This document shows positions 1 through 64,000 of a stretch of DNA of 64,000 nt, in pieces. Source of the stretch: Thamnaconus septentrionalis (lineage: Eukaryota; Chordata; Actinopteri; Tetraodontiformes; Monacanthidae). The translations under genes were made by a program, and so were the position numbers. Numbering within the stretch: the stretch's first letter is position 1; each line of letters opens with the position of its first letter. The notes beneath the pieces are model-generated. The model was not told the origin of the DNA and did no database searches. It saw only the letters and a program-made list of their open reading frames with translations. The stretch lies in assembly GCA_009823395.1 (NCBI GenBank), contig CM020515.1, positions 14,608,489-14,672,488 of the forward strand. The letters run 5' to 3'.

Positions 1-51
1 ACTCCCACACAAACAGATCGGTGTGAACAGGGCAAACATATTTTCCTCCAA

Positions 52-112
<61 letters not shown>

Positions 113-2250
113 AGACTAACTAGCTCACAAACTATCTACCTGTTATCCTTTTTCACAATCCCTCTCGTGTCGCCTTGGCATTGTCTGCACGCACACTAAA
201 GTCGCTCATGGCTCTTTATTCACCACTAATGCAATGACTGCGGCAGATACAAATTTGTGAGACACAACTCTGGTCGTGAAATTTATGTGCATAATCTTAT
301 ACATATTAATATTTTTAAAGAGAGTGCAGCAATGTTTTTTCCCCGTTGCAGCATTTATGTCGCTAACCTGCAGCTCATCTTTTCCGTTGATGCTGTTTGT
401 GTTATTGCTTTGCAATTTTTTTTTCTTTAGAAAAACATAAACATATTTCACACATATTTAATGGCCTCCGTGCCTCGTGCACATGTGACTCAGAAATTCC
501 GACCCTTTAAACGTCAGTCATTATCCAAGCAAAGTGCTCCTTTTTTCACACATCAAAAAAATTCACAGAAACACACATAGTCTCATATTTTTTTCTCCCC
601 TCCTTTTTGCGTCTGGGTTTGTGTGTTTCTTGCTCGTGCACGCGTGCGCGTGTGCGCACGGGCAATCAGCTCCCAGCGTGCTGGATCAGCTGAAATAGGA
701 TCTATCCCTCAGATCCCGCTGTACCTCTCACACATACTGATGTAGCCTGATCTCCTGTCAGCGAGACGGCCTGCTGGGAGCGAGTTCAGGGCTTACAGCG
801 CGGCCTCCGGAGACCATCTCCGCCAGATGCTCGCAGAGCTTGAAAGGGAGGGAACAAGCGCCACTACAGACATTCAGGGATATTATGAGGTCCGGGGGAT
901 TGTGTACAGTCGTGCCGGCGCCGCTGCTCCAGGCGGCTGTGTGTGACATCACCACGCAGCTCACGTCGCCAGTCACGACTCGCCAGTGTTTTGACGTGAG
1001 ACGAGTGCAGCAGAGTGATACGCCTCAGGACTCGCACAAATGCATGCTAACGCGCGGCTGTGCAGACTTTTTTTTTTTTTTTAAGGTGCACGCTCTCGCA
1101 CGGGCACACTCAGTTTTTCGTCGCTGGCATCACAACAGCGGGCACGAAAACAGACTGTGTCAAAGCAAATCTACAGTACAAAGGCCGCATGTGTCACCTC
1201 GTGATAGCTTTCAAATGGAAGCACAGCCACGACTGTGACTGACTGAGCGGCGGCCCAGCTTACGAGGTGTTTAAGGAAGGAGATGTGTGTCTTTACAACG
1301 TGGGCATTGCAGTTTGCCTAAAGCCAGCGTCTATAAATCAGTCTGCATCTTCTCCCTGTCGAGAGCCGCAGCTGTAAATATAAAGGACTGGGAGTGATGT
1401 CTATTTGTAGTCCTGCTGTGTACATACACAGCGGAGTGATAAAGAAAGAATAAGGCTGTAAAGCTCTGGGCTGTCAGAGAGGTCAAAGTGAATCAACAAA
1501 GAACATAAATTTATCAAAATTCTATTTCTGGTAGAATAGGTGAAATTTCTAAGAAAAATTGAATGATACATATAAATAACATATTTCCTAAAGATCTCCT
1601 CTGGATCCAGGGGCCTTCTTGTGATTAGATTCCCGTCCGCCTGAAATACGGCTCCGCTCGCTGCAATAACGTTCTCCTGCCTCCTCGTGCTCTCCGCATG
1701 AGAATGTGTAAATACGGAATCATTGAAAAATTGATCGGCGTGACTATTGTCCGTCCAGCTTTGCCTTCCTCCCATTAATCTCTTACGCCGGCGCTGAAGA
1801 CGCCGAAAAAAATCCATCTGGAGGCGGGGCGGCGGCGGGCTTCACCGCGGACAATTGTCTGAGAGAGAGGCCGTTCCATCCAAATTCAATTAGAATCAAT
1901 GTGAAACATACACAAGCAAGAGCGTCATTAGATGAAGAGACCAAAGCAAATAGAGGGACAGTGGAGGAGAGAGAGAAGAGAAGAGAGGAGAGGAGCGGCG
2001 GCTGATTGCTCTTCTTCCTCTCCAGGCCACGTTTTCCAGCGGCCGTCCAAGTGGCGTCCGGTTTGAATGAAATTCGCCCCCCCGCCCTCCTCCGTCTTTT
2101 CTCCACCTCTTTGGGCTTTCATCTCTTGCGTCCACCCCGCCGGTCGCTTTTGAGCGGCGCGCACCTCCACACAAAGAAGCCCACCCCCCTCCGAGTGATT
2201 GTCGAGGGCGGCCTTGAGCCTTCAAGTTTTAATGCGAGCGCTACTCTCTC
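1..2250. other. Left edge of gene desert, no coding gene seen
   Basis: No reading frame here has splice borders or a recognisable domain. The stretch opens with a CT run passing into a CA microsatellite (about 51-105). A T run lies at about 1070-1082. The part from about 1,780 to 2,250 is GC-rich, and its short frames are low-complexity. I see nothing that supports an exon. Confidence 0.6.
51..105. repeat. (CT)n/(CA)n microsatellite
   Basis: A short CT run passes directly into an uninterrupted CA run ending near 105. Confidence 0.95.
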
Positions 2251-2312
2251 CTCGGAGCGAGCGGGAAGAACAAGGAGGGAGGCACGGGGTGAGAAAAGGA
2301 GCTGGTGGCAGC

Positions 2313-2351
2313 GGCGGAGGAGGCGGAGGAGGAGGAGGAGGAGGAGGAGAA
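2313..2351. repeat. (GGA)n/(GGC) purine-rich repeat
   Basis: A GGA-dominated trinucleotide run with a few GGC units. It produces spurious poly-Gly, poly-Arg and poly-Pro frames on both strands. It begins a strongly purine-biased stretch on the plus strand that runs to about 3.3 kb. Confidence 0.9.
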
Positions 2352-2758
2352 GTAGAGGGGGAGGGGCGGCAGAGGGCACAGCGAAGAAGTAGAAGGAGAA
2401 GAAGAGAGGAAGCGGGAGGTGAGTCATGTTGCAAACGGCACAGCTGGTGTGACTGGTGGGTTTGCCTGAGCGAGAGCGAGATGGGAGCGAGGAGGGAAAG
2501 ATGAAAGGCGGTGGGAGGGCACGCAGGGGGAGAGACGAGCAAGAAGCGCGTTTTAGCGAGGCTGAAAGCAGGTCAGCGACAAATGGAAGTACCGGCGTGA
2601 TTGATACGACTGTCGACAAAAAGTGGCAAAAGCCGCAGATGTGAGTCAAGGGAAATACGGCGCAATGGGCCGTGAGAGGAGTCGATTGGAAAAATTTGGG
2701 AGTATTTTGGATGGGGTGGGTGTGTGGGGGCAGGGGGTTAGTCAACGGGATATGAAAG

Positions 2759-2810
2759 AGAGAAGAAGAAGAAGAAGAAGAAGAAGAAGAAGAAGAAGAA
2801 GAAGAAGAAA
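2759..2810. repeat. (GAA)n microsatellite
   Basis: About 17 GAA/AGA triplets in a row. The purine mirror repeat could form triplex (H-) DNA, which is inference from the repeat class. Confidence 0.95.
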
Positions 2811-2910
2811 GGGCCACTTTAGTGAGAGCGATGCTTAAAAAGCAAAGGAGGACGGCGGAGTAGGTGGCTGATTTAAGTCGTTTTGAAACTGATACAGTTT
2901 GTGGGCAGCA

Positions 2911-2928
2911 GGAGAGAGAGAGAGAGAG

Positions 2929-2981
<53 letters not shown>

Positions 2982-2994
2982 GAGTGTGTGTGTG
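2911..2994. repeat. (GA)n-(GT)n compound microsatellite
   Basis: A GA run of about 20 bases passes without a break into a GT run of about 45 bases, then into imperfect GT units. It sits inside the purine-biased block. Confidence 0.95.
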
Positions 2995-3310
2995 AGGGGG
3001 CTGCGGCAGGGAGGGCGAGAGAGGAGGAGGAGGAGGAGAAGTGGTGTGAAACAGAGAGATACCAAGAAAATAAGAGAGGGTGGGGTGAGGGGGGCGGGCG
3101 GGCGTGGGGGGGCACGCGAGGTCGGTGTGGTTCGGTCCGGCGGGGGGAGGGGGGAGGGGGGTGATATAGAGACAGATCGGCTGGCCTGCCGTGGGACAGA
3201 CTTATCGGCCGTCATCGATCAGGCCGACTGATGCCAAATGGGGGGTGTAATGATGGGTAATGATATGAGGGCTGGGCGGGAGGAGGGTGCGAGGTGGAGG
3301 GGGGGTACCA

Positions 3311-3337
3311 GTGTGTGTGTGTGTGTGTGTGTGTGCA
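3311..3337. repeat. (GT)n microsatellite
   Basis: A clean GT run of about 25 bases. Confidence 0.9.
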
Positions 3338-3456
3338 TTTGTGTGTGACCTGGATCCAAGACCACGCAGCGGCTCACACCCTTTATTAATTGAAGCAGCT
3401 TTTTCCCACCTTCTCAGGGAACAAAAGGGTCCAATAACCGCCCACGAAACAATTTA

Positions 3457-3499
3457 TATGTGTATATACATATATATGTGTGTGTGTGTGTGTGTGTAC

Positions 3500-3549
<50 letters not shown>
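3457..3549. repeat. (GT)n-(TA)n compound microsatellite
   Basis: Mixed TATG units, then a GT run (about 3477-3497), then a TA run of about 50 bases ending at 3548. TA runs of this length can extrude cruciforms. Confidence 0.95.
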
Positions 3550-3554
<5 letters not shown>

Positions 3555-3862
3555 AGCAGCATCTCTCTCTTTCCTCCTCGCGCCTTCCTGAGAAGCAGAC
3601 CCTCCCTCCCTCTCTCCCACTCCTCTCCTCCACTCCCACCCTCCCTCCCTCGCCGCTCATTATACATCTTTCACACCCGTCATGGGTTTTTGCGTCTCCT
3701 CCATCCACAGCTCCTTCTTCTCCTTCTACTTCTTCTTCTTTTTCTTCCGTTGTTTCTCATCCTCCTCGAAGCTCCCCCTGAATCTGCTCTTCGAATTTTC
3801 CAAATTAACCCGTCAAACGCGGGCCGCTCGGTTGGCGGGTGGTGCAACATTTCAATTGGAAA

Positions 3863-3890
3863 AACACACACACACACACACACACACACA
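3863..3890. repeat. (CA)n microsatellite
   Basis: A CA run of about 28 bases, followed by further broken CA units to about 3940. Confidence 0.9.
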
Positions 3891-3949
3891 TGGAAGAGGG
3901 AGGCGCAGGCACGCCCGTTCGCGCGCGCACACCCACACACACAATGACA

Positions 3950-6351
3950 TGTTTATCCGCGCACCCTTGGCAGACCTAGTGACTCTTAAACAGTTTCCAC
4001 AGCAACATGAAGTGGCTAATAATAATGTACTCTGTTATGCTGTAAAAATGATTAGCAGCATTGCCCGGGTTGTATTTCAAACATCGGCGTCAGGCCTCCC
4101 CCGCCGTCGCTCAAACCGCCGACTAAAAAGTGGCGATAACCTGCCATTGTGCTGGGAAAATGACGGCCGTCAGCTGCCGTGTTGGTAAAGTGTTGCAGAA
4201 TTATGCAGACGGGGCTGAATGGCGATGAAAATGAATGTCTGCTGGCAGCGTTTATTGCGCGGACAATCTGCGGCTATTACTATGGAAACCAAATCTGATC
4301 CAGATCAAAAATGTAGGCCAAGATCACATCTCTCAGAAGTGAGTGTTTTTTGGTTTGTTTTTTTTTTCTTTTTCCCAGCAACAACATTTGACCACACTGA
4401 TCATAACCCGCGAGCTTGGCTGCATTAGTGCTGAGCGGAATAATAAACAGCTCCTCGCACCACGCAGCAGCTTTCTCATTTTAAAAAAGACAGCGGCTGC
4501 ATATTTATCAGACACAATTATACAAAACGGGATTCACTTTGTTTTTTTAATACACAGTATCAACTATTAAAAGCAGAATTTATCAAATTTAAATGTATAG
4601 AGTTTCCTTTTGGATTAAAAAAAAAAGGTTGTGATCATCCACATTGGCTTAAAACCACGGGGTGACTGTACTGCACCCTGCGAGCGAGAGGAAAAAAAAC
4701 ACTGCATAAAACCAGCAAACAGCAGCAAAGAAAACTCTTCCCTCTGACTGTTTGTTTGACAGAAAATATATTGAAGTGTCTTGATAATGGTCACAACTGA
4801 GATATGGGCTTTTTGTGTGTGTAAAGCAGTTGCATTGGGGGGTTTTGTAAAAGGCTGTGCGGGTTTGCACACAAAATACTGGCAAGAAGAATGTTTACTT
4901 GAATTCAATCATTCCCGCAGAAACTTCTGGGGTCTTTTTTTTATTTTTCTTATTGTGCAATTTAAGGAATCATATCTAGACGCGCACTCCTTTCTTTGCA
5001 TAATTGCGGCGAAGGAATGAATAAGGGACCTTTAAAGGATAATACCTGGGTAATGATATCTTCTTCCTACTTGTTTCGTTTAGCATATGAAATATTCCTT
5101 CGCTCTCAGCTTGCAGACACACAAACGCCCACTCGGCGGTGCCGATACAAAAACAGTGGGTACAGGTGTCTATTTAAAAGCCATTAAGACAAACACAGCA
5201 GCTAAACGTGTTGCCTGGAACCCAGAGGCTACAACTCCATTAAAACAATGCATCGATTTCCAACCGCATGCGGGAAGACCAAATCCTCAATTCTTCATTT
5301 ATCAAAGTAATGTAAAGTCAAGGACGGCGTTGCAGTATCATTTTCAGTGCTGCAAAATCATTTGCCAGATGTCGGACAGGGGCAGCAGTTTTTCTTTCCT
5401 TCTTTTTTGAAACACAGAAGTTGAAGTATTTTCTTGCAAAATGTAATTCTGTAGCCACACTTACTTTGACCTTGGATATCTGACCAAAAAATTCTAATTA
5501 GTTAGTCCTTAAATGTATGAAAAAAAATCCTGTCCCAATATTAATAAAATATGAGAGTCAAACCTGTCGTCATTGCAGTTATAAAAATATATTGAGTTAC
5601 TTTTCTGCAAATTGCTGCAGTCCTGGTTTAAATTTACCTTTCAGGATGAACTTGACAGCAGAAGGTCCACAATTGAGTCTGACTGCCTAGAAGCCAACTG
5701 GCTTAAAAAACGTAAAAGGGAGTTTGAAGCCGTAATTTCACATTGACACATTGAGGGTAAAGCAATTTATTGTCACCAGGGGGTCAGTCTCTATAATACA
5801 GGGGCTTTTTTTCAACTGTGTTATTTTTTTTTTTTATTTTAAACTGCAAAAGAACTGGGAAGCATCTTTCAGCACAGCGATACTTGGTGTTTGGTTATTG
5901 TTTTGTAACTTGATTTGCTAATTCAAACGCTGACAGCTCCTGATGAAAGTCTGCTGAGGGTCTAATAGGAGATGCAATAAATGAACTCGGAGCGCCGGTC
6001 CATTATGTTTCTTCCGCAGTGACTCCTCCTCGCAACTTCGCAGGCTGTGTGGCACCAAAAAAAAAATGAAAAAAAGAAACACTCATGTGGACAAACTGGC
6101 AAGTGAGCATAGGGAAAATAAATGAGAAGGAAAGGCTGGTTAATGAGAAATGCTATTTTTACTGCTTTGATGTCCCCCCGTCCACATAAGCACACAGTTT
6201 AGACAAAAACAAATTAGAGATGTCGAATGCATCCCAAAGACATTAAAAACATATTAGCACAACAGCCATTTGAGACCGTGTCGGCACACATGCATATGGT
6301 GTCTGTGGCTGTGTGTGTGAGAGAGAGAGAGAGAAAGAGTGGGTGGGTGCA

Positions 6352-6386
<35 letters not shown>

Positions 6387-8126
6387 ATTTCAAATTTTCA
6401 AAAGTATCCTCGGAGTGATTCTTAGTGCTTGTCCACACCGGCCGGCGTTGTGCACATCACTCTAAGCCCTCGTTCCTTATGGCTAATAGTTGGCAAACTA
6501 TTAACATAATGACTGTGTAGTTTCTGTCTGGAAAGATGACTCAGAGGCACAGCGCCGTGATTTATATCCCCACAGAGGATAGTATAGAATACAGATGATG
6601 AGGAAAGAAAACAACAACAAAAAACAAAAAAAACAGAAAAAGGCAGATGTGGCTCTGAACAGACAAAAGCAAAAAGAACTTTGTCAAACTTTAAAAAGCG
6701 GGCCGCTGATGGTCCGTTCAGTGAGACGACTGATGGAAGGAGACCGAGAGGCCGGGCCCATCTGAAAAAGGCTCTGTGTGTCTCAGTGTTGCCCGGTTCC
6801 ATTATTCTCTGGCTGAATGGCCAAGTTGAAGGTCGCCACCTTTGCCACCTCTTGATGTCGCCGCGGTGGCGTCGGCTCTCAGGCCCTTTAGCGAAAACTT
6901 TGCTTGTTAGAGGGCGAGATAAATAAACCGCCGCGCTTTTTCCAGGAATTTGCATGACTCCTTGCCAAGCGGCTTTTCATTTTCACTGAGTTTGTGGCAA
7001 AGGTCGCTGCAAAACAGAAACTGTGCAAACTTAATGTGTTTTTTTTCTTGCTTTTGGCTCCAATATTCCTCCACATCTGGCGATTCGGAGGTAAAAAAAA
7101 AAATTTGCCCTCATTTGTTCTCATGTTAGCAGTCGGTTTTTAGCTCCCATTAATTCACATCCCGAATAACAAGTATCATGTAGTGGGTCTCCACACCAGA
7201 CTAGCTCTGGGGTTTTTTTCCAACTCTTGCAGCTATATAAGACAAGGAAACTTAGACTGTTAAACAGCGGTGCTTAAAGCCTAAAACAGATCACAGTAAA
7301 ATGAATTAGTGTTAATAATTAATAACAACTGTGTGTGAGTCCCACCAACGAGAAGCATTCATAGGGTATTTTCAGTTTGATGTTCACTAAACAGATTTCA
7401 GATTCAAAATGATTGTTTTGTCTTCATTGATAGATTACTCCTATTTTCTTTTAAAGTCGGATGATGCTTCTGACATCATGGTAACATCTTTACATTACAA
7501 CTCATTTGTCTGAACAAAAGAAAATAAGAGTAAAGTATTCAATCTTATTGGTACATTTTTCAGTAAAGCCCCCCAAAAAACTGTTAAGCTCCCAAACACA
7601 TATCACAGTTTGACTCTGTGGCCATTTTAACAAATTGACATTGCAAATGTTTTTTCTTAATAAGAATTAAAAAAGGAAACAAAGCAGACTGCACCATTAC
7701 TGAAAGCAAACCACCTTTTATAAGACCCAGCATGAAGCAAGCAGTCGAGAGAAAATGAGAGCGGCGGCGGACCAACAAAGGAAGGAGTGTTTAGGGTTTT
7801 CGTGTCAGAAAATGTCAGTAAATGGCACAATAAATTTGTCGCAAAGCGGAGGAGACGGCAGAGAGAAGGCGAGGTGGCTCGTAATGAGGAAACACAGAAA
7901 TGCCTGCAATAACTGACCACTGGCTCCACAGTCAGTGTAGCTAAACGGATTTCAGCCATTGCCACTATAGGAGAAACTCTCCGGCATTCCCACAGTAAAC
8001 ACACACACACACACACGCACACACACGCGCACGCACTCACCCAGGCACACAAAACAAACAAACTCGGAATTAGTTTAATTCCTGCAGCCGGGATTGAATG
8101 TGAGAATGGAAAGTGACATTACGCGC

Positions 8127-8163
<37 letters not shown>

Positions 8164-10900
8164 CTGCTACATTTTCTTGCCTGCCTGCAGCTTCATTGGG
8201 TGGGTGGGGGCAGCAAGGTTGCAGGCTGCAATATTAAACCATCAATCACACCCCAAATTAGGCATTTTACATCACACAAGCACTTACAGCTCCCGCTCCG
8301 TCTCCCACAGGTGGGGTCCAAGCCAACAAAAAAGAAAAGAGCAAAAAAAAAATTACATCACAAAAGCAATGATGGCGCGGCAAGACCCGCAAATATATTA
8401 CGCCATCATATATAAGCAGATGACGGCTGGAACGGCGGTGTCAAAATAATAAATCTCAATAAATGATATCAAATCATCGACATTTCTTCCATATGAATTA
8501 TGCATCCGTGCGGGAACCTTTGGTGCGCGAAGGTTTTTTTCTGTCTGCCGAGTAAGTTTTTGCACTAATCGCAGAAACCTGGGAGGTCTGATTTGTTTTC
8601 GCCCCACCCCCACCTCTAGACCCCGCCCTCCTGTTTGTTGACGATTGCGCCCTTTCGCCGCGTATCAAACACGGCTGACGGCCCTCGACTCGGCCACGCC
8701 GGGCGGGCGGAGCGGAGAGGCCACTGCCTTTCCCGCCGTTTCGAGTGTGAAAAACATCTGGCGAGTCAAACGAAGCGGGAAGCGATTAACAAGCACGAGC
8801 GGCGGCGGAGGACAGAGGCGGGAAGGCTGGCGGGGGAGGGGGGGTCGCGGGGGCCGAAGCGGAAAAGGGATGAAGCGGGAGGAGAACGCGAGCGGAAACG
8901 GCAGCGGCGAGGAAACAGAGAGGGCGAGGGCAAATGAAGCGTGAAGTTGCATTTATCCCAATTAGTTGCAGCGGGGGTCCTGGGTGAGAAGCGAGCGCGT
9001 GTCCGCCCCCATTAGGAGTGTTTACTGACATGCCTGGTGATTACAAGTCGGGTTGAAAACAGTCCGAGCTGCCCTCACCTCACCCTCCCCTCCCCCGCTC
9101 TCAACACCGAGGAGCAGCTGAAGCCTTTGTGCCCTCGTCATCCTAGCAACAGCGCGTGCAAGTTCGAAGGTAGATATTCCAAATCCAGCCCCCTCCCCAC
9201 CAGATTTTTTTTTTTTTTTTTTGTAGCCGTCCCCTCAATTCTCGCCTCTCTCGTCGCTGTCGCTCCATGTTGCGCGGCGGTGATAATGGAAGTAATTACA
9301 CACCGGCTCAGCGTCTCTTCCACAGCAGCAGCGGCAGCGGCAGCAGCTGCACACACTTGGACTTGGACACCGCGGAGCCCGCAGCCCGGCCTCATCTTCG
9401 CCCGCTCTGGAGAATCCCGGCTGCGGGGCCCCGCAGGCTGTCGCACGGAAACACAAACATCAGGGAGTAAAAAATGGTGTTTGTCCACAAAACGCTAGAG
9501 AGCCTTTTTTCTTTTTCTCTTTTCTTTGGACTCTGTAGTTTTCTCCCGTAACTCAATTGGGCGGCCTGGCGTTTTACCACGCTGGAATGCATTGCACAGT
9601 TTCAGTGAGATTTCTGGGAATCTGGTCTTTTGGCATCGCTGAGATAAGCTTCCCGTGGGCGAGCGTGCTCTTGCTCTTCTGACCTCCGATACAAAAAAAA
9701 AAACATTATAACCTCTGAAAACTCAAGAAATGCAGCCGATGCAGGGGGGAATAGAGAGGCAGACGCTAAAGACTGCGGCGGAAATGTGTGAGTTATTCTC
9801 ACGGATGGAGAGGTGGGGGGGGAAGGCTAAAGGCAATGGATGACGAGTGACCGCGCGAAAATCATGAAGGATGCGAAAGAAAATGTGAATTTGCTCGAAT
9901 TAAAGGCCTGCGGAGGCGATAAAGACAGATAAGTAATGGATACAAAGTGCAACACTGGACGGGGCAAATGAATAGAGGAACAAAAGGAAGCGGCATTTTA
10001 TTCGCCGCTTTAAAACTTTAGGAACATTTTATCTGTGTAGAATTTACAGCCGGGAGTTCCGCTCTTTAAATCAACTGATGGGTTGAGGCGAGCGCACGGC
10101 AGCCGGCTCGCACCTTGAAGAGTGATGGGAAAGTAAAAACGGAGCGAGGACGGAGGAGAGCGGTTTGGCGGCTGAGGAGCTCGGTCATTACGGCTCTCCG
10201 GAAAGAGAAAGAGAAAACACTCACATCTGTGTAGAAACAAGGGCAGAGAGGGAAGAAAATGTGGCCAGGTGGAATTACCCCTCCACTCTGAGTCAGATTC
10301 AGCTTCAGGTGCCAGCTCCCAGCCTATCTGAAGAGAGACACCTAGTGGTGGAAACCAAACCCCGGCCACCGACGACGCTCTGTGTCCCCCCTTCTGACGT
10401 GTCTGCAGGACGAGGGGCCCATAATGAAGCCATGTATGCTCATCGAATTGAACCGCCAGCAAAAGCAATTATCGGCGCCACTTGCGCGCACGCCGCCGCT
10501 CGCCGCCGCCGTCAGTTGCTGTCCGAGGGAAGCGAGTAGAACCTCGGAGAAGAATACTTATGGACGAGGTTGGGGCTCTCGCAGCCAGGCGAGCAGCTCG
10601 GCAGCAGCGAGCCGAGAGCTCCTTCACTGACCAAGGATGATTAAAAACCACCCTACAGGTAGGCGGCGTAATTATAAATCAATTAAATGGAAAAAGATTG
10701 CTCTTGGAGAGGCTCCGTCGTCAAGCACGCAAACCGACAGTAGCCGAGAACAGACTCAGTCTCTGGCTTATATCTTGAGGAAAGAGAAGAAGAAAAAAAA
10801 TCAATTTCCCCGGTTTAAAAGTGAAAGAAAAAAAATATCTTTGCATTAACCAGAGGGACTGCGGAAATCAATCACACCTCTCAAGCTACTGGAGGATCTC
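3950..10900. other. Gene desert, central-left segment
   Basis: No supported coding exon. It holds short CA/GT and GA runs at about 6318-6381, 7997-8035 and 8122-8161. A GC- and CpG-rich island-like stretch at about 8,600-9,460 contains an imperfect CAG/GCG cluster near 9322-9346. A perfect octamer ATTTGCAT lies at 6948-6955. The frames over the GC-rich part are Arg/Gly/Pro-rich and overlap on both strands, so I read them as composition effects and not as proteins. Confidence 0.5.
8122..8161. repeat. (CA)n microsatellite
   Basis: A near-perfect CA run of about 40 bases with one CG unit near its start. Confidence 0.9.
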
Positions 10901-13900
10901 TCCAAGGGTAAATAGTGGCTGTAAAAAAAAAAAAAAAATTAATGTGACAGGTTGCATGCGGAACGTCATTATTTTCCACACGTCATAATGAGGATAGGAG
11001 GCCTCGTCAACCCTGCAGGTCCGACTGCGAAATCAGCAGGCGGGAACATTTTCTCGCCGCTTCGCAAGTCGAAAATCTGTTGAATCATAAACCTTTTTGG
11101 AGTGGGAAGACGGAAAAAAAAAAATGCTGATCCGCCGTGACTGCTCAGTGGATTTCTCTGATACGCCGCGACAAGGTGGTATTACACTTGTGAGCCCCAA
11201 TCAGAGGGACTGCGGTCGATCTATCACGGCGTTATCATGCGGAAGTGCTATATTACCCCCGGGGTCCCAGACAGCCTTGGGCATGCGTGGATGTATGGTG
11301 CCGATAGCGGAGCGGTCCTGTCATTCCTCCGGGCTGATTAATGAGGACCGGGGACCAGTGTTTAATGTGTTTAATATGGGCCGCCGCCGAGGCCGTCACA
11401 CTCTCGCAACCCACCTGTCTGTCTGACTGATGAAGTCACCTGCGCCTCTCCCTCCCTCACTACCGCACAATAAAACGCAGCCAAAGCAATTCCTCTACTC
11501 GCTGTTGGTGCTGCGAAATCTATTCAATTTTTTATTTTTAACTTGCACGCCTATTAGCGACGTGTATCCTTCAATAATCCCATTTTGGTAACAGGCTCTT
11601 ATTTAAAGTAGCCCGTCTTACAATTGCTGTTGTGTTTGCGTGGAAACCAAGCAAAGCTTCAAGTAAACAGCAGAAAATTTTGAGGTAATTGAATTTTTTT
11701 ACATTTGTTAAAAGAAAACATATTGTTTGCCTAATAGCTAAGTCATATTTGAACGTTTTCAGAAAACAAGAAAAAACACATTTTTTAGCAAGCACATTGG
11801 TATTTTTTTCAGACACAATTTGACCAAAAAATGGCTTTGGCAATTTGGCTATTAGGCTAACAATATCTATGTGTTACATTTATGATAATCACCCATGGCA
11901 TTAATGTGTGCATGCATTCTGAACATGTCTTCCTGGTTGGGGAGAATTCTTACAGTACATGTCCATAAAAAAGATAAATATTGCTCTAAAAGTGCTCGTT
12001 GGAAAACAGGATGTAGGTCCATTTTGAAGAATGAATAAATAAATAAAATACTAAATAAATAAAATGTTGCCCACATAAAGGGAGACCCAAGTCACAGATG
12101 CTACAGAGAGAGAGAGAGAGGAAGAAATGTCTAGTGCAGGTGCTGCTTCTTCTTTGCCTTTCTATTTTTAGCATGGTGGGCAGGACCTGTTGCATTATTA
12201 CTGTCCTCTGCAGGTCAAACAGTCAGTTGTCTTCACACTCGGCTCAATCTCTGTCTGGTATCTCTGCACAGTTTTACAGCTCAGTGTGCGAGCCAGAGAG
12301 CTCTTTAACGGTGTTTAGGAATCCAGAGGTGTGAAAGCAAACATTTCTGCTCCATAGATTAAAAGTCAGCGAAGGCGCTGTGTGAGGAGGTGAAACAGCA
12401 AATATTCTCGTAGCTCACCGACCAGTAATCAGACTTTTTCTCATTTCTCTCGTCTTGCTTCCCCGTGATACGTCTGTTTCTTTCAGCCTGCTTCACTTTC
12501 TGTTTTTCTTTTCTTTTCTTTTTTCTCTCCTCGAGCTCCGCTACTCCCACCAGCTAATTTTCACTTCTCTCTGCCTTTTTTCTCTCCCTCACAACCGCTA
12601 TCTGCTGCCTTCCCACTCCTGCCCGGCACATTTCTAACTCTCTCTTTTCATCTCTCACCTCCTCTGCAATGTTCTCATTTAATCATCCCCTCAAGAAATA
12701 TATGCACCTCCAAAACAACTGGCCTCCTATTAGATCATGCCTGCTATTTGCGCCGGGCTGTTACAACTGCTAGCGCGGCCAATTCCTGCGCTCTCGGGGT
12801 GGCCAAGGGCTGCCGTGTAAACAGTTAACTCCGGGAAATGTAACCCTTGTCCTACGAGCACAGATAAAGCGCTCTTCTCGCTCTCAGAGCGTCGCTCTCC
12901 ACCGCCACTGAGTGAAGCTCGCATAAACCGACGCCAGTCAATCATCGCGAGCCAGGTTTATATAAGGTTTTCCTGCCACTCTGGGAGAAACCTTTTCTTC
13001 TTTTTTTCTTTTTTCTTTTTATCTGGCACATTCTCAGATTGAGTCTGTACCTGCAGTAGGTGTGGATGAATAAAACACTTTCCGTCCAAAAGCAAAACTG
13101 AATTGGTCACTTGGAAGACAGTATCAGCAAGTAGCCTCATGTGGAAACTGGAAGCTGGAGGTTCCGATTCGTCTTGCTTACATGTTGCAGCCACACTGAT
13201 GCAGTCGACCCACCAGATGCATCTCTGTGTTCCCTTGGTGCTGAAAAAAGGTGGCGGATTCGCTGCTCTGGCAGCTCCCAATCTGGGATGCATAAAATAT
13301 ATCCGTGCTATTAAATCCTTGCTAAAAAAAAAAAAAAAAAATTCCCCTCCTTGCGGCAGCTGTTATAACTCATGTTAAGCTTTATCATTGTGCTTTTGCC
13401 TACGTTTTTATTTACTGTCCTTGTATTGTCTTTAATTGAAAAAAATATGACTGTTTATTTGTTACATTTTGTGTTTCATATTTTTTTCTATTATGAGTGC
13501 AACCCCTTGGGGGGCAGAGTTTGCTGTAAACATGTTTTCTACTCAAAGACTGACGTGACTTCTCCTTTCCGGACACCTGGCTGCATCAGTCATGCCAGCC
13601 ATCAACAGCAAATTGACAGTCCACAGGCACGGTGCATATTATGTGGCCCAAGGGAGAATAAAAAAAAGACAGCTGGTGTTGCCACAAGTGACAAAGAGAT
13701 CCACCTTTCAGCCAGGTCTGCGCCTCCTCCGGCCCCAAAGGGACTTTTTTTTTCCCTCCTTCCTTCCCTACAAAATGTCCTTCTAACCTGGAATGTCAAC
13801 CACCTGTTATCCTTGAGTGGGTTTGGGGTTTAGTTAACCAGGTGTCTTTTGTATATCCTGGAATCGATGCTATTGCTTGCCAAAAAAAAAAAAAAAAAAA

Positions 13901-15272
13901 AGCCGGAGTGTCTCTACCAGCAGAGCAGCTGCCATGAACTCTTCTGCCCAACTCAAAAGTTTTCTACTGCTTGCAGAGAATTAGAATGGTACTATTATTT
14001 CCCTGGCTACAAAAGACACATTTCCATCATCGTTATTCAGGTTTGGACCAAGAATTACTCACTTCCTGGTAGGCAGATAAGATCAAGTTTTTTGTTTTTT
14101 TTTTCCTTTTTTGTGCATGCTCAGTGAATTTGCATCTACAAGGCTGAACCTCTGATTGCCTGTAGAGATTTCCTTTCCTTACGTGCTGGGCTTTGGATTA
14201 AATATTTTATTTTGGAGTCCAAGAGACGAATGAGAAGCTGCACTGCATGGACTAGGATTCCGCAGAGCTCTCTGTGATGCAGGTGGAGATCAAGCTGAGG
14301 AGGGGTGGCACATTCAGTCCCTCCAGGCACAAGTAATGAAATATCAGGCCTCTTAAAGGCTTGTTCTGCCTTCAGGGTGATTAGCTAAGGTCCATTTAAA
14401 GTTTACATTAGGGCCAGAATCCTAATAATCCCCGGTCTAATTCCGTTACTGTGGGCTTTGCTGTTTTTTAATATATAGTCCTCGGCTTTTTTAATTATCT
14501 CCATGTCATGTTTCACTTCCTTGGCACCGACAGTGAGAGGAAAAAAAGACAACCCTGCTCCCAGCCAGCCCAAATCCCATCTGTGCGTTCATTCACACAT
14601 GCACAATTTGCACGAAGCCATACGCAGTATGGCAAGTAGCGGTGGGGGGTGGGGGAGAAAAAATATCAAACTGATGCGTACCCTCGTGAGCATGCAAGCA
14701 AGCAATTGCATGCGCAATAAGAGAGAATATATGCAAATCAGCGGATGCGGAGAGTTTATGCACGGTAGAAAAATCTGAGGAACATGAGTCTCGCACGTGC
14801 GGCAGCCGCCGACGTCGTGTGTCGAGTATTAATCCGCACGCGCGGACGACGGAAAAGGGGAAATGTTTAACACAACTTTTAAATCCTCAGCTCACAATCA
14901 CTGGCACGGGAAGAAACCGAAAGGGCCGGCGCTTTGTAACACATCCAGGCGCATATGTCGACGATACACGCATGAGCCAGCGCGCATGGACGTCGCCCGA
15001 TGTAAAGACTGTTTTCAGCTCCCGCCGTTCCCCAGTGACGTATCAATAATCACTGTCACAGGCTCAGAAGGAAGGTGTTTCTTTCAGATGGGGGGCGGGG
15101 GAGGGGGAGATGAAGGCAGAGCTGTGGTGGTAATTATGCAGCCGTGATGGCGTCGGTGCCTGGCAAGAGCCTAATGAGCTTACTGAAGTCGACCATTGAG
15201 AATTGATTCCCGCGGAAGGGGGGGGAGGCAGTTGTGCATGTTGGAGAAGGCCAACAGAGGTGGGCCTGTCTC

Positions 15273-15293
15273 TGTTGTTGTTGTTGTTGTTGT
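15273..15293. repeat. (TTG)n microsatellite
   Basis: About six to seven TTG units. Confidence 0.85.
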
Positions 15294-18200
15294 CATGCAC
15301 TCTTTTGACAAGGGAAGCGCCACACACCGATATTCCCCGCGAGTCGTTAATAATAATAACGGAGGGAATAAATAATAAAACCTCACAGGCTTCAGATCAG
15401 GATATTCAGCCTGTCGCCGTCACCTGCAGGGGGAAGGAAGCCGTCTGATCTCGCGTGTGTGACTGTGTGACAACAAACCAACGCGGTCACTGTGCAACAC
15501 ACACACACTTTTGTTTTTCAGTATGCCCAGGCCGCGCAATTCTCTTTCTGTCTTTTTAAAGTTATTTATCCCCCCCGAAAACAGTCTGGCCTGATCCACA
15601 AGTACGGCGATCCAGCTCCATTTCGACACATCTGCCAGGCACAAACAAAGCTTTCAGACTCAATTTTCACACATACTTCACTCAATAAGTGCTCTCCCTT
15701 TTCTCTCTCGCTCTCTCGGGTTTTCAAACTTTCCTCTATTACCAGCCATTTCGCTCTCTCTCTCTCCCTCTCTCTCCTTCTCACTCTCTCTCTCTCTTTT
15801 TGGCCTCCCGCTTGTCTTGTCTCATTAGCATCCTCGCCACCAATGTTTATCCAATCCACTTACAATTAGAGCAATGGAAACAAAAATATTTATTTTAATT
15901 AAGAAATTAAGTTATGAAGGGACCGACTGTGAGTAGCACTGACCATATGGACACCAGCAATACAATTCTGGCAAGTGGGCTGGTAGCAGATGCCACGGAC
16001 CAGTTTATTTTCCCAAGAAGCAGCGATTCAAAGTGATTCGAGTCTATTCTTTGTAGGAATTAGCTTCATTTTTGAGAGACTGTGTTTGAGCAGGACTGTT
16101 CACTTAAAAATGCTCTTTCGTGTACTAATGGGACATAATCTTTACGAGCCTGAAAATAGCTGTCTAACCAAACCGACTTTATTTTCTCCTCTTGAGCCAA
16201 TACAGGCATTTAATATTGGTTATTTATTTGTATATCGAGCTCTGTAATAGTTGCTAAACTACCAATGCTTATAAATTAATCCCGGGTGACGTTTTTTAAG
16301 GGGTTAATGTGGAGCTTAAGAAGTATTTTGAGGCTTTATGGGAGGCTTTGCTGCGCTAAAATCACATCCGCTCAACTATCTTTCTGCCCCACATTGCTCT
16401 TTGCCTGCATCTTGGAAATTTCCAAACATGCACGGCAGCAAAAAATAGCTCAGTGTGTGTGTGTGCGTGTATGTGCGTGTGTGTGCATGCTCGGAGAGTG
16501 CATGTGCCTGTGTGTATGTGTATGTGTATGTGTAAAGAAGGGAGGGCTATGTTTTGTGCACATAATCTGCCCATCTGCCATGAACAGACAATACACTTCC
16601 TCAAATTTTTTTTATCATATTCAGCATCCAAGGGATGGTACTGACCATGTGGTGCTAAGACCAAACACCCGCAGCCAAACATGCATGCTGTCTAATGAGT
16701 AAAGCTGAGGAAACTTTTGCAAAGATTTTCTCTTTTTTTCAGAATACGTTCCCCAGTTAGGGTATTACGACATCTTTACAAAGCATTAAGCAACGTCTTT
16801 ACAATATGACCGTAATATATCCACAGAGGGGTCATATAGTTTCTAATCAATAAATAAAAGTCACTGATAATGCACCAGACGCCTCATCCTGACATGCCAA
16901 CGTGCATAGGGCAGTTACAAAGGCCAAAAAATTCTGCACAGTGGCCTCAGTCCAGAAGAGCAAAAGACAAACAGTGAGTGGTGTTGCTGCTGCAGCGCTC
17001 TGTGACTTGCAACAAGATGTATTACAGTTTCATGGGCTATTTCTGTTCAGTGTCTAGACCAATTAGCCTTTTTTAAAATATACGACTTCATTGTTTGTTT
17101 CAGGTACTTGACTGCGGAGCGGGGAAGCCAGTTGGGGAATGGGAGGGGCAGAGGCGGGAGGAGAGGGGGCTTCCAAAAGTGCTGCTGCAATTCCAGAGGC
17201 TTGCCAATAGAGGTCGATAGAGGTCACAGATTACTTAACAGACCTTTAAATCAGCCTGCTGCTGGCAAGCGGGGGACAGCATTTATCATAATATTGAGCA
17301 GCTTCCTCAGTTTCCAGCGACCGCACCTTCATTCTGCAAACTCGGCCGGTGGTTTCAGAGCCAGACTAAAGTGACGACAAAGTTACCGCCAGGACTTCAG
17401 GCGCAGTCGTGTCGCACGTCGTTATTTCATGTGAGACGAGCAGCGTCGGGAACACTCGAGGGCGGCGGCCAGCGGGGAAGCGTGTGCAGAGTCGAGTTTA
17501 CGCTTTAGCGCGCACGGAGCCACAGAGGCGTGTTGCTATAGAAGCGAGGGCAGGTTTTTTACAAAGGGACATAACACACCTACACACTAAAGAACTGTTC
17601 ACTTAATGTGCTCCAGAGGGACCGGCTCGCTGCAGCACTCTCTCTATTCATCCCTTCCCTCCCCTGCCTTTCAATTATCATCTGCCTCACTCTGTTCCCT
17701 CCATCCATCCATCCCTCCATCCCCGCTCTCGTCACAGGGATGCAGGTACCGTAGGTGTCTTAACCAGCGCAGCCAAAACACTCCCCTGCGGCCTTTTAGT
17801 TTTGGAATATTTCATACCTTTGGCTTTTGTTTTCGGAGCACTCAACGCAGTTTTAACTCTTGTTTCATTACACTGCTCGCCGAAGATCAGCTGTTGGCGC
17901 AACAAAGCGTCCTTGTCGTGTACGTGCTCGCCGAGTGTACTGTACACCCCCGCCCTCTGCGTTATTGCGTTGCGCAACGGCAAGACAAAACAGCAGCGAC
18001 GCGTTCACGCCCACGTGCTGCGTCTGCCCTCACGGATGAACCTCCTGACTTCCGCTCTGACGGCGCCGACTGTGACAAACTGGGCCGCCCCTGATTTCAA
18101 ACCTCAGTCGCGCCGATTAAACGGTCAAACGGAAATCAGAAAGCTTGACCGGCCGCTGAGGTTTGCGGTGTGTGTGTGCGTTTCCACCAGGGCCAAAATA

Positions 18201-18466
18201 TTCATGACGACCAGAGTGATTAGAAGTAGGGAGAGCCGGCCCTAAATATTAATCATACATAAGAAAGGACACAGAGGGGGAAACTATTTATATTCCGGTG
18301 GCGTTCCGCCGGCTGGAAGAAGACAAAAGTATACCGATCAAATGAAAACGTACTTGAAAATACAATTAAACCTCGGTCCTGACTTAATTAGGTTGCCTGT
18401 AGATACCGTCGGGTTTCATTAGGGATTTCGCTGAATTGCTCTTTAGCCTTGGCCAATTGAAGGCAC

Positions 18467-18505
18467 GCATTTCAACCTGCGGCCTTTGTCCGCAGGTTAA
18501 AATGC
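18467..18505. other. 16-bp inverted repeat (hairpin)
   Basis: Arms 18467-18482 and 18490-18505 are reverse complements at 15 of 16 positions, separated by a 7-base loop (18483-18489). The arms contain AACCTGCGG and its complement. No gene is adjacent. The stem is too short for a canonical microRNA precursor. It could be a terminator-like RNA hairpin, a protein-binding dyad or chance. Confidence 0.6.
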
Positions 18506-19013
18506 TATTCATGAACCATTTCACTTCTACTTTTATAGAACCACTTTTGCCCCCTCAGGTTTTTTTCCTCTTTCTCTTTCCCTCTTCGCTTCTGAGTTTT
18601 TTTCAGTTTCAATTCTGGCCTTCCACTTTTTTTTTGATCAGGCAGTAAAATGGGGACAAGTGGGAGAGAGAGGGGAAAAAAACAATGAGGTCTGGGATGT
18701 GTACACCCCTACTGAGGGAAAAGGATCCAAACATTTCCTGGCATACATCATGGATTCCTGAGGGAGCAGCGTGATTAAGACCTGAATGAGACTAAGAGGT
18801 TGTGGGCTGCAGTCAATCTCTTGCGGGTCTCTGGGTCCCTCATTACTTATTGATTGGTCACCTGGAGCAGCGGCGCCACTCTGTAAAGTGCACCGTATAA
18901 TTACACGGTGAAAACATCATATTTTCAACAAACATAAAAAAAAAATATGCCAATTTCCTAAACAGTAAAAAAACAAAAACCCACTGGCTACACCTGGGCT
19001 CCAGAGATTTCCT

Positions 19014-19014
<1 letters not shown>

Positions 19015-19073
<59 letters not shown>
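19015..19073. repeat. (GA)n microsatellite
   Basis: An uninterrupted GA run of about 58 bases. It encodes the spurious Leu-Ser repeat seen on the minus strand. Confidence 0.97.
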
Positions 19074-19076
<3 letters not shown>

Positions 19077-22000
19077 GTACTGTAAAAATTTTGAATAAAT
19101 TAGGTCTGGAAAAAAAGTAACTGCTCGACTGTCACAGCGGGCGCTATCACATTGCGTCTTCTTCCTTGGAGCCATTTTTATTTCCATTTTTTTTTCCATC
19201 TGTGTTGTACAAAGTGTTTTGTTGTCTCTTTCTGTGGTTTTGTTATGCAGATACATCTTCCTGAGGATATCTTTGAAGTTGGAAGACAATGACTAAAGGA
19301 ACGACTTGCTCCTGCCGTCTACAAAAAATAAACTATTTTCTCATTAGAAATTAATCAAGAACAAATCAGGTACTTAGTTTATATCAGCCACTGATTCGCT
19401 TAGTAATTAAAAATGGTTCATCGCCGTAATTAATGTTCTTAACACTGGCCTTTTTCAATCAAGGAGCCCTTTAGTTCTAAGTACAACAAGGTCACAACAG
19501 ATTTTAATGGTCACATAAGTGGGATATCAAAAAAGGAAGGAGCGGATGGTAATTTGGGTGAGAAAATCTACATTTAATTCAATTTTAATGCGCAGAAACC
19601 TCTGGTGGATTTCATCACTTTGCATTTTGAGAGAATTTTTATGAGAGGTGAGTCATATCCATTATTAATGATCGTCGTGTGCAGCTACAATACATCACCT
19701 GTGCCCTTAACATTGCTAATTACGCATTCTCGGGCCATAAGTAAGCAGGACAAATGAAGTGTCTGCTTTTTGCATTGCTTCATACTAATTGCCTCTGCAT
19801 GCCAGATGTTAATTAGTCTCCTATCCATATGGTTGGTTTTAATGTATCACAAATGTGTGTTTTTGCATCAAGATGTGGTCTAATATGACTGCAGTTCTTG
19901 TCAGATACATTTCAGATTAAACAAATTGTTTGAACCAAACCCATGAAAGATGGTGTCCACATAAAAATCGGGCCTCAAATTCAGATTCGTAACAATTCAA
20001 TTATGCTACCGAGGTCATAATAGACTCTCACCTTTATAGGCTGCCTCTAGTGGCCCAGGAACACCAGCAGGCGACAAACTCCCAGACAGAAATCTTTAAG
20101 AGAACACAACCTGCAGAGAAAGAGGTCAACCGTGTTAACGGGTTCCTCCGAGGAGGGAACGGATCCTGACTCCCCCCTCCGCCCCAGGGCGGTGACTGTT
20201 GCAACAGACAGGAATCACGTTGCTGCTGCCTCTCAACTGTTTGTTAGGCAGATCATGCAAATACGGGAGAAGTTGAGGGTCAATTTGAGGTTGAAAAGCA
20301 CCTCATGGTGCTGCACTTAAAATGACGCTTTTTTTTTGTCCTTCCACCTTGACCCCATTGATCAAAATTCATGAATAACTCAACCGGCCGGGTTCGTCTA
20401 TCATTTATTTATGTCTTATTTCCCACACGTACTGCAGCACGTTTGTGTCGTGGCGATCTTGGCCAGACAGCGAATACAAACAAAACTTTCCCATAGTTCT
20501 GCACCGTTTCAGGTAAAGACTGACGCAGTGATGCAACGTTATGCACAGAATTACAATGCAAGTACAAATACGGCTTTGCAAGCCAAATTCTCGCTCGCCA
20601 GGCACAACAACATAACATTGCGGGCCATTTACCATAGTGTGTTGCTGACTATCCCTGAGCAACATCCATTGCAATAAATAAAACATTTGTCTGGTTCAGA
20701 GGCTGCAGAATATTTATTCTATAGCTCAGCATGTGCAGCCACAGGGTTTAGGATAAATAGCGGCTGCTTGACACGAGAGCCGAGCAGAGGTAAAATAATT
20801 AGAATCAATACAAAAGCAACACACTTTAATGGTTTTTGAGGTGATAATAACCGTGTTTCGTCTTTCCGACTCCATACCTTTCCCCAGATATATTGCAATT
20901 TATTCTCTGCAGTCAGACTGGATGATGGAAACCGAGCTGGCTGAATGGAGCCTGTCGGGGAGAATCAGGACACCTCTTATAGGTGATTTTCTCTCATGGT
21001 TCATCTCCAAGTCTGAGCCACTTTTACCAACCAGCACTCTAATTAAATATTGTCCAGAGCGCGACATCTGGGATACATGGATAAAAAAAAGCCCTGGTAA
21101 TTATTTTCAGCATGCAGTCATCTGAAAAAGATATTATGAATCAGGAAGCATGATCCTATTAACGTGTGTTTGAGCTTAGAAATGTGTTTCATTGAGCCAA
21201 CTCCCATATCTGGTATTCTACAGCCTGAAACCAACCCGGAGATTACGTAACGTGAATGCTGCTTAATGTATAGTATTCATAGTGCAGCTGCGTCACTATA
21301 TCTGTCTATTAGTTGTTTTTTGCTTCTTTTGAGTCCACAGAAGTGTAACAGTAGCTGCTCGCAGGGTTTAGGGCCGCCTGTTAATCCCCCGCCTGTGTGG
21401 TTATGAAGGTAAAACACATTTCTGTGCTCATGCTCTGTAGCATGGCGCTCTGGTTTGTGGCTTAAGCTTCAGGCAACAGGGGAAGAGAAGATTTAGCCTT
21501 TTTTTTTTCTTAAGAGAATTTTTTTTTTATGTTGTGCTGTTAGGCGCGTGTATTTTGGGGATTAGTGGCTTAATCGACCTTGTAATGGGGAGATCAGAGT
21601 GGCATGCAGGCATGGAGAGGAGTGCACGCATGCGCGTGCACACACTGATGCGCACGCACATTCATATTTAGGCAATCGCTTAAACTGCACAAATATGCGC
21701 TTCTATATACGTTCGCAAAAAAAAACTGGCTCCAGTTGTCGCAAGTCTCTCTTTATTTTATAGCCAATCATGCTGACTGGAGCCAACCGCGGTCTTCTCT
21801 TTCACCCACATACACACACAAAGCGCACAACCAATAACCCCTCACACATACAGTACATACACTCCAGCACTAATAACCTCATACTTCTCCCAAACAGCCG
21901 GAAAGTGTACATTAACAGCGCCCAGCGTTGAAGGGAACATTGGACACCTCATCACTGGATTCTACCCACAGCTGCCTCTCTAATATGCTGCAGCTCTGCG

Positions 22001-22585
22001 GGTACATTGCACTCCAGGCCGAGGGCTCTCCGGGGGGTCAGTGTATTGTCTCAGTGAACAATGACCACTCTGGCTGCTAATGCTTCTGCGGACACGCGAG
22101 GTCAGTGCTGTAAGTCACCCGCACCGGCTATGAATTTTATACACGACACGTCCATCTCGCTCTTTCTTTCACTCCTCCTTTCCCCTACATGGGTTTGTTT
22201 TGCCAGGCCCGGGGCCCGGGTCACTCCCCTCACATGCTGGCGGACAGGATGGGAGCTACGTAAACGGGGTATACGGGAATAATGGGTGCGCGTGTTATCT
22301 CATATCCGCGGCAGTCATGGAATCCAGTGCGGAGCCGCTGATAAGATGAGCAAACAGTTGGGATCATTAGAGCAAAGACATTGTGTAATCACCCCTCTAA
22401 TCTCCCCCTAATCCCAACATCTCCACCAGCCAGAGGCTCCCAACGATGCAGGGCCCGTACACTATAGCCCAATAGCCAGGCACACAAACACTCACGCACA
22501 ACTCACAGAACCCACGCTTGAAGCCACTCGGGCAACATAAACTCTCACACAGGACAAAAACACATGCAAACAGTTCGTTTTAGCG

Positions 22586-22588
<3 letters not shown>

Positions 22589-22624
<36 letters not shown>
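22589..22624. repeat. (CA)n microsatellite
   Basis: A clean CA run of about 36 bases. Confidence 0.93.
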
Positions 22625-22626
<2 letters not shown>

Positions 22627-23854
22627 ATACACATAACCAGCAGCTCTCTCCACACTCCACTTTTTTTTTGTTTCTAAACTAATAACAGGCTGTGTGCACA
22701 TGGCCGGCCCACAGGAAAAAATCAATAATCTCTCAGACCAAATCAAGATTTCTTTTATCCGTCTATTTATTCTCTTTGGCTCTCCCCCCATTGTTTTGTT
22801 TCCTCTCTCGCTGGCCCTCTCTCTCCGCTCAATCGACATTGGCAGCTTCTTGATCTCTGCGGAAGTCCTTGGAGCTCCAGTCACTCCGCTGGCAGATCCA
22901 CGGCAGAACTCACCCTCTGAAGTTGATTGATTGAAATAATAAAATATGTTCCCAGAGTGCTCGCCGTGTCTCCCTGATCCAAACCTTTGCCCTGGTCCAG
23001 TCCATCCTCAGTTCCTCTCTGTGTAACGAAGCCAACCCTCTCTCTTCCAGCCTTCCACTTGTGTACAAAAGGCGGAACTGGATCAGGTTCAGCTCTCTTA
23101 TCGCCCCGAGACAAAGAGTCCAGCCTCATGCGATAAGCCAGGACTGAAGCCTGCAGGAGGTGGTAAGAGTACAACTGGTTATTCTATATGGACACAGTAA
23201 ACAAATCGACAGAGGAAAACCAGATGGGAAAGCAGGACGAGAGGGAGGTTGGAGCGTTCAGTTCAGTCGTACTGGTGTCTTTTCATCAGTCATGGGGAGG
23301 ACAAATAGGACACCTCTGATCTGTGACAGGTGCACATGGAGGGAAAAAAGAGGATGAGTTGGAAAAGGTGGACAAGGAAAGTGAAAGTTTTGAAGAGTTT
23401 AGAAGGTCTTGCTGTGGCTACCAGCAGGGAGGGGCGTGTTCAGACTCCAAGGAGAGACAAACATGAACAAGGCAGGTCTCATGCTGCATTTATTTTTTCT
23501 AAACCTTTGAGCCATCAAGACACACCAGCAATGTCCAAATAAAGGCTGTTTGAAATCAGTTACATTGAGACTTGCAACTGGTGAGATGAAGACATGAAGG
23601 TGGAAAGAATGTAAAAAGGTGTCAAACAAGGGGTAAAGGATGATGCATTTGAGGTATTTTTCATCCTACATTTGTACCCTTTATTTAGCCTCTGCAATAT
23701 GTTTTATTTATTTGAAGTTAGCGGCTTAATGAGATCCCTGCGGTACCATAATGGCGATGAATGAGTAAAAGAGAGATGGAAATGAAAGAAACAGGCAACA
23801 AAAATATCGGGGAAAAGGAGAAGAGTGATAAAGGCAAGCAAACAAACAGGAGGA

Positions 23855-23920
23855 GGAGAAGAAGAAGAAGAAGAAGAAGAAGAAGAAGAAGAAGAAGAAG
23901 AAGAAGAAGAAGAAGAAGAA
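23855..23920. repeat. (GAA)n microsatellite
   Basis: About 21 GAA triplets without interruption. It is the second long GAA tract in the window. It gives poly-Arg, poly-Glu, poly-Ser and poly-Phe frames that are not genes. Confidence 0.96.
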
Positions 23921-24685
23921 GGGCTCTGGATCAGAACAATTGAGGCAGTGCACAGTTGGCAAAGGGAAAGAGGAGGAATAACACCACCATCATGCACCCA
24001 GCTCGGCGTACGACGCATTAAAGCTTCTTTTGCAAAAGCGCTCGCACACAACAATTTCATTTTCTTGTGTTGCACCTGTTCTGACAGATATACATCCAGG
24101 CTCCAGCAGGAAGACAAAGGCACGCTCATCCGAGCTCAAATGAGATTGAAGCCCAGTGCAGATTGCGCACCTCAACCCTGGCTGGGAGAGATTGGCCAGA
24201 GAGCCGCGGCACCCGGCCAGCTCTTTGTGCCGAGCAAAGGAATGGAAAACAGATGCCACATAAAATGCCCTGGCATGGCTGCTGTATATTGATTCATTTG
24301 CTGTATTTTTTTCCCCCTCTTTAAACAAGGCCGCTTTATTACTTAGCTAAATATGCTGTACGGTTGCATGAGCATGCACACACTGCCGAGTGTGCACACA
24401 CAGCCGTTCCCCCCTGTGTTGCTTTGTCTTTCTGCTGCAAAAAAATATATAAAAAATACTCACGTTGACTCAACAGCCTTCCCGCTGTGAAATGGAGTCG
24501 GTGCACGACTCTGCAAGAAAACTACAGAAAGTATGCGTGCTGAGAACTCTGAGGTTTATCTCACCTTCTCCTCCTGTACACCCTGTTGCTTTCTACTGCA
24601 GCGAATGGAAACCCTTAGGGGAAAACCTCTCAGGCTTTTTATGTGTGTTTTTTTTTTCCGAAGACCTGGTTAATATCTCAATATC

Positions 24686-24690
<5 letters not shown>

Positions 24691-24717
<27 letters not shown>
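24691..24717. repeat. 27-base A run
   Basis: A homopolymer of 27 A. It could be the tail of an old retroposed sequence, but no element body is recognisable to its left. Confidence 0.9.
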
Positions 24718-25398
24718 GCAATAATGCTCCGAGCTCAGCTCGGCAACCTTTGAATATCTGAAGTATAGCGAGAAAGGTGAGAAGAGAAATAAGCTCAACA
24801 TTCAACAGAGTGACTCATATCTATTGTTTCCCCTATTTTTTACATTTGTTAGATAACAAAGAACTAAAGTCGCAGATGTTGGATTTTAGCGTTGCAACTT
24901 TTTTTTTTAGTTGTACTTTGTAATTAAAACCTGCATGATCCCCTGACTAATTACTTTTATTATCACAAGCGCTTTAGAAATTTATTTGGCTTTTTATACT
25001 GAGTTGCGCCCCCTCTTATCGCCAGCCTCCTCCACTCTGCCGCCTTTTATTCATTCAGAGCGATAGGCTTGTTCCCCTCAGCATCACCAAGGTTGATAGC
25101 TGTCTCGTAAATGTCAAGCTCTCACTTTTCAAGAACATTGCCCGATGCTTGCCACCCCGCGTTGTTCGCAACTCTGCCGCGGTATATGAGTTAGAGGGGG
25201 TGCGGCTTTCATTCTGTTTTTTGGCAGGACGGCGGAAGAGGTAATAAAAAGGTGTGTGTGACGAATTGAGGCAAATGTGCGCGGAGGCGAGCTGGGCGGT
25301 GGGGGTGGGGATGCAAAGTGCGCTGTGGAGAAAATGCAGAGCTGAAGGGTTTTGGAAGAGCAGAATCAGCACTCATGCAAACACTCCAAGGAGCTTAC

Positions 25399-25399
<1 letters not shown>

Positions 25400-25433
<34 letters not shown>
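25400..25433. repeat. (CA)n microsatellite
   Basis: A CA run of about 34 bases. Confidence 0.93.
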
Positions 25434-25435
<2 letters not shown>

Positions 25436-27699
25436 GTACACACAGGCATCCAATGAGTGTTGCCGTTCGGTGTATCTTCCCTATCAGAATGTGACACTGG
25501 GCAGAGTCTGGCACCTCGGAACAGCGACTCCCTGTTGCACGGCGAGGCTATTACATGGTCTAGCAGAGCTCGACTAATAGCACGGAGCCGATCAGCCTCG
25601 TCCCACCACTCCCCTCCCTCAGATCGTCGCGTATCATAGGAATTTTGGACATTTCATCCGCCTCCTCACGCCATAGAATTCTTCCGGAACCTCCAATGCC
25701 GAGACAACGGGTAGCGGCGCACAAAAGCGCCTGTGTCGTATCCCCGCGACCTGCCGCGGCGACACTAGGCGCGTGCGCCCAATGAGACATAAATCAAACG
25801 TTGCCACTGGTCACTTGGCGAGCAGCCACACTGGCTGTTTTATTGTGCTTTGTTTTGGATGTTTGTTGCCGTTAATCTGTTTGAATAGCTGTGGGGGGCC
25901 CTTTCCAAAGCACTTTCCGCTGAATTTACTGTCTTGGTGGCTGAGCACACATCTGTCTTCTCCTCAAACAAAATTTACACCCAAATACGCAGCTCCAACC
26001 CAACACACATAAACACCTCCCGTCCCCAAGTCCCTGCTCGGTAATTGCGTGAGCACGCGTGTGCGGTCTCACATTGTGGAGTCGAGATGTTTTTTGCCAC
26101 CATTTGCGCGAATAGGATTTGCCACTGAATAGGTTTATCCTGGGATTTGTTGGGGGGGAGGGGTGTTTCAGTTTGTTCGTGGTGCTTTGCTCCTGATTGA
26201 ATCAATTCTATTGACTGACCTGAGCGATAAAGAGAAATGACACGTGGAAATCATGGTATTAAACAGCGAGGGCTTATTGACTCTCATAATGTTGCAATTG
26301 CACCAAGCTGAAATGTCTTCCTGATTAGCTTTTTAGATCACATGTGCCGTTACCATCCCTTTTAAAAGGGGTGAAGCCTTCTGTGGGGGCAAAATGAACC
26401 TGCAAAAAAACAAATTAGGGAACGGAAGGCGACGCCGCTCCCTTTTCTTTCTCCGACAACTGTTGTTGCTCCTCTCTTTTCACAGCCACAAACGGCGCGA
26501 TGATTTGGCAGGCGTCTGCGGCATGAAAAACACACACACACACACACGTAGATGTTTTACAGCACACTGCAGCTGTTTCATATGTAAATGCTGGTATCAG
26601 GCGATGCACCTTTTCTTTTTCCAGGACGGCAAAAGATTGCTTTAGAGGGGGGGTGGAGGAGGGAGAAACAACCACTGTGTGTGTGAACTGCAAGATGTCC
26701 TTTGGGAGACCAGAATGAAAACCATCAGAGGAGCCACAAGCACCAGACTGTATGGCTTTATTGCGAGCAGCGGTGCGCCGACTGCCGAGTGTGTTTACAT
26801 CCAGGGAAGGAGCAATTTACACGAGACACACTCTCGTGATGTCTGTCGCTCCGGCTCCTCTTGTCAGTCTTTCCTCCACGTCTCTCTCGCGCTGACATAC
26901 ACACACACACCCCTGTCAGGACCCCCTCCTCCTCCCACTCCCCCCACCCCCATTTTTTTCCCCTCCATCAGCTCCGTGACACCCAGCAGTGGTCCGTGAC
27001 ATTAGAGAAAAAACATAGAGCAAGAGGGAGGGAGGGAAGGCGAAAGGGGAAAGGGGTAGGCGGAAGGAAGGGGCATAACAGGGAAAAGAGGTATAGAAAG
27101 CGTGGAAGGCAGGAGGGAGTTATTTAAAGAAAGGGGTTAGGGAGGTGCAAAAAAAAGATGGAGAGGGAGCAAGTGGCAGCGTGAGAAGTAAGTGAGGGGC
27201 ATGTGAGTGATTTCCTCAATGCCACGAGGCAACATGGGGGCTGGCTGCAGCCACGGGTGAAGGAGCGGTGAAGCAAGCTTGATGGCCTACACATCAGATG
27301 AGAGGAACCAGCCAGTCCCCTTGAAAGAAAGGGCTCAATAATTCAAAGGAGGGGGGCGGTAGGGGAGGGTGGGGGGTGAGAAAAAAAGTGAACGTGAAGG
27401 GGGGGCACGATTCAGGAGCTGCCGGGCTGACAGGTGTTTAGAATATACCCTGAGTTGGACGTCTGAAGGACAAAAAGGGCGGAGTGTTCACTGCTCACAG
27501 GTCACAAATTATCAATCAGGCCCCGAGCTGCTGCAGCTGCTGCTGTTGCTGGTGGTGCTGTTGCTGCCACTGCTGCACGCAGACATCACGACAGCAGTCC
27601 CAGGAGCCACAATGCCAGTGTTTGCGGCCCGGAAGGCAAAATTTTCGTGACATAGTTGCAGTGCATCAAAAAACTGTTGCGCTTTGTTTCCAGGTAAGC

Positions 27700-27742
27700 T
27701 CTCTCTCCCTCCCTCCCTCCCTCTCTCTCTCTCTCTCTCCCT
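27700..27742. repeat. (CCCT)n/(CT)n tract
   Basis: A pyrimidine tract of CCCT units followed by CT units. Confidence 0.85.
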
Positions 27743-27881
27743 CGCTCTTGCTCTGCGTTTGGGGCGTCACTTTGGAACAATTCATTCACACTGGCGGCCA
27801 CAATCAGAGCTGCCACTGGCCCGCCGCGCACACACAGGGCAGAGGAATTATACTCTTATGAAAACCACAGGGATTCATTTG

Positions 27882-27908
27882 ACACACACACACACACACA
27901 CACACACA
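27882..27908. repeat. (CA)n microsatellite
   Basis: A CA run of about 26 bases. Confidence 0.9.
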
Positions 27909-30900
27909 GCTCAATGCACAGTGGTCTGCGGAGCAAATGCCGAGTCATTTTTCTTAACACGGCACAGTGATCAAAATGTAGCTTCAGACAAATTGCTGCA
28001 GAAACGGCAACAGTGAACTTCCAGTCGGCCCCGGTAAGAGGAAGTGGCGAAACCCCCAGCACGCACAGAGCATGTAATGAGCATGGCGGGGTAAGAAATA
28101 AGGGAGATTAATTCAGAGATTTGGCCCTTAAGCAAATTAATGCTGAGCAGGTTGAGGATTAAAACGGGGGTCAGGAGAGGTGGAGCTCGAACAAAAGGAG
28201 CCAGATTAGCAGTCGTCATAATGCAGTGGCTTTAATTTTCTTTCCCCGGCGACAAATTCCATTCTCACCGAGAGCAAAAGTTGTAGAAATCTAGGATTGT
28301 GCCTAAGTTGGATGATAATGGCTAAGCTAATTAGAAGCTGGCTTCAATTAAGCATTAAGCAATAGAATAATCTGGACCATTTCTCCAACCGCTAATTTGA
28401 GCGCTGATACTCATTTATGTGAAAATGGTATTCATTTATTTTCCCCTCACATTTATAAATATTCATCTCACACTCAATGAAATGGTCTCTTTCAGATCTG
28501 CTCTCTTTTTTTTTAATCCTGAAGCAAGAGCTGGGCTGGATCATGGTGGGACTGCAGCGCACCCTGCTGGCTGAGCATATGCACGGCGCCGCCATACACA
28601 CCCTGTGCACTACTTCACGTTGCCGCTTGAGCAGCTATTTTTACAGCAGTAGCTGTCTTTGCAAACATGACCATGATCGGAGCTAAATCGAAGTGCAGAG
28701 AGGATACATTTAAGCCCGCGAGCCTTTTGACCACATGACTTGAGGCAATTGACTATTGTTTGCAATGAGGCAGATGCTGATTTCAGGTGTTAATTAAGAT
28801 TTTTGATAATCTTTTATTTTTATTTAAAAAATACCCTTTTACCCTTTTATAGTCAAAGGTTATGTTTTAATAGATGAAAGATACGACCATAATAAGTGGG
28901 TTGAATACACACTGGTGGCTTTTTTTTTTAAATGTATGCTGAACTATATTCTCCAAATGCTTGGAGCATTTTGCAGAGTGTCTGAGCTCAAACGCCACTA
29001 GTGTGACTATTTCATGCCTCCTCAAAGTTGTGTCTGCAACTCTCTGATATTCCCCTAACGAATGCACGCACAACCAAAGCTAATGGTACTAAGTTATGAA
29101 CACTCCCAAGGATGGTGCCATGCATTTATTCTAATGGTGTTTGATATAAAGGGGCTTTAATGATTTATCTGTTTGCGCAGCCCCACAGCTTTTTGTTTAT
29201 TCATGCTCTTCAAGAAGCGGAAAACAAATTTACATTTATGCCGTAAACGCCTGCAATCAATGGCAGGATAATCAAGTTCAAATGTGTGCGGCGCGATATG
29301 AAGTACATCAGTCTGTGATTATTAATTTAGCAAGGTGGAATAGGTCGGAGGGGGGGCTCCCTTTAAGACAAATGTCAATCTTGCACGCTTGCATCCACTG
29401 CGGGGCTCAGATGCTCACTGCTCTGTGCTGTGACCCCCAGCAGGCTGTCAGAGTTCCAGTGAGTGGAACAACATTCCCAGGGACGCCAATAATAATAAGA
29501 TGAACTTATTAGTGGAACAACTTTGCTGCCGTTTACTTTACAAAATAGTTGTCTCCACCTCTTCGCCCTCGAATGCTGCATACTCCAGCGCAGCATTAAG
29601 CGAAACCCCTGGCATTTTTCCACAGGTGATCCAAAGGCTGACTTTAGAAAGTCTTACATTTAATTTGCATCCACAGGCAACGTTATATCATGACAGATTT
29701 CCATACTTATATAATAAATGGTATAACTCAGAGCAGTAGAAAGTGGCACATTTAATGGGGTGTCTTAATGCCTGGGATTGTGGTCATTAACGTGACTGCT
29801 GATGTATTAAAAACATGATGCAACAGTTTTAGTCTGGAGGCGGGCCTCTTGTCTGTTTACGAATGTCAACATGGTTTGCGAACCATGACAAGAGCAACAG
29901 CGAAAAACTTGGAAAAGTTTCTGTTCTCTGTATAATAAATGATTCACCTTGTTTACTTGCGGTTTCCTACAGTTTGAGGATTTCAGAGAATGAACAGAGC
30001 AAAAACTAATAATTGCAATCCATCAATAAAATATCAAATTTTGTTGTTTTTTTTATAGTTTGGTGTGCAATGCTTCTTTCTTTTTTAAAATTCTTTAATA
30101 ACATCATGCTGCTGTTGTGCTGGCTTTCTCTTTCTATACGTCTTCATCACTGTCAAAATATGGCAGGTGTTTTGCCAGAGGCTGAGGCAAAGAGACATAG
30201 TCCATGTGGACAAAAACTTTATTGAGGATGACCTTTCAGCATTTCTGCTGCTGGAGGGGGTTGACCTCACATGTGCGGCGTCTCTCCGGCATGAGCAATA
30301 TTCACTACAGCACCGGTGGACCTGTTCACCGAAGGCTGGGTAGCCGTTGCAACCTAGCGAGCCATGTCACTCTTTATTCAAGGCCTGGGGAGGTTAGTAT
30401 GAATAAGTATCCGACTCCCACGAAACACTGCTTGGCAGCTCACCCTTGTTAGTTTCCACGTCTCTCCACAGGGAGGTGAACCCTCCCACATTAGTATGCA
30501 GGGTTCACATCAAATACCATGGAAATAATCATCTGAAGCAGCCCATCACCATGTGAGGGTTTCACGATCCACCTGCTGGAAGTTATTTGTCTCATTGCAG
30601 AATGTTGTATGTGCTGGGGCAAAGATTTTGGAGATATGCACAAGGTGGGGAGGAACGAAAAACAATCATTTCTGGTGCTAAATTTGGACACACCTCTTGA
30701 GAATTTGATCGTTGTGGCATGCCAACATAGTTTCATTATTCCAAATGCTAGCACCCACCAAAAAAAACAAGCCTAAAGGATGATAGAAATTATATCTCTG
30801 TATCAGGCCAGGTGTTTTGTATAGCGTTACGGTGCCAACTGGTGCTTCCAGATACCCTTCTGAAGGAGGTGAGAGGCAGCCAGAAGCTATGCGGTACAGT

Positions 30901-31265
30901 TGAAGATATCTCTTAAAAACACCGGTATCATGTAACAAGTCTGAATATTACACAGACGCCTCGGTCTCGGCCAGAGGAGATGGCACGCATGTACGGATAG
31001 AAATGCGTGTTGTCGTGGTCTTTGTCCGCGGCTTTGGTGCCTGAGGCTTTCCTCCTAAATGTTGCTCATCCACAGCGAGAGCTTGAGGGACAAATGCAAG
31101 ATTTTTTTTTTTCTGAAGCCAGCTGAAGCCATTGGGCACTGGTGAGAGCTCTATGAAGAGCGCCATCAAATCAAAGTGGACTTTACCCTTTATCTCTTTG
31201 GTATGTCTGTAGAAATGACTGTGCACAATGCTTCTTGGAATTTCAAAGATTTCACATTTCAACAA

Positions 31266-31268
<3 letters not shown>

Positions 31269-31347
<79 letters not shown>
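31269..31347. repeat. (GT)n microsatellite, longest in the window
   Basis: An uninterrupted GT run of about 79 bases. Alternating purine-pyrimidine runs of this length can adopt Z-DNA under negative supercoiling. Confidence 0.97.
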
Positions 31348-31349
<2 letters not shown>

Positions 31350-33649
31350 AAACATTCAGCTGCAGGTTCAGTGCTGAAACACACCACAGGTGTGCAGGCC
31401 ATTTTAATTAAACTTTCTAAGGTTGTATCTGTATGGATTACAATACTATGACGGCTTCTATGGAAATCTAATTTGGTACAATAATATGTTTTGGATATTG
31501 GCAATTACTAATAGTGCAATTCATGTATTAGCATCGAGCTTAAGCTTGACTTTCTTTTTCTCCTTGCCCTGGAGCAGGCCTGTGCCTTGGGCGCCACTGC
31601 ACACCAGCATCAACTTAAAATTGCTTGAATCAGCATCTCAGAGAGTTTTCTTTAAACTCTGCAAATTTGCTGAGTGTGTGTATCCGCCTTCATTTCAAAC
31701 CCAATAACATGGGGCTAAATTGTTGCTCAGCACTGCACCCGATAAGAATAATATTCCGCACTGGAAATTATCACACACTTATTACGCTCTACATTGTGGG
31801 AGCACCTGCACTAATCTCCACCACCGAGAGGAATTACTTTTTTTTCTCCCCCAAAGGTAAACAAACATTAAAGTGCAATACAGGCACACAGTTCTAGATA
31901 AAGAATGAAAGACCAAGGCGCTGCTAAGGTGGCAGGTAGAATAGAAGCTGGATTTCAGAGATGGAGGCATTGTCCTCTGGACATCCAGTAATGTCAATAT
32001 TGAAATGTTTGTTAACTGAAGGTGAATGAGCGTCTTCTGAGATTTAATTCTGTACTCGTGTTATTAACACTTTTGCCACTAGACTGTGCTATTGCACTCT
32101 GACACATGATCTGTGTTAATCAGTAGTATGGTTCCGTTGCAGTTTTAAGAGATGACGGAATCATTATTGTTGAGTATTTTATTTTAATATTTCATAGTTG
32201 TAATTTTGTACTTTATTAGGCCACCTAGCTGCTGTGCGCTTTCCCACTATGGTTGTTGCTCCTTTTAGTTTAGACGCAAGACAAAGGACTGAATTGGTTT
32301 GAAAATATATTTTTGGGTCGGGGTTAGGTGGGCGTACAAATCTATCATTATGCCGCATGCTCGAGCGGACGAGTCTCAAATAGTTGTGAGTTTCTCAGGC
32401 CAATTTAAATATCAGCTCGGAATATATTCAAAAGGTGCGAAAAGGTTTATGACTACTTCCTTCTGAGAATTCAAGTTCGACCCAAGTGCGAAGAAAGTGT
32501 TTAAATGCACACTTGCTTCTCAGATGCAACAACTGAAGTATATCTAGATGTTGACGAACGGAAATGTTGTTTTTCATGAGTAGTGCAGGAAGGCAGGATG
32601 AAGTGCAACTGATTGCAAAGCACAAGTGTGGTTTTTCAGATGGTCTATTAATCAAAGGTTGAAATAAAAAAAAATAGATGTAATATCTGGACATCATTTT
32701 TATTATTTTAACAGGGTTATAATTTTTTCAGTGTATTTATCAATTATTGATTCAATGAATAGATTTTACAGGGAAGCATAACTTAACTGAGAATCAGTAG
32801 GTTCTGTCTGTACCTGATATAAAATAAAAAGCTAAATATATGGCCTTAGGTAGCATGACAAAATGTTTTCTGAAAAGATAATCTATATTTTTTGGAATAA
32901 AAAAGAGTTTACCACAACAATACATTCTCTCATATGTAAAACACTGAAAGTAGTGGCATTCAATATATTCCTGACATCCCTATATTGAAGAATACAATAA
33001 TATAGAGAGTACTTTAACAGGAAAATAAATCAGTGTAGTGTCTTTTAACAGTATAAGAATAAACATGAAAATGAATTATATTGTGTTGGGTAATAAAAAA
33101 CAAATTGTGCGCTGCCTCTTTGCAGCATAACAAAAGCACATGAATTAATAGATGACTGAATATATTTGTTTAAAATTGAAATTTAAGGAATTTGTTAACT
33201 TGATTCACCTTCAACATGTTGACAGTAAGTGACATACTTGCTTATTACTTATTTTTCAATGTTAACTATAGTATAACTTGAATCATCAGATCATGCAATT
33301 GATTACTTACCCAAAAACAGGAGACACTGATAAAAAAAAAAAAAAAATGAAGCTGCTCAAATAAGAGATAACTCGTTTCCTCAATTCCAAGAAGAGACTG
33401 CACATTCGTCATTCATTTTTCTGAAAAAATATTCCACTAGTCTGAAGAGAGGCAACACCTCTTTAAATAACCAAGAATTAGGTCCAGTTACCTACCATTC
33501 TCACTCAAGATAAATAAAACATTTACGCAATAAGAGAAAGAGAAGAAAAGGAAATTAAAATTCCATCAATGATGGACACACAAGAGACTCAAAGTAGGAC
33601 AACAAAACTTTATGTGGTTTAAAAACATGCACAGCTATTGTGTATTATA

Positions 33650-33838
33650 GTATCATTTGTAAAAAAAAAAAATATATATTTATTTTTTTCATTTTTATAC
33701 ATAATGATTTCACCATCACAGTGCGACAGGCGGGTTGGAGCTGACTGCACCGTGTCCACTCTGGCCTGGGTGGTCTGCTCAGGAAGCTGTTGAGACAGCT
33801 GGGTCGCACTGAGGCCCCTCCTCATTGTTTTGGGGAAT
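33650..33838 (-). other. Possible terminal exon of an unknown minus-strand transcript
   Basis: On the minus strand a good acceptor (GGTTTCTCTCAG) ends at 33839. The next bases read in one frame as I-P-Q-N-N-E-E-G-P-Q-C-D-P-A-V-S-T-A-S followed by TGA. An AATAAA signal lies on the minus strand at 33679-33684, about 100 bases beyond the stop. Acceptor, short C-terminus, stop and poly(A) signal together fit a last exon. I could not find upstream exons or recognise the protein, so this could be a non-coding RNA end or chance. Confidence 0.25.
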
Positions 33839-36400
33839 CTGAGAGAAACCGAAAGGAAATCCACGCAGTCAACACAAAACACTCAAAATTCAATATGTAC
33901 ACTATCTTGGTCCGGGCAGGAAGAAAGTCGTGAGGAAACAGGATAAGCCAGCTGGAGACGCAGCTCATGTTTTCACAAATCAAAATTCTGTATATTCTGA
34001 CAATATTAAGGGTTTCATTTTGAAACCATTGCATGTGTCTTATCGCTTCTTTTATCAGAGCAAATTATTGCCACACTGTGCAATGACTGCTGAATGGAGC
34101 AACAAACGCCTTCACAATTACCATCAATCATAATATGCACAATGAATTTATTCAATATGGAGATGAGGGAGCAGATAAGACGGACACCGTCACTCAAACA
34201 CTTAATGAACGTGCATGTGAATGCTTTGCACATTTACACTTCTGTCAGGAGGATCTTTACACACCACGTCTCTGAATATGACCGCCCACTTTCTGCATTT
34301 GTCATTGTCTCCGATGATCGTCGATGCAAAGCTTTTTAACAATAAGTGCCCATTTTGCGCCCAGTGTGATTTATTGCAAGTAAGAATGCCACAGGGAAAA
34401 GGGCACAGCACCATCTGGTGTGTCAGCTTCAGTTCCACTCTTTGTTCTCTGCCCTGTAAACACACACACATCCATATATGTACATATATACAAGTAGTTC
34501 TCAGTGTCCTCAGCGCTCGTGTTGTCATAGTTTTTTTTTCATCTGCCACCTAATTTCCTGCTTTTTCAAATCACCGTGTTTCAACAGAGACGCTGTTAGA
34601 ACACTGACACAGGAGGCACAATGGGGAAATGAATCAAGGGAACTGAAAACTGGGTTTCTTCAGCTTTCCTCTACAGTTTTCTCACATGCCCCCTCAGCTG
34701 GACTTTTGTGTATTATGTAATAATCGGTACGCTTCATTTTATATTGCTGTCTGCATTTTTTTTTTAGTACAATTTTTAGTACAGTCTAAATGCTATGGGA
34801 TTGGCTGACTAGACATTTGGACTAATGTAGCTACAGCAATATATGGCAGTATGTTTTTTTTCCACAGTAGTGGGTACAAGAATGACAAACATTGTCAAAG
34901 CGCGCCAGAAATATGTTTTCATCTGCGTCATCAGCGCTCATCCCTTACACCAAAGGCAGACAGGCCTCCACTGAGGCCGTGTGCGTGGGAGGTGAGGTCT
35001 TCAAGGGTCATGCAAATGTCAGTACAAGGTCCCTCTGTGAGCATGCCCTGCTCTGCAGCAGGTCCCCAGTGGCCCGCTGTCCTTCACTCCAGTGTTCCCA
35101 GGCACACACACAGTCAGAGCCATATTGTCTAGAATAATGCCCGGCGGCAAGCCGCGGTACCATTTGCACAGTCCTGGAAATGACCCCTTCACAGCGAGAC
35201 TGAAACAATGAGGCCCGATGAAACACAGGGTTTGCTCCCCAGCATTAAAATCTTTAGTCCTCTTAGGAGTGTTGACAACAGAATTTCTGTTGTGGTACTG
35301 TTTTGTACAAAGGAGCGAATGGTGACAGAAGGTGTGATAGTGAAACGTGAGAGAACATGGTGTACTGCACACACACGTTGAAGTTCTGAGAAGCCCAGCA
35401 TCGTGCTACAGCGAACTGAAACTTTGCTGTGAACTTGCAGATGAGACAAATGAGCTCAACACTTCAGAAAATGGCTGTGCTGTTGCTAGGAGAGACACAA
35501 AACATTTTTTTTCTTCCAATTTTGATTTGTTTGGGCTTTAACAAAACCTTCAAACCAAACCAGACGTGTAATCATTTACGCTGCTCTCAGGGTCACAAGA
35601 ATGCTGGAGTCAGTAGCAACTGTGTCAGGGTGAAGAGTTACACCCTTGACTTTACAACAACTGTTGGCACTCGGTCACAACAGTGTGAGCCACAGCACCG
35701 ACGTGTCATTCCTCCTTCATCATGAGTCAGATGGGAGAATATGCTCTCAGATGATGTTGCATTGCACACTCCCCTGACCCTTTTTCTCTGCTTTTAAAAT
35801 AAACATGAACTACATTGTTGAATTGTCCCAGTCTGACCATAAATCAGAGCCAAAAACGACATATCTGTCATCGCCGTGGGTCCACCACAGGACTTGAGGA
35901 AACAGTGACCCGCCTCATTGTCCAAACTCTCGCGTTGAGACAGACACACGTGTCTGCAGAGCACAGTGTAGCTGAGTCCCCTTCTTATGGAAAATATCAA
36001 ATGTGTTGGCAGTCATTTCCTTCTCCTCTTACCACGCCCATACAAAAGCAGAAGTCCCATTTAAAAAAAAAAACAAAAAAAACAGTCTCAGTCAGAGTCA
36101 TTTACTGACCCCGCCCCCCAACTCCTGCCTCCCTGGAGCCACTGTGTTTGAAGCCGTGATACACAGAGAACACCGCAACCACAAAACCAAATCACCTCAG
36201 TTTGCCGGCTCAGTAGTGAGGAGGTGAGGCATCATAGACTGGAATGGGAGAGAGTTGGCCAAGTCATAATTTAAGGCGACAAAATACATTCATTTAGACC
36301 CTGTGACTATTGGTGTTTTTGTTTTATTTTTGTTTTATTTTACTGTCAAGGGAATAACTGACCAAACACATCAGGCAGAAGACGGAGCAAGAACTTCACT

Positions 36401-39400
36401 ATGAGAAGCACATGGAATCTCCTAACGCTGGGTGAGTTTTGCATTGCCTTGGTATGGTAGGTCATCCTTGGTTTAAGGATGTGTGTGGTTAAGGTCAGAA
36501 ACCTTGCATATATATGTATATTTATTTACTTTTTAAATTCAAGCCTATTATAACATTCTAGATGAGCAGCAAATGTACCTCTTCTGTTTAATCAAAGTAT
36601 TTCTTTAAAAAAGCAAAGGCAAGAAATGGAATACAAACATATTTTGGAAATAAATATGTATATTTAACTAGACTGGGTAAAAATATTAAGGAGTCTTTAA
36701 CTTTAAACGGAATAGTAATTTCTTTACTGTTTTTCTCACTGACTCACTCACTGGCCATATAAAACATAGTGGGAGGCCCCTAAAGCACTAACGGCAGCGT
36801 GCTGAGCGTGAAGGTTTAGTGTGAGGAAAGGGGCAAATAAAAAATGTTGAGAAAAGGAAGGAGAGTGATGCTGAGCGCAGCAGCTTTCCCTTAAACAAAG
36901 CACCATCTGGATCCCACTGCACAGGGAACCCTCTGTTCTTTCAGCTTTCCCACTGATATTTATGGGACATGATCTCATCGTACAGCGACAGCTACAGTTT
37001 CTGTCACCTGACACATCCAATTGCCTCTAAAAGGAAGAAATGTGAAGTGAACCAGCGCTACCAGATGCAATACTGAGTGTGAGTTTCACAACAGAGAGTT
37101 TGTTTTCATAGTGTTGTGATGGCAACGCTTTATGGTAAGGGTTTGTGAATCAGCATGAGTTTGCACATGAATTACCTGTCTTATTCACTTGTTTATGACT
37201 TCTGACACAAACCACTGCAATGTTTGAATCATCTTGATGTATTAGTGTTTATAGGTGTACTCCGATCATCACCACCAAAGTAAAATAAAAAGGAAACAAG
37301 AAGAAAAATGACATTCATGAGGAGGCGACTTTTACTGTTGTTGGCAACAGCACTGAAATTACTAAAAAAACAAAACAAAAAAACATAGCAACAACAAGCT
37401 CTATTCTTCCTGCTCCCAAAAAAGCTTTATATCAGTCCGATTTGATGCCGTTCAGGCAGCCACACAAGACTGACTGACGTCAGTCAGTCTTGTGTGGCTG
37501 TTTCCTCACACATAAGTCGACTTCCTGTGTGATATGTGTGCCATCTACATTATGGTGCAGGTGGCACTGGAACAATCTGAGGAAATGAGAGAAGCTGCAC
37601 CTTTGTCTGACATTTTTGTGTTTGTTTGTTAATGTGACTGCCCACTAAAATATTAAACGCTGTTAAAAATATAAAAACGCTGTGAATGTGCAGTGTTGCC
37701 GTGTTCACATGTTGAAGTCCTGACTGACCGCCGACCGCTTGTTTTTCAGTTGGGTATCTCTCCTTGGTGGCGGCCCAGTCCTGTCCCCGGGGTTATTCTT
37801 TTGATGATGGATGCAGTGGTACGTGAAATTATCTATTTTCAGTCAGAGAGGGGAAATGCACGATACCTCAAATGATTTTATAAATATTTTTTTTCCTACT
37901 TTCACCATAAATGCCTGATGAATATTTTAGCATCTGTACTTTTGTTTTTCATTTTGTTTTGAATGTCTTTTAAAGAGCCTCCTTTGATGGCATGTATCTG
38001 TTATCATTTCTATTATCAATTAAGATATAGACGAATGTGAAATTGATGAGGATGATCCTGAACCTGGGCCGTGTGGAGAAAACAAAATCTGTTTGAACAC
38101 CATCGGCAGCTTCACCTGCCAGTGTGAGGACGGTTATCGAACAAAGACTGGCACTCTGACATTTTCTGCTGAGTCACCCGAAGGATGTGTTGGTAAGTTA
38201 GCTTATATGTTGTATGACACTGTGTTTTGTTAGATCCCCGAAGATTACCCTCCAAGGGAAGGCAATCTGACCAGCTCTGTAGAGTGTCCGATCTCACCAA
38301 ACCTAAGGGATTCTCACCCTATAGGAATTGGGAGATTGTTGAGGCTGGTGTTGAGGAGATTCGCCAAGCTTCTCATTCACTTTACTTCCGGATGCCAATC
38401 CAGCTTGCTCCGATGACACAGCCGGTCAAATAGGCCTGAATTGGTGTTATGCCGGGCGACACGGTGGCGCAGTGGTTAGCGCTGCCGCCTCACAGCAAGA
38501 AGGTCGTGGGTTCGATTCCGGGGCCCGGACCTGTGACCTTTCTGTGTGGAGTTTGCATGTTCTCCCTGTGTCTGCGTGGGTTCTCTCCGGGTTCTCCGGC
38601 TTCCTCCCACACTCCAAAAACATGCATGTGAGGTCAATTGAACACTCTAAATTGTCCGTAGGTGTGCATGTGAGTGTGAATGGTTGTCTGTCTCTATGTG
38701 GCCCTGCGATGAACTGGCGACTTGTCCAGGGTGTACCCTGCCTTCGCCCTAAGACAGCTGGGAGAGGCTCCAGCAGACCCCCGTGACCCTGAACAGGAAT
38801 AAGCGGGTATAGAAAATGAATGAATGAATGAATGGTGTTATGCCAATTGGCCACGCCTATAATGACTAGGATGAAAGCCATAAGGACCTGTTTAATTTCA
38901 GGGACTAGAATTAAATTATAGTACCGGTAGATGTGAGACGCGCTGACTTCCTAACTTTTTACTACCATAAAAAGTCCCAAAAAGAGTGATGTCCCCGTCT
39001 TTGAAAATGCTTGGCAATCGTTTTGACAATGATAAAAAAATTCATATCAACTTATTTGGGGTTTAATTTATAGTAATGAAATTATTGAGAAAAATCAAAT
39101 TCAGAAAAATCAAAAAAGTCAAAAGGATCCGAATTAAAATGAAGTAAATAATTCTTAAAAATACATATCATTTGAAAACGAGAGAGAGTGAGGAGGATTT
39201 CTATAGCAAGTCTTCACCAGCATGCCATGGAGAGGGAGAGCAGCTTGGATTAGTGTTGCGCATCAGCCGTGCAGCTTGAGATACCAGAGCGAGTGGAAGG
39301 TCGCCGGGATTCCTCCTGTCAATGAGGTCCGCTCCGCACTGAGCAATCTCAGCCGGCTCGTCTCCTCCAAGTCGGCAGAGTGAGCAAAACCAAAGGAGAA

Positions 39401-42400
39401 CTTCAGAAGAGCAAATTATACTCCTTGGTTTTTGGAAAAGGGTTAATCCTTTTTTGGGGCAGAGTCCGGCATTAATAATTCAAGAAGTTTTCTTCCATCA
39501 ATGTCCAGGTCGCTCACTAAACTTTGTGTTTTATCCCTGTTTGACTCATCTCTTGACCAATCTCCTTTGAAACTTTGGAAGATTTTACCTTTTTCAGTGA
39601 CCAACATGCAGCTCATTCAGCCTTCTCTCCCCTCCTGGCCTTGCATGGTCTTTGCATCCTACACCTCCTCCACAGACACTCATTATTAGCACACACACGT
39701 CTCATAAACACTCATGAACACTCATGATTGTTGTACAATTGTGTGTGTTGTGTGACTACACACTTGTAGTCACACATTGCCCTTTCACATACATTCGCTG
39801 TGATATTTGTGCACAGAGGAGGCATTATCTCGCTTCCTATTTGATGTACTGTTTGAGGCCCTTATTTTCCATTCTAAGATTAAATATCAATCTTTCACAC
39901 ATCAATATAAAACAGTGGTCCCCAACGTTTTTTTTGTTGGGGACCATTCAGCTCACTTGACAGTTTTACCACATTTATTTATCTAATGGAGTTTTGTCTC
40001 TATCCTTTCCTTCAAGATATCAATGAGTGTTCAGAGAACGAGGGCTTGTGCGGGGATAATGCTTTTTGCAGTAACACAAGTCCACAATACTCCTGCTTTT
40101 GCGACGTAGGATTTCTCTCCAGCACTGGAGGGGAAACCTTTCGCCACGGTGATAATGTGTCTTGTGTAGGTGAGTATGCCTAAAAACAAATATGGCTGCG
40201 TGTGAAGATATGCTGTTTCTGTGACTGTGTGATGTCTTTGTAGACTCACACTGATGTTTCCCTCAGTTATTCCTCCCACGTACTCTGTCTTGTCATCACT
40301 AGATGTGAACGAATGCAAAGAGCACGACACGTGTGGTGCGAACGCAACCTGCTTCAACACAAATGGAAGCTATTATTGCACCTGCAATTCTGGATTTGCC
40401 CTGAAATCAGGCGCGTCCAGCTTCACTGAGACTGGTGAGCGATGTGAAGGTAAGGGCAACACGAAAGAGATAAGACACAAAAAACTGTGTTCACACTTTT
40501 GGATCTTTGGTTTTGCTTCTTGTTTTTTGTTTTTCACCGTTCTTGTAATGACTCTTGCCTGGAGGGACGGCGGTGGACTGACAAACACATGTATCCCCCA
40601 CCGATTTGTTTCCTTCGCAGACATGTGTTCGATCGATAAGACAATCTGTGGAAACGGAACCTGCCACCCCACACCTAACGGCCACCTGTGTGCATGTCAC
40701 AAAGGCTTCACAAACTATTTCAACCAAGGGGCCAAATGCATACGTGAGTACACAGCGCCACAACTTTTTTTTCGAAGCACCCGTTAATGAACGATATAAA
40801 CGATATAAATCCATGAGGACAATAATTAATAACAAAAACTGTCTCTCCTCAGCTTTAGACTGTGATGTTTTTGTGGATCATGAGAAGGAGGTATAGCCAC
40901 GCCTATAACATTGCAATATGAAGTTTCAATCAGATGACTTTTTAAACTAACCTAACAATATTTTCTCCCAGGAATTTCCTGCAGGACACGATTTTGCGTT
41001 GCTGTTGAGAAAAAGCTGCCAGAATCTTTCAGAAACTGGCATTTCATGCCATGTGGATGGATACGACATACTGGAGGTACGACTGCAGTTCACTGACATG
41101 CAATTGACTTTGAGAGAGGCTGCAACTCAGCAGCCAAGAGAAACAGGAAGTCCCCCTGCATCCCCCACCACCACCCCTGATCACATGGTGTTCAGATGCC
41201 TGTGCACTGTCTGTGAAATGTTTATGTTGACCTGCAGTGCTGTGCGGCCCGACAGTCCGCGTCAGTCAGTCTGACTCCGTCTCCCTTTTCCCAACACATG
41301 TAGAGACTGTTGTCCATCGTTGACAAGCTCTTGTCCAGTGGAATCGTGGAGAATAACAGGAAAGTATCCGCATTTCTGGCCATGATGGAAAGCGCTCTGG
41401 GGCTTGTCAGCCCTTTGATAACACCTCCCGGAACAAATAGATCCTCCAATCTTGCAGGTTTGATATTGATTAAAATACACAGTTTTTCTTCGCAGTCTGA
41501 TTTTATCTTTCATGGAAGAGGCAGTGCAATTCAGTGACGTCTCTGGCACTGATGCACGTCTTAAAGAAACTCTCTTTGTATGGTTTTAGAACTGAATGTA
41601 CTGGTGCATCGAGGTCATTTCCCTGACGGACCTGTGACGTTTTCATCTAGCAAAGCCAAACTGGGCATCAACATGGAGACGGCAGCTGGCTCGCCCTCCT
41701 CTTATCCTGGTACCCGCCTTGTTCAAAAATGTCACATCCATCGACCATCTAAAGTCTAATGTGGATCCAATTTTTTTTTTCACCTCCTCCCATTCGTGAA
41801 AGGTTTTGCCACCGTGTCCATGCTGAGCTACTCCAACCTGGAGAAATCAGCAGACGGCTACTTCAGCGCGATGGAGCCGCAGAAAGGACACACCTTCAAA
41901 ATCAACTCGAGAGTCGTGACCGTCAGCGTCAGCAACAGGAACACGAGTCACCTCGACCAACCGGTCAAGCTGACTTTTGACCACCTGGAGCAGGTAGCGG
42001 ATATTTTGACCAATGTGATTGCTTTATGGGGTAACATTTACCCAAAACATAGCCAGAGGTGTGACGATACGAAAGACAAGTAAAGTGCAGCTATTTGAAC
42101 TCCGCTGTTGCGCAATTCAATATATAAGTGGATCATATTTCAGTGGGAGGTTATGATGGAGTTCGTCGGCTTCCAGGTCACTGATCAATGCGTTGTCAGT
42201 ATAGAGAAAAATACATTTCTAGAAAATAATATTAGTTATGTTATTGTTATTAAAAGTGTAAATATATGTATGTGACAATTAATTTATTGTTTTTGTATTT
42301 TCATACTTTTTACTTAAATACATTTCCGCACCTATGCTTTCTAACTTTGAATTAGGTAAAGGAGGTGAATCAGTGCTTTTTTTACACAAGTATCTGTACT

Positions 42401-44697
42401 TTTACTTAAGTACACTACATGAATACTTTTGCCTCCTCTGAAAATAACAATGGATTGTGTTTTTGTGTTTTCCAGTCAGGTGGGTTGAACCACACCTGTG
42501 TTTTCTGGGATTCCTCAAAGGAGGGAGGTTCCTGGTCGCCTCGTGGCTGCACCGTGGAGGAGTCCTCCACAAAACGCACCCTATGTTCCTGCACCCACCT
42601 GAGCAGCTTTGCGGTGCTCATGTCGCTTTATGAGATGGAGGTGAGAGCAGAGCCATGACCTCACAGCTGAGATGCTGCCGTTTGTTTTGTGCTTTTTTTC
42701 CCCTGAGCTTCAGTGTGACTCTTCTCTGTGAACAGGACAAGTTTGACTTGCAGCTGATGACCTGGGTGGGTCTGTCCCTCTCGCTGGTCTGCCTCTTCCT
42801 CTGCATCCTGACCTTCTCCATGATCCGCTCCATCAAGAGTCCGAGGACAACAATCCACCTGCACCTGTCCATCAGCCTCTTTGTGGCCATCCTCATCTTC
42901 CTCACGTGCATCTCTCGCACAGAGAACAAGGTAAAATGCCTCTGCGGCCTGTTGCAGCGAGATGAGCCCATTAGTGCCGCAATTTTTTCCGACACTTGGT
43001 GAATTCAGTGAAAAAACTTTGAGCGCAGCTGTTGAATGATTTATGTGGGTGCTGAGAATTATAAACAATTCAGTGAGTTTTTTGTTTCTTTTTTTTTATT
43101 ATTTCTTTCAACACCCTTTCTCCCACCCTCTCTGTCTCTGGTGCACTAGGTCAGCTGTGCAGTGATCGCAAGCCTGCTGCATTTTTCCTTCCTGGCAGCG
43201 TTTTGCTGGATGTGTCTGGAGGGCGTACAACTCTTCAGGATGGTTGTCTTGGTCTTCAACACCAACTTTAAAACTCTTTACATGATGATTGGCGGATATG
43301 GAATCCCAGCCGTGATTGTGGCTGTCTCTTTATTGGTCAACGCAAAGGAATATGGTACCAACAGATAGTAAGTTTAGTCTTCTGATGAAGATAATAATAA
43401 TAATTAATAAATACTTAGCAATGTTAAAATTGTTATTATGTATTTCAGTTGCTGGTTAAGTCCAAAACTCATTTTGAGTTTCTTTGGCCCAGTCTGTGTT
43501 ATCCTCGTTGTGAGTAACCTTGTTAAGTCATTAAAATATATTTTATTTCTTATTGTAAGAAATGCAGTATCCTCAACTAATCGCTGATGCTTGATGTCTT
43601 GCAGATTAATATTTTCTTTTTTCTCATCACTGTGTGGAAGTTGGCACAGAAGTTTGCGAGTTTAAACCCTGACTTGGACAAACTGCAGAAAATAAAGTGA
43701 GCGAACAGCAACACCAGATGCAACACTTCTGAGGGTGTGCTTAGCTTAGGCGGAACATTTCCTGTTTCTAAAAGCAAATAGTACGTGATTTATGTTTTCT
43801 CCTAGAACTCAAGTTAACGGGTTTTTTTCGTGTCTCTGTTGCCATCTGCAGGACATTCACCATTACTGCAGTGGCCCAGCTGTGTGTTCTCGGTATCACG
43901 TGGATATTTGGCTGTTTCCAGTTTGACGACAGGACAATGATAATGTCTTACTTGTTCACCATCTCTGGCAGCCTTCAGGGAGTGATGATGTTTTTCTTCC
44001 ACTGTCTTTTTTCGAAACAAGTGGGTCACGGCGAAAAATCAGCATTTCGTGCTGGCATGTTTGCGGTGAAGTCTAACATTGTGCCATTAAATGTGTCTTG
44101 ACCTCAGGTGAGAGAGGAGTATGGAAATATCTTCTCCAAATTATGTGCACCCAGCAAGAAGAACTACTCAGAATTCGGTTCACTCTCGAGCAAACCACAG
44201 GTAACTGTACAACTTGAGTACTTCTTGTGCGTCGTCAACAAGGTGACTCAAAATGCAACACATGCAATAATATTCTGCATTAAATATATGATGGAGAAGT
44301 TTCCTGATTTAAACTCATTTGTATAAATGAATCAACGTACATTTAAACTTGAACGATGGTTGAACTGCTACAATTATATGATACATAACTCAGCATTTGA
44401 TAACTCAAGTGGTCCACTCACAAAATGTCTTTTCTTTTTTTTAATCACATGACATCAAAGATATTTGATTGTGCAAAGCTAGCACCTCAGGTTTTTTTTT
44501 TTACATGTGATGATGAGAGCTTTATAGATGAAAAGTGATATGTATTGCATGCTGTTCACAGAGCCAAATTACACCATTAGTAAAAGAAAAGTGGAAGTGT
44601 CTGCCATGACAAATCTTGTTCTAATTGCTTTGTATTTGGGTGTGGTGGGTTGCAGGCATCCAAAAGCACACAGGACACAGGAGAGTCTCATATCTGA
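36401..44697 (+). CDS. adgre5: Adhesion G protein-coupled receptor E5 (CD97)-like, 19 coding exons
   Basis: Exons: 36401-36431, 37750-37818, 38025-38192, 40017-40169, 40303-40449, 40621-40743, 40853-40890, 40972-41076, 41304-41457, 41590-41709, 41803-41993, 42476-42640, 42736-42930, 43150-43367, 43449-43509, 43605-43696, 43852-44020, 44108-44200, 44656-44697. All have GT-AG borders and sum to 777 codons plus stop. The protein has a signal peptide (about 1-20), then four EGF-like modules, one per exon from exon 3 to exon 6. The first three start D-I/V-D/N-E-C, typical of calcium-binding EGF. A GAIN region follows (about 243-488). Its GPS has W444, C458, C470, C472 and H474-L475-S476, so self-cleavage after L475 is expected. 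Seven membrane segments follow from about 490. The tail ends in Ser-His-Ile, much as CD97 ends in Ser-Gly-Ile. Neighbouring ptger1 supports the ADGRE5 name. Another ADGRE paralogue is the main alternative. Confidence 0.9.
37457..37500. repeat. Perfect 44-bp palindrome centred on a full CRE
   Basis: The left arm 37457-37478 and right arm 37479-37500 are exact reverse complements with no spacer. The centre holds TGACGTCA (37475-37482), the full cAMP-response-element/ATF consensus, flanked by TGAC and GTCA repeats. It lies in intron 1 of the adgre5-like gene. Confidence 0.95.
38442..38844 (+). mobile_element. tRNA-derived SINE with 12-bp target-site duplication
   Basis: The body is about 38454-38832. 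Its head is tRNA-like, with an A box near 38465-38475 (TGGCGCAGTGG) and a B box at 38509-38519 (GGTTCGATTCC). The middle is unrelated to tRNA, and the end is a (TGAA)n-type tail. The identical 12-mer TGGTGTTATGCC flanks it at 38442-38453 and 38833-38844, which is the mark of LINE-driven insertion. It lies in sense orientation in intron 3 of the adgre5-like gene, between two EGF exons. I recognise it as a common teleost SINE type but cannot name the family safely. Confidence 0.9.
39749..39776. repeat. 12-bp hairpin
   Basis: Arms 39749-39760 and 39765-39776 are perfect complements around a 4-base loop. Intron 3 of the adgre5-like gene. Confidence 0.85.
39915..39947. repeat. Short inverted repeat, possible DNA-transposon remnant
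   Basis: GTCCCCAAC and GTTGGGGAC face each other across a T-rich loop. The left side reads CAGTGGTCCCCAAC, which resembles hAT-type transposon ends known from vertebrate genomes (recalled, not checked). There is no second end nearby, so this may be a fragment or chance. Confidence 0.35.
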
Positions 44698-44804
44698 GGA
44701 GTTCAATAGTAACACGAGAGCAAGAGTTTACTGTACGAAAATGGCATCCTTTCATTTCATTTCATTTTGACCTTTTTAAGCTAAGCCTGCTGAACTGCTG
44801 CTTG

Positions 44805-44840
44805 AATAAATATATTTAAAATTAATTTTGACAAATAAAG
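44805..44840 (+). promoter_or_regulatory. adgre5: Poly(A) signals of the adgre5-like gene
   Basis: AATAAA occurs at 44805-44810 and again near 44834, about 110-140 bases after the stop codon. This fits a short 3' UTR. Further AT-rich copies downstream (up to about 45,400) could serve longer forms. Confidence 0.6.
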
Positions 44841-44849
44841 ATAAATTGT

Positions 44850-45800
44850 TAAATTATGGCAGTAATTAAAGAAAAAACTACTCAGTATTTTAAATGTTTT
44901 TTGAAAAATAAAAGTTTTGTTGCTGTCATTATTTTTCAGCTATTTTAGTAGAAGAATTTATCAAGAAGGAAAATAATGTTTCTTCTCATGTCAAGATATT
45001 GTTTTTAGTCTGTTTTTGTGTAAGGGTGGGGGGAAATAATGATATTGAAATAGAAAATATCAAAACGGCTGATGAAATTGTCATGTCCTGCAATGGTGCA
45101 TCTTAAATGGATTAGTGTATCTCTCAGGTACTTTATAGGATTTAAAGACAATCAATAAGGTAATTTTTTTGAACTTGTCAAATATGAAATTTGAATTGAC
45201 ATTATGTAAATATAACCAACAAATACGGACAGATGTTTGGAATGTTTGTGAACAATATTGCTGGGCAATTCTCTCCATTCTTGATCTCTGCAGTGTGTTT
45301 ATTGTATTATCTATGTGATAAGTGTTGCTCTGCACTTTGTTTTTGTATCAAATGTACACACACATATAATATATATATATATATAGTTACTGCTTTAAAA
45401 TAAATGATTTTCCTATTAGCCTCAGTTTTATCTTTCAGTTAATTTTAAACAGAAACCCATGAGTTACTCCTTCTGCCCTGAGTGAAAGAGTCAAGTTAAA
45501 ACATTGACAAATCATACCATCTCCTTTATCTTTTTGCCTGCCGTGGTGGTGGAAATCTAACCACAGGTTATGCCATGAGAAATTCACTTTTTAACGTTTC
45601 ACATTTTGATAAGAGCTTGAGGCAAACGACCATTACTGAGTTCACTCTGATATGTTGTTGCGTAACTGCAAGTAGGAGATAATCATCAAAAGACTAGAGC
45701 AGCACAATTACACCATGGCCAGTTTGAGTAAATTACAGTAAATTAAGTTGCTGACAAATTTCTCTTTCTGCGGTTTGACTTTTAAAAGTGCACAACATTA
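44850..45800. other. Intergenic, adgre5-like to ptger1
   Basis: AT-rich with a short AT run at about 45366-45385. No coding signal. It probably holds downstream 3' UTR sequence of the adgre5-like gene and the promoter region of ptger1. Confidence 0.5.
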
Positions 45801-45801
45801 G

Positions 45802-46114
45802 TATAAATAAAATGAAAAGCAGTGCTGGAATTAGTGCAGAAGATCAACAGGGGAGACGAAGAAGATATGTAAGCGGAAGGCGGAGCGGAAAATTTTAAAC
45901 CACTATCTGCAGATAAAATAGCTGTCAAGCCTCTGCGAAGGAGGGGGAAAAGGAGAGATGGATCTTTCGCCCTTTCCGGGAAAGGTGAAAGAAGAACCAG
46001 ACACAGTGTTTGGAGCTCCTTCTTTGAAGATGTTACAAATGGTAGTCAAGTTTTAAGGCATTTGATCTTTTTATCCGGACACAACGAAAAAAATCCAGAC
46101 ACAGTCGATTGAAG
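45802..46114 (+). promoter_or_regulatory. ptger1: Probable ptger1 promoter and non-coding first exon
   Basis: A TATA-like TATAAATA lies at 45802-45809. A non-coding stretch ends in GAAG followed by the donor GTATGTG at 46115. The coding exon has an acceptor just before its start codon (TTCTCTGTAG ending at 46582), so at least one upstream non-coding exon is required. Start and end of this exon are inferred. Confidence 0.45.
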
Positions 46115-46515
46115 GTATGTGTTATCTATTATTCATCGTCACTTTACAGTAATCTGCTGTGCAGGAAGCACGCTTTGGACTTTCCGCTGTATTAATGAAT
46201 ACATTCAAGATGGACTAAAAATATAGGTCTTGTCAAAATTGTGGAATTTTTTTTGATATGATCAGTTTATACCACTGCTGTTCTTAGTGAAGGTTGTAAG
46301 GACGTAAAAAGAGATTAAAATATAATAACACAGATTTTCCCTTTTGTTTTTTTCATGGAACATAATCTGAAAGATTCCATTATCAGTCTGCTTGAATGAC
46401 TAATGTAAGCCAGTAATACATGTCTTCAAGATTTAAAAAGACACCATGAAATGTCCATGAAACTGCAGTGAACCTTTGTGATCTTGTGAAACCGTTTTTC
46501 ACTTGGTTAAATGTT

Positions 46516-46546
46516 TTTGTTTGTTTGTTTGTTTGTTTGTTTGTTT
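46516..46546. repeat. (GTTT)n microsatellite
   Basis: About seven TTTG units, just upstream of the ptger1 coding exon acceptor, where they add to the pyrimidine-rich tract. Confidence 0.9.
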
Positions 46547-46594
46547 ACAAACTGAAGTACTTTAACCGTTTATTCTCTGTAGGATTCATCAAAC

Positions 46595-47812
46595 ATGAAG
46601 ACTCCGGCCATGCTCATGACGGCTCTTCCTGCCTCTTCAGTACCGTTCAAACTGCATTTCAATATGAACGCCACAGAGCAGCCCCACACCCCTACTCAAG
46701 CATTTGGTTTTGGGATGACATGCTTCACTCTCATATTTGGAGCCGTTTCCAACCTTGTAGCTCTTGGAATTTTGGCCCATTTAAAACATAGCCGCCGCCA
46801 ATCAAAAGTTTCCTTCTGGCTGCTCACTGTGCTCTTGCTTTTGACTGACCTTGGAGGTCACGTGATCCTAGGTGCTTTTGCCCTTTACATGCACATCTGT
46901 TTGTATTTTAAGAAACAAATTTGGGAGCCCAGCAAGCGACTATGTGATATGTTTGGAGCAAGTATGGTGTTCTTCGGGTTGTACCCTTTGTTTTTGGGTG
47001 GTGCCATGGCTGTGGAGCGCTGCGTGGCCATCACTAAGCCCTTTATCCACAATTCAAAAATCTCACTAAGCCGTGTGCGCCGCGTTGTGGCACTATTGTT
47101 CTTCATTGCACTTATTATGGCAGTTCTACCGCTTTGTGCCGTAGGGACTTACACCACTCAGAACTCTGGGACTTGGTGTTTTCTGCCCGTCCACGGTCCC
47201 CAATCTACAGCTGACAGCATCCTGGTATTGGCCTTCTCATGTCTGGGCCTCGCTGCACTTATTCTGTCGCTGTTATGCAACATCCTGAGTGGTCTAGCGT
47301 TGCTGCAGGCCAGAATGAGGACTCAAAATGTCATTACCAGATCAGTAGGTTTCCTTTCTCGTCGCTCATCGTCTACATCGACTTCCTCCTTGGTTTGCTC
47401 GTTGGATGTGGAAATGATGGCACAACTGGCAGCAATCACAGTGATTTTCTGCATATGCTGGAGCCCTTTCCTTGTGAGTACAGCTCCGATAGATGGCAGG
47501 GTTTGTTTGTTTTTGTCTTTTGTTTTTAAATGAGAAGGTTTTCATTTGAGTACTAACGACCACATTATCTTTATTTTATTGTAGATTCACATCTTTTGGA
47601 CTCAGTTCCATCAGAGTCTGATCCCCGCCACCCATGAGAAGGATGATTTTGCTCTTCTAAGTGTCCGTATGGCCTCCTGGAACCAGATCTTGGACCCATG
47701 GGTTTATATTCTGCTGAGAAGAGTGGTTTTTACAGAGTTTTTTCCTCCTTCAACACACAGAGAACTGCTGCAGCTCCCAAGTGAATCATGCTCTAAATGT
47801 TGTTCTTATTGA
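46595..47812 (+). CDS. ptger1: Prostaglandin E receptor 1 (EP1)-like GPCR
   Basis: Exons 46595-47473 and 47585-47812 join in phase 0 to 368 codons plus stop. The single intron falls at the end of TM6, the known conserved intron site of prostanoid receptor genes. Prostanoid hallmarks are all present. N25 is a likely glycosylation site. C117 at the top of TM3 can pair with C195. The E141-R142-C143 motif replaces DRY. Extracellular loop 2 has GTWCF (192-196). In TM7, R321 is the Arg that binds the prostanoid carboxylate, and D330-P331-W332 follows. The third loop/TM6 segment D-V-E-M with C-I-C-W-S-P matches EP1 closely. The family member signals through Gq and calcium in mammals. The cytoplasmic tail is short and ends in a Cys cluster. 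Fish have several EP1 copies and I cannot say which this is. Confidence 0.92.
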
Positions 47813-48300
47813 CTGGAAAACTCTGATGTATATCTGAATGCGAATAATATATACTGTACATATTTTAAATCTAATTCACCAGAGAATGTGTGCATAAAAA
47901 CTACATCTTTGGCACTGTGTGCAGTTGACAGTGACACTTGTTCCCGGTGCCAGGATCCACAACGGCCACAAGCTACTTCTGGTGGAGCAGACGGGTAACG
48001 AGCAGATTCACCAATCACAGTTCAGAGTAGTCTGACAAGCATCATGAGGAACAAATGGTCGAGCAGCTTGAGGGACCTCACACTCAAGTGGGCGGGGCTT
48101 CTTCAGGAATGACTCTTCAATATGGAGTTTAGAAACTAGCTTGATTGTCATTGCATTTTATCGCTGGAATCCAGATAACAAGTTGCCTTCGTTTTATATG
48201 ACCGGCAGTGTTAGAAAACAAATTTTGTTTGCCAACGTTCGACGTAGCCGGCCGTTACTGAAACACACCGTCTCAACCTAAACAGTTTGTTAGCAGCAAG
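47813..48300. other. Intergenic, ptger1 to slc27a1
   Basis: 3' UTR of ptger1 followed by upstream sequence of slc27a1. No other gene seen. Confidence 0.5.
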
Positions 48301-48379
48301 CGGCGTTGACGAACGGTGAACTTGTGCCGTAACACCCTCCAACTCCAGAATTACGTAAACTTTATTCATTCACTTCTAT

Positions 48380-48503
48380 TCGGGCGGGTCAAACCGTCAT
48401 CCGAGGTTCCGACTGGATTCCGCGAGTGGTACGGAGAAAGTTACGACAAACAAGTTGGGTTGACCGGCGGGGTTACCGGGTGAAAGGTGGTCGTCTGTAA
48501 AAG
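48380..48503 (+). promoter_or_regulatory. slc27a1: Probable non-coding first exon of slc27a1
   Basis: A strong donor, AAAG followed by GTAAGTT, lies at 48504, preceded by CpG-rich sequence. The start codon of slc27a1 at 48820 is closely preceded by acceptor candidates. This fits a 5' UTR exon ending at 48503. Its start is not visible. Confidence 0.5.
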
Positions 48504-48739
48504 GTAAGTTGGTTGTTGTATGTGTTCATTTGTTTTGAGGGAACATGTTTGGTTATGCGTCCGGAGGCTATCTGTTTCGTACTTTAAGTAAATTGTCGTG
48601 TGAATCAAAAATTTAAACCCGCTCGAAGCGTTGCACGTGCTGTTCTGCCTGTTTTACCCAAACAGTTTCCTGTTTGCGCCGCACTTGTGTGCAGCTGTGT
48701 GTCGTACGGTAGTCGGGTTGACTAAATAAAAGTATGAAA

Positions 48740-48741
<2 letters not shown>

Positions 48742-48780
<39 letters not shown>
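48742..48780. repeat. (CT)n microsatellite in the acceptor region of slc27a1
   Basis: A CT run of about 38 bases with one A. It ends 14 to 37 bases before the AGs that could serve as acceptor for the first coding exon, so it may form part of the polypyrimidine tract. Confidence 0.9.
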
Positions 48781-48819
48781 CCTCACTCTCTGAAGCCTTG
48801 TTTTCTTTCATCTCGAAGA

Positions 48820-52054
<3,235 letters not shown>

Positions 52055-53069
52055 CACGGAGGCCTCAGCAGGCAGGTCCAGGGGCCTCTTTTAAACAGAT
52101 GCCCGTTCACCGAGGGCGCACGACTGAAGCGTCGAGGGTCGTGGTACACCAGCGTCCTTGATTTTGATCGTCAGGGAAAAGCTGAAAATGACTACTCACA
52201 TAGACGTAGAGCACTGTTGCAGATGCTGCTTTAACTCTGTATAGGTCACAGTCAGGTGATAACAGGAGGGATGAATTCCCTTTTTAACACACCCTCTTAA
52301 TATTTGAATAAACACTTCAAGAAGCCTTAAGGCAGGACTGCACAAAGAGTGGGCATCTTGCCCACCGTGTTACTTGCATAAATGTTGGGATTGCAAGAGA
52401 TCCAACTATTACAAACTCTGTTACAGGGTTCTATGAATACCTATTCTGAAATATAATGCAAAGTGAAGAACAGCCTGGGTTGATTATACTTGAGGTCAAA
52501 CCTGTATAGTTATTTTTGTGTGTTGGGACAGAAATGACCACTTATGAATATGCAGCACATGTGGCAACTAGATCAAACACTAATTGTTTAACGCAGCAGA
52601 AAAATTAATCTTTTAATTTTGAATATTTGAACCTATGAACAACGGTGGCATTTGTTTTGATTCTTCGCAGAGGTTGTTACTGTGTGCCTTATAGAAAAGT
52701 TCACATCTGTGTTGGAACCATTTAATTCTCTTTTCTTTTTTTTGGAAAAGTGCTCAAAAGTTTGGGGGACAGACGCTATTTTGTGTCATGCAGCACTGAG
52801 TCCTAAACAATGATTATTTCATGTAACAAATCCTATCCATCTAGTAATATATAGTTGTTGAAATTTTATGAAGCTATTTTTCGAATTCAGATCTTACCGA
52901 CTACCTTTTTGTCGTAACCAAAATTAAAAAGGAAAAAAAAAGTAAAACATGACAATGTCGTAACCCTCATTTTAAATAAATGAATTACCATCTGCTTTCA
53001 TGGAAATGTAGTCCTTTTAATTCTTCTCAGTAATGCTTATCACACTTCATTTCTGTCACTGGGTTTTAT
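52055..53069. other. Tail-to-tail intergenic region, slc27a1 and TRIM gene
   Basis: Both genes end here. For slc27a1, AATAAA lies at 52307-52312 and again at 52975-52980. For the minus-strand TRIM gene, ATTAAA is read on the minus strand at about 53016-53021, just past its stop. If the distal slc27a1 site is used, the two 3' ends lie within about 50-100 bases of each other. No other gene seen. Confidence 0.55.
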
Positions 53070-55664
53070 CTAGCGGTCCACTGACAAGGATATCCTGGTG
53101 GGGAGGATTTTCAGTGGATGCTCTTTGCAGGCAGTGCAAAAGTAGGGGAACGCCCGGGGTGTGATGAGGTCGGCGAAGGTGTAGAGCGGCGTCCTCTCCC
53201 CCGAGTCGTAAAACGCCACCTTTCCCCGGTCCATGTCCAGAACGATGCGGATGACTTCGGGATGCTTGGTCATGTTTAGCGGCTCCCACGGCGCCGTGCA
53301 GGCCTTGTGCTCGCCGTTGCGGAACCTGATGCACCAGAATCCTTCGGCCGGCGTCAGCACGTGCTTGCCCTTCCTGTTGATGGACTCGCTGGCCACGCCC
53401 ACCACCCAGTACGTGTTGTCTTTCACCTCCACCTCCCAGCTGTGACGTCCGCAGGTGTAGCCCTCGACCGCCAGCATCTCAGCGCTGATGTCGAAGCGTT
53501 CCGGGTTGTCTGGCAGCTTGAAGATCTGGCTGCTGTTCTGCACCAGGGTGAGGTCCTCTGAGAGGAGGAAGCAGCTCGCTGCAGTGTTTGGATCCAGGAT
53601 CACAGGGTCTTATGTGGGGAGGGAACATGGTAAGTGTTACAATAAGGCAGGGTAATGAGGAAAAAAATGACTGTTTCTCTTTCTTTTACTCACTATATTT
53701 TACAAAACTCTTCATCTTCTCCCACACTTTATATTTTAAAGATCCCAAGTGATTGGCTACGTCAATCAAAGAATCGGAACTGATTTCTGGATTGGGGGGT
53801 TTTTGCCAGGTCCTAAGAAGAAGAAAAAGTTTTCACAACAATTTTAACAATATTTGCTTCACTTTACTTGCAGGTTAACACTTACCTCCTGATTGTTTCC
53901 TTGTAATTCTGAAAACATGATTGAAAAGAAAACCTGATGTAAGTGACTTGCCAATCAGGCAGTTTCTCCTTTAAATCTCTTGAGGCAAACAGATCGGTGT
54001 ACCTTGAGAAACGTTACATCTTGAGCTCTCATCTCCTGCTCCACGTCTCGGATGGTGTGCGAAAGGGATGCGATTTCATCAGTCAGCTCTTGAATCTGCT
54101 GATTAATCACCAAATCCTTCTCGTCCCCCTCGGCCCTCAGGGCAGAGAGTCTCGCCGCCTCCTGCTCCTTCAAGAAGCTGTGGAGAACTTCAAATTCCTC
54201 CTTGATCCGTTTTTCGGTGTGCTGAGTTTGGTTCTGGGAAGAGATACGACTGGTATGTGAACAGCGCATTCTCACGTGTGCTCTGCAAGTGTATTGAAAG
54301 TGATTTTTTATTGCCAGTACCTTCACGTGCTCTGCCATTTCTTCACACACCAATTTTGCCTTCCTGTACTCCTGCAACTTATCTTTCAACGGCTGCAGTG
54401 CATTCTTCAACTCCTCCTATGAAGTCAGTGGCAAAGTATCAACACCACTAAGTCCAGGGTCAGTCTGGCAGGTGGTCGGGCTTGACGGCACAATGCAGAG
54501 CTTCCAGCTGCCACGCACCATTCATAGCACCGTTCGCTACAAATGCCAACTGTGTGGCAGCATAAAAATGGAACTAAAAACCTGTTGCCTAGCCAGAAGA
54601 AGCCTTTGCTGGGCAACGTAGTCCGTTCAAGGTTTGATCAGAGGGGACAGGGGGGTATTCAATCAATGCAGGGGTTTGTCAATAAGTTAACTCACTTTGC
54701 GTTAACGGGTTGTGGAGGACGGGAGCTGAATGAACACTGTGTCACAGAAATCTCTGCAGGAGTCGAGTTTCAGTCCTCTCGGGACGTCAGCAGCGACAGC
54801 AGACCAAAAATATGATTCTATAATTAGAATGATAATAAACTCTGCCTATTACCTCCTGTGTATATCAACATTTAAGCAGAGGGGTTAAGTGGAAAATAAT
54901 GAAAGAAGTCAAAGAACAATAAACTTTTTCATAGTGGTTTTGAAGCTACATCAAGTGTCACCTCTCATTCACAAGATTGCAGCTGTCTTCAATGTTGTGT
55001 ATTGTCAGCCCTGAAATTTGTGATCAAACCGAGTAAACCGTCTTCCAGATTAAACCTGAGTTGGTATTCTATTCAAGGACTCAATCGATTTGGCATCCAA
55101 ACAATGTGACTGTGACCTATTTGACTGTGAGGGTAAGAAAGTGTCAGTGACTGAAGATGTAGCGGGTATCCGATGAAGAGGCTGCAGCTCGTTGTAAACA
55201 CTGGCAGTGTGATATTAGTGCAAGTGGGGTGACTGACCCTGCATGTCCTGAGAGTTGCCTACCTTACAGTCGTGAGCACCCTCCGCGATGGGATAGAGCC
55301 TGTGGCCGGTGTGCGCCGCCGCCTTCCCGCACAGACCGCAGATGGGCTCCAGGTCCTCCAGGCAGAACAGCGTGAGCTTCTCTCCGTGCTCCCTGCAAGC
55401 CATCGGCTCGTTCTTGCTCCTGTCTTTTCTGAGGGATTCGCAGGACCTCTGTAGTACAGAGTTCACCACTATTTGGTCCAAGGTGCAAGAGCTCCAGCAG
55501 AGAGGGCAGTAGTGGGACTCGCCGCTGCCTTGTGCCTCCCAGCTCTGCAGCAGGCAGGCTTTACAGAACCTGTGTTTGCAAGTGATCACTATTGGCTGGC
55601 AGAGGATAAGTGCACAAATTGGACAGGAGAGGTCGTCCTCCAGCCCTACACGTCTGCTGGACAT
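53070..55664 (-). CDS. TRIM-family E3 ubiquitin ligase (RING, B-box 2, coiled coil, PRY-SPRY)
   Basis: Coding exons on the minus strand: 55664-55263 (402 bp), 54416-54321 (96), 54233-54003 (231), 53908-53886 (23), 53812-53694 (119) and 53608-53070 (539). Together they give 469 codons plus stop. The exon sizes 96, 231 and 23 are the classic TRIM coiled-coil layout. The RING has C14, C17, C29, H31, C34, C37, C53 and C56. B-box 2 has C90, H93, C101, D104, C109, C112, H118 and H121. The coiled coil spans about 135-250 and PRY-SPRY about 291-469, with L-D-P and W-E-V-E-V motifs. The usual L-D-Y-E motif is replaced by L-D-M-D. All zinc ligands are present, so it should be an active ligase. SPRY selects the target. 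Fish carry many such genes, some antiviral. The class resembles TRIM35-like or NF7-like proteins, but I do not assign a symbol. Confidence 0.93.
54417..55262 (-). other. Intron 1 of the TRIM gene
   Basis: The longest coding-region intron of the gene, at about 846 bases. I see no further exon or element in it. Confidence 0.6.
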
Positions 55665-55675
55665 TCTTTATCCCC

Positions 55676-55687
55676 GGGGGGGGGGGG
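55676..55687. repeat. 12-base G run just upstream of the TRIM start codon
   Basis: Read on the minus strand this is a run of 12 C inside the 5' leader, 11 bases before the ATG at 55664. Homopolymers of this size are length-variable. Confidence 0.9.
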
Positions 55688-55724
55688 CAGCGATGACAGG
55701 CAGGCAGCCAAGGCGCCTCCCGGA

Positions 55725-56240
55725 CCTGTGGAGGGAAACCTCATCTTAACTCTTGAATAAGTGTTAATACCTCCGTTGCAAAAGGAGTAATCTGTGTTAT
55801 GAAGAGTTGTGTCGAGCTTGCATGCACATTGCGCATTCTCAGATATACACCAGCACCTAAGAATAAAACTTAACTGGCTCCCCAACTCAAGAGACCATCA
55901 GCAAACAGATGACAGAAAATATTAGCCTGATAGGAGGAGGAGGACCCACTGGGTGTTTGCACTGAAGATGGTCTTTTGATAAACGGTAATGCTTGTGATC
56001 ACCTCTTAGTAACTTGAGGAGACTGTTGAAACGTGTCACAGTGTAATGAACTGAACTAAGACCAAACTAAGACTCCCAGGGAGGATATATATAGAAGAGG
56101 AAACAATTTGCTGTGAAATTATATCTAATAAAAAGTGCCCTCACCTGAAGATAGAAACCGTCTCTGCAGTCGAGTTGAGCAGCGGGAAATGTTTCTAAGA
56201 GAGTCCAGTGACTTTCCAAGTAACTGTAAGTGCTACTGCA
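55725..56240 (-). promoter_or_regulatory. Probable 5' UTR intron and first exon of the TRIM gene
   Basis: On the minus strand an acceptor CTCCACAG ends at 55726, so the start-codon exon would begin at 55725. A good donor, TTCAG followed by GTGAGGG, lies at 56144. This suggests a non-coding exon at about 56145-56240 and a UTR intron at 55726-56144. The exon start is not visible. Confidence 0.45.
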
Positions 56241-57610
56241 GCTGAAAATTTGTCATCAGGGCCAAACTAAAAATGTTGTTTGTATCTGTGCCAGTGCAGT
56301 TACAGCAATTCACAGGCAGTGATAGCGGTAAGGTAAAGAGACCTCTTCCCCACACACACAAACCAAACAAACAAAGTTTACTGTCTTATTAAAGTCAGAA
56401 AGCTAATAGTAATAGTTAATAGTTTATCATTCAAGAAGGTTGTAGTCCTTTTTGTGTGTTTTTTTCTTTTAAACTATTAGATTATCATTAATATTAATAT
56501 GAATTAATATTTCTAGACTTTGGAAATGGCTGTAAACAACTATTATATCAAGTGTAACACATAAGCCATCTTTTTGTATTCAAATTCACTATATGAACTA
56601 GTGAATATGCATGCTTAGCATTATTAGAAGATCAAAATATTATTTTTATTATTATTCTGCTTACCTGAACGTTTTCTTTATCAAACACAGTGTGTGCAGG
56701 GCTGACCTTCAGACCTCAGGAAAGATCACATGCTCATGCAAAGGCCCATGGTTCTTTAGCACGAAGGACTTTCCTCAGTGAGATGTGAAGAACCACTCCA
56801 GTCAAGAGCTACAAAGGGTCACTTTTTGTAGCATGAGACCGAAGGAATGTCCGTCACATGGCAAAATGACCTCCATGTGGAACCTCCAGCAGCAGTGACG
56901 CGTCGCGTGCAGGCAGTAAGTCATATGTTTTTTCTGCATGTGGGGTATGCCTTGTGTTTGACTGCGCAACACCCTTGAGAAGACAAATAAGGACATGAAG
57001 CCATGTTCCGAGTTGTACCCGTGAATAATCAGGCACATAAACGCTGGAAGTGATAAATCAGATCATAACGTTTTTATATGCCGCGCATGTCGTAGATGTT
57101 TCCATCTTTCGGCAATGTAGTTATCTAAATAGCTGAAAGATTTCATCAGCAGAGAGAAGTATGTTGTACTTACAAATCAGCATTATGAGCTATTGCTCTT
57201 ATTTACTTAAAATTCATCCGCAACATTGATAGAAAACATGATGCACTACTAAGATGTGAAACTTTGTATAATATACACTATATATAAATATACATTTATA
57301 TCCATACATGTATATACATACATATATACATGTGCATATATATACATACATACATATATACAGACGCATACATATACATATATACATACATATGCATATA
57401 TATACATACATACACATGCATATATATACATATATACATATTTATTTGAAGGTCAGTGTGCACTGCAAAAACTCTTAAAAACCTCTATGGGCTGTAATTT
57501 GAAAAAAATATTGTAGCAAAAATATGTTTAACAACAATAAAATAAAACAAGCCATCTACATTTCTGCCAGTGAGAGCAAGGAGGCAATGTGTTTTCAATT
57601 ACATGGTCCA
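56241..57610. other. Intergenic, TRIM gene to vac14
   Basis: AT-rich. It holds a TATACA-type microsatellite (about 57278-57440), listed separately. No coding frame with support. Confidence 0.5.
57278..57440. repeat. Imperfect (TATACA)n tract
   Basis: About 160 bases of alternating TATA/TACA/CATA units. It gives Tyr-Ile and Cys-Met frames on both strands that are not genes. Confidence 0.9.
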
Positions 57611-58349
57611 CTTTATTGAGACAGGAATGGCAGAATTTTTTCCAAAAAACATATAGACAGAGACAAATGCAATCAATCTGCAAGCAAAAAACAGAACAGA
57701 ATAAAGCTGGAGGTGTGTATGGTCACGTAACATCGGCTCAACCTGAATTAGCTCTGGTTGAAACCTTAGCTGCGTTGGATGAATACTGTTCACATGGGAT
57801 GTGGCTTCTGGCCGAAGTGATTACGACGACCCCTCACAAGTGCACCATTTGTCTCGCTCTGGCATGACAATCGTGAAAACGATGGGCATCACGTGTAAGT
57901 GCGACATAACTATAAAACTTTAACCAGTTCATTTGAAACACTGTGAAAGTTACTTTTAGTCGGAACAAATGTGCCAACATGGCGTGATGAAAACACTGAA
58001 CATGACCGTATTTACACCATAACGATTTGTGGTGTGTGACATTTTTCTGTACATGCTTCATTACTTTACAGAGCGAATCAGATCACATTTATCTGTGTGT
58101 CTGGCATGATTTAAACGCATTTCCTTTTTAATGACAGTTTTCTTTTTTCATTTTAACAAAATGTATAAACATATGATTCTCTTCTTTTCGACAGCGTGCA
58201 TTGTACTCAGTGATCCTCAGAGTTTACTAATTATAGTTCTTACATTTTAAAAATCAGTAGGATATTTGTATGTTTCAGCACATCATATTATTTGTCCACA
58301 ACAGTTTGGTTTGCCCATCATCTCTCCAGTCCTCCACGGCGCCCTGACC
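57611..58349 (-). promoter_or_regulatory. vac14: Probable 3' UTR and poly(A) signal of vac14
   Basis: On the minus strand an AATAAA lies at 57616-57611, about 730 bases past the vac14 stop. The stretch between has no other gene and reads as ordinary AT-rich 3' UTR. No long A tract follows the signal, so a retroposition tail, if there was one, is no longer visible. Confidence 0.45.
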
Positions 58350-60710
58350 TCACACGGCTTTCCTGTCGGCGTGATCCGCGGCCCGTCCGGAGCGCTGGTG
58401 TCTGACTTCCAGGTGTTTGCTCTGGACGCGCTCGAAATGCTGGAGCAGCTCGCTGTAATCCACCTGGGCGTGGGAGGCACGTTTGGAGACGGCTTTCTGC
58501 TTCGAGTCCATATGTCTGGATTCCTCCACCGTCCGCATGAGCTCCGGGTTGGGCACGCACTGCAGGCGGTGCGACAGGAGCTGGAAGGCCTGGCTCTGGG
58601 GCAGCAGCATCAGCAGGCCGTACAGCGCCTTGATCAGGTACGGGTTGTTCTCCACATCGAGGAGCTGCAGCCGCAGGTAGGTGAAGATGGGGCTCTCGAT
58701 CAGCTGCACCAGCTTGTCCACCTCCATCAGGAAGTCCACGGTCACCTCCAGGTCGCCAAACTTCTGGATGAGGTCATAGGCGTGCTTGTAGTTTTGCGTG
58801 AGGAAGCAGAGCGACACGGTGGCCACGGGATTGTGGCACCACGACCGGTACAAGCAGCAGAACAGCGTGCAGCTCTCCTGGGTGCGCAGGTCCTTCAGCT
58901 GGTTGCGCAGCTGGAAGAGCTCGGCCGAGGTCAGCAGGATGGTATTGAGCGTCTGGACCATGGTGGAGGCAAACTTCAGGTCCTCCTCCTTCAGCAGGAT
59001 GTCGGCCATGGAGTGGAAGATGTTCTCGGCATGGAGCAGCAGGCAGAGCTGTCGGATGATGAAAGCTCCCCTGTTGTCCAGGAGCTTCCTCTCCAGGCTG
59101 AAGCGCTTGAGCAGGTTGATCATGAACTTGTAAAAGTAGGAGTTCATGCTGGGGGTGGAGGGTGAGGAGTCACCTGCCTTCGATCCCGCGTTGGACTGCT
59201 GGCTCTGCTTCACGCTCGCTGGTACCTTCAGGTCCATTTTGCCGTCAGCGCTGTCGCAGGTGCCCGTTTGGTCCGTCTGGCCCGCAGGGGACGATGCGAT
59301 CTCGGCCAGGACCTCCAGATCTTTCAGGATTACCTCGTCTGACTCGTCGGAGAGGGTTTTGAGCAGCATGGGGAACAGGCTGTCGGTGTGACGGAACATC
59401 TTGCGAGGGGTCTTGATGTAGAGGTGGTAAACCCACTTGAGCACGGCGATGCGGGTCATCATGCCGGTGGAGGAGTCGTGGAGGTGCCGGTCCAACACCT
59501 GCACGATGCTGTCCAGGTCGAGGGAAACCTGAGGCCTGTCGGTGCCCGCCGGCGTGAAGAAGCTGATGTTACTGAGTCCGATGGATTCTTGCGAAGCGTT
59601 GAGCATGTCATTAGCATCCACTTCTGTCTTCGAGGGGCCGTCCGTCTCCGACTGGGTGCCTGCGCCTTTGTCCTCATCTTCGTCATCCTCAGCGGTCACC
59701 AGCTTCATCAGACTGTGGTTACAGGCACTGGCGGCTTCTTTCGTGTTCTTTTTCCTGTCGTCATAGGAAAGGCAGGGCAGCACTGCGGTGAGAATGCCAG
59801 ACGAGTAGGGCAGCATGACTCGCCCTGCGAGCTGGATGAACTCCCTCATCCAGGTCATGGCTGTCAGCTGGATCAAATCGTTTGTGATCTTGGTCTCGTC
59901 CGCCACCTGGCAGTGGATGACGAGGATGTTGGCCATCTCGGCAAATTTCACACTGGACGGCGTCTTCTTGATCTCTTTCAGAAACTCGCCCAGCACCACC
60001 TCACAAGTCTTACGGATCTCCTTGCTGTTGTCCCCCAAGATCTGAAAGAGCCCATCGAGGATCTCGGGGAGATAGTCGATCAGGTTGATGTCCGGCACGG
60101 ACTCCAGGACATGGATCCAGGAGATGATGAAGTGACGAGCATACTGGTTGTTGGAGTATATTCTCTCTCTGAGAAGGGGCACGAAGGCCACCAGGTCAAA
60201 CTTGTTGCTTTCTGTCACAATGTCTTTCAGCAACCGGTCCAGGAGCTCTGATCCGCTCTTGACGTTGGGGTCAGGGTCCGCTGCCAGCTTGCTGAGCCCA
60301 TCGAAGAGCAGGTTAAAGTGGGGCAGCACCGCTCCCCTGGCCACTTTCACTATGTTGTAGAGAGCCTCGCAAGCATAGTAACGCAGGCGGCTGTCTGAGT
60401 CGTTGAAGCACGTGAGCACGGGCTCGATGAGCTCCTTTAGGTACAGACCTGAGTCCTTGCCGAGCGCGATGGAACAAGCCGCCAGTCCGATCAGACCCCC
60501 CTTTCGACTGTGGGGATGCTGCGAGAGCGCAAACTCCGAAGCCAGGATCTGAATGACATGCCTGATCTGCGTGGAGTTGTTCTGAGCGACAAACTCCCGG
60601 ACCAGTTTCTCAATTTCGAGCGCCGCGACTTTCCTCTTCTCGTACAGTTTATCATTCAGAGCCCTGACAATGTTGGGCGTCAGGGGCGAAAAGTCCTTTT
60701 CCGTGTTCAT
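58350..60710 (-). CDS. vac14: VAC14, PIKfyve complex scaffold; intact and intronless
   Basis: One uninterrupted frame of 786 codons plus stop, starting M-N-T-E-K-D-F at an ATG. It matches the recalled human VAC14 (782 aa) end to end. The N-terminal HEAT-repeat half is nearly identical ([13 protein letters not shown], then [12 protein letters not shown]). An acidic linker lies near 345-390. The C-terminal half that binds FIG4 and makes Vac14 pentamers is present, ending [14 protein letters not shown]14 holds the kinase PIKfyve and phosphatase FIG4 on endolysosomes and so sets PI(3,5)P2 levels. Normal VAC14 has many exons, so this is a retrogene or a complete intron-loss copy. There are no frameshifts or stops, and a short lineage-specific insert (about 274-279) sits in the N-terminal half. 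The absence of decay implies it is used. Confidence 0.95.
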
Positions 60711-61000
60711 GGTCGCACTCGGTCGTTATGCCGGACTCTTCACACAAAAAATGCGCACTGACAGGCAAGAAATTGATCCGCATTGATGGCAGTTTATGAC
60801 GAGAAAAATACGAAAGGAAAATGTTGCTCGGTCAAAGGAGGAAGTCCCGTAATACAGCGCAGCTGACCGGTTGCATCCGCCGGATGTACGTCACGGTGAT
60901 GCTACACTTATTTGGGTCCCGCTATAAGAGCACCGCTGGCTAAAATTACCTTAACTTGCTGTACTGGAAATACACGTTTTCATTCTGACTGAACTAACGT
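60711..61000 (-). promoter_or_regulatory. vac14: Probable vac14 promoter and 5' leader
   Basis: CpG-rich sequence just upstream of the vac14 ATG. It has a CRE-like GTACGTCA at 60886-60893 and ETS-like GGAAG and CCGGA cores nearby (about 60839-60885). No TATA box is obvious, which fits a housekeeping promoter. Use in the cell is inferred. Confidence 0.35.
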
Positions 61001-61985
61001 TCTCGCTCATTTAAATTTACGTTACCTCTTTACCGAGTTAAGTTTGGTTACAAAGGGTTGTTACCTCCGGTTTGTTTGATGCGAGCTGCCGAGCGACACT
61101 CTTAGTGAAGCTGAGAAGCAATGCGTTTATGCTAAAGCTAAAGCCTAACTAACCACTCTTTTTGCAAATCGGGTATTTATGTCAAAGGGATAAAAGATCA
61201 CTTACCAGATTTTAAATATATGACATTCATTGTGAGTTTGAGTGGATTTGAATAGTTGTACTCTTTACTCTTAGTCCTGACACAGTATGCTCTATTAAAT
61301 AGTAAAATATTTGAACTCTCGTTTTGTTGTCTGAGGCGACCCTGGTTGACAGAAGTGCGGACACCAAAAGCAGAGAAAATGATTGTGCAGAGAGCACTAC
61401 CAGCTTATGCTAACAAACAACTCTTTGTAAAGAAGGTAACACTGGAATTGTGGAAAAGACACTGAAGAACTATTCGTTTTGTGTTTTTTTGTTTTGTTTT
61501 TATTACTTTTTACAAAGAATTTAAAGCAAACATGGTCAAGGAACCTGAGCACCCTCTTTGAACAGGCTGTGAAAATGGTTGAGTCAGCAGGTATAACAGG
61601 AGAAGCATCCACCAAAAAACAAAAACAAACTTTGATTAATGGCACAACAAAGTCCCCAAGCACTTGAATGATAACAATGATGATGTGCAATTTGATGAAG
61701 AGAGTAAAACAGGCAAATAATGAGGCCTGCAGGTGAGCTCGGTCACAATGAAAAACAAACGTCATCATCTGAAAGCAGCTCGGCTCTAAATAACGGTTCA
61801 TCAAACACAATTGGCTGAAATGTGGTTAATGCAGAAACAGCAGGCGCTTCAAACCAAGAATGTTTTTGTTGTCTAATATGTAGCAGAAACGTCTTCCACT
61901 AGAGTGCTATAATGCAGCACACGAGTCAAACTATTGCAGCAGATGCAATTGACATTTCCCTTACAAGAAGTTAACCTCTCATAAC
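61000..61985. other. Intergenic, vac14 to zinc-finger remnant
   Basis: A short frame at 61256-61465 (+) and some T/A-rich runs. I recognise no domain. It may hold upstream exons of the decayed zinc-finger gene that follows, but no splice chain is evident. Confidence 0.4.
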
Positions 61986-61989
61986 TGCG

Positions 61990-62273
61990 TGGCTTTAGTT
62001 CACTCCTCGAGAGTCAGGAAGTCCTGTGTGCTTTGCAGTGAGACTTTCCCTAGCCTTTTATCCCTGAGGAGACACGTTCATCCACACAGGAGAAAAACCC
62101 CACACTTGCAGTTTTTGTGGAAAAGGTTTCACCGAGAAAGGCAATCTGAATTGTCATCTTCGTGTTCATACTGGAGAGAAACCATTCTGGTGTGTTACGT
62201 GCGGAAATACCTACAGACAAACCTGAAACCTGGCAGTACAGATTGTGAAGCAAAGCACGTGGCAGCGTTGTGA
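61990..62273 (+). pseudogene. Decayed C2H2 zinc-finger exon fragment
   Basis: One frame reads a finger half, C-V-L-C-S-E-T-F then L-R-R-H-V-H. The next finger, linker H-T-G-E-K-P-H with C-S-F-C-G-K and H-L-R-V-H, is in another frame. The join near 62082-62086 looks like a 2-base loss. A third finger begins [14 protein letters not shown] and stops at TGA (about 62224) before its histidines, where a Gly codon would be usual. A frameshift plus an early stop point to a broken gene or the remnant of a duplicate of the neighbouring finger gene. A spliced use of part of it cannot be excluded. Confidence 0.65.
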
Positions 62274-62279
62274 AAGTTG

Positions 62280-63300
62280 GTCATTAGCCATTTTATGTAA
62301 TTCGTTAGAGCTTTAAAAATCAAACTGTCCCAAGATTTTATTCATTCAGTTGACACATTGTTCATTGTATGATTACTAATAAGTCTTTCAAGCAATAAAC
62401 TCTGTAATGTTCACCTAATAAATAAAATATATCAGATTTGTCCTCAAGACAATTGATTCAAGTTCATGTTGCTATGAAATTAAATTAATTTTAAAATTTC
62501 TCCTTACATATAGCATTCTCTTGGGATCTTGTAGGGACATGCAGGTGTGAATAAAAATGGGTTAACGACTAAAGGTTTTTTTTCTTATGCAGGATAAATT
62601 CCCTTTGTCAGGTTTGGCTGGAATTGGTACAGGTAAAGGGACTTCTATAGATAATCTCTAAAAAAAAAAGTGAGATTACATTCTAAAATGCTCATTGAAA
62701 GTAAAACTAGGAGACTTACTTGACGGTAACACAATCCATTATCTAGCAACTACATAATTCAGTCTGACCAGTAACAACATATTAGCAAAACATTTTCATA
62801 TTACCTAACTATTGAGACACCACACATCAAAGTAACATGTTAGAAAAAAAAAATATGCCCACCAATGTACTGGCCTGTTCCATGAGGTAACATAGGGAAA
62901 ATAACAATCAGCAGTGATACTGATAAAAGAAATAAGTTATTTATTTTATATTGCTATGAAGAGGTAGTTGAAGATTTGTGCTACATGCTAAATCTGAGGT
63001 AACCTTTCTGACACAAGCCTTTGGTGGCATAAAATCAGACACTGAGGTATGTGTAAAAGACTGCAATCTAATGACAATGCGCAGACATAAGCATTTTGCC
63101 ATTGTTTCGATGAGGTACTTTGAAGGTATATTGTATACTAGTCAGAGTCACGGGGTAAAGACACATTTTCTCTGCTCACTTATTTAGCTGTAGAAGCACT
63201 TAGTAATAAAGCTAAAACACAAACAAACCTGTTATACATATTCATTTTAGAATATTTTTTTTCCATTGGAGCGGGTGGACAGTTGGATTTTTTTTTCATG
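62280..63300. other. Intergenic between the two zinc-finger loci
   Basis: AT-rich, with short A runs. It probably holds the 3' UTR of the minus-strand finger gene close to 63,300. No other gene seen. Confidence 0.45.
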
Positions 63301-63309
63301 CAAAAACGT

Positions 63310-63965
63310 TTATGTGACCATTTTGGCACTTGTCGCCTCAACTAGGTGTTGAAAACACTGGTGGTGATTCAGCCCATATTTGTACGCATAACATTTTCCA
63401 CAATCTACACAGCTATAAGGCTTTTCCCCAGTGTGTGTTCGAAGATGTATGTTCAGAGAGCTTTTCTGGGAGAAGCTTTTGCCACAGTCCGGACAACTGT
63501 AAGGCTTCTCCCCTGAGTGCACGCGCTGGTGAAGCTTCAGGTATGTTTTCTGTGCAAACCTCTTGCCACAGACGGAGCAGCTGAACGGCTTCTCGCCAGA
63601 GTGCCGCCTTATGTGGACTTTTAAACTGCTTAAATAATTGAATATTTTTCCACAAAACAAGCACTCAAACCGTTTTGTCGGCTTTAACGGTTTTGGCTGA
63701 AACGTGTGCTCTTTGGTTGCACCCATGTGTACATGGTTTGTGAAGCCAGTCATGGTGGGGTACAGGGAAGCTGTGGGACAATTTGTGTTGTCAGCCAAAG
63801 CACTCATCGTCGCGTCCTCTATCAACTTATCCATAATTGTCGGCTGTGTGCGATGATGGTGTTGGCTTTCAGTCATCATGGGGAAGTTGTTTAGCTCCCC
63901 TGGGTGAATCTGCAGCTCATCAACAGATCTGTGTAGCATGCCATCCTCTTCAAACATTCCATCCA
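63310..63965 (-). CDS. C2H2 zinc-finger protein, last exon (partial, continues past the right edge)
   Basis: On the minus strand an acceptor (CATCTGACAG) ends at 63966. The exon then reads about 217 residues to a stop at 63310. Upstream exons lie outside the window. After about 95 residues without a known domain come four fingers, numbered from the first residue of this exon: C102/C105/H118/H122, C130/C133/H146/H150, C158/C161/H174/H178 and C186/C189/H202/H207. Linkers are H-S-G-E-K-P-F, H-S-G-E-K-P-Y and H-T-G-E-K-P-Y. The last finger has a wider His spacing (X4). It is probably a DNA-binding nuclear protein. No KRAB or BTB domain is seen in this exon. The gene cannot be named. Confidence 0.85.
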
Positions 63966-64000
63966 CTGTCAGATGAGAGAGGAAAAAAAAGTTAAATCCC

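Follow-up and report, generated by a model that had tools for sequence, protein, structure and literature searches.

The VAC14 gene of Thamnaconus septentrionalis, found within the 64,000-nucleotide stretch of contig C15 that was analysed here as a whole (the window, C15:14608489-14672488), consists of one uninterrupted coding exon and most likely is an orphan retrogene, a gene of the known kind produced by retrogene replacement. A single retroposition on the acanthomorph stem, followed by loss of the parent, with the single-exon gene left to supply the whole VAC14 scaffold, is quite probably the history behind it; in this history we infer the RNA intermediate, the timing, the loss of the parent, and, from the conservation of the gene, the normal expression and function of VAC14. 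With less assurance, we lean toward the broader claim that an essential single-copy gene was moved to a new chromosome by this one event, that its parent was erased, and that a retrogene now serves the PIKfyve-VAC14-FIG4 complex in all spiny-rayed fishes.

A first-pass annotation of this DNA had claimed a complete single-exon VAC14 of 786 codons without a stop and with both functional halves conserved, and on these points it was right. The ORF listing gives a minus-strand frame at 58350-60710 that runs uninterrupted from ATG to TGA, inside a stop-to-stop frame of 791 codons, and Pfam places Vac14_Fab1_bd at residues 68-163 (5.7e-46) and Vac14_Fig4_bd at residues 541-719 (1.8e-80). Among the matches listed, the nearest named VAC14 proteins of acanthomorphs are ~92% identical to it and collinear over 100% of the length, which together with the domains excludes a chance frame. 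Sequence features that mark a VAC14 protein are present, namely the N-terminal Vac14_Fab1_bd, the C-terminal Vac14_Fig4_bd, full-length collinearity, and strong conservation, and the product is predicted to be the scaffold for PIKfyve and FIG4 in PI(3,5)P2 synthesis. GC3 exceeds that of six of the seven neighbouring exons measured, the SPRY exon of the TRIM gene standing at 0.84. A PDB search with VAC14 returned no match, and tRNA and Rfam scans of the 64-kb window returned nothing.

The start codon lies inside a CpG-rich stretch (Table 1), and part of the 5' flank may be conserved. In P0053, a 17.3-kb contig entry placed beside Betta in the protein tree, the VAC14 frame continues upstream of the ATG, and the best match of this extension in the 64-kb window is the VAC14 5' flank itself (60883-60839, E 0.013). 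The upstream extension of P0087 matched 60898-60848 weakly (E 0.22), with better matches elsewhere in the window, and that of P0042 had no match at the VAC14 5' flank. An mRNA of ~3.3 kb ending at the candidate AATAAA is predicted, a size that the mRNA-like VAC14 contigs of relatives fit (3,292-3,295 bases; P0024, P0026, P0027). Just downstream of the candidate polyadenylation signal lies a TA/TG-rich microsatellite (57252-57462).

Table 1. Features of the window around VAC14 (positions counted from the first base of the window)
Feature	Position	Strand	Remarks
Adhesion GPCR, ADGRE-like	39911..44098	+	Ca-EGF repeats, 7tm_2; the name ADGRE-like is our reading
PTGER1c (prostaglandin E receptor) exon	46583..47530	+	synteny marker
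SLC27A-like exons	49072..52051	+	AMP-binding domain in first exon; the name SLC27A is our reading
TRIM gene	53073..55667	-	RING, B-box, coiled coil, PRY-SPRY
Candidate polyadenylation signal AATAAA	57612..57617	-	putative assignment
VAC14 CDS	58350..60710	-	single exon, 786 codons + stop, GC3 0.82
CpG-rich promoter/first-part region	60350..61250	-	CpG o/e 1.02-1.28 in 300-base windows starting 61250 down to 60650
Possible conserved 5' flank	60839..60898	-	probable promoter / 5' UTR, about 130-190 bases upstream of ATG
C2H2 zinc-finger gene	63313..63999	-	upstream of VAC14

A search of the genome for a second, intron-bearing vac14, as the first-pass annotation had proposed, turned up the window's own gene and no other. 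In the whole assembly (474,147,460 bases, 132 contigs, six frames), one VAC14 match, at its own locus, was obtained with its own protein at E<=0.001, and again one with pike VAC14 at E<=10. In a control separate from the genome search, the VAC14 CDS was cut into 19 pieces set among random spacers and searched with tblastn; 11 hits at a genome-scale E<=0.001 together covered 668 of 787 residues, so that a second, intron-bearing VAC14 should have shown. Likewise, family searches of the same assembly found COG4, IL34, and IMD genes each as several separate pieces, and HYDIN as a single one. No relic of the parent better than E 7 was seen in 100 kb around COG4 plus 100 kb around IL34; the surroundings of HYDIN and MTSS2 were covered for this purpose by the whole-genome VAC14 searches only. 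No parental gene was thus found in the assembly, which is given without a stated completeness.

The position of the gene points the same way. Human VAC14 we take to lie at 16q22, flanked by MTSS2/IL34/COG4 and by HYDIN. In T. septentrionalis, COG4 lies on C5 beside CTCF and GNAO1, and both HYDIN and IL34, the latter beside SIAH1, lie on C13, whereas VAC14 sits on C15 with a TRIM gene on one side and a C2H2 zinc-finger gene on the other. Close by are PTGER1c, an SLC27A-like gene, and an adhesion GPCR, three kinds of genes that we presume to be placed at human 19p13. VAC14 has therefore left its old neighbours and is unlinked to the parental neighbourhood, as far as human synteny indicates the parental position. 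An IMD-domain search of the genome gave 29 matches on seven contigs, with two clusters at 11.8 and 13.8 Mb of C15 that we read from their exon pattern as BAIAP2-type; given that IMD paralogues are not assignable, MTSS2 was left out as a marker. The six genes named on C5 (COG4, CTCF, GNAO1) and C13 (IL34, SIAH1, HYDIN) are, on our assumption, human 16q genes, and their split between two contigs is what a pair of regions derived from the teleost genome duplication would show.

Outside the acanthomorphs, vac14 appears to have introns. Among 139 VAC14 proteins listed besides the window's own, 74 were named (35 non-acanthomorph and 39 acanthomorph rows), and within these matches 'isoform' labels occur in 8 of the 35 non-acanthomorph rows, from Salvelinus, Oncorhynchus, Salminus, Astyanax, and Sinocyclocheilus, against 0 of the 39 acanthomorph rows. 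Salminus and Astyanax have a two-residue difference at about the same position, an exon-sized block is repeated in the models of Pangasius and Polyodon, and inserted blocks occur in those of Anguilla, Prochilodus, and Oncorhynchus. Gene models, as distinct from DNA, thus point to vac14 introns in salmonids, characins, catfish, carps, eels, and paddlefish, and the gene has no introns, as is seen directly here, where these relatives would have many. An ancestral intronless state in all fishes, which the first-pass annotation had raised against its own reading, is accordingly rejected, since the gene models of other teleosts and of paddlefish, with their isoforms, duplicated blocks, or inserts, suggest introns.

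Within the acanthomorphs, unspliced VAC14 frames extend well beyond this species. The 'lgn' entries, which we take to be Logan contigs, appear to be frames read without splicing, as PTGER1c, whose coding region would have an intron, suggests: 18 of 20 contigs longer than 4 kb give proteins of at most 340 aa (the other two give 386 and 411 aa) and named models are mostly 340-390 aa, in both cases among the matches listed. Full-length VAC14 stands on contigs longer than 4 kb, exceeding the ~3.3-kb mRNA, in 23 of the 60 acanthomorph 'lgn' entries listed, nine of them on contigs longer than 6 kb and the longest on one of 17.3 kb. Nearly identical full-length frames in relatives lie on contigs longer than the mRNA in P0003 (6.7 kb) and P0009 (8.6 kb). 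The corresponding count for non-acanthomorphs is 0 of 5 listed against 23 of 60 (Fisher p 0.15), too few to differ. Given that near-full-length proteins only are listed, these entries establish that unspliced frames exist and do not imply that introns are absent everywhere. Internal residues are missing from two acanthomorph models, 41 in that of Scophthalmus (749 aa) and 26 in that of Channa striata (762 aa); these gaps are most simply false introns, with real introns possible.

The association with PTGER1c is similarly widespread. The best 120 matches for each of the two proteins were compared, a common contig being judged from equal contig size, and 16 acanthomorph species were common to both sets, with Mastacembelus, Gouania, and Scophthalmus set aside because one of the two contig sizes was missing. 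Of the other 13 species, 12 have VAC14 and PTGER1c on a common contig, among the matches listed: Stegastes (whose scaffold spans 328 kb), Sphaeramia, Embiotoca, Neosynchiropus, Limanda, Genypterus, Synchiropus, Thalassophryne, Lampris, Diretmus, Betta, and Eucyclogobius. Eleven of these contigs exceed 5 Mb, which demonstrates linkage and not adjacency; closeness is indicated by two cases only, the Stegastes scaffold and the locus tags of Lucifuga, the thirteenth species, whose contigs are small and whose tags are LDENG_00086800 for PTGER1c and LDENG_00086830 for VAC14. The Lucifuga model P0227 (LDENG_00086800) fuses PTGER1c with an AMP-binding domain. Given that the linkage is common to Lampriformes, Trachichthyiformes, and percomorphs, from Lampris to gobies, it is old. 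PTGER1c itself seems to be fast-evolving here, its exon being ~52-65% identical to named PTGER1c among the matches listed against ~92% for nearby VAC14; identity to its nearest contig entries among those matches falls from 98 to 72%.

The protein tree agrees with a replacement. In it, all the acanthomorph VAC14 proteins listed fall into a single clade (support 0.83), whose sister is the smelt Hypomesus (support 0.98) inside the euteleosts, where these species belong; branch lengths are ordinary and the branching order broadly matches that of the species. No second acanthomorph VAC14 clade is present in the tree of listed proteins. A single clade with ordinary branches implies that the copy replaced the gene and that no diverged paralogue was added.

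Taken in sequence, the proposed events are as follows. On the stem of the spiny-rayed fishes, after the split from smelts, a many-exon vac14 mRNA would have been reverse-transcribed and the cDNA inserted near ptger1c/slc27a, where the copy would have gained a promoter or carried one along and come under the same constraint as its parent. The many-exon vac14 at the old site would then have been lost, and the single-exon gene would now be the sole supplier of the VAC14 scaffold for PIKfyve and FIG4. The target-site duplication that the first-pass annotation had suggested seeking was not found when the two VAC14 flanks were compared for identical words of 9-16 bases (in shuffled flanks the longest shared word averages 8.7 bases and reaches 13), nor was any poly(A) tract found at these flanks. 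Decay of both is expected for an old event; missing insertion marks are thus uninformative at this age, and for this reason we say that the gene most likely is a retrogene.

The main rival to retroposition is loss of introns in place combined with translocation, in which vac14 was moved by DNA rearrangement to the ptger1c area and its introns were later removed by recombination with cDNA. Complete intron loss through cDNA conversion is possible, the absence of a target-site duplication or poly(A) at VAC14 suits such a course, and the old site has been taken from human synteny and not from an intron-bearing teleost. Nevertheless, this course takes two events, a relocation and, independently of it, the loss of all introns, where retroposition needs one insertion and the loss of a parent, and HYDIN, IL34, and COG4 lie on C13 and C5, not on C15; we consider it unlikely, if worth keeping in view. 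The first-pass annotation had offered a preserved retrogene or a gene that lost all its introns, and its first alternative has gained: the gene is single-exon, retrogene-like, the only copy found, and outside its usual block (by human positions), while its second survives as this rival.

Two further explanations were weighed against retroposition on the acanthomorph stem. A recent retrocopy private to the species or family, its parent missed by an assembly of unstated completeness, might be suspected given that the 15 closest listed proteins are all contig-derived entries. Its probability is very small, however, and it is rejected, since it is contradicted by the PTGER1c linkage shared from Lampris to gobies; the single VAC14 in the genome at E<=10, the nearly identical full-length frames of P0003 and P0009, and a protein tree that follows the species tree in outline also stand against it. 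The suggestion that the case is special to this animal likewise fails, as the linkage reaches Lampris and Diretmus and unspliced frames occur in other percomorphs. For an artefact, whether cDNA contamination or misassembly, no supporting point was found, and the chance of one is negligible: exon-structured neighbours flank VAC14 inside contig C15, a separate 4,968-bp public contig record (P0002) is identical at 785 of 786 residues, and the upstream flank is possibly conserved. Placement in a contig of a 474-Mb assembly and a second record differing at 1 of 786 residues make the cDNA contamination of which the first-pass annotation had warned very unlikely, and the artefact reading is rejected on these grounds.

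To our knowledge, an essential housekeeping gene is rarely replaced by its own processed copy, and no report of vac14 as a retrogene or intronless gene was found in the literature searched; the word 'vac14' is absent from the portions of the main text of PMC8207432 and PMC3136929 that were consulted. The closest parallel is amphioxus SYCP1, where a retrogene is reported to have replaced its many-exon parent: there too a many-exon gene exists as a single coding exon at a new site and the multi-exon parent is lost (PMC5803294). Unlike VAC14, SYCP1 is a meiosis gene that acquired new expression together with a multi-exon 5' UTR (PMC5803294), whereas VAC14 is a lysosomal scaffold of a fish clade. 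The intron-less rhodopsin and Opn4 retrogenes of teleosts are likewise reported to be old, functional (putatively so for VAC14), and long kept, but Opn4 has five genes of which one is intron-less (PMC10339062) and no other copy of VAC14 was found. Similarly, in teleost hatching-enzyme genes, intron loss coincides with a change of locus and function is kept, as it putatively is in VAC14; there, in contrast, several events occurred within a gene family and the promoter is reported to have travelled with the gene (PMC6385490).

If the reading is true, the coding part of acanthomorph VAC14 is not open to alternative splicing, and a clade-wide replacement would be missed by screens that require a surviving parent. 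The retrocopy screen of PMC3136929 is reported to accept as candidates only those sequences whose best hit is a multi-exon gene, and retrogene replacement is for that reason hard to see. A dated, clade-wide case may inform how a promoterless copy took over a dosage-sensitive scaffold, and single-exon vac14 would offer spiny-rayed fish phylogeny a rare coding character. More broadly, medaka, stickleback, and killifish, judged by their clade, probably regulate vac14 differently from zebrafish and mammals.

Finally, two repeats were noted by eye around the window and the former neighbours of VAC14. A dispersed repeat frame at 38355-38950 of the window recurs twice near IL34 on C13 (L011 6812-7239; L013 523-1208) and, given this recurrence, probably belongs to a transposable-element family. 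Upstream of COG4, at about 2.50 Mb on C5, a BED-zinc-finger-like repeat run (L022 2694-6017) is possibly a multi-BED-finger gene or a transposon-derived array.
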